Shown here piece after piece: positions 1-33,625 of a DNA stretch of 33,625 nucleotides. Numbering within the stretch: the first letter of the stretch is position 1; each line of letters starts with the position of its first letter. A program made the position numbers and the translations under genes. The DNA is from an uncultured Gammaproteobacteria bacterium (GTDB taxonomy: Bacteria > Pseudomonadota > Gammaproteobacteria > Pseudomonadales > Pseudohongiellaceae), in contig CAIOZF010000080.1 of NCBI GenBank assembly GCA_903862645.1, forward strand, positions 1-33,625, read 5' to 3'. The notes under the pieces were generated by a model that was not told where the DNA came from, ran no database searches, and saw nothing but the letters and a program-made list of their open reading frames with translations.

Positions 1-168
1 ACGCCGTGAACCCATCCATGCCCCCTTCGAGGATAAAGGGGCTCGCCTTCGCCATCCATGGCTCAGGACGGTCATACCTGCCAACCCCACACCCCCGCCA
101 ACCCCGCACTCTTGCACCACGCCACCAAGCCCAAACCAGTTTTTAAACTTGTAACCCAGGAAACCACT

Positions 169-1257
169 ATGAAACGCGTATTCAACTTCGGGGCCGGGCC
201 GGCCATGTTGCCACTGCCAGTACTGGAAAAAGCCAAAGAAGAATTTCTGGACTGGAAAGGTCTGGGGATGTCCATCATCGAAGTCAGCCACCGCAGCGCA
301 GAGTTTGAAGCACTGCTGACTGAGACCGACAACCTGATGCGCGAGCTGGCCGGACTGCCGGACAATTTCGACATCCTGTACGTACACGGCAGCGCCCAGA
401 TGCAGTTTGCCGCCATTCCACTCAACCTGATGCCATTGAAGCCCGCCCACAAGGCCGCCTTCATCGAAAGCGGTCACTGGACAGTGCTGGCTCGCAAGGA
501 AGCCGCGCGTTATGGCACCGCGGTGACCGTCGCCAGCAGCGAAGGCAGTAACTTCAATCACATCCCTGACTATGATGTCTCCACGCTGGACGCCGACACG
601 TCCTATGTCCACATCACCAGCAACAACACCTTGTTTGGTACGCGCTGGCCCGAGTTCCCCGACACTGGTGATATTCCGCTGGTGGCTGACATGACTTCCG
701 AGCTGATGTCACGCGTGATCGACTACAACAAATTCGGCCTGGTGTTTGCCGGTCTGCAGAAGAACCTCGGCCCGTCAGGAATGGCGGCAGTGCTGATCCG
801 CAAGGATCTGATCGGTCACGCCATGCCGCAGACGCCCAATCTGCTGAACTACGACACCTACGCCAAGAACCACTCCATGCCCAACACTATCAACACGTTT
901 GCGGTGTACATGATGAATCTGGTGCTGCATTGGTTGAAGGACCAGGGCGGCGTGCCGGCGATGGAAAAAATCAACGCGCACAAAGCGAAGATCATTTATG
1001 ACGCCATCGACAGCACGGAGTTCTACCGTGGCGCAGCGCAGCAGGCGCACCGCTCACAGATGAACATCACCTTCACGCTCGCTGACAGCGCTCTGGACAA
1101 GAAATTCCTCGACGAAGCGCAGGCGCTGGGGTTGTACGCACTCAAGGGACACCGAGTCGTCGGGGGCATGCGTGCCTCAATCTACAACGCGATGCCGGTG
1201 GGAGGTTGCCAGACACTGGCGGACTTCATGAAAGACTTCGAGAGCCGCAATGGCTGA
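169..1257 (+). CDS. serC: Phosphoserine aminotransferase
   Basis: A PLP-dependent class V aminotransferase. By family knowledge it converts 3-phosphohydroxypyruvate and glutamate to O-phosphoserine in serine biosynthesis, and also acts in the PLP pathway. The protein is 362 aa, the same length as E. coli SerC. It opens with the family N-terminus VFNFGAGPAMLP and has the PLP-lysine region GLVFAGLQKNLGPSG (Lys of QKNLGPSG as Schiff base), HITSNNTLFGTRWPEFP and a C-terminal GHRVVGGMRASIYNAM. The frame is open back to 58, but the ATG at 169 is preferred: AGGAAA at 158-163 gives a 5-nt spacing and the longer N-terminus is unlike the family. The preceding 168 bp show no gene. serB, the last step of the same pathway, lies about 10 kb downstream. 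Confidence 0.96.
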   Translation: MKRVFNFGAGPAMLPLPVLEKAKEEFLDWKGLGMSIIEVSHRSAEFEALLTETDNLMRELAGLPDNFDILYVHGSAQMQFAAIPLNLMPLKPAHKAAFIESGHWTVLARKEAARYGTAVTVASSEGSNFNHIPDYDVSTLDADTSYVHITSNNTLFGTRWPEFPDTGDIPLVADMTSELMSRVIDYNKFGLVFAGLQKNLGPSGMAAVLIRKDLIGHAMPQTPNLLNYDTYAKNHSMPNTINTFAVYMMNLVLHWLKDQGGVPAMEKINAHKAKIIYDAIDSTEFYRGAAQQAHRSQMNITFTLADSALDKKFLDEAQALGLYALKGHRVVGGMRASIYNAMPVGGCQTLADFMKDFESRNG

Positions 1258-1268
1258 TTGAATGCGTC

Positions 1269-1288
1269 GGAGCGGGCTTGCCCGCTCC
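1269..1288. repeat. REP-like palindrome between serC and dinB
   Basis: GGAGCGGGCTTGCCCGCTCC is a perfect 9-bp stem with a TT centre, 12 bp after the serC stop. It matches the core of REP elements familiar from pseudomonads. No T-run follows, so it may stabilise the serC 3' end rather than act as an intrinsic terminator. It is one of several related palindromes in this window. Confidence 0.75.
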
Positions 1289-1327
1289 TGCAATGATCCC
1301 GCCACGCTTTCGACTACAATGGCGCCC

Positions 1328-2434
1328 ATGAGCGCTTTCCCACGCAAGATCATTCATTGCGATTGCGACTGCTTCTACGCGTCCATCGAGACCCGCGACA
1401 ATCCTGCCCTCCTCGGCAAGCCTGTCGCGGTGGGCGGCCGCCCGGAACAGCGCGGCGTTGTTGCTACCTGCAACTACGAAGCGCGCCGCTTCGGGATTCA
1501 CTCAGCCATGCCCATGTCCACCGCTCTGCGCAAGTGCCCGCAGCTCACCGTCATTTTTCCGCACATGGACAAATACCGCGAAGCTTCTGCCGCCGTGCAT
1601 GAAATCTTTCGCGACTACACCGACTTGATTGAACCGCTGTCGCTGGACGAAGCCTATCTGGACGTCAGCCAGGCAACCGCCTGCCAGGGGAGTGCCACGC
1701 TGATCGCACAGGAAATCCGGCGGCGTGTGCGCGAGACTGTCGGGATTACCATCTCAGCCGGAATCGCCCCAAACAAGTTCATCGCCAAGGTGGCCAGCGA
1801 CTGGAACAAGCCGGACGGCCAGTTTGTCGTCAAGCCCGAAGAGGTGGACGCCTTCGTGAGGGCTCTGCCCGTGAAGAAACTGTTTGGGGTCGGAAAAGTC
1901 ACGGCCGGACGCCTGCACGCGCTAGGCATCCAGACCTGTGCCGACTTGCGCGAACTCAGTGAGGTCGACCTGGTCGCCCAGTTTGGCAGTTTTGGCACTG
2001 GCCTCTATCGATTGTGCAGGGGCATCGACGAGCGCGAAGTCTCGACGGATCGGACTCGCAAATCCCTCAGCGTCGAAAATACCTACGTCACTGATCTGCC
2101 GTCGTTGGAGGCGTGTCTGGAGCACCTGCCGGAACTGCACGAGCAGCTGCTGCAGCGGCTGCAGCGGGTCGAGGACGAATACCGCATCAGCAAGAAGTAC
2201 ATGAAACTCAAGTTCGAGGACTTCGTTAGCACCACGGTGGAATCGATCTCCTGCGAGACGGACATGGAGGGCTATATCGCTCTGTGCACCGAAGGCTACT
2301 CCAGAGGAAACCGTCCCGTGCGGCTGCTGGGGTTAGGTGTCAAACTGGAACCCATCGGCTCCGCGTCGGCCACCGAGGCCTTCATCAAAAATCCCCGTAG
2401 CCGCCAGTTGCCGCTGCGCCTGGAGCAGGGCTGA
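1328..2434 (+). CDS. dinB: DNA polymerase IV (Y-family translesion polymerase)
   Basis: Error-prone Y-family polymerase of 368 aa (E. coli DinB 351). The palm motif IIHCDCDCFYASIE carries catalytic Asp12, and SLDEAYLDV carries Asp107/Glu108. The steric-gate position is Tyr17 where E. coli has Phe13. A GVGKVTAGRLHALGI helix-hairpin-helix and a little-finger domain follow. The C-terminus RQLPLRLEQG contains a QLPLRL sequence, the expected beta-clamp binding motif (E. coli ends QLVLGL). The frame is open from 1262, but ATG 1328 gives the family N-terminus; the ATG at 1319 is a possible alternative. No SOS box was recognised upstream. It follows serC in the same direction, separated by a REP-like hairpin, so co-transcription is uncertain. 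Confidence 0.93.
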   Translation: MSAFPRKIIHCDCDCFYASIETRDNPALLGKPVAVGGRPEQRGVVATCNYEARRFGIHSAMPMSTALRKCPQLTVIFPHMDKYREASAAVHEIFRDYTDLIEPLSLDEAYLDVSQATACQGSATLIAQEIRRRVRETVGITISAGIAPNKFIAKVASDWNKPDGQFVVKPEEVDAFVRALPVKKLFGVGKVTAGRLHALGIQTCADLRELSEVDLVAQFGSFGTGLYRLCRGIDEREVSTDRTRKSLSVENTYVTDLPSLEACLEHLPELHEQLLQRLQRVEDEYRISKKYMKLKFEDFVSTTVESISCETDMEGYIALCTEGYSRGNRPVRLLGLGVKLEPIGSASATEAFIKNPRSRQLPLRLEQG

Positions 2435-2473
2435 ACCGAGGCAGATGCCAAGCAGCGCGAAATCGGCTATGGT

Positions 2474-2559
2474 GCCCTGCAGAGCGCGCCGCAGCGGCTT
2501 TGCCTGCGGACTCTGATCGCCTTGCAGGGCATTTATACCCTTTGGGGAGGCTCCCACAG
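2474..2559. repeat. Nested inverted repeats with REP-like segment, dinB-greB gap
   Basis: The 170-bp gap after dinB holds an outer inverted repeat, GCCCTGCA (2474-2481) with TGCAGGGC (2523-2530). Inside is CCGCAG/CTGCGG, giving a branched hairpin. The minus strand of 2551-2559 reads CTGTGGGAG, the same leader as other REP-like copies here (near 16173 and 17868). Probably a degenerate REP cluster that also ends the dinB transcript. Confidence 0.45.
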
Positions 2560-2604
2560 GCTGAGCGCAAGAACACTTAGATAACAACACCGGACACCAG
2601 CCCC

Positions 2605-3111
2605 ATGTCAGTCGAGAAAAAACCTCTCCCCAAGGTCTCCAACTACATCACCGCCGAGGGCGAGAAACGCTTGCGCGATGAGTTGAAGCATCTGTGGAAG
2701 GTCGAGCGCCCCAAAGTCACCCAATCGGTCAGCGACGCAGCCGCGCTGGGAGATCGCTCGGAAAACGCCGAGTACATCTATGGCAAGAAACGTCTGCGCG
2801 AGATCGACCGCCGCGTTCGTCATCTCAGCAAACGTCTGGAGGTGCTGAGCATCGTCGACAAACCGCCCTCTGACCCCACCCGCATCTACTTCGGTGCCTA
2901 TGTGCACATCGAGGACGACGAGGGCCAGGGGCACCATTACCGCTTGGTTGGACCGGACGAAATCGGTGAGCAACCGGGCTATATCAGCGTGGATGCTCCG
3001 CTCGGTCGGGCGCTGCTTGGCAAATCAGCGGACAGCGAGGTGGAAATTGCTACCCCTGGAGGATGGCGCAGCTGGTATGTGCTCGACGTGCGCTATGCGG
3101 ATCCGTCATGA
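2605..3111 (+). CDS. greB: Transcription elongation factor GreB
   Basis: GreB binds backtracked RNA polymerase through its secondary channel and stimulates transcript cleavage. The protein is 168 aa (E. coli 158). The N-terminal coiled coil (about residues 12-85) includes ITAEGEKRLRDEL and the tip acidic segment GDRSENAEYIYGKKRLREID; the YGKKRLREIDRRVRHL pattern separates GreB from GreA. The C-terminal FKBP-like domain has YISVDAPLGRALLGKSADSEVEI and ends WYVLDVRY. The ATG at 2605 lacks a strong Shine-Dalgarno sequence, but the N-terminus fits the family. Its stop codon overlaps the start of the next gene, an AraC-family regulator, so the two are probably co-translated. Confidence 0.96.
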   Translation: MSVEKKPLPKVSNYITAEGEKRLRDELKHLWKVERPKVTQSVSDAAALGDRSENAEYIYGKKRLREIDRRVRHLSKRLEVLSIVDKPPSDPTRIYFGAYVHIEDDEGQGHHYRLVGPDEIGEQPGYISVDAPLGRALLGKSADSEVEIATPGGWRSWYVLDVRYADPS

Positions 3112-4100
3112 AACACGCAACGATTCTGGCCATCGAGGACGGCCTGGCCTCCAGCATCACCATTCCGTTAGAGATGATCCACGCGGCCGACGTCATCCAG
3201 CGCATTCGCAACAAGCGGGGAGAACGGCGCAGCTTCGTGGTCGCCAGCCAGAATGGCAATCCCGTGACCATGACCGGTGGCATAGGTATTCAGCCCTCTG
3301 CCAGCATCACCGACATCGCACAGACCGATCTCATTTTTGTACCTGCCCTGTGGGGCAATCCCAACGCCATTGTCAGGAGTCATCCAAAGATCACGGCGTG
3401 GCTGGCCACTCAATATGCGAACGGCGCGACCATCTGCAGTGTAGGAACCGGCAGTTATTTTCTCGCTGATGCTGGTTTGCTCGATGGACGCACGGCGACG
3501 ACACACTGGTACTACTTCGACGATTTTCAGAAGCGCTATCCGCGCGTGAAACTGCAGCGCAAACGCTTCATCACTCACACCGACCGCCTGTACTGCACCG
3601 GCAGCGTCAATGCTGTGCGTGATGTGATGCTGCACTTCGTGGAAATGCTGTTCACCGCACATGTGGCCGATGAGGTCTCACATCACTTCACGCACGAGTT
3701 GAAACGTTCCTACGAATCGATGCTGCTGGCGAATGCGGAAAAGAACACCCACCACGACGAACAGATCATCAAGATTCAGGAATGGTTGCAGAAGAATTAT
3801 CAGCTTGATGTATCACTGCAGGAGCTGGCGAAGCGCTTTGACATCAGCTTGCGCTCGTTCAATCGCCGCTTTCGCCAGGCCGCTGGCAAGACGCCTCTGC
3901 AATACCTTCAGGAGGTGAGACTGGAGCAGGCAAAATCACTGCTGAAACTGAGTAACTTGAGTATCGCCGAGATCGCCTTCGCGGTGGGCTACCAGGACAC
4001 GAGTTATTTTTCGTCGCTGTTCAAACGCATCAATACGATCACCCCGAACGAGTACCGGCACCTGGTGCGCAATAAACTTTTCAATGTAGAGGCGGGTTAA
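3108..4100 (+). CDS. GlxA-like AraC-family transcriptional regulator (DJ-1/PfpI + HTH)
   Basis: 330 aa. Residues about 1-190 form a DJ-1/PfpI-like (class I glutamine amidotransferase-like) domain with the family signature LADAGLLDGRTATTHW. Residues about 225-325 form an AraC DNA-binding domain with two helix-turn-helices (LQELAKRFDISLRSFNRRFR and IAEIAFAVGYQDTSYFSSLFKR). At the nucleophile elbow, where related enzymes have Cys, this protein reads GTGSYFLADAG (Gly near 113), so a sensory rather than catalytic domain is inferred. The ATG at 3108 overlaps the greB stop (ATGA), which favours this start over the in-frame codon at 3063. Target genes and ligand are unknown. The gene is followed at once by a 34-bp perfect palindrome. 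Confidence 0.9.
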   Translation: MKHATILAIEDGLASSITIPLEMIHAADVIQRIRNKRGERRSFVVASQNGNPVTMTGGIGIQPSASITDIAQTDLIFVPALWGNPNAIVRSHPKITAWLATQYANGATICSVGTGSYFLADAGLLDGRTATTHWYYFDDFQKRYPRVKLQRKRFITHTDRLYCTGSVNAVRDVMLHFVEMLFTAHVADEVSHHFTHELKRSYESMLLANAEKNTHHDEQIIKIQEWLQKNYQLDVSLQELAKRFDISLRSFNRRFRQAAGKTPLQYLQEVRLEQAKSLLKLSNLSIAEIAFAVGYQDTSYFSSLFKRINTITPNEYRHLVRNKLFNVEAG

Positions 4101-4106
4101 GGAGGA

Positions 4107-4140
4107 CTGTGTGGGCCTGCCTGCAGGCAGGCCCACACAG
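4107..4140. repeat. Perfect 34-bp palindrome (REP-like, convergent gene ends)
   Basis: Two uninterrupted 17-nt arms (CTGTGTGGGCCTGCCTG and its exact reverse complement) meet with no spacer. It sits 6 bp after the AraC-family gene and 10 bp before the end of the convergent DUF1244 gene. It shares CTGTG, GCCTGCCTGCAGGC and similar blocks with copies near 16173 and 33428. A bidirectional terminator or transcript-end stabiliser is the simplest role; no long T-run is present. Confidence 0.85.
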
Positions 4141-4150
4141 GCAGGATACT

Positions 4151-4405
4151 TCAGGGTTTCTGGAACTTCTCCTTCCATTCAACATAGGGCATACCGTAGA
4201 CGATCTCCCTAGCCTGCTCATAATCAACTTCAAACCCCTTGTCCTTCGCCGCCGCCGCATACCACTTCGCGAGGCAATTGCGGCAGAACCCGGCAAGATT
4301 CATGAGGTCAATATTCTGCACATCCTTTTTCTCATCGAGATGCTGCAGCAGGCGCCGAAACGCCGCTGCCTCGAGTTCAGTTCTATCCTGATTGCTTAAT
4401 GCCAT
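4151..4405 (-). CDS. DUF1244 family small protein
   Basis: 84-aa cytoplasmic protein matching the DUF1244 family: an N-terminal helical stretch (ELEAAAFRRLLQHLDE), the hallmark GFCRNCLAKWY with two cysteines two residues apart, and a C-terminal YGMPYVEWKEKFQ. By family knowledge this is a conserved small proteobacterial protein without an assigned biochemical role; the CxxC pair could bind metal, which is inference. It lies 29 bp downstream of the HPF-like gene on the same strand, so an operon is likely. The start at 4405 is preceded by GGGAAC. Confidence 0.88.
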   Translation of the reverse strand: MALSNQDRTELEAAAFRRLLQHLDEKKDVQNIDLMNLAGFCRNCLAKWYAAAAKDKGFEVDYEQAREIVYGMPYVEWKEKFQKP

Positions 4406-4434
4406 AAATGGTTCCCGTATTGATTAACGCTTCG

Positions 4435-4863
4435 TTATGCCACGCGCGCGGCCAGTTCTTCATCGTCCTGTTCGAAATCGACTGCGTCGCTCTCACCTGT
4501 CTCCGGGAGCTCTTCAAAGTTCTCTGCAGCAAGTGTGCTTTTGCGTGGGTTGCGCCCCAAGGACTTCAACTGTCGCTCTGCAGCATTGAAGGCATCGCGG
4601 ACAGCAACATAGATATCCTCGTGCGCCGCTCTGTCGTGTTGATCCTGCTTGACGATGACCTCTTTACCCGAGGTATGGATCTCAAGGGTGACACTGAAGA
4701 CTTTACCCTTCTGATGATTGTTGTGCGGAGAATCCAGCACGACGCGACCGCCGATGATGTCGTTACTGAAGCGCTGTAATTTCTCAATGCGCTTGGCAAC
4801 TTTTTCGGACAAGGCTGGTGATTGATCAATATTGTGATAAACAACTTGGAATGCATTAGGCAT
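4435..4863 (-). CDS. HPF/RaiA-family ribosome-associated protein
   Basis: 142 aa. The first ~100 residues match the S30AE (HPF/RaiA) fold: FQVVYHNIDQSPALSEKVAKRIEKL, then beta strands with VTLEIHTSGKEVIVKQ, and a C-terminal helix VAVRDAFNAAERQLKSLGR. Such proteins sit in the decoding region of idle ribosomes. After the domain there is a ~35-residue acidic tail (EELPETGESDAVDFEQDDEE), which is not part of short HPF. The start is the ATG at 4863, with AAGGAGA about 10 nt upstream. It probably leads an operon with the DUF1244 gene. The exact subtype (HPF, YfiA or a third gammaproteobacterial clade) is not settled. Confidence 0.85.
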   Translation of the reverse strand: MPNAFQVVYHNIDQSPALSEKVAKRIEKLQRFSNDIIGGRVVLDSPHNNHQKGKVFSVTLEIHTSGKEVIVKQDQHDRAAHEDIYVAVRDAFNAAERQLKSLGRNPRKSTLAAENFEELPETGESDAVDFEQDDEELAARVA

Positions 4864-4963
4864 AGACTATGGTCTCCTTGTTATCGTGACTCGTTGATTT
4901 TTATTCTCTCTTTTTCTATGAGGCCCTCCTCTGTTGATTTAAAGTACTGGCAGAAAATTTCTT

Positions 4964-5998
4964 TCAATAACCGCTGAAACTGTCGGCAAGATGTCCAATC
5001 GACAGCGCATAATTGTTCGCACAGTTGTACCGTAAAATTGCACGGAAATTTCCGTAGGTCAGGAAAGCCCTGCCCTCCTCGCCATCGGGCAGTACAATCG
5101 ACGCCACCAGATCATTGGTCGGCAAATCCGAGCCATCGGCGCGACGTACACCAATTTCCTGCCACTGCTGCAGCGGTAATTGCATGGTGTGATTGCGCAA
5201 CACGCTGCATGAATACTCCTGGGGCGGCTGACGCCACTGTTCAGCGCGCGCCTGATAATCGGCGGGCAGCGTCACCTCACGACCCCAGGTCTGCGCGTCA
5301 TCCCATTCAGCGGCTTTCAAATACTGTGCAATGGAAGCGAACACGTCAGCCTTGCTGTTCCAGATGTCACGCTTTCCGTCACCATCGAAGTCCTGTGCGT
5401 ACTGCAAAAAACTGGATGGCATAAACTGACTCTGCCCCATGGCTCCAGCCCATGACCCTTTCATGTCTGTATGAGAGATGTGGCCCTCATTCAATATCTG
5501 CAGGGCACTGAGCAACTCGCGACGAAAGTACGCTGCGCGGCGGGGATCATAAGCAAGCGTGACCAGTGCACGTATTACATCGGTGCCGCCGGTAAAACTG
5601 CCGTAGTTGGTCTCCACGCCCCAGAACGCGACGATGAAACGCGGATCAACGCCATATTGCTCACCAACTCGCGCCAGCAATTCACGATTTTCGCGCAGAC
5701 GCGCACGCCCCGTGTCGATGCGCCAGTTCGTGACACGTTTGACGAGGTATTCCTCGAAGGTTTCCTTGAATTCTGCCTGATTGCGGTCATTGTCAATGAC
5801 CTGGGGGATGGGAGTGACGGAGCTCAGCGCCTGCTGGATGATATCCTCACGTACGCCCTGTTCTCTGGCCTCGACGATCAAGGCAGTGAGCCATTCCTGA
5901 AAGTCGATCTGCGGCTCTTGAGCAAAAGCCTTGGCCCCAAATGTCAGGGCAAGGAGTGCCAGCAGAATCGAGCGTGCGGCGTGTCGTACGGTGTGCAT
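4964..5998 (-). CDS. Lytic murein transglycosylase, MltB type (SLT_2, GH103)
   Basis: Periplasmic peptidoglycan-cleaving enzyme forming 1,6-anhydro-muramyl products. 344 aa with a signal peptide (residues 1-26, SILLALLALTFGAKAFA). The catalytic motif is FWGVETNYGSFTG, with Glu129 as the general acid/base. It is followed by YFRRELLSALQIL, GSWAGAMGQSQFMPSSF, an EF-hand-like DFDGDGKRDIWNSKADVFAS and the family C-terminus AILRYNCANNYALSIGHLAD. No lipobox cysteine was seen, so a soluble or loosely attached enzyme is inferred. It lies 100 bp upstream of the HPF-like gene on the same strand. Whether it is closer to MltB or to the soluble SltB type cannot be settled by eye. Confidence 0.93.
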   Translation of the reverse strand: MHTVRHAARSILLALLALTFGAKAFAQEPQIDFQEWLTALIVEAREQGVREDIIQQALSSVTPIPQVIDNDRNQAEFKETFEEYLVKRVTNWRIDTGRARLRENRELLARVGEQYGVDPRFIVAFWGVETNYGSFTGGTDVIRALVTLAYDPRRAAYFRRELLSALQILNEGHISHTDMKGSWAGAMGQSQFMPSSFLQYAQDFDGDGKRDIWNSKADVFASIAQYLKAAEWDDAQTWGREVTLPADYQARAEQWRQPPQEYSCSVLRNHTMQLPLQQWQEIGVRRADGSDLPTNDLVASIVLPDGEEGRAFLTYGNFRAILRYNCANNYALSIGHLADSFSGY

Positions 5999-6212
5999 TA
6001 AAGCTCCTTCTTACTGCTTACGATTCAAGACTACCCCAATAAAAAAGTTTTGTCTAAGGGTGTTTTGTCGTTCAATCAGTGGCGGAGAAGGCGCACAAAT
6101 GTGCCCAAAATCAGGCATTTTCCTCAAGCATCTGCTGGTAAACGAAGGCCTGCAGAAAGAAGCGAAAGTCTTCGGAAATGGATAGAAATTCAACACCATC
6201 GGCAGCGACAAA

Positions 6213-6749
6213 TCAATCAGCGGGTTGATAGCACCAGTGCCACGGCTCGTAGCTGATGCCGCAGGCATTGTCTCGTGGGTATGAGAGTGTGAACCCAAAA
6301 TCAGCAGCATTGCTCTGCAACCAGGCAAAGGCCGATGTGTTCTCAAACTGTTCTTCCAAGACGGGACAATCGTGAGTACCGATATCGATGGCACGCCCGG
6401 TATGATGCTCACTGTAGCCGGGTGCGGTATTGACGCACATGATCTCCGCGATGGTTCTGCCAGCGTCGATCTTTCTGCGGATCACTTGTGCCTGATAGTC
6501 CACACTGCGATACGCTGAAATCAGGAATAGTGTTACCCCTTCTTTTTGAGCGCTGTCACGCATGCTGTGCCAGGCTGCCAGCGCCTGCGGTGTCAGGCGC
6601 TGCTCGCGACCGTAATAATCCGGTTCACACAGGGCCAGCTCCGCTGGCTCCTGCTGCAGGGCCAGCGCTGCACTGCGGGCGTAATCCTCCGGGATACCCA
6701 ACTCTTGGTGTATCTGTCGCACTCGGTCGGCAAAATGAATGTCTGTCAT
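6213..6749 (-). CDS. M15 family D-alanyl-D-alanine carboxypeptidase (VanY-like)
   Basis: Zinc peptidase that trims peptidoglycan stem peptides. From the ATG at 6749 it is 178 aa. The zinc-site motif SxHxxGxAxD is present as SEHHTGRAID (His115, Asp122), and the C-terminal YEPWHWCY gives catalytic Glu168 and zinc ligand His171. LISAYRSVDYQ is the usual substrate-side motif. The frame is open to a GTG at 6845 and has another ATG at 6767; 6749 is chosen because MTDIHFADRVRQIHQELGI fits the family start and a GTGAG lies about 9 nt upstream. No signal peptide is seen with this start, so location is uncertain. The gene is divergent from fabY. Confidence 0.86.
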   Translation of the reverse strand: MTDIHFADRVRQIHQELGIPEDYARSAALALQQEPAELALCEPDYYGREQRLTPQALAAWHSMRDSAQKEGVTLFLISAYRSVDYQAQVIRRKIDAGRTIAEIMCVNTAPGYSEHHTGRAIDIGTHDCPVLEEQFENTSAFAWLQSNAADFGFTLSYPRDNACGISYEPWHWCYQPAD

Positions 6750-6930
6750 GCGGGGCTCACTGGGCATTCTGTGAATATCAGACGCAATACTACCGAAGGT
6801 TGCCGGCGCTGGCACCAGCGGGCTGCACAGTGGCCAGAAAGACACTTACAATGTCTAGAATGACCTAGTTCACCAGGACGCGAATGCTTAGTATCACGGA
6901 CATACTTTGCAATGGTCACGGGAGAGCGTT

Positions 6931-8847
6931 ATGTCGAAACTGCCAGTCATCATCGGCATGGGGGGAATCAACCCTGCCGGGCGGACATCTTCCCACCATG
7001 GTTACCGAAGACTGGTGCTCGACTCTCTGAATCCAAGGGATGCCTTGGAGACTCGCGCCAGCCTGGCCAGCCTCATGGGTCTGCTGAAGAAATCAGAAGG
7101 ACAATGGCAAGACGCACAGGGCCAGATAATCCAGCTCGACAGCTGGTTACAGGCTCTTGACCCTACTCTCAAAGCCGGAACGCTGATTCGCCGCCTCGAA
7201 GGCAACCTCTTCAATCCAGACCGTGTGCTGTACCACAAACGCGCGACTCTCAGCGCCGATGCCGACAAACCCCTCAGCTTCGTGATCCGCAAACAGCAGC
7301 TGCCTGACGAAATTCCTCTGGACTGGCAGATCAGTGACCACGGCCCGGGGCAGGTCCGGGTTGCAGTGCCCGGCGCCATGGAAGTGTTGACAGAAAATTA
7401 CATGCGCTCCGAGGTCAACAGCGCGGGGCAGTTACCCACTGGGTTTGATCCCAAGGAGCTCTACCCGTCGCGCAACCACCCGCGCGGCCTGCAGATGACC
7501 ATTTACGGCGCGAGCGACGCCATTCAATCCCTTGGACTCGACTGGGATACCATCCTCGGCCATGTTGCTCCGGACCAGATCAGCGTCTCCGCCGGCAGCT
7601 GTATGACGCAGCTCGATTACAACGGCAATGGCGGCATGCTGCAAGCCAGACTCCTGGGCAAGAAGGTCAGCTCCAAGCAGCTGCCCCTGGGTTTCGCGGA
7701 GATGCCGGCCGACTTCATCAACGCCTACATCCTCGGCAATCTGGGCACCACCGGCACCAATGTCGCGGCCTGCGCCACCTTCCTCTACAACCTGCGCCAG
7801 GGTATCCGTGACATTCAGGCCGGCACCCATCGCATCGTCATCGTCGGCACCAGCGAGGCGCCGATTACTCCTGAAGTGATCGAAGGCTATGCCACCATGG
7901 GCGCCTTGGCCGACGATGCGGCGCTGCTCGCCCTGGACCAGCACAAGAACCTGTCGCGTCCTGATCATGCCCGTGCCTGCCGCCCGTTCGGTGACAACAT
8001 CGGCTTTACGCTGGCCGAGTCTGCTCAGTACGTCGTGCTATGCGACGACGAGCTGGCGCTGGAACTGGGTGCCAATATCCTTGGCGCGGTTAACGATGTG
8101 TTCGTGAATGCCGACGGCTACAAGAAGTCCATCGCCAGCCCCGGCGTCGGCAACTACATCACCATGGCCAAGGCCGCTGCGGCCACGCGCAACATCATCG
8201 GCGAGACCGGTCTGCAACACCGCAGCTACGTGCAGGCCCATGGCACCGGCACCCCACAGAACCGCGTCACCGAGTCTCACATCATGAGCACCGTGGCAGC
8301 CAACTGGAAGATTCCGCGCTGGCCGGTCGCTGCGCTGAAGTCCTACATCGGCCACTCGCTGGCCAGTTCGGCAGGCGATCAACTGGCCTGCAGTCTGGGC
8401 TTGTGGCAGTACGGCATCATCCCCGGCATCCTCAGTACGGAGCGCGTGGCTGACGACGTCCATCAGAACAACCTGGACTTCCTGCTGCAGCACCGTGATG
8501 TCGGCCGCACCGGCATGGACGCAGTGCTGATCAACTCCAAGGGGTTCGGCGGCAACAACGCTACGGCCTCGATTCTGGCGCCGCACATTACGCAGAAGAT
8601 GCTGGAGAAGAAACACGGCAAGGACAGGATGAAGGCCTACTCGCAGCGCAACGAGGCGGTGCAGGAGCATTCACGACGCTATGATGCGGCGGCGACGGCG
8701 GGAGAGATAGGGCCGATCTACCGCTTCGACCATAACGTGCTGGATGGCGACGGACTTGAGATGTCCCAGTCAGCGCTGCAGATCAGGGGCGCCCAGAAGG
8801 CGATTGATCTGCAGGTGCCTAATTATTACTCGGATATGTGTGACTGA
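6931..8847 (+). CDS. fabY: Beta-ketoacyl-ACP synthase, FabY type
   Basis: 638-aa thiolase-fold condensing enzyme, much longer than FabB/FabF (about 410 aa) and close in size to Pseudomonas FabY, which condenses acetyl-CoA with malonyl-ACP to start fatty-acid synthesis. The N-terminus LPVIIGMGGINPAGRTS is typical. The triad is Cys281 (NVAACATFLYN), His437 (VQAHGTGTPQNRVTES) and His475 (LKSYIGHSLASSAGDQ); GFGGNNATASIL closes the core. ATG 6931 has GGGAGAG about 5 nt upstream; an earlier ATG at 6907 lacks this. It stands alone, with no ACP or other fab genes adjacent. It converges on the fumarase gene with only 8 bp between stops. The FabY label rests on length and recognisable pattern, not on an alignment. 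Confidence 0.87.
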   Translation: MSKLPVIIGMGGINPAGRTSSHHGYRRLVLDSLNPRDALETRASLASLMGLLKKSEGQWQDAQGQIIQLDSWLQALDPTLKAGTLIRRLEGNLFNPDRVLYHKRATLSADADKPLSFVIRKQQLPDEIPLDWQISDHGPGQVRVAVPGAMEVLTENYMRSEVNSAGQLPTGFDPKELYPSRNHPRGLQMTIYGASDAIQSLGLDWDTILGHVAPDQISVSAGSCMTQLDYNGNGGMLQARLLGKKVSSKQLPLGFAEMPADFINAYILGNLGTTGTNVAACATFLYNLRQGIRDIQAGTHRIVIVGTSEAPITPEVIEGYATMGALADDAALLALDQHKNLSRPDHARACRPFGDNIGFTLAESAQYVVLCDDELALELGANILGAVNDVFVNADGYKKSIASPGVGNYITMAKAAAATRNIIGETGLQHRSYVQAHGTGTPQNRVTESHIMSTVAANWKIPRWPVAALKSYIGHSLASSAGDQLACSLGLWQYGIIPGILSTERVADDVHQNNLDFLLQHRDVGRTGMDAVLINSKGFGGNNATASILAPHITQKMLEKKHGKDRMKAYSQRNEAVQEHSRRYDAAATAGEIGPIYRFDHNVLDGDGLEMSQSALQIRGAQKAIDLQVPNYYSDMCD

Positions 8848-8855
8848 GGATATTC

Positions 8856-10376
8856 CTACCTCACCACCAACTTCTGCGCAATCTTCGCCTGCCACTCAAC
8901 CGGCCCGGTCTTGTGCACCGACGTGCCATTGACATCCACCGCCACCGTCACGGGCATATCTTCCACCTCGAACTCGTGGATCGCTTCCATCCCCAGGTCG
9001 TGGAACGCCACAATCTTCGCCTTGCGGATGGCTTTCGACACCAGATAGGCTGCACCGCCCACCGCCATCAAATACACCGCCTTGTGCTTCTTGATCGCAT
9101 CGATCGCCACCTGCCCACGCTCCGCCTTGCCGATCATGCCCAGCAGGCCGGTCTTGTCGAGCAGCGTCTCGGTGAACTTGTCCATGCGCGTTGCGGTGGT
9201 CGGACCGGCAGGCCCTATCACCTCGTCACGCACCGGATCGACCGGGCCGACGTAATAAATGAACTTGCCCCGCAGATCCACGCCCTCCGGCAGTGACTCC
9301 CCGCGGGCAAACATCTCGATCATACGTTTGTGCGCGGCATCGCGGCCGGTCAGCATCTTGCCGGAAAGCAACAGCGTCTCGCCAGGCTGCCATTGCATGA
9401 CATCCGCAGGTGTCACAGTGTCGAGATTCACCCGACGGGCGCGGGGGCCGACGTCCCAGGTGATCTGCGGCCAGTCTTCCAGACGCGGCGGCTCAAGCTG
9501 CGCGGGACCACTGCCATCGAGTACGAAGTGGGCGTGCCGGGTGGCGGCGCAGTTTGGAATCATCGCCACCGGCAGTGAGGCCGCGTGGGTTGGAAAATCC
9601 TTGATCTTGATGTCCAGCACGGTGGTCAGACCGCCCAGGCCCTGTGCGCCGATGCCCAGCGCGTTGACCTTGTCCATCATCTCCAGACGCAGCTCCTCGA
9701 CGCGATTCTGCGGGCCGCGCTTGCGCAGCTCGTGGATGTCTATCGGGTCCATCAACGCTTCCTTGGCCAGCAATGCCGCCTTCTCGGCGGTGCCACCGAT
9801 GCCGATGCCCAACATACCGGGCGGACACCAGCCAGCGCCCATGGTCGGCAAGGTTTTCAGCACCCAGTCGACGATGCTGTCGCTGGGGTTGAGCATGACC
9901 AGCTTGGCCTTGTTCTCGGAGCCGCCACCCTTGGCCGCCACGGTAACCTCCAGCTCGTCGCCGGGGACGACTTCCATATGAATCACCGCCGGCGTGTTGT
10001 CCTTGGTATTCTTGCGGGCGCCGGCGGGGTCGCTCAGTATTGACGCGCGTAGCACATTGTCCGGGTTCAGGTAGGCGCGGCGCACGCCCTCGTTGATCAT
10101 GTCCGCGACGCTCAGTTCGCCTTCCCACTGCACATTCATGCCGATCTTCAGAAACACGGTGACAATACCGGTGTCCTGACAGATGGGGCGCTTGCCCTCG
10201 GCACACAGGCGCGAGTTGATGAGAATCTGCGCCATAGCATCTTTGGCGGCGGGCGATTCCTCGCGCTCATACGCCTCGTTCACAGCCTGAATGAAATCCA
10301 GCGGATGGTAATAGGAGATGTACTGGAGGGCATCGGCAACGCTCTCAATAAGGTCTTTCTGGCGAATAACGGTCAT
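8856..10376 (-). CDS. Class I (iron-sulfur) fumarate hydratase
   Basis: Interconverts fumarate and malate in the TCA cycle using an oxygen-sensitive [4Fe-4S] cluster. 506 aa as one chain holding both the alpha and beta regions. The three expected cluster cysteines are visible: Cys66 (RPICQDTGIV), Cys184 (GAGWCPPGMLGIG) and Cys276 (IPNCAATRHAHF). The C-terminal half has GKFIYYVGPVDP, GPAGPTTATRMDKF and HDLGMEAIHEFEVEDMPV. ATG 10376 is chosen, with AGGA about 9 nt upstream; the in-frame extension to 10418 adds a non-family tail. FumA/FumB of E. coli are 548 aa, so this is slightly shorter, like many bacterial class I fumarases. It is divergent from the enoyl-CoA hydratase gene with 144 bp between starts. 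Confidence 0.95.
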   Translation of the reverse strand: MTVIRQKDLIESVADALQYISYYHPLDFIQAVNEAYEREESPAAKDAMAQILINSRLCAEGKRPICQDTGIVTVFLKIGMNVQWEGELSVADMINEGVRRAYLNPDNVLRASILSDPAGARKNTKDNTPAVIHMEVVPGDELEVTVAAKGGGSENKAKLVMLNPSDSIVDWVLKTLPTMGAGWCPPGMLGIGIGGTAEKAALLAKEALMDPIDIHELRKRGPQNRVEELRLEMMDKVNALGIGAQGLGGLTTVLDIKIKDFPTHAASLPVAMIPNCAATRHAHFVLDGSGPAQLEPPRLEDWPQITWDVGPRARRVNLDTVTPADVMQWQPGETLLLSGKMLTGRDAAHKRMIEMFARGESLPEGVDLRGKFIYYVGPVDPVRDEVIGPAGPTTATRMDKFTETLLDKTGLLGMIGKAERGQVAIDAIKKHKAVYLMAVGGAAYLVSKAIRKAKIVAFHDLGMEAIHEFEVEDMPVTVAVDVNGTSVHKTGPVEWQAKIAQKLVVR

Positions 10377-10520
10377 GGTGTGGGGTCCTGTTCTGGCGGG
10401 ATATCCAGATGAATTCACAAGGCGGCGATTCTAGCATTAGCGCAGGGGGCAGAGTAAATTGAGCCGCCAGCTTGAAAATTAAAGCCCCGCAGAACTGCCC
10501 GGACAGCACAGGAGAAGATC

Positions 10521-11285
10521 ATGACAGGCTCCATCGATCCGAACGTTATTTACTCGCAGAATGGCCCGGTATTCGCGCTGCAGATGCACCGGCCCGAGAA
10601 GAAAAACGCGCTGACTCAGACCATGTATCGCGCACTGGCAGAAGGTCTGCGGTACGCCGATGCCGAAGCCTCGATCAAGGTGATCGTGATTCAAGGCACC
10701 GCCGAATGCTTCACCAGCGGCAATGACGTCAATGATTTCGTGGTGACCACAGATGGCCAAAGCGAGCGCCCCTCGGTGCAGTTCATGAAGGCCATCTGCC
10801 ATGCCCGCAAACCAGTGATCGCGGCAGTCAACGGTCTGGCCATCGGCATCGGCACTACCATGCTGCTGCACTGCGATCTGGCCTACGCCTCCACCGATTC
10901 ATATCTGCAACTGCCATTCTCACGTCTGGGGCTGTGCCCGGAGGCAGGCTCGAGTTATCTGGCGCCGCTGCTGATGGGGCATCAACGTGCTGCTGAATTG
11001 CTCCTGCTGGGCGAGCGCTTCTCGGCACTGACGGCAAAGGAGTATGGCCTTGTCAACAGGGTCCTGCCGAACGGCGAGGTGCTGGCCTACGCCATGCAGA
11101 AGGCGCAGGAGCTGGGAGCGCTGCCGGGAGATGCGGTACAGACTACCAAGCAGCTGCTCAAGCGAGCACAACAAGGACAGGTCGACGGCACCATCACCGT
11201 GGAGCTGGAACAGTTTGCACGGCTGCTGCAAACTTCCGAGGCACAGGCCATCATGCTGGCGTTTCTGAATCGCAAGAAGGGCTGA
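10521..11285 (+). CDS. Enoyl-CoA hydratase/isomerase family protein
   Basis: 254-aa crotonase-fold protein acting on acyl-CoA thioesters. The oxyanion-hole regions are AECFTSGNDVNDF and VNGLAIGIGTTMLLHCDLAYAS. LGLCPEAGSSYLAPLLMG carries a Glu in the position seen in hydratase/isomerase members, so catalysis is plausible. The C-terminal helix LQTSEAQAIMLAFLNRKKG is family-like. AGGAGA about 6 nt upstream supports ATG 10521. No thiolase or acyl-CoA dehydrogenase lies nearby, so the substrate cannot be named. serB follows 137 bp downstream in the same direction. Confidence 0.88.
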   Translation: MTGSIDPNVIYSQNGPVFALQMHRPEKKNALTQTMYRALAEGLRYADAEASIKVIVIQGTAECFTSGNDVNDFVVTTDGQSERPSVQFMKAICHARKPVIAAVNGLAIGIGTTMLLHCDLAYASTDSYLQLPFSRLGLCPEAGSSYLAPLLMGHQRAAELLLLGERFSALTAKEYGLVNRVLPNGEVLAYAMQKAQELGALPGDAVQTTKQLLKRAQQGQVDGTITVELEQFARLLQTSEAQAIMLAFLNRKKG

Positions 11286-11422
11286 CGCCAGGCATTGTGC
11301 GAGCGTACCCAGCATTGCCAGTGGTGCTGGCCCGACTTAGACGGCTACAATACGCGCCCTCGAAGCATCGCCACATAACCAATAGCCCAGAAAAAATGCC
11401 CCCACTACAGGAGCACGCAGGC

Positions 11423-12634
11423 GTGAAGGAAATTGTACTGATCAACATCACCGGGCCGGACCGCCCAGGTCTGACAGCTGCCATCACCGGCATTCTGGCG
11501 CGTTCACACGTGAACATTCTCGACATTGGCCAAGCGGTGATCCACGACACTTTGTCGTTCGGCATTCTGGTGGAAATGAGTGGTTGTGAGGACAGAACCG
11601 ATGTGCTCAAAGAGGTGCTGTTCCGAGGCTCCGAACTCGATCAGCAGGTCAAATTCACGCCTATCAGCCCCGAGGACTATGCCCAGTGGGTCAACGGTCA
11701 GGGCAAGGCGCGCCACATCGTGACCCTGCTGGCACGGCGCGTGACAGCCGAGCATATCGCTCGCGTCAGCACCATCACCGCCCGCCACGGCCTGAATATC
11801 GATCACATTGACCGCCTCTCCGGCCGCATCCCTGAGGGACTCCCCGCCGACATGGGCAAGGGCTGCATCGAATTCTCCGTGCGCGGAGAACCCGAGGATC
11901 CAGAACAGCTGCGCGCCGAGTTCCTGGCGATTGCCCAAGAGCTGAACGTCGACATCGCCTTCCAGCAGGACACCATCTTCCGCCGCAACCGCCGTCTGGT
12001 GGTCTTTGACATGGACTCCACGCTGATCGACGCGGAAGTGATTGATGAGCTGGCCAAGGCCGCTGGCGTCGGCGAGCAAGTCGCCGCCATTACCGAACGC
12101 GCCATGCGCGGTGAGTTGGATTTTCAGGCCAGTTTCCGTGAACGGATGGCGCTGCTGAAAGGCTTGCCCGAATCTACTCTGGCCGAGATCGCGGAAACCC
12201 TGCGCCTGACCGAGGGAACGGAGACACTGATCAGTCAGCTGCGACGGTTAGGTTACAAAACCGCCATCCTCTCCGGCGGCTTCACGTACTTTGCCGAACG
12301 CCTGCAAAAGCGTCTTGGGATAGATTACGTCTACGCCAATAACTTGCCTGTCAAAGACGGGTTGGTTACCGGCGAGGTGCAGTTGCCCATCGTGGATGGC
12401 CAGCGCAAAGCCGACCTGCTGCGGGAACTCGCCCAGCGCGAGGGCATCAGTCTGGAACAAACCATAGCGGTAGGTGACGGCGCCAATGACCTGCCCATGC
12501 TCTCCATCGCCGGATTAGGCGTGGCTTTTCGCGCCAAGCCACTTGTCAAACAGTCGGCCAAGCAGGCCATCTCCACACTGGGGCTGGATGGCATTCTGTA
12601 TTTGCTGGGGTTCCGCGATCGGGATGGGTCTTGA
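11423..12634 (+). CDS. serB: Phosphoserine phosphatase with N-terminal ACT domains
   Basis: HAD-superfamily phosphatase catalysing the last step of serine synthesis. From the GTG at 11423 the protein is 403 aa. Residues about 1-85 and 95-180 are two ACT-like regulatory domains, beginning KEIVLINITGPDRPGLTAA. The HAD core starts at RLVVFDMDSTLID, with nucleophile Asp196 and acid/base Asp198; motif II is ILSGGFTYFAE and motif III/IV is AVGDGANDLPML. AGGAG at 11409-11413 lies 9 nt before the GTG. Upstream in-frame ATGs at 11396 and 11297 lack a comparable site, though 11396 is possible. serC of the same pathway is at 169. It converges on the J-domain gene, 25 bp from its stop. Confidence 0.95.
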   Translation: MKEIVLINITGPDRPGLTAAITGILARSHVNILDIGQAVIHDTLSFGILVEMSGCEDRTDVLKEVLFRGSELDQQVKFTPISPEDYAQWVNGQGKARHIVTLLARRVTAEHIARVSTITARHGLNIDHIDRLSGRIPEGLPADMGKGCIEFSVRGEPEDPEQLRAEFLAIAQELNVDIAFQQDTIFRRNRRLVVFDMDSTLIDAEVIDELAKAAGVGEQVAAITERAMRGELDFQASFRERMALLKGLPESTLAEIAETLRLTEGTETLISQLRRLGYKTAILSGGFTYFAERLQKRLGIDYVYANNLPVKDGLVTGEVQLPIVDGQRKADLLRELAQREGISLEQTIAVGDGANDLPMLSIAGLGVAFRAKPLVKQSAKQAISTLGLDGILYLLGFRDRDGS

Positions 12635-12659
12635 CTTTGTTTGAGTAGACAAAAAATCA

Positions 12660-13445
12660 CTACCGCTCCAGCAGAAAATCCCGCGCCGCGTTGATCTTCT
12701 TGGCCAGATAGTCGGAGCCTCCACGATCAGGATGCATCTTCTGCATCAGGCGGCGATGGGCCTGCACGATCTCCTCACGGCTGGCACCGGAGGCGAGGCC
12801 GAGAATTTCCAGCGCCACTGTCTCTGTCATCATCGCCTCTGAGCTGCCAGGGTTGCCTTGAGTCGAGCCTTGCGTCGATGCCTGACCAGCTGCCCCCTCT
12901 TGGCCCCCACGCCACTGCGGATGCACGCGGTCGAGATAAGCCTCCAGAATCTGCAGTGAGTCAGAGTCACGGGCGCACTCCCCCGCCAGCTCCAGCAATT
13001 GCTCCATGTTCAGCGCAGAGAGGCGATCGCCCTGGAAACTGCCCTCCAGCACCTCCCCATCCATGTCACCGGTGCTAAGCTGCATCTGCATCAGCAGAAA
13101 GCGTGTGCGAATACTTGAAGTGTCCGGTGTCCCCGCGACGCCATAGGCACTCTTCGCAGTGCGCGCCGTGCGGGTGCGAAACATATTGATCAACGGCAGC
13201 AGTCGGATAACGAGATGCAAATTGCGCAACAGGAAAGTCGCAGCGACCATGATCGGTGCCATCAGAAAATGAATCGGTAGACGCCCCAACAAAATCAGCA
13301 CCAGCACACCTACCAGAATCACCGTCAGCACCAGCAGCATGTTGAACTGGCGCTGGTTCAAGTTATAGCGGATGGCAAACCGGCGCAGGCCGATGTAGGC
13401 CAGAACAGGCAGTGCCAGAATAAGGATGTAACGCAGCAGAAACAC
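12660..13445 (-). CDS. Membrane-anchored J-domain protein
   Basis: 261 aa. Residues 1-75 contain up to three hydrophobic segments (LLRYILILALPVLAYIGL, MLLVLTVILVGVLVLILLG, FLMAPIMVAATFLL). A soluble middle contains RTRFLLMQMQLSTGDMDGEVLEG and a low-complexity Gly/Gln/Ser linker (GQASTQGSTQGNPGSS). The last ~60 residues are a C-terminal J-domain with the HPD motif in MQKMHPDRGGSDYLAKKINAARDFLL, the site that stimulates DnaK ATPase. This resembles TIM14/DjlA-like anchored J-proteins with the domain at the C-terminus. The start is probably the GTG at 13445, with GGAGG just upstream inside the end of the preceding VWA-like gene. The 5-bp spacing indicates one operon with that gene. Confidence 0.84.
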   Translation of the reverse strand: MFLLRYILILALPVLAYIGLRRFAIRYNLNQRQFNMLLVLTVILVGVLVLILLGRLPIHFLMAPIMVAATFLLRNLHLVIRLLPLINMFRTRTARTAKSAYGVAGTPDTSSIRTRFLLMQMQLSTGDMDGEVLEGSFQGDRLSALNMEQLLELAGECARDSDSLQILEAYLDRVHPQWRGGQEGAAGQASTQGSTQGNPGSSEAMMTETVALEILGLASGASREEIVQAHRRLMQKMHPDRGGSDYLAKKINAARDFLLER

Positions 13446-13450
13446 CAGAC

Positions 13451-14275
13451 CTATCCTCCCATCTGCCGAGTCAAGCGCTTGACCGCATCACCGGAGGAGC
13501 GCGAGAAGTGCTCCAACGCCTGCAGCCCGCCGCTGGCATAGACCGCCACCGCACGCAGCAGCTCTTTCAACTGTCCGGCACTGGCAGCATCAAATTGCGA
13601 ATAGGCACCCTTGGAGACTCTCGCCAGCGTTTCAAACGTCTGACGTGCCAACGGATCTCCGCCCTCCTGAAAGACAAACATCGGCACATTGAGAATGCCC
13701 AACTGGCCTGCCAGCTGGGCGAGTACCTCGGGGTTCTCCTCCATCGCATCGCCCACATAGACGACACAGTGAATGCGCTGGATGCGATTCTCCGCCAACG
13801 CATGACGCAGCACCCGCTCGATCTGCGTAGTACCGGCGCGACACTGAATGCCAGTCATCAAGCCCAGCAGCGCGGAGGAGTCACGACACCAGGCCGTCTT
13901 GTAGAATTCAGCGAAGCCACGAAAGTAAGTCAGCTGTACCTGCAGTCCACCTTGTGCTTGAGCGGCAATGAACATCTCCGCCTGCAACTGGCTAGCCTGA
14001 TCCCAGGTGCGTTCGCGGCTGCCGGTGGCATCCAGGGCAAAGAGCAGACGCCCCGAACCAGCAGCTTTGCCTACCGGCGGCAGCGCAGCCACTTTCTGCA
14101 GAAATGCAGAGATATCAGTCTTGCCAGCAACAGCAGTCCCGACGTCCGCCTTTGTAACATTCTTGCCAGAGGTCTTAATACTCGTCATCGCCAGCACTTT
14201 GGAAATGAGGCCATTCTTGGCGGTATCTTTCTTTGGGGTGTTATTCTTGGGGATGTCGTTCTTGGAGTCGGACAT
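13451..14275 (-). CDS. VWA-like domain protein, partner of the J-domain gene
   Basis: 274 aa from the ATG at 14275 (a GTG at 14290 is also possible). The first ~60 residues are Lys/Asn/Thr-rich and look disordered. From about residue 72, LLFALDATGSRERTWDQA resembles a von Willebrand A strand with a DxTxS-like metal site (Asp-Ala-Thr-Gly-Ser). Later, VVYVGDAMEENPEVLAQLAG and VPMFVFQEGGDPLARQTFETLA match the alternating strand/helix pattern. No signal peptide or membrane segment is seen, so it is cytoplasmic or peripheral. The gene ends 5 bp before the J-domain gene, suggesting the two products work together. The exact function is unknown. Confidence 0.72.
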   Translation of the reverse strand: MSDSKNDIPKNNTPKKDTAKNGLISKVLAMTSIKTSGKNVTKADVGTAVAGKTDISAFLQKVAALPPVGKAAGSGRLLFALDATGSRERTWDQASQLQAEMFIAAQAQGGLQVQLTYFRGFAEFYKTAWCRDSSALLGLMTGIQCRAGTTQIERVLRHALAENRIQRIHCVVYVGDAMEENPEVLAQLAGQLGILNVPMFVFQEGGDPLARQTFETLARVSKGAYSQFDAASAGQLKELLRAVAVYASGGLQALEHFSRSSGDAVKRLTRQMGG

Positions 14276-14377
14276 GAGGCGGCTCGACACAGAAATTGCG
14301 GGAATGCCACGCTGTGAGCGAGCATTAGTTGCGCAGGAGAATAGACTGATCTGTTAGATGAATACAAGAAGCCCCAC

Positions 14378-14462
14378 TGGTGCGGACGGAGAGACTCGAA
14401 CTCTCACACCTTGCGGCGCTGGAACCTAAATCCAGTGCGTCTACCAATTCCGCCACATCCGC
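14378..14462 (-). tRNA. tRNA-Leu, anticodon UAG
   Basis: 85 nt on the minus strand with a 7-bp acceptor stem (GCGGATG/CGTCCGC, one G-T pair), D-loop TTGGTAGACG, anticodon stem CTGGA/TCCAG with loop TTTAGGT (anticodon TAG, reading CUA), a long variable arm typical of leucine tRNA, TpsiC arm GAGAG-TTCGAGT-CTCTC and an encoded CCA end. A strong promoter lies upstream at 14553-14580. Confidence 0.97.
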
Positions 14463-14552
14463 GATGTGGGGCTGCTCTGACCAGTCGACCCACAACAACG
14501 TGAGTGACTGAAAAATCTGCGCACGACGATGGTCGTACGCAAGAGGGCCGGC

Positions 14553-14580
14553 ATTATACCCGAGACGCTGCACTTGCCAA
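14553..14580 (-). promoter_or_regulatory. Sigma-70 promoter for tRNA-Leu
   Basis: On the minus strand, TTGGCA (14580-14575) and a perfect TATAAT (14558-14553) are separated by 16 nt, with GC-rich sequence after the -10 box as usual for stable-RNA promoters. Transcription should begin near 14546, about 85 nt before the tRNA. In the leader, GCGTACGAC and GTCGTGCGC (about 14519-14540) can form a hairpin with one mismatch. Confidence 0.75.
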
Positions 14581-14612
14581 GGCTTAAATTGCGGCGCGTA
14601 CGCTCGTTGAGG

Positions 14613-15398
14613 TTAACGAGGTGCGGCCTGCGCCGCCTCGATGTTCTCCTGCAGCCTGCTCAAGGCCTGATTGACCTGCAGCCGATAGGCGTCGATGGAC
14701 TCAACGGCTTCCTCGACATTGGCCATTCGATCCTGCAGACCCACCAGTGTGCTATCGCCATCGTTCAGACTTGCGCGGATGTTGGCCATTTCCTGCGCCA
14801 CGTTCTGCACACTCTGCATACTGGTGTTCAAACCCGCAATGGCCTGGTTCGCTTCTTCCAGCGCCGTGCTGAGACGGTTGACACCGACCTGAGCCTCCTG
14901 CGTCTGCGCCGCATTGCGTGCCAGCAGTTCGCTCAGAGTATCAGTAGTCTCGGTGTGGCCTGTGCTTGCATCCTGCAGCACCGCAATCTTTCCCGTCAGT
15001 TCGTTGACAGATTGATTGGTGGTATTGCGGGCCGCCCACAGCTTGTCAACTTCGGAGAAGTTGAAGTCGAGACGCTCGATCACATTGGCCGTGGTTTCCT
15101 CGGCCGAATTGCCGACCAGCGCCAGCTTGCTCTCAAGGTCTTCAATCCTGAGATTGGCCTGTTCCAGCGCGGCCAGATTCTGCATGTACACCTGATAGCC
15201 GAGCGCACCGCCAGCACCAATGGACAGCGTCAACAGGCCGAGCATGATACGCACCGGCCAGGTACTGACTTTGGTGGTTTGGCCATAGCGCACAGGCCGC
15301 TCAATGTCGGATTGCTTGCGCGCATCCTGACGGTGAACGACTTCATCCTGGGCGGGAATCATCGAAGGGATATCTAGTAAATCGTCGTTGTCTCTCAT
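14613..15398 (-). CDS. Single-pass membrane protein with long coiled coil
   Basis: 261 aa from the ATG at 15398; an upstream in-frame TTG at 15428 is less likely. Residues about 1-50 are polar and cytoplasmic. One transmembrane helix follows (VRIMLGLLTLSIGAGGALGY, about 51-70). The rest is almost wholly helical with heptad-like Leu/Ile/Ala spacing and many Glu/Asn/Gln: ALEQANLRIEDLESKLA, then LSTALEEANQAIAGLNTSMQ and VEEAVESIDAYRLQVNQALS. This is the layout of a periplasmic coiled-coil protein anchored in the inner membrane. I recognise no named family; a structural or cell-envelope role is possible. It lies between tRNA-Leu and the divergent Fe-SOD gene. Confidence 0.75.
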   Translation of the reverse strand: MRDNDDLLDIPSMIPAQDEVVHRQDARKQSDIERPVRYGQTTKVSTWPVRIMLGLLTLSIGAGGALGYQVYMQNLAALEQANLRIEDLESKLALVGNSAEETTANVIERLDFNFSEVDKLWAARNTTNQSVNELTGKIAVLQDASTGHTETTDTLSELLARNAAQTQEAQVGVNRLSTALEEANQAIAGLNTSMQSVQNVAQEMANIRASLNDGDSTLVGLQDRMANVEEAVESIDAYRLQVNQALSRLQENIEAAQAAPR

Positions 15399-15572
15399 GG
15401 CGGCATTATCCCGTAATTCGATCACCAAGGTCTACAGCGGCGTTGGGCTACCGCCACCTTCCTTGAATTGCCCTGCGGAGTGCTTTATTCTCGCCCCACA
15501 CTTAATGCGCAGAATCTTAGCCACAGGCGCAAAAAAAGCAAGAATCACAACGACTACCCAACCGAGGTCACC

Positions 15573-15602
15573 ATGAAATTAACACTTCCCGCTCTCCCCT
15601 AA
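15573..15602 (+). other. Canonical Fe-SOD start followed by in-frame TAA at codon 10
   Basis: ATG at 15573 has GAGG 5 nt upstream. The first nine codons read MKLTLPALP, matching the standard Fe-SOD N-terminus (ELPALPYAKDALEPH in many homologs). Codon 10, Tyr in the family, is TAA at 15600-15602. The frame continues AADALEPH into the open frame at 15627 with no shift. As it stands, translation from the best ribosome binding site makes only nine residues. Confidence 0.88.
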
Positions 15603-15626
15603 GCAGCCGACGCGCTCGAACCCCAT

Positions 15627-16163
15627 ATGTCTGCGCAAACCTTCAGCTTTCACCATGGCAAACACCATAATGCCTATGTGGTGAAGGGCAACGAACTGCT
15701 CGCCGACGCCAGCATCGACGCTGACACACTCGAAGATCTGGTCAAGGCCTCTCACAAAGTCGGTGGCCCGCTCTTCAACAACGTCGGCCAGTGCTACAAC
15801 CACGAGTTCTTCTGGAAGAGCATGAAGCCTAAAGGCGGCGGTGCAGCGACCGGAGCGATTGCAGCGAAGATCGATGCCGACTTCGGCAGCTATGACAATT
15901 TCAAGAAAGAATTCGTCGCCGGCGGCATCGGCCAATTCGGCAGCGGCTGGGTATGGCTGGTATTGGACGGCGGCAAACTGAAGATCGCCAAATCTGCCAA
16001 CGCCGAGACTCCGCTGACCAGCGGTGCCACGCCGATTCTGGTGTGTGACGTGTGGGAACACGCCTACTACCTCGACTTCCAGAACCGTCGCCCCGACTTC
16101 CTCGCCAGCTTCCTCGACAACCTGGTGAACTGGGACTTCGCGAACGCGAATCTCGCCGGCTAA
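15627..16163 (+). CDS. sodB: Iron superoxide dismutase, N-terminus cut by a nonsense codon
   Basis: Converts superoxide to oxygen and hydrogen peroxide. From ATG 15627 it is 178 aa; reading from 15573 through the TAA would give 196 residues, matching E. coli SodB (193). The metal ligands are intact: His in FSFHHGKHH (E. coli His26), His in CYNHEFFW, and Asp/His in VCDVWEHAYYLDF. GQFGSGWVWLV and the Gln before the second His site favour Fe over Mn. Only the first 18 residues, including the family Tyr, are lost if translation starts at 15627, and no good Shine-Dalgarno precedes that ATG. Downstream sequence shows no decay, so the lesion is recent, a sequencing error, or bypassed by re-initiation. 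It could be called a pseudogene. Confidence 0.85.
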   Translation: MSAQTFSFHHGKHHNAYVVKGNELLADASIDADTLEDLVKASHKVGGPLFNNVGQCYNHEFFWKSMKPKGGGAATGAIAAKIDADFGSYDNFKKEFVAGGIGQFGSGWVWLVLDGGKLKIAKSANAETPLTSGATPILVCDVWEHAYYLDFQNRRPDFLASFLDNLVNWDFANANLAG

Positions 16164-16172
16164 GAACCCGCT

Positions 16173-16197
16173 CTGTGGGAGCCTGCCTGCAGGCGAT
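16173..16197. repeat. REP-like element after sodB
   Basis: CTGTGGGAGCCTGCCTGCAG begins 10 bp after the sodB stop and contains the palindrome GCCTGCAGGC. It shares its blocks with the 34-bp palindrome at 4107 and the copy at 17868. It is followed at once by a separate terminator-like hairpin. Confidence 0.65.
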
Positions 16198-16203
16198 TTA
16201 AAT

Positions 16204-16249
16204 GAAGGGCCGAAGTGACGCAGCGCAAATTGTGTTGCTTCGGCCCTTC
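16204..16249 (+). terminator. Hairpin downstream of sodB
   Basis: Perfect 12-bp arms, GAAGGGCCGAAG (16204-16215) and CTTCGGCCCTTC (16238-16249), enclose a 22-nt loop. Only a short T-rich stretch (TCTCGTTT) follows, so termination may be imperfect. It could serve both sodB and the facing symporter gene. Confidence 0.6.
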
Positions 16250-16352
16250 TCGTTTGGGGTCATCGCTACTACAACGGATCTCGCGCTTGCCTGGTAGGTT
16301 GCTCACGATCCGTCATGAAGTCATCGGAGGCACCATCGCCATCTAAACGAGA

Positions 16353-17813
16353 TCAATCCACCTTCTTCTTGCGCTGCTCCTCAGCGCACCGCTCCACCCA
16401 GTAGTCCGCGCCCTTGATATTCAGCGCTTCGGGATCAAACACAGGGTTTATGCCCCGTGCCTTCTGCTCCTCGTAATCCTTCAGGCAGATGAACGCGGGC
16501 TTCTGCATCATCAGAATCGCGGCGATATTGAGCCAGGCCATCAGCCCTACTCCGATATCGCCGAGCCCCCATGCCAGATCGGCCGTCTTCACAGTGCCGT
16601 AGACCACGGCAGCGATGATGCCGACGCGCAGCACCTGGGTCATCCAGGGCCGCGCGATAAAGCGGTTGATGTAACTGATATTGGTCTCGGCAATGTAGTA
16701 ATAGGCCACGATGGTGGTGAAGGCGAAGAAGAACAGCGCCAGCGCGACGAAGATGTTGCCGAAGCCAGGCATCAGATTTTCCATTGCCGTCTGCACATAA
16801 CCGGCTCCCGCACCGACTCCCGCAACACCCGTGTACATCACTTCACCCGTCGGACCCTCGACGTTATAGAGCCCGGTGATCAGCAGCATGAAACCCGTGG
16901 CGGTGCACACCAGCAGGGTATCGACGTAGACCGAGAAGGCCTGCACCAGACCCTGTTTGGCAGGATGACTGACAGAGGCCGCAGAAGAAGCATGTGGCCC
17001 GGTACCTTGACCTGCCTCATTGGAGTAGACGCCACGGCGCACGCCCCACATGATGGCCAGACCCAGAATCGCACCAAAGGCGGAGTTGAAACCGAAGGCA
17101 CTGCTGATGATCAGCACGAACATTGCGGGCACTTTGTCGATGTTGATCAGGATGATGAACAAGGCAACACCCACGTAGGCGATGGCCATGAAAGGCACGA
17201 CTGACGCGGCAAAACTGGCAATGCGGCGCAGCCCGCCGAAGATGATGAAGCCGAGCAGGATCGCCAACGCGGCCGCCGTGAAGCGCGTGTCAATGTTGAA
17301 AGCGGTATTGATGCTGGAGGCGATGGCATTGGCCTGCACACCCGGGAGAAGGAATCCGCAGGCCAGAATGGTGGTGAAGGCGAACAGCAGGGCGAACCAT
17401 TTGATGCCGAGACCTTTCTCGATGTAGAAGGCCGGGCCGCCGCGATATTGCCCGTTGATTTTCTCCTTGTAGACCTGCCCCAGCGTCGATTCGACGAAGG
17501 CCGAACTGGCTCCCAGAAAGGCGACTACCCACATCCAGAACAACGCACCAGGCCCGCCAAAGGTGATGGCCGTCGCTACCCCGGCGATGTTGCCGGTACC
17601 GACGCGGCCAGCCAGAGTCATCGTCAAGGCCTGAAAGGACGAAATACCGGCCTCTGAGGCCCTGCCATCAAAGATCAGCCGAATCATTTCCCGGAAGTGG
17701 CGCAACTGCAGGAAGCGCGTTCTTACGGAGAAATACAACCCGGCTCCCAGACACAGGAAGACCAGCGCAGGACTCCAGACGATGGCATTGATAGTGCTCA
17801 CGAATTCGTTCAT
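16353..17813 (-). CDS. Alanine/glycine:cation symporter, AGCS family
   Basis: 486-aa inner-membrane transporter that couples Na+ or H+ to uptake of alanine or glycine. About ten hydrophobic segments are visible. Family signatures include SSFQALTMTLAGRVGTGNIAG, followed by GGPGALFWMWVVAFLGASSAF and QYRGGPAFYIEKGLG; the central region has ISSAFGFNSAFGAILGLAIMWGVRRGVYSNEAGQGTGPHA in overlapping blocks, the conserved AGCS motif around NEAGQG. The C-terminal tail (about 35 residues) is charged and cytoplasmic. The start ATG at 17813 gives the usual MNEFVSTINAIVWSP opening. It is monocistronic between sodB (convergent) and the DUF5916 gene. Confidence 0.95.
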   Translation of the reverse strand: MNEFVSTINAIVWSPALVFLCLGAGLYFSVRTRFLQLRHFREMIRLIFDGRASEAGISSFQALTMTLAGRVGTGNIAGVATAITFGGPGALFWMWVVAFLGASSAFVESTLGQVYKEKINGQYRGGPAFYIEKGLGIKWFALLFAFTTILACGFLLPGVQANAIASSINTAFNIDTRFTAAALAILLGFIIFGGLRRIASFAASVVPFMAIAYVGVALFIILINIDKVPAMFVLIISSAFGFNSAFGAILGLAIMWGVRRGVYSNEAGQGTGPHASSAASVSHPAKQGLVQAFSVYVDTLLVCTATGFMLLITGLYNVEGPTGEVMYTGVAGVGAGAGYVQTAMENLMPGFGNIFVALALFFFAFTTIVAYYYIAETNISYINRFIARPWMTQVLRVGIIAAVVYGTVKTADLAWGLGDIGVGLMAWLNIAAILMMQKPAFICLKDYEEQKARGINPVFDPEALNIKGADYWVERCAEEQRKKKVD

Positions 17814-17867
17814 TGTTATCTTCCATAAAGGCTGTCACAAAGCGCCGAGAGTAACACAGGATTTGCC

Positions 17868-17894
17868 CTGTGGGAGAAGGCCTGCTCCTACAAG
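17868..17894. repeat. REP-like element overlapping the stop of the DUF5916 gene
   Basis: CTGTGGGAG, an AAGGCCT centre and CTCCTACAAG form an imperfect inverted repeat like pseudomonad REPs. The CTA in the right arm (17888-17890) is the TAG stop codon of the gene on the minus strand, so the repeat reaches into the coding end. Confidence 0.65.
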
Positions 17895-20260
17895 CGGTAG
17901 CGCAGCTTCACCACCCAGTTGTCCACTATTTGATCTGACCACGCATGCTCGAACATCCCTGCATAATCATCCTCGAACGTGCGTGCCAGATTCCCGCCCC
18001 GCGTGTACACGAAGAATAGATCCGACAGCGGCGCAATCTCCCAGCGATAGCGCGCCTGAAAACTCATGCGGCTGATGGCGAAATCGTCCGAGCCCGCCGT
18101 GACATCCCCTGTCCCCACCAGCGACACCACCCGCGCGGCATTCACCTGGTAGAAACGATTCTCGAAGGCCTTGATGCCCGTCCACTGCATCGAAAAACGC
18201 AGCTGCTGCTTGGCATTGATAAAGTAGTCCAGCTCGGCGCGCGGCCCCCACTCGTTAGCCTCGAAGGCCGTCATGCGGCCTTTGCCCTGGTGGATCAGCC
18301 AGGCCTCGCGGTCCACATAGCGGGCGCTGACCTCCATGGACAGGCGATCGTTCGGATTCCAGGTGATGCCCGCGTTGTAGCTCAGATTCTGCAGGCCAAG
18401 ATCCTCCTGCCCCGCGTTAAAGCCCACGCTCCACGACAGGGGCAACGCCCGGTCACTGCGCCAGGACGCATCCACGGCCCAGCGCTCGGGAATCTTGAAC
18501 GTGCCGTTGCCCCGACTGAGGGTGTCGTCCACACGCGGCGGGAAGTAGCGCAGCGTGGTGTTGAACGAGTCGTTGTCGAGGAAGGTCAGGTTTTCGGAGT
18601 AGAAGAAGCCCAGACGCACGGGGCGTCCGTCGGTGTTCCACTGATTGTTGACCTGCACGGTGCGCGAGCGTGAGCGCAGGCCCGGCAGGTCCGACTGCGA
18701 GATATTGAACCGATAGTCTGCCTGTACCAGGTCGTTGCGGGTGAGGAAACCGATGTCGTTCAGGTCCAGCTCGTCGTCCAGGTACGTAGCGGTGAGGGAG
18801 TGCTGTACGCCGCGGGCGGGCCGGTAGTCGAGGTCGAAATAGGCGCCACTGCCGGTGACATCGCGCACGTCGCTGTGCACCAGCTGCCCGTCGAAGATCC
18901 AGCGGTTGTCGGCGGAGAAATAGTGCAGGTCGACGCCATTGACCAGCGCGTCGCTGTCCGGGTAGGCCAGATTGCTGCCGAACCAGCCCATGGCGCGGCG
19001 ACCGCCTCCGGTGGTGTCTTCGTAGAGAAGACGCCCAATAGCGAAGTCGCGGCCCTGGGCTTCCAGCGTGACGCGGCTGCCATCCAAGCGGGTACCGCGT
19101 ACCAGGGAATCATCTTCTGAAGCGAGCAATGTACCGTAGCGCCAGTTTCCAGACTGTCCGGTCACTTTCGCCGCGCCAAGCAGATCGGTGGGGCGGCTGA
19201 GATCGGTGGGGATCACGCTGACGCCCGTGGGCACACTGAAGCTGGCCTGCCGCCCGATGCGCCGCGTGTTCAGCAATGTGGTGGGTCCGAAACCGCTACC
19301 GCCGTCGCGGGGCGAGGTGCTGAAGACATCCTGCCCTTCCAGGAAGAAGGTGCGCTTCTCTTCGAAGAAGGTCTCGAAGGCGCCGAGGTTCACCACCACA
19401 TCGTCAGACTCCACCGTGCCGAAGTCGGGGTTCAGCGTGGCGGAGAGCTGCATGTTGGAACTGGGCCGCCAGTACACGTCGGCGCCGACGCGGTAGTCGG
19501 TCTGGTTCTTCATGTCGTCGAACGTGGCCGAGCTGTAGGGATAGAAGGTGAATTGCGTGGCCGGATTCACGCCCGTGAGTTCGTACTTCTGGAACGCCGA
19601 CAGGTACTCGCTGTTGGTGCCCGGCAGCGCGGGCCAGGAGTAAGTCTCGCCCCGGGCGGCCACCATACGCTCGGTGTACAAGCCGATGCGGCGAGTGCTG
19701 CCCGACTGCGGCAGGCTCATCATCGACCAGGGTATCCAGATCTCGGCCACCCAGCCTTCGTCGGTCTCGCGGGTCACGGCATCCCAGGGGCCGTCCCACT
19801 GCCGGTTGATCTGACGCTCGGGCAGGATGGTGCCATCCGAGAACGTGCCGCCCAGATTCATGCGCAGGAAATAGCCGTACAGGCCCTCGCCCGAGGGGTC
19901 GATGGAAATGACATAACCATCGCGCTGGATGCCGACATCGCGCGAGCTCATGCGCGCTACCAAGGTCGCCGGGTCCTGATAATTCATCACACCCACGTAC
20001 AGGCCGCGCTCGGTGTAGAAGATGCGCGAGTGCGTCTCGACAGGCGCGGGCTCGAGGGTGTCGGGCTGGATGACGCGCATGCCATCGATGACGGGCAGCG
20101 TCTGCCAGACAGGCTCATCGAGATAGCCATCAAGGGTGATGTCGACCTGCGCGGCGGAAAGGCGCGGCAGCGTAGGCAAGGGTTCGGCCGCGCGGGCGGG
20201 GAATGCAACAATGCCAAGGCAACAAACGCCGAGGACAGCGAGGCGGGGGGGCTGGCTCAT
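17888..20260 (-). CDS. CBM9-like / DUF5916 outer-membrane protein
   Basis: 790 aa with a signal peptide (residues about 1-24, LAVLGVCCLGIVAFPARA). Residues about 30-210 form a carbohydrate-binding family 9-like beta domain: ITLDGYLDEPVWQTLP, RIFYTERGLYVGV, and WVAEIWIPWSMMSLPQ. The remaining ~570 residues match DUF5916, a predicted outer-membrane beta-barrel: NPDFGTVESDDVVVNLGAFE, FFEEKRTFFLEGQDVF, TLLNTRRIGRQ, then alternating strands ending in WVVKLRYRL. Proteins of this type are common in marine bacteria and Bacteroidetes; the ligand is unknown, and polysaccharide binding is only suggested by the N-terminal domain. AAAGAG precedes the ATG at 20260. It lies 19 bp after the SGNH hydrolase gene, so an operon is likely. 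Confidence 0.85.
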   Translation of the reverse strand: MSQPPRLAVLGVCCLGIVAFPARAAEPLPTLPRLSAAQVDITLDGYLDEPVWQTLPVIDGMRVIQPDTLEPAPVETHSRIFYTERGLYVGVMNYQDPATLVARMSSRDVGIQRDGYVISIDPSGEGLYGYFLRMNLGGTFSDGTILPERQINRQWDGPWDAVTRETDEGWVAEIWIPWSMMSLPQSGSTRRIGLYTERMVAARGETYSWPALPGTNSEYLSAFQKYELTGVNPATQFTFYPYSSATFDDMKNQTDYRVGADVYWRPSSNMQLSATLNPDFGTVESDDVVVNLGAFETFFEEKRTFFLEGQDVFSTSPRDGGSGFGPTTLLNTRRIGRQASFSVPTGVSVIPTDLSRPTDLLGAAKVTGQSGNWRYGTLLASEDDSLVRGTRLDGSRVTLEAQGRDFAIGRLLYEDTTGGGRRAMGWFGSNLAYPDSDALVNGVDLHYFSADNRWIFDGQLVHSDVRDVTGSGAYFDLDYRPARGVQHSLTATYLDDELDLNDIGFLTRNDLVQADYRFNISQSDLPGLRSRSRTVQVNNQWNTDGRPVRLGFFYSENLTFLDNDSFNTTLRYFPPRVDDTLSRGNGTFKIPERWAVDASWRSDRALPLSWSVGFNAGQEDLGLQNLSYNAGITWNPNDRLSMEVSARYVDREAWLIHQGKGRMTAFEANEWGPRAELDYFINAKQQLRFSMQWTGIKAFENRFYQVNAARVVSLVGTGDVTAGSDDFAISRMSFQARYRWEIAPLSDLFFVYTRGGNLARTFEDDYAGMFEHAWSDQIVDNWVVKLRYRL

Positions 20261-20270
20261 AGGTGCTCTT

Positions 20271-20290
20271 TAATTATTGTTAATTATTGT
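20271..20290. repeat. Two tandem copies of a 10-bp AT-rich unit
   Basis: TAATTATTGT occurs twice back to back between two genes of one operon. The stop codon of the SGNH hydrolase gene lies within it, and it creates part of a run of Asn codons (NNNN) at the end of that protein. It is probably a small slippage product. Confidence 0.6.
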
Positions 20291-21215
20291 TGTTGGAGCG
20301 GGCCGAACATCGCGCCGCTGACAGCCGCACGCCCGGCTCGAAGGGCAAGGCTGTGATGGTCCCATGACTGGCAAGCTCATCAAACGCCACCGCCTGCAAC
20401 GCGCGCGTCTGCGGCACGGTCATTCCCAGCTCGAAGGCCGAGCATTCGTTGTCGCCCAGCGAGCGCGGGTCGAGGCCAGTCAGGCGGCCGAACACCATCA
20501 GCGCCTCCAGGTAATAGCCATGAGTGCTGGCGTGGTATTGATCGTAGGTCCACAGGTCCACCTTTCCGAAGTCGATGCCGTCATAGGGGTTGGCATCGGC
20601 CACGCCCGTCGTCATCGCCCGCGTCCACGCTTCGCCCACTGGAATCACCCCACGCACATTCGGTGCAGCGGAAGCAGCGTCGTAAGCGGCACGCACATCA
20701 TTGGCCATGGCCTCGATGGGTTGACCCGCCCAGGCCCCATCGTCCTGATAGGTTTCGTCGGCGCGGGACCAGGTGGCCATCAGGTGAATGTCCACGTCCG
20801 GGTTGCGATCCACGAGTATCTCCGCCATCTGCTGTGCGGTGGCGACCAGCTTGGCAGGGTCGCCGGGCTTGTCAGAGTCGAGGGTGCTGTAGCCATGCAT
20901 CACCACGGTGTCCCACGGACGCCGGGCAATCAGGCCCAGCCGGTTGGCGAGGTGAAAGTCGAGGCCGCTGCCCGGCTCGGTTTCCAGGTACACATCGTAA
21001 TCCAGGCCTGCCTGCTGGGTGAAGGACTTGAACAGGGCCGGCACTCCACCGATACCCAGATTGTTGAGATCAGTCACCGTGTCGGGGCGGTAGAACCGCA
21101 CGGCCGAGCCGGCGCCAAAGGTAAAGCTGTTGCCGATGAACAGAACGCTGCCCTCGGCCAGTGACTGGCCGGAAACGAGCATCAGGCCGATGGCCAGTCC
21201 GTGAAGTCCGCGCAT
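20280..21215 (-). CDS. Secreted SGNH/GDSL-like hydrolase
   Basis: 311 aa with a signal peptide (residues 1-20, LAIGLMLVSGQSLA). The block I motif is VLFIGNSFTFGAGS, with Ser30 as the probable nucleophile. LNNLGIGGVPALFKSF supplies the Gly block, WDTVVMHGYSTLDSD follows, and the C-terminal YDQYHASTHGYYL holds the Asp/His expected of block V. Such enzymes are esterases or deacetylases acting on lipids or polysaccharides; the substrate is not evident. The protein ends in four Asn encoded by a small AT-rich repeat. It is 19 bp upstream of the DUF5916/CBM9-like gene, so joint action on an extracellular polymer is possible (inference). Confidence 0.75.
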   Translation of the reverse strand: MRGLHGLAIGLMLVSGQSLAEGSVLFIGNSFTFGAGSAVRFYRPDTVTDLNNLGIGGVPALFKSFTQQAGLDYDVYLETEPGSGLDFHLANRLGLIARRPWDTVVMHGYSTLDSDKPGDPAKLVATAQQMAEILVDRNPDVDIHLMATWSRADETYQDDGAWAGQPIEAMANDVRAAYDAASAAPNVRGVIPVGEAWTRAMTTGVADANPYDGIDFGKVDLWTYDQYHASTHGYYLEALMVFGRLTGLDPRSLGDNECSAFELGMTVPQTRALQAVAFDELASHGTITALPFEPGVRLSAARCSARSNNNN

Positions 21216-21423
21216 GGTGAATCCCCTTTTATTGTCATTGTCGTCGTCAGGGCTGACGTCGGTGCGCTACTCTAACAAAATTAGTTGCCAGAGTCGCCGC
21301 GCGCATTCTTTTCGCCTCGTGGACACTGACCTGCTTACCTCCTATAGTCCAGACACAAAGGTAATAAAAAAATAAGCGACTTTCATTTAACTGATCAAGA
21401 GTCCGTCATAAGGAGGCAACGAA

Positions 21424-22599
21424 ATGCTTCGTTCCTTAACCAAAATTTCTACCACTCTCACCCTTTGTCTGCCCCTGTCTCTGGTCGCTCTGCCCTTAGC
21501 CGCGCAAAATGCAGCGCAACCAGCTCGCACCTCGGGACTGTCCGCCCAAATGGAACCCATGAGTGAGCAGCACCTGGCCCTGATCGAACGCTTCCGCACA
21601 CCTAATGGCCGCCTGATCAGCAATGGGGAGAAGGTATTGCCCCTGCTCTCACGTCCGACGGATTTCAGCGAGTTGCGGTATCAGGTGGACGCGACCCCCT
21701 ACTCGGTCGATCAGTTCATGGAACGCAATCATGTGGCTGGCCTGCTGGTATTAAAGGATGGCGACATCCTGTTGGAAAATTACGGACTCGGCAATGACGA
21801 GGACTCGGTGTGGATTTCTTATTCCATGGCCAAGTCGGTGACTTCCCTTTTGTACGGCGCTGCTATTGCCGATGGCTATATCAGTACCCTGGATGCCAAG
21901 GTGACAGACTATCTGCCAGCGATGAAAGGTTCTGCCTATGATGGCACTACTTTGCGCCACCTGTTGCAGATGGCCTCGGGAGTGCAATGGAATGAAACCT
22001 ACTCCGACCCCAATTCCGATGTGGGCAATTATCCCGGTGGCAATGTGGTTGAAATGATGCAATTCCTCGGTGCGAAACCGCGCGTGGCTGAGCCAGGAGA
22101 GCGCTTCAACTACAGCACGGGCGAAACCGACCTGGCTGGTGTGGTGCTGCGTGCGGCCATCGGCAACAACTTGTCCACCTATCTCACACACAAGATATGG
22201 GAAAACATGATGGAATCTCCGGCCTACTGGGCGACCCATGGCTATGGTGGCGGCGAACGCGGCGGCTGCTGTATCTATGCGACGCTGCGAGACTACGGTC
22301 GACTCGGCCTGTTCGTAATGAATGATGGCGTGTTGCCCGATGGAACGCGGGTTGTGCCGGAAGGCTGGATCGCAGAATCCACTACTCCGTCACCGGCATC
22401 CGATGGCTATGGCTATTTCTGGTGGCTGGAAGGCGACGGCATCTTCCGGGCTAGCGGCATTTACGGTCAAGGTATCTATTTCAATCCGGCGAATGACCTC
22501 GTCATCGTCGTGTTGAGTGCCTGGACTGCCGCCTCTGGCGGCGACTATGGCGTGCATCGCAGTGCGCTGTTTTCGGCAATTGATGAGTTTGTGAAGTGA
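21424..22599 (+). CDS. Secreted serine hydrolase, beta-lactamase/PBP-like fold
   Basis: 391 aa with a signal peptide (residues 1-27, ending LPLAAQ). It belongs to the class C beta-lactamase-related hydrolases (PF00144 type): the SxxK motif is SMAK (Ser134, Lys137), the Tyr motif is FNYSTGE (Tyr230), and GIYGQGIYFNPANDLVIVVLS supplies the third box in place of KTG. LRHLLQMASGVQWNETY and GERGGCCIYATLRDYGRLGLF are typical of esterase-like members. Hydrolysis of a beta-lactam is not implied; known relatives include esterases and peptidases. AAGGAGG 7 nt upstream is a near-perfect Shine-Dalgarno for ATG 21424. The 208-bp divergent gap to the SGNH gene must hold promoters for both, but I cannot assign boxes safely. 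Confidence 0.88.
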   Translation: MLRSLTKISTTLTLCLPLSLVALPLAAQNAAQPARTSGLSAQMEPMSEQHLALIERFRTPNGRLISNGEKVLPLLSRPTDFSELRYQVDATPYSVDQFMERNHVAGLLVLKDGDILLENYGLGNDEDSVWISYSMAKSVTSLLYGAAIADGYISTLDAKVTDYLPAMKGSAYDGTTLRHLLQMASGVQWNETYSDPNSDVGNYPGGNVVEMMQFLGAKPRVAEPGERFNYSTGETDLAGVVLRAAIGNNLSTYLTHKIWENMMESPAYWATHGYGGGERGGCCIYATLRDYGRLGLFVMNDGVLPDGTRVVPEGWIAESTTPSPASDGYGYFWWLEGDGIFRASGIYGQGIYFNPANDLVIVVLSAWTAASGGDYGVHRSALFSAIDEFVK

Positions 22600-22684
22600 G
22601 AATCCTCTCAATGTGCACGGCTTGCTCCAACAAGATTGCGTCGGGCCTGTCGCTCATGGAATGATCCTCACGCCGAGGACTTCC

Positions 22685-24055
22685 ATGACAACCAGCCAGC
22701 TCCCCATTTCAGACAGAGACCGCGATGCCCTCGAGGGCAATCTGCGGCGCTTCATTGTTTTTCGCCTGTTCTATTCGGCGCGATTCTATTACCCCGTCCT
22801 GACCATTCTGTTTCTCGACTACGGCCTCACGCTGGAGCAGTTCGCCCTGCTCAACCTGGCGTGGGCGCTGAGTATCGTGGTGGCAGAGGTGCCCTCGGGA
22901 GCACTGGCGGACATTGTCGGACGCAGGCGCCTGGTGATCTTCGCCGCTGTCATGATGGTGGTGGAGATGAGTCTGCTCGCTTTCGTGCCCATGGGAGCGT
23001 CGGGCCTGCTGTTCACGGTATTTCTGATCAACCGGATCAGCTCCGGGGTGTCGGAGGCCGCAGCCAGCGGGGCCGACGAGGCCCTGGCCTACGACTCTCT
23101 GAAAGCCCTGGGGCGTGAAGATCAATGGTCGCACCTGCTGGAGAAGACCTCCCGGGTGGTGTCCATCGGCTTCTTCGTGACCATGATCCTGGGCGCCTTC
23201 GTGTATGACCAGGCCCTGCTGAACCGCACACTGGCGCTCTTCAATCCCGACTGGCAGATCGCCCGCGAGACGGCGATTCGCCTGCCCGTGCTCCTCACAC
23301 TGCTCAGTGCCTTCGTGGTGCTGGCCACCGCGCTGGGGTTCCGTGAACTGCCGGCCGACCCGGCGTCGCAGGCAGCGGCGGGCAAGGGAGGACTCGGGGC
23401 CCTGATCGAGGCCTTCCGCCAGGTGGGCCGCGCCGCGCGCTGGATAGTGGGGCATCGTTTCGTATTGTTCGTGATTCTGGCAGCCCTGGCGCTGGACAGT
23501 GTGGCCCGGCAGTTCGTGGTGCTGGCCAGCGAGTATTACCGCCTGATCGATATTCCGGTGTCCTGGTTCGGCTTCATCGGCGCCGGCATGTCGCTGTTCG
23601 GTATCATCACGGCGCGCTTCTCTCGCTATCTGGTCAACAGCCACACCCCTGCGTTCAACTTCGGCGTGTTGTCATCCATTCTGCTCCTGTCACTGCTGGG
23701 CCTGGCGCTCGCCATTCCTGTGGGCGGACTGGTATTTGCCGTCGGCGCCTTTGCGCTGCTGGGCATGGTGCAGTTCCAGGCCAGCTTCTATCTGAACCGG
23801 GCGGTGGACTCGACCATCCGCGCCACCGTCCTCAGCTTCAAGGGACTCGCCCTGAATCTCGGGCTGGGTTTCGCCAGCCTGCTGTACACCGGCCTTGTCG
23901 CTACCTTACGTGCGAGGGCGGGAGGTCTGGCAGAGGCTGAGCTGCAAAAGCAGGTGTTCCTCGACGCCTTGTTGGCCTTTCCTCTCTATTACTTCGTATT
24001 GATGGCATTGATCATCCTGCTGGCACGCAAAGAGAGCGGACTATGGACACGGTGA
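22685..24055 (+). CDS. MFS transporter
   Basis: 456 aa from the ATG at 22685, with GAGGA about 7 nt upstream; a GTG at 22613 is in frame but less likely. About twelve hydrophobic segments are seen. The cytoplasmic loop 2-3 motif of the major facilitator superfamily is present as SGALADIVGRRRLVIFAAV (family G-x-x-x-D-x-x-G-R-R). The N-terminal ~25 residues are polar. A central loop near residue 210 (RELPADPASQAAAGKGG) separates two halves. No signature points to a substrate. The stop codon at 24053-24055 overlaps the start of a broken small frame at 24043. It lies 85 bp after the serine hydrolase gene and may share its transcript. Confidence 0.88.
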   Translation: MTTSQLPISDRDRDALEGNLRRFIVFRLFYSARFYYPVLTILFLDYGLTLEQFALLNLAWALSIVVAEVPSGALADIVGRRRLVIFAAVMMVVEMSLLAFVPMGASGLLFTVFLINRISSGVSEAAASGADEALAYDSLKALGREDQWSHLLEKTSRVVSIGFFVTMILGAFVYDQALLNRTLALFNPDWQIARETAIRLPVLLTLLSAFVVLATALGFRELPADPASQAAAGKGGLGALIEAFRQVGRAARWIVGHRFVLFVILAALALDSVARQFVVLASEYYRLIDIPVSWFGFIGAGMSLFGIITARFSRYLVNSHTPAFNFGVLSSILLLSLLGLALAIPVGGLVFAVGAFALLGMVQFQASFYLNRAVDSTIRATVLSFKGLALNLGLGFASLLYTGLVATLRARAGGLAEAELQKQVFLDALLAFPLYYFVLMALIILLARKESGLWTR

Positions 24056-24240
24056 TACTGGAATGGCTGGAGAACAATCGCGACGACGCCCTGTGGCTGA
24101 CGCCGCTGCTGGCCTTCGGCTAGGCCTGTGTGGGCATCGCGCTGTGCGTGTCCGGCTTCCTGCTGCTGATGGAAGCCGGTGTGCCTATCGTGGTGGATGG
24201 TGTGACCTTAGGCGCCGTAGGTGTCTCTGGCGTGCAGGCC
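24043..24240 (+). pseudogene. Fused gene scraps: DedA-like N-terminus and GlcG/HbpS-like segment
   Basis: An ATG at 24043 overlaps the MFS stop. The first 26 codons end LWLTPLLAFG before an in-frame TAG (24121-24123). The same frame continues ACVGIALCVSGFLLL, resembling the first membrane helix of DedA/VTT proteins, in which a Glu usually occupies the TAG position (GAG to TAG is one change). At once the frame becomes GVPIVVDGVTLGAVGVSG (about 24178-24234), which resembles the conserved PxxVDGxxxGAxGVSG core of GlcG/HbpS (haem-degrading family) proteins. The rest of both genes is missing and the sequence runs into the antisense 3' end of the saccharopine dehydrogenase gene. Family names rest on short matches recalled by eye, so they are tentative. 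Confidence 0.5.
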
Positions 24241-25335
24241 AGTGGTTATGTCATAGGAACTGCAGGCGTTGTGATAGTGTTCCTCGGCACGCTGCCACAC
24301 AGGTGGCAGGGCGCCAGCCAGCAGATATTCGCGCAGATGCGGCAGCAGGGCGGCCGCGAATTCCTCAGAGGCCTCCTGTGGAATAAGTGTCGGCAAATGG
24401 TCGATTGCCTGCAGATAAACCGGGTGAACTTCGCTGCCCCAGGCGCTCCGGAACGGCGACTGCAACGACGTGATCGCGTCATAAACAGCGATCGGATTGT
24501 TGGAGTTGTTGGGGTCACAACTTACATCACTGATGATACTGAGCCGGGTGTTGGCCCGCAGCAGCTCCGGAGTGATCATCGGCGCAATTTTCTCCCGCAG
24601 ATACACGCAGTTCACGAACAAGTCGTGCGCGATGATGTCGGCTATTGGCTTGCTTGCTGCGTCGAACTCCGGCTTGTCCCAAGCGGTAATCTCAATGCCG
24701 ACGTCCAGCTCGGTCAGCAGATCCATTGCACCCCGTCCACAACGGCCCAGAGCGCCCATCACCATGACCTTGAAAGCCTGCTTGCCAATGGAATTGCGCA
24801 GGGCATCGAGCAGGGCCTTTCGGCTGCCAAAGGCGCGCAGCGCGGGGAAATCGCCAGGGTTTTGCAGCGGGCTGGATCGATAGTGCAGCAGACCCAGAAG
24901 TCCGACAGCGGCGCCTGCGTAGCCCGCCCAGTAGCCGAAAGCGGCGATGCGCCGGCCCTGCTCGTCCGCCAGAAACTCCAGGTCAAGAATGCTGCCGCCG
25001 CCAGCGGCGAAGCGTGCCAGCACGTCAGCGGCGCCGCTCTGCCCCTTGAAGGTGTGTGAAAAATAGATGTGGCGGTGCGCGATGGGCGTGGTGCCGTCTT
25101 CCAGCTCTTTCAGGCCGATGATGACGGCATGGGCAGGCGCCTGCGTCCAATGCAGTGCCGTCAGCTCCGCACCGGCCTCGACATACTGCGCGTCGGCAAA
25201 GATGCGGTTGTCGGAATTCTCTACTACCACGTGTACCCCGGCGTCCACCAGTGCACGGGCGCCGGCGGGCGTCATGGGGACGCGGTGCTCGCCAGCCTTG
25301 TCTTCCTTTCGCAACCAGAGCAAGGACTTTGTCAT
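24208..25335 (-). CDS. Saccharopine dehydrogenase (NAD+, L-lysine-forming), Lys1-like
   Basis: 375 aa, resembling yeast Lys1 (373 aa) along its length: LWLRKEDKAGEHRVPMTP at the N-terminus, VIIGLKELEDGTTPIAHRHI, YFSHTFKGQSG, ILDLEFLADEQGRRIAAFGY, AGYAGAA, VMVMGALGRCGRGAMDLL (NAD-binding), DLFVNCVYL, ISDVSCDPNNSNNPI and IDHLPTLIPQEASEEFA. In fungi it interconverts saccharopine with lysine and 2-oxoglutarate. The direction and partner here are unknown: no Lys9-type gene is nearby. The ATG at 25335 overlaps the NhaC stop (ATGA), so translation is probably coupled. The last ~10 residues (GLHARDTYGA) have no counterpart in Lys1 and are read from the antisense of the adjacent gene scrap, suggesting the original stop was lost. 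Confidence 0.9.
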   Translation of the reverse strand: MTKSLLWLRKEDKAGEHRVPMTPAGARALVDAGVHVVVENSDNRIFADAQYVEAGAELTALHWTQAPAHAVIIGLKELEDGTTPIAHRHIYFSHTFKGQSGAADVLARFAAGGGSILDLEFLADEQGRRIAAFGYWAGYAGAAVGLLGLLHYRSSPLQNPGDFPALRAFGSRKALLDALRNSIGKQAFKVMVMGALGRCGRGAMDLLTELDVGIEITAWDKPEFDAASKPIADIIAHDLFVNCVYLREKIAPMITPELLRANTRLSIISDVSCDPNNSNNPIAVYDAITSLQSPFRSAWGSEVHPVYLQAIDHLPTLIPQEASEEFAAALLPHLREYLLAGALPPVWQRAEEHYHNACSSYDITTGLHARDTYGA

Positions 25336-26840
25336 AGGGCCGCCAGCCTGCTGCGCGACAGCAGAAAATACGCAATGCCTGCCATGCCAGCCATGATCAG
25401 CACCGGGATGAAAGGGGTGGCAGCGCCGCCCTGGGCAAGCAGTGACGCCACCATGAAGCCGACGAATGACAGTGCGGCGGTGATCATGGCATACGGGAAC
25501 TGGGTCTCTACATGGGAGAGGTGATTGACGCCGGATGCCATCGACGACAGGACAGTGGTGTCGGAAATGGGTGAGGTGTGATCGCCGAACAGGCCGCCAC
25601 TCAGCGCCGCGCCCAGGCAGACGGCGACAGGTGCATCCAGCGCGAAGGCGGTGGTGACCACGATGGGAATGATGACCGCGAAGGTGCCCCACGACGAGCC
25701 TGTCGCCAGCGACAGGCCGGCGCCAATAACGAATATGACACTGGCAAGCATCCATGGCGGGAAGTTCACGCTGTCCAGCATCAGGGCAATGGCCTCGCCT
25801 GTCTTGAGTTGCACCATCACATCGCTGAGTGTCCAGGCCAGAATCAGAATGCACAGAATCGGCATGATTCTGCCCATGCCGTTGACGAAGGATTTCGAGC
25901 TGCTGCTGAAATCAAAGATGGCCAGCCGATGCAGCACGAAAATTGTCGTCACGGTGGCAATGGTATACGACAAGGCAAGGGCGATGCGGATGGTGGCGCC
26001 GTCGAGCATGCCATTGCGGACGGCAAAGTACGTAAACAGCAGCAGCATTGACGCAAACAACGTGCCCAGTGCCGCCGCCACTACTTTGGTGCCGTGCTGC
26101 TGCAGTGCCGGACTCATTGGCTGCAAGGTGCTGCTGGTGTCCTCGTAAGTGTGCGTCCCGGCCAGATACTGTTGTTGCACTTCACGCATCTTGCCGATGT
26201 AGACATTGAAGATCGCAATGAACGCTAGACTCACCAGCGTCAGCAGCGGATAAAGCTGATAGAACCAGACTTCCCTGAAGGCCTCAAAACCATCCTTGTC
26301 GATACCCTGTGCCGCATAAGAGTCTTCCATCAGCCCCATCGTGTAAGCGCCCCAGCTGATGATGGGAATGAGGACGCATACCGGCGAGGACGTGGAATCG
26401 ATGTAGAAAGCCAGCTTCTCTCGGCAGATCTTCAGCTTGTCATACACGGGGCGATAGACCGGTCCGAGAATCAGCGAGTTGCCCGAGTCGGTGAAGAAAA
26501 TCACTATGCCCGAGAACAAGGTACTGAGTTTGAGTTTCATCGGTGAGGTCACATGGGTGCCCAGCAGCTGCGAAAACGCCCGCATGGTGTCGGAGGCCTC
26601 CAGCAGATAGATGAACCCGGAGATGATGGTGATCACGATCACCACTTGCGCATTGGTGCCTTCCAGCTGCTGGAAAATGCCTTCGCGGTACAGCGCGATG
26701 GCCGCGTTCAAGGGGTTGTAATGATTCAGTATCAGAAAGCCGAGAAACACGGCACTGAGCAGGGACAGGATTACACGTCGCGTAGTAAACGCCAGGATCA
26801 GCGCCAGTAGAGCCGGGGAAATGGCCAGTAGACTTGTCAT
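25332..26840 (-). CDS. NhaC-family Na+/H+ antiporter-like protein
   Basis: 502 aa from the ATG at 26840, giving MTSLLAISPALLALILAF. About eleven or twelve membrane segments are visible. Family patterns include LFSGIVIFFTDSGNSLILGP, CVLIPIISWGAYTMGLMED, LSLATGSSWGTFAVIIPIVV and LSGGLFGDHTSPISDTTVLS; the last two are typical of NhaC and related ion-transporter superfamily members. It presumably exchanges Na+ for H+ or an organic solute. Translation is coupled to the Lys1-like gene through a 4-bp overlap, which suggests a linked role (for example transport of a lysine-related compound; inference only). The 117 bp upstream separate it from a TonB-receptor remnant on the same strand. Confidence 0.9.
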   Translation of the reverse strand: MTSLLAISPALLALILAFTTRRVILSLLSAVFLGFLILNHYNPLNAAIALYREGIFQQLEGTNAQVVIVITIISGFIYLLEASDTMRAFSQLLGTHVTSPMKLKLSTLFSGIVIFFTDSGNSLILGPVYRPVYDKLKICREKLAFYIDSTSSPVCVLIPIISWGAYTMGLMEDSYAAQGIDKDGFEAFREVWFYQLYPLLTLVSLAFIAIFNVYIGKMREVQQQYLAGTHTYEDTSSTLQPMSPALQQHGTKVVAAALGTLFASMLLLFTYFAVRNGMLDGATIRIALALSYTIATVTTIFVLHRLAIFDFSSSSKSFVNGMGRIMPILCILILAWTLSDVMVQLKTGEAIALMLDSVNFPPWMLASVIFVIGAGLSLATGSSWGTFAVIIPIVVTTAFALDAPVAVCLGAALSGGLFGDHTSPISDTTVLSSMASGVNHLSHVETQFPYAMITAALSFVGFMVASLLAQGGAATPFIPVLIMAGMAGIAYFLLSRSRLAAL

Positions 26841-26957
26841 TATTGTTGGTCCGAAAAGCGTGCGCTGTTTGTGGGGCACGATTCTCGCCTATCGAGACTT
26901 GCGAGCACAAGTCCCGACAGGCGAGACACATGAGCGCAGGCTTTCAGCAGAATGGAC

Positions 26958-27543
26958 TCAGAACTCCGCCATGAACGAGACTTGCAGCGTTCGCGGAGAC
27001 AGGGGACGGAAGGATGCTGGGCCTTGGGTTGCCGATGTCCACTTAGGCACTCCACCCCGTGTACGCTTCCACTGCTTCCGTGTTCGTAAAGTTGCTGTAA
27101 CGCTTGTCGGTATATTTGCCCGACAGGTTAGCTACCAGCGATGAGGTCGGCTTCCAGGTGACGCCTGCGGTGAGCATCACCTTCGGGCTGTCCGGCACGT
27201 CATTGTCCCTGATCAGCACGCTGCGCGGCGTGCTGTTCTTGCCGGCTGCGCAGACTTGGTAATTGTCGTCGAAGGTGGTGTTGTTCAGCGTCAGGTTGGA
27301 GGTGAAATAGATCTGACCCCCGAGCGCTTGCGGCTTCCACGAACCCGTCAGCTCGGCGCGATAGGAGCGCACGCCTCCCACGTTCTGCGAAAACGTTTCC
27401 ATGCCGCCTGGCGCGCCGGCCAAAGGCACCGTGAAGGCCTGCAGACGGTTGTCGAACTGCGTGACATCCAGCGCCAGGGCACCGGATGCGGAGGCGGTAG
27501 CAATCAGGAGAGTGAGCAGTTTGCGGGTGAATGGCTGTGCCAT
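26958..27543 (-). pseudogene. Collapsed TonB-dependent receptor gene
   Basis: ATG at 27543, with AGGGA 5 nt upstream, opens a normal signal peptide (FTRKLLTLLIATASASGALA). It is joined in frame to what are late barrel strands of a TonB receptor: LDVTQFDNRLQAFTVPLAG, VRSYRAELTGSWKPQALGGQ, VMLTAGVTWKPTSSLVAN and LSGKYTDKRYSNFTN. The plug domain and most of the barrel are gone. The frame stops at a TAA (in AYTGWSA-stop-VDIGNP, where Tyr is expected). After a further frame-changing loss, the true C-terminus SFRPLSPRTLQVSFMAEF and stop follow, ending at 26958. So there are an internal deletion, a nonsense codon and a second deletion. It lies upstream of the NhaC and Lys1-like genes on the same strand and may once have belonged with them. 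Confidence 0.8.
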
Positions 27544-27699
27544 GACAGTCCCTGTCGAAGTCGCTGGAGCGGAGAATGTGTGGAGAGTGCCAGGGCACGC
27601 TCGCAGCATCCATGCCAATCAGCAGAAGTTCGCAATTACAAGGAATTGCGGGATTTTTAAAAAGTTGGCCGGTACTTTGTGCACTTCCCAGGCACGCTG

Positions 27700-28611
27700 T
27701 CAGGGCGCGAGTGAGATGCTTGGGTGTGGGCGGCGACTCTGCCGGAGCGCATCGGCGGAATAGACTGCGAGGGCCACCCAGATGCAGCAGAAGGTTAACA
27801 GTTTGGCCGGGGCCAGGGTTTCCCCGAACAACCAGACGCTGAATACGAACATGAAGCTGGGGCCGATATACTGGAAGAATCCCATGGTGGAGAGCTGCAG
27901 CCGCCGCGCCCCGCCGATGAAACACAGCAGTGGCACCGTGGTGATCACGCCGGCGGCCGCCAGCCAGAGATTGAGGGTCCAGGCATTGGCCAGCAGGTTC
28001 GTGGCGCTGCTGTCAGCCTGCAGCCACCAGTACCAGAGGGCGACGGGCAGCATCAGCAGCGACTCGATGAACAGTGCGCTGATGGCATCGATATCCAGTG
28101 TCTTGCGCAGCAGGCCGTACAGCGCGAAGCTCGACGCCAGCACCAGAGCGACCCAAGGCAGTGACCCGAATGTAAGCAGCTGGAGCAGCACGCCGCTGCC
28201 GGCCAGCGCAACGGCAGCCCATTGCAGAGGCCGCAGACGCTCGCCCAGGAACACCATGCCCAGCAGCACATTGAACAGCGGGTTGATGTAGTAGCCCAGG
28301 CTTGCATCGAGCAGATGCGCGTTGTTGACGGCCCAGATGAACAGCCCCCAGTTGCCGATCAGCAGCACCGAGGTCAGCAGCATCCACCCCAGCAACCGCG
28401 CAGATCGCAGCACATCCCAAACCCGCCGCACCTGATGGCGCGCGATGAGTAGCCCCAGCAACAGCGCGAACGACCACAAGATGCGGTGCATCACGATTTC
28501 GGCAGCAGGCAGAAAGTCCAGGGATTTGAAGTACAGCGGTGCCAGTCCCCAGCTGAAATAGGCGCCGGCGGCAAGCGCGCCGCCTAGTCTCTGTTCCTGC
28601 GTGAGGGCCAT
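27700..28611 (-). CDS. rarD: EamA-family transporter, RarD type
   Basis: 303-aa inner-membrane protein with about ten hydrophobic helices in two EamA repeats. RarD features are the opening GGALAAGAYFSWGLAPLYFK, EIVMHRILWSFALLLGLL, NWGLFIWAVNNAHLLDASLG, YYINPLFNVLLGMVFLGERL, and the second-half GGARRLQLSTMGFFQYIGPS with FMFVFSVWLFGETLAPAKL. The name comes from chloramphenicol sensitivity in E. coli and Pseudomonas; the native substrate is not established. GGAG about 7 nt upstream supports ATG 28611. It is followed by the TonB-receptor remnant on the same strand. Confidence 0.93.
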   Translation of the reverse strand: MALTQEQRLGGALAAGAYFSWGLAPLYFKSLDFLPAAEIVMHRILWSFALLLGLLIARHQVRRVWDVLRSARLLGWMLLTSVLLIGNWGLFIWAVNNAHLLDASLGYYINPLFNVLLGMVFLGERLRPLQWAAVALAGSGVLLQLLTFGSLPWVALVLASSFALYGLLRKTLDIDAISALFIESLLMLPVALWYWWLQADSSATNLLANAWTLNLWLAAAGVITTVPLLCFIGGARRLQLSTMGFFQYIGPSFMFVFSVWLFGETLAPAKLLTFCCIWVALAVYSADALRQSRRPHPSISLAP

Positions 28612-28641
28612 AGGAGTTCTCCGACAAATGAGGTACTGATC

Positions 28642-28788
28642 ATGCCGGAATCGGTTGAATTTGCCTACTACAAGCCCGTTTCCTTACGGCGTCTGTGCCT
28701 GGCTCTGTCCGCGCATCGAGTGGACGAGTTACGCCGCCACTTCCGCAGCAAGGGCGGAGCTCGCGGTGGTGTTAGCGATCCGACGTAG
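28642..28788 (+). CDS. Possible 48-aa basic small protein
   Basis: An ATG with GAGGT 9 nt upstream opens a 48-codon frame (MPESVEFAYYKPVSLRRL...), rich in Arg toward its end (HRVDELRRHFRSKGGARGG), closing with TAG at 28786-28788. It is divergent from rarD, 30 bp away. I recognise no family. The rest of the 254-bp gap up to the MBL gene shows only AT-rich sequence. Support is limited to the ribosome binding site and the open frame. Confidence 0.28.
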   Translation: MPESVEFAYYKPVSLRRLCLALSAHRVDELRRHFRSKGGARGGVSDPT

Positions 28789-28865
28789 TGGCGCGAAGAA
28801 AACTATTTTTCTTGAGACTTATGGTTTTTACCCGATTTTTTGACTGGAAGATTTATTAAGCGGAA

Positions 28866-29816
28866 CTAGCGATCGGCCAGACGTCCGGCTCCGCCGAGTT
28901 GGTAGTAAACAACAGGAATAAAATCTTCCGGGCCCCAGCCTGGGTCATCGGTCCATTGGGCATCGTAGTCAGCAGTGGGATGTGCCGCCAGCACTTCCTC
29001 CAACTTCTTGCCATCACGAATCATGCTCAAAACCTTAGCTTGTATATCGACAATCATGTCGCGAAATTCGATGACCTCAGTCCGACCCACGACCTCAAGA
29101 CCATGTCCAGGAATGATCCTGGTGTTTGGGCCTGCCAGCTCAATGGCCTTATCCAATGCGGCAATCGTGCCCTGCAGCGTGCCGCCATTATAGACATCGA
29201 TAATGGGATAACTCGTCGTACGGTAGACGTCGCCTAGATGCAGCACATCGGACTGAGTAAAATGGACGAAGACATCTCCATCGGTATGCGCTGGCGGCAC
29301 CAGAAAAGCTCTGACCACTTCGCCATTAAGGTGAAAGCTCATGGTGTCGTTGAAGGTGATCACCGGTCTCGCCGCTACAGGTTGTTGAGGCGCAAATGTT
29401 CCTCCGGCTCTTGGAAAGTGACTCCTTTCCTCCAAAAATCGCAGGCGCGTATTGTCGTGAGCAAAGATCAGCACGCCCATCTCCGCCAGATTCTCATTGC
29501 CGCCAACATGATCGATGTGAATATGGGTGTTGATCAGAAACTGAATCTCCTGGTCTGTCACCTGCTTCACCGCTGCGACCAATTTGTCTGAGAGTGGTGC
29601 GAACAAGGAGTCCACCAAGAGTGCGCCATCGGGACCCACTTGCACACCGATGTTGCCCCCGCCTCCAGGGCGCTGCACCATATAGACATTGCCGGCGACT
29701 GGCGTTATGGATAATTCCACACCCGCGAAATCACCTTGCCCATAGGAGAGGCTTGATGTAATGGTGAAGGTGAGCGCTGCGGCCGTGAAAAGAAGTGTTT
29801 TGTGGAGATTGCCCAT
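28866..29816 (-). CDS. Secreted metallo-beta-lactamase-fold hydrolase
   Basis: 316 aa with a signal peptide (residues about 1-27, LLFTAAALTFTITSSLSYGQ). The metal-binding motif HxHxDH is THIHIDHVGGN (His98, His100, Asp102, His103). Further ligands are His177 (VPPAHTDGDV), Asp196 (LHLGDVYR) and His238 (RIIPGHGLEVVGR), so a two-metal site is expected. The pattern is that of the broad periplasmic MBL-fold group often annotated with quinoprotein relays or cyclases rather than true lactamases. The substrate is not evident. AAGGAT 10 nt upstream supports ATG 29816. It is divergent from the TonB-dependent receptor, across a 466-bp gap. Confidence 0.88.
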   Translation of the reverse strand: MGNLHKTLLFTAAALTFTITSSLSYGQGDFAGVELSITPVAGNVYMVQRPGGGGNIGVQVGPDGALLVDSLFAPLSDKLVAAVKQVTDQEIQFLINTHIHIDHVGGNENLAEMGVLIFAHDNTRLRFLEERSHFPRAGGTFAPQQPVAARPVITFNDTMSFHLNGEVVRAFLVPPAHTDGDVFVHFTQSDVLHLGDVYRTTSYPIIDVYNGGTLQGTIAALDKAIELAGPNTRIIPGHGLEVVGRTEVIEFRDMIVDIQAKVLSMIRDGKKLEEVLAAHPTADYDAQWTDDPGWGPEDFIPVVYYQLGGAGRLADR

Positions 29817-30282
29817 TTTTATTTTTATCCTTGGTTAGCTTTCTTGACTAACTGTCAACATACCGAGTCGATAGAGGGATTTAAACTTGACGCGGATTAA
29901 ACTCCAAAACCCAGAAAATTACTTTCGATTCTTTGACTTGCTGAGGGCGACTGACTCGGCGGGTTTTTTGCGTGTCCGGCGTTTGGGTTTGGTCATGGTG
30001 GCAAGTGCCGGACTGGGCTCATGCATAGTGCGGTGGGATAGGCTTGAACCCACTTAGCTCTGTAACTTTCCCTCCATCCCGTCCTTGCTTCTATTCAGGA
30101 CTTCTGTTTTTATTAGGAAACATATGGCGAAGTGGTTGTATATCGAAGTATGGAATTTGCGTTCTTGCATGTAGTCCTCCAGTGATAATCAAGTAGTGCC
30201 CTATTCAGCACCAACCTATTGATATCTTGATAATAAATGCTCTCCATCGACCTTGCAGTGGAGGCCAAAACTGGAGATAAAT
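29817..30282. other. 466-bp divergent gap with one basic micro-frame
   Basis: No recognisable gene. AT-rich, unlike its surroundings. On the minus strand, 29996-29919 is a 25-codon frame rich in Lys/Arg (MTKPKRRTRKKPAESVALSK...) with no clear ribosome binding site; it could be chance or the remnant of a larger gene. A GATAAT at 30229-30234 could be a -10 box for the receptor gene, but no good -35 matches it. Promoters for both flanking genes should lie here. Confidence 0.4.
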
Positions 30283-33204
30283 ATGCTGAACTTCACCCGG
30301 CGCGGGCAACTGCGTCATCTGATCCATTCCTGTCTCGTTGCTTCTCTTTCGCTGCCACTGGTTGCTCACGCGCAGGCGCCTGCAGCGGCAGGTGACCCCG
30401 AAGTTGAAGAAGTCGTGGTTACAGGTTCCTACATACGCAACAGCAAATTTGCTGGAGCGTCGCCTGTAGAGACTGTCTCGCAGGAAGATTTTTATACCTC
30501 GGGCGCCCCCACCATGGCGCAATACGTCCGTAACCTGACCTTTACCCAAAATACCAATGTGGTAAACAATGTACTGGGCTCTGCCGACGGCGCACAAACT
30601 TCCAATGGCACCCAGTTTAACCTGCGTGGCCTAGGTGAAAACAGCACCCTGGTATTGATGGATGGCGTTCGTGTGGTGAGCAACGCGATTACGGCCCTGC
30701 TACCCGACATCGCTACTCAACGCATGGAAGTGGTATTGGACGGTGGCTCCGCGCTGTACGGATCTGACGCGGTCGCCGGCGTGGTAAACATGATACCGCT
30801 CAAGGAATTTGACGGCTTCCGGGTACGTGCCTATTACTCCCGAACGGAAAATGCGGATATGGAAGAGCCCGCCATGTCTTTTCTGCTGGGCAAATCGTTT
30901 GACAATGGCGTGAGCTGGGTCGGCGCCTACGAGTTCACGAAGAAAACCTCTTTGATGCCGTTCGAACGCCCCGACGCATGGAGGATGGCCGATGGCTCAT
31001 CGACTTCAGGCAATCCAGGTAATTTCCGGCGCGTCAACAATGGCGCGGCAAATATAGGCGCCGGACACGGCGGAACGGTGGTAGCACCAAGCCGCATAGA
31101 TCCTAGTTGTGGAACCTTCAATCAGGGCCTGGAAGATCTCACTAAAGCCCACAACACTCCCTCCGGTGTCCGAACTCCTGTGGCTTCGGCTGCCACGACG
31201 GCAACCTGCCGCTACAATTACTCCAAGGTGCATGCGTATGCCGCTGAGATCGAAGAACAGAACCTGTACTCCAACCTGACGTGGCAGGCCACTGACTGGG
31301 CGCGCTTCGAATTGCAGACCATGCTTAACTTCCGCTTCCGTACCGGGCGGGGGAGCACATCAACGGCAGTATCAGAGAATAACCGTGGTGCCATATTCAT
31401 CCCGGCCAACCATCCAGCCAATCCCTTTGGCTATGATGTAGTTCCTTATGACTGGCGCCCTTTTACTGCCAACGCGACCTGGCCAAGTCATCTGGAAAGA
31501 TCCACCGGCGCACTGCTTTCCGAAGGCAGAGAGTATGCTGACCGCTGGAAGCTGGCTTCCTACATCGATCTAAGCGACACATGGACTGCCACTGCCTATT
31601 ACTCCAGACAGGAAAATCGCCAGTCCAACGCCGACGCTGTCACCCTGAGCCTGCCCCGCTTGCAAAATGCTCTGATAGGCAAGGGCGGGCCAAATGGCAA
31701 CGAGTGGTTCAACCCCTTTGGATCAGCTGACAGCCGTTCACCTTTCTACGTAGAAAGCAAAACCAAAAATTCACAGCAATTGGTGGATTGGTTGTTCCAG
31801 CCCAACAATGGCACGACGTCACGCGACATGCTGGAAATTGGTGAAGTAGTAGCTACCGGTGAGCTGTTCAATGTACCGGCAGGCGCCGTGCAAATGGCCA
31901 CCGGCTACCAATGGCGGGACTCGCAGGGCTGGACCTTCGCCAACCCCTACTCAATGGTGAAGCAAAACTACAACACCAATATCTTCTCGACTTTACCTAC
32001 GGATGAGTACTATGCCAGCTCAGTGAAAGCGGCTTTCGCAGAGTTTGAAGTACCCATACTGGAGACTTTGACTTTGCAGCTGGCTGGACGCCATGAGCAA
32101 TTCGCTGATTTCGGTCTGGAGTCAACTACTCCGAAGGTAGCCTTGCGTTGGGAGGCACTGCCTACACTGGCTATCCGTGGGTCCTGGGGTGAAAGCTTCC
32201 TGGCCCCGACAGCGGCCAGCATCCGCCCCTTCGATCCAAATTCCAACTGCACGGAATTGTTCTCTGGTACTGATCCCTTCACTCCAATCGATCTGACTGG
32301 CGGGACCACCTGTCTTGCTGGCAACCCCAATCTGGTGCCCGAAACATCGACAACTACCAACGTCGGATTCACCTGGGAGCCAAACGGCACTCTCGAAAGC
32401 TTGAGCATCAGCGTGGACTATCAGAAAGTGGAGTATGTGGACCGCATTCGAGCCTTGACTAATGATGACACTGTTAACGCTGAGTTTGGGCGCTTTCTCA
32501 GTGAAAATAACTTGACGAAGGAACAGTATGTCAAAACTGTAGGTTCACCCACGCGTTTGCTCGCCAATAACTGGTTGGCCAAACCTGAAAACCAGCAAAT
32601 CGTGTATCGTGATCCAGCAAGCCAGCGCGTTACCAGGGTGATTCGCCAATCAGCCAATATCAGCTCGCTGTGGATTGATCTGCTCGATGCGCGGGCTCGC
32701 TACACGTATGAGACCGATAATTGGGGAACGTTCCAACCCACCCTGACTCTGTCGTATTTTCTGAATTACGAGTACGCGGATCTGACCGGCGGAGTAAAGG
32801 ATGCCAACGGCCGTCAGAATGCCAATACCTCTATCGTGCCGCCTTTGCCTGAATACAAAGGGACATTCATGCTGAATTGGTTCCGTGACAAGCACAGTGC
32901 CAGCCTCTCAAGCAATTTCTACGATGATGTAATCTGGGACAATGTTCTCGTCGACCGCTACAGCCAGGGATTTGTTGCGCCCGATGAGATCCATGGCCAG
33001 GACATCTGGAATGTGCAGTATGCCTATGTGCTCGATCAATATCTGGACAGTCAGATAACACTTAGCGCAGGCTTGACCAATATGTTCAATACGATGCCGC
33101 AGCCAACTCCTGAACTGGGCGTGGGCGCTGGATTCGAAAGCCGTCTACAAGATCCATTCGGCCGACGCTACTGGGTGTCGATTGACTGGAGTCCCAATAA
33201 CTAA
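30283..33204 (+). CDS. TonB-dependent receptor
   Basis: 973-aa outer-membrane active transporter. The signal peptide ends near residue 31 (SLPLVAHAQA). A TonB box-like EEVVVTGSYIRNS follows, then the plug domain (FNLRGLGENSTLVLMDGVRV, LPDIATQRMEVVLDGGSALYG, SDAVAGVVNMIP) at about residues 40-185. The rest is a 22-strand barrel with LAIRGSWGESFLAP, NPNLVPETSTTTNVGFTWEP and a C-terminal DPFGRRYWVSIDW. GGAGAT 6 nt upstream supports ATG 30283 over 30253. The ligand cannot be inferred; no TonB/ExbB genes or degradative enzymes are adjacent except the divergent MBL-fold gene. It is intact, unlike the second receptor at 26958-27543. A strong terminator follows. Confidence 0.94.
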   Translation: MLNFTRRGQLRHLIHSCLVASLSLPLVAHAQAPAAAGDPEVEEVVVTGSYIRNSKFAGASPVETVSQEDFYTSGAPTMAQYVRNLTFTQNTNVVNNVLGSADGAQTSNGTQFNLRGLGENSTLVLMDGVRVVSNAITALLPDIATQRMEVVLDGGSALYGSDAVAGVVNMIPLKEFDGFRVRAYYSRTENADMEEPAMSFLLGKSFDNGVSWVGAYEFTKKTSLMPFERPDAWRMADGSSTSGNPGNFRRVNNGAANIGAGHGGTVVAPSRIDPSCGTFNQGLEDLTKAHNTPSGVRTPVASAATTATCRYNYSKVHAYAAEIEEQNLYSNLTWQATDWARFELQTMLNFRFRTGRGSTSTAVSENNRGAIFIPANHPANPFGYDVVPYDWRPFTANATWPSHLERSTGALLSEGREYADRWKLASYIDLSDTWTATAYYSRQENRQSNADAVTLSLPRLQNALIGKGGPNGNEWFNPFGSADSRSPFYVESKTKNSQQLVDWLFQPNNGTTSRDMLEIGEVVATGELFNVPAGAVQMATGYQWRDSQGWTFANPYSMVKQNYNTNIFSTLPTDEYYASSVKAAFAEFEVPILETLTLQLAGRHEQFADFGLESTTPKVALRWEALPTLAIRGSWGESFLAPTAASIRPFDPNSNCTELFSGTDPFTPIDLTGGTTCLAGNPNLVPETSTTTNVGFTWEPNGTLESLSISVDYQKVEYVDRIRALTNDDTVNAEFGRFLSENNLTKEQYVKTVGSPTRLLANNWLAKPENQQIVYRDPASQRVTRVIRQSANISSLWIDLLDARARYTYETDNWGTFQPTLTLSYFLNYEYADLTGGVKDANGRQNANTSIVPPLPEYKGTFMLNWFRDKHSASLSSNFYDDVIWDNVLVDRYSQGFVAPDEIHGQDIWNVQYAYVLDQYLDSQITLSAGLTNMFNTMPQPTPELGVGAGFESRLQDPFGRRYWVSIDWSPNN

Positions 33205-33252
33205 GAAGTTGTCCTCTCACTCGAGAGCATTTCAGCATGCTTTCAAAACCGG

Positions 33253-33282
33253 AAAGGGAGACTGTAAAGTCTCCCTTTTTTT
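33253..33282 (+). terminator. Intrinsic terminator after the TonB receptor
   Basis: AAAGGGAGACT (33253-33263), loop GTAA and the exact complement AGTCTCCCTTT (33268-33278) form an 11-bp stem running straight into T residues up to 33282. It lies 48 bp after the receptor stop and, being A/T-flanked on both sides, could act in both directions. Confidence 0.92.
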
Positions 33283-33625
33283 CATGTCTTGCGGACGCAT
33301 TAGGTGACTCTCACCAATCTGCAATGCGTTGCGAGTTTCGCCAACTGGGTCAGCATAGTGCCAACAGAAAGTCGTGATACTGGCCAGGGGGGACATCCCG
33401 GGGTGCTTTTTCTAGGGGTTGGTGATCGGTCGCCTGCAGGCGACCAAAAACATGGTGTACCTGAGCCATTTCTTTAGACGTGAATTTTCCTGAAGCTGGC
33501 ACAGACGAGGCGGCCGATGACCTGGTCCGCTTCAGCGGCATAAAAGACCAGCGCCGAGCGCAGCAAAAAGACCTTGGGCTTTTTGCGGAGAGAGGGCACC
33601 GCGGAGCGGCGCAGGTCAGCCGCAG
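33283..33625. other. Terminal 343 bp without a recognisable gene
   Basis: Holds the palindrome at 33428 and a second hairpin, GCAAAAAG (33563-33570) with CTTTTTGC (33579-33586) and an inner CC/GG pair. A 63-codon minus-strand frame at 33350-33541 crosses the palindrome and matches nothing I know. The end of the window is GC-rich and may be the edge of another gene. Confidence 0.4.
33428..33445. repeat. REP-like palindrome near the window end
   Basis: GGTCGCCTGCAGGCGACC is a perfect 18-bp palindrome followed by AAAAA. Its GCCTGCAGGC core is shared with the elements at 4107 and 16173. On the minus strand it would be preceded by an A/T tract. It may end a transcript of a gene beyond the window. 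Confidence 0.65.

Follow-up and report, generated by a model that had tools for sequence, protein, structure and literature searches.

An in-frame stop at codon 10 of the only Fe-superoxide dismutase gene found in a draft gammaproteobacterial genome

The Fe-superoxide dismutase (Fe-SOD) gene described here is interrupted by a TAA at its tenth codon and is otherwise intact. We see about an even chance that this stop is real and reflects a nonsense mutation of one base that occurred very recently in the only Fe-SOD gene found, and we narrowly favor that explanation over an error in one base of the consensus sequence. The window, by which we mean the whole stretch of DNA that was analyzed, is the entire contig C80 (33,625 bases) of a 3.10-Mb draft genome that consists of 254 contigs and is 95% complete. 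Its nearest named relatives are genomes of Gammaproteobacteria and Pseudomonadales, mostly metagenome assemblies, with three labelled Pseudohongiella (L022, L023, and L053). The closest relative is L018 (the same place as G008), which shares 99% identity in the SOD and ∼91% DNA identity around the gene. Our results uphold an earlier interpretation in part: the gene does appear to encode the main SOD, efficient readthrough of the stop is not supported, and translational restart beyond it is possible but would be weak.

The interrupted gene and its N terminus

The initial annotation had described, on the forward strand, an ATG at 15573 with a good ribosome-binding site, a TAA at 15600–15602 within an otherwise intact frame, and a length of 196 codons matching the family, and each of these points was borne out. 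The ribosome-binding region of the normal start (15558–15572) contains a GAGG, and the 20 nt before the ATG pair with the 16S tail at −6.6 kcal/mol. Codons 1 to 9 (MKLTLPALP, 15573–15599) align in frame with those of all 13 congeners and are followed by the TAA as codon 10 (15600–15602), where all 13 have a Tyr codon. Codons 11 to 18 (AADALEPH, 15603–15626) offer neither a start codon nor a Shine–Dalgarno site. The intact remainder (15627–16163) encodes 178 amino acids from an internal ATG, matches PF00081 (from profile position 19) and PF02777, and stays open up to the terminal TAA at 16161–16163. With codon 10 read over, the frame has 196 codons, which is the enzyme length of the closest relative, whose protein aligns over positions 1–196 with the one internal TAA. 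Just past the terminal stop, at 16173–16199, lies a short sequence that recurs at many sites of G004, G005, and G008, a dispersed repeat. Further 3′, a hairpin at 16204–16249 on the same strand (19-nt arms, 84% complementary) is a possible terminator or repeat element.

The protein is recognizable as a member of the Fe/Mn-SOD family from both of its domains. PF02777, the C-terminal domain, scored 126.8 bits against a cut-off of 20.9, with a match over nearly the whole profile length. PF00081, searched from the ATG at 15627, scored 56.6 bits (cut-off, 27), yet the match covers profile positions 19–82 of 82 only, so this domain is not whole; the intact relative L018 matches positions 3–82 at 88.2 bits. 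The presence of all metal ligands, also claimed earlier, was confirmed in the 178-residue frame, where H9, H59, D141, and H145, which we take to be the ligands from their roles in Escherichia coli SodB, are invariant in 30 aligned sequences. A Gln contributed by the N-terminal domain and lying near the metal is a marker that distinguishes Fe-type from Mn-type enzymes; Q55 (same numbering) is invariant in the alignment. Among NCBIfam models, the Fe model outscored the Mn models and NF007832 (SodB) was the best match, with all scores below the curated cut-offs, as was likewise the case for the intact relative. The best solved relatives of the 178-residue frame are SODs, those near the top mostly named Fe-SODs. 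The window gene therefore has both domains (PF00081 and PF02777) and the metal ligands in common with bacterial SodB; unlike SodB, it has no uninterrupted frame from the conserved start, the frame being broken by the TAA at codon 10.

Comparison with relatives bore on whether the codons before 15627 belong to the gene at all. The Tyr that had been predicted for codon 10 in close relatives was found in all 13 congeners, a count that leaves aside the distant paralogs L016 and L017, and a single base separates the TAA from the codon of the closest relatives. The alternative, a start at the position of 15627 in every relative, did not hold, as all 13 congeners start at an ATG equivalent to 15573. 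The whole stretch of 18 upstream codons, with the start among them, can be aligned in frame to the 13 congeners, and codons 1–18 of G008/L018 show no amino-acid difference from the window except at the stop; on these grounds, we rejected the idea that the upstream codons are a spurious extension of the open reading frame. Judged from the alignments, codons 1–18 are a real and conserved N terminus, and six columns of this segment besides the start Met (L5, P6, L8, P9, L15, and P17) are invariant in 26 aligned enzymes. Across 80 aligned loci, the 19 upstream codons are read without a stop in 79. At codon 10, 58 of these loci have Tyr and 18 have Phe; the rows of L057, L095, and L096 are shifted one place by small length differences, and L064 is out of frame. 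A search of the family with the intact relative's protein matched 76 of 137 genomes, 72 of them near full length by row count. The other four comprise a frameshifted copy (G132), a match that reaches a contig end (G061), a distant paralog only (G083), and a 25-residue piece only (G089). Among the near-full-length matches, an internal stop occurs in the window's genome only. Both the confirmation of the stop and its uniqueness (Tyr in 13/13 congeners, no stop in 71/71 other family genomes) count in favor of a real mutation.

SOD genes in the assembly and across the family

A PF02777 profile search of the 95%-complete assembly gave one match, the interrupted gene. Cu/Zn-SOD was found in none of the 14 genus genomes, and Ni-SOD neither in the window's assembly nor in 14 control genomes; the Ni-SOD model does match 5 of 137 family genomes, which indicates that the model works. 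The proposal that this gene encodes the main SOD is thus supported to the extent that it is the sole SOD found in an assembly missing ∼5% of the genome.

SOD is far from universal in the family. No PF02777 (Fe/Mn-SOD) match was obtained in 61 of 137 family genomes, or in 39 of 92 among the good ones, in a family-level survey that covered the Fe/Mn and Ni forms (Cu/Zn was searched in the 14 genus genomes only) and included many incomplete genomes. Many family genomes apparently contain neither Fe/Mn-SOD nor Ni-SOD, and Fe/Mn-SOD seems to have been lost repeatedly. Two members carry broken copies: G089 (L245) has a short, degraded C-terminal remnant with stops, and G132 (L243) has a frameshift at an A-run together with substitutions of two tryptophans, both invariant across the 26 aligned sequences. 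The frameshift in G132, being in an A-run, could itself be an error. By eye, a similar gene lies upstream of the broken SOD in both genomes. A divergent Sod_Fe_C protein, in frames of ∼244–268 codons, occurs in G001, G006, G014, G021, G083, G100, and G127 and is absent from the window's genome.

The frequent absence of the gene (61/137) and the broken copies in G089 and G132 make a real mutation plausible. Against it, all 14 genus genomes, the window's included, retain Fe/Mn-SOD, and none of the 13 congeners has lost it; SOD loss, plausible as it is in the family, would be new among the 14 genus species examined. A partial precedent comes from Great Lakes Nitrospira, an oxic freshwater lineage described as having no SOD (PMC9239080). 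The absence of SOD in bacteria of oxic waters is common to that lineage and the window's family, with the difference that the gene of the window is still present and nearly intact.

Decoding of the stop and restart downstream

Stop-codon readthrough, which had been suggested as one way around the TAA, was not supported. The 25 gene ends tallied in the window comprise 6 TAA (SOD included), 5 TAG, and 14 TGA; since all three codons terminate window genes, code reassignment is excluded. Anticodon UUA was found in none of the 35 typed tRNA genes of the assembly (a 36th match, at a contig start, is cut and untyped), and none of the 71 other near-full-length relatives shares the stop, which argues against recoding. 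No tRNA-Tyr gene was found in the assembly, so a mutated copy acting as a suppressor is conceivable. Against this, tRNA-Tyr adjoins Gly(tcc) and Thr(ggt) in nine of nine congeners where the Tyr gene was located, and because all three are missing together from the window's assembly, the cluster most likely fell into an assembly gap. Two pattern matches in G011 that resemble a CUA anticodon were not called as tRNA genes. With TAA acting as a normal stop here, at the end of the SOD frame itself among other places, we consider it very improbable that the codon 10 TAA is decoded as an amino acid, whether by a suppressor tRNA or by programmed readthrough.

If the stop is real, translation would start at the normal site at 15573 and end after nine residues. 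At best, a small amount of N-terminally shortened enzyme would be made by ribosomes restarting at the in-frame ATG at 15627, which lies 24 nt beyond the stop. Restart at this ATG had been put forward earlier; it is possible but would be weak, as the region before it shows no Shine–Dalgarno pairing (+0.1 kcal/mol with the 16S tail versus −6.6 kcal/mol before the ATG at 15573). When 16 other starts in the window were scored alike, two or three were also without pairing, so the absence of a Shine–Dalgarno site is no proof of absent initiation. A review describes reinitiation as being regarded as common among prokaryotes and puts over 75% of the intercistronic distances of E. coli below 30 nt (PMC5972666).

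The shortened product would retain the metal ligands and lose the conserved, ordered 18-residue segment. Structure models put its start two residues ahead of helix 1. In the model of the intact relative, the residues that it would lack are a coil placed with confidence (pLDDT of 93 for residues 1–10 and 91 for residues 11–20), and the first ten residues of the shortened frame have a pLDDT of 70. Averaged over the whole model, pLDDT came to 90.5 (shortened frame) and 93.6 (intact relative), although such models cannot judge stability. Because both invariant columns and an ordered segment are lost, little activity would be expected from the shortened enzyme, and SOD activity in the cell would probably be much reduced or absent.

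A real stop might still be tolerated if restart at 15627 yielded a working, scarcer 178-residue SOD, so that the stop served as a translational dimmer. In such an enzyme, the metal ligands and the greater part of each domain would be preserved, its restart point lies ahead of the first helix, the rest of the gene is still under constraint, and the 24-nt gap falls in the range in which, according to the review cited above, most E. coli intercistronic distances lie. Weighing against it are the missing Shine–Dalgarno site, the loss of a segment with six invariant columns that is confidently ordered in the intact relative's model, and the fact that the internal Met is common to 13 of 13 congeners and hence no adaptation to the stop. 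We regard a working short enzyme as unlikely; it falls under the real-stop explanation, so the chances we attach to these explanations are not mutually exclusive. It also seems quite unlikely to us that the species is at the first step of losing its only SOD, the first to do so among the 14 genus species examined, and is living on a trace of restarted enzyme.

Recent mutation or base error

Substitutions in the gene constrain the age of the stop. Relative to its closest relative, the SOD gene has nine synonymous and three non-synonymous codon differences, the stop counted. When these were polarized with G004 and G005, five synonymous and two non-synonymous changes fell on the window lineage, one of the latter being the stop itself. 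With the stop left out, one of six changes is non-synonymous, which by simple arithmetic has a chance of ∼0.005 if three-quarters are expected to be non-synonymous without constraint. From this pattern, the remainder of the SOD gene is judged to be strongly constrained and without decay, which leaves three possibilities: a very recent stop, a gene that still works, or a wrong base. By the same evidence, we find it hardly credible that the gene is an old pseudogene: broken copies do occur in G089 and G132, but lineage-specific changes number 7 in 588 bases of SOD (1.2%) against 1018 in 18,576 aligned sites across the window (5.5%), and five of the seven are synonymous. Bacteria do carry recent nonsense alleles and early pseudogenes. 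The SOD of the window would resemble these in having one disabling base in a gene that is otherwise intact and conserved; it would differ from recent nonsense alleles generally in that the stop hits the only SOD gene found.

The main competitor of a real mutation is that the TAA came about through an error in one consensus base of the metagenome assembly, or that the consensus took up a variant of a minority strain, and that a normal 196-residue Fe-SOD is made. We give this somewhat less than an even chance. The stop is one base away from the codon of the closest relatives, the remainder of the gene is intact and conserved, all 14 genus genomes keep the gene, and no other SOD was found in the assembly. 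Moreover, by simple arithmetic, ordinary consensus error rates would give each draft genome roughly one wrong nonsense codon. The case for a real mutation, in turn, depends on a single base in a lone draft assembly (254 contigs), and the constraint without decay that we described (five synonymous changes versus one other non-synonymous change) fits an error equally well.

We looked for signs that errors are common in the contig. Private changes are twice as many in the window lineage as in that of G008 (1018 versus 509 of 18,576 sites), and the non-synonymous share is somewhat larger (171/704 codon changes versus 64/347, SOD excluded), in a comparison where seven genes had no or almost no alignable sites and 450 SOD sites were used. 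Both excesses would follow from a longer branch or from weaker selection; base errors could contribute, and to that extent the excesses count against a real mutation and toward an error. The share of C>A-type changes, on the other side, is much alike in the two lineages (124/1018 and 55/509), which favors a real mutation. A scan for internal stops over 236,276 bases (the window and 20 contig starts) gave 22 candidates among 234 stops with coding-like sequence upstream, using a hexamer score that was trained on the same sequence and a requirement for 120 coding-like bases on each side, such that stops near gene ends are missed. By eye, only the SOD stop and a stop at 24121 resemble interrupted genes, most of the other candidates being gene ends or antisense frames. 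Apart from these, no mid-gene nonsense is evident by eye in the 236-kb sample; this lack of a crop of mid-gene stops speaks for a real mutation and against an error. Taken together, the change spectrum, the stop scan, and the codon changes gave no clear support for a crop of base errors in the contig. An error would be expected at a random position, and codons 1–10 make up 5% of the 196, though this is a weak argument; for a real mutation, the extreme N terminus with an ATG 24 nt on would be where nonsense is most easily tolerated.

The stop at 24121 belongs to the one other disrupted gene that we read from a list of the open reading frames of the G004, G005, and G008 loci set against the window. 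It occupies 24043–24175 on the forward strand, is the start of a small membrane-protein gene, and overlaps the end of a transporter gene (22613–24055). A TAG at 24121 takes the place of a codon that is Glu in G004 and G008, and resemblance to the intact relatives is gone near 24175; on sequence grounds, this marks the gene as a remnant and not as a case of a lone point error. A second broken gene in the same window means that gene decay occurs in this lineage, and we count it in favor of a real mutation in SOD.

Several features of the contig were recorded alongside. On the reverse strand, 27043–27618 holds a 191-amino acid frame of which residues 53–187 match PF00593 at profile positions 295–413 of 436 (the late part of a TonB-dependent receptor barrel), a probable receptor remnant. 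Both ends of the window (1–100 and 33525–33625) carry sequence that is present in many copies among relatives, probably the reason why contig C80 stops there. A viral_contigs scan returned six loci at 39–41% identity, and a plasmid search returned 68 records, one of which covers at least 80% of the query, at 68.5%. At the level of records, the literature searched contained no account of the codon-10 stop allele.

Should the base be an error, the case is a reminder that one base of a draft genome can remove an enzyme from annotation. If the base is real, the gene would show, while still nearly intact, how the loss of a central antioxidant enzyme begins, and its occurrence in an aquatic family whose members often have no such gene would provide a way to ask which conditions make SOD dispensable.
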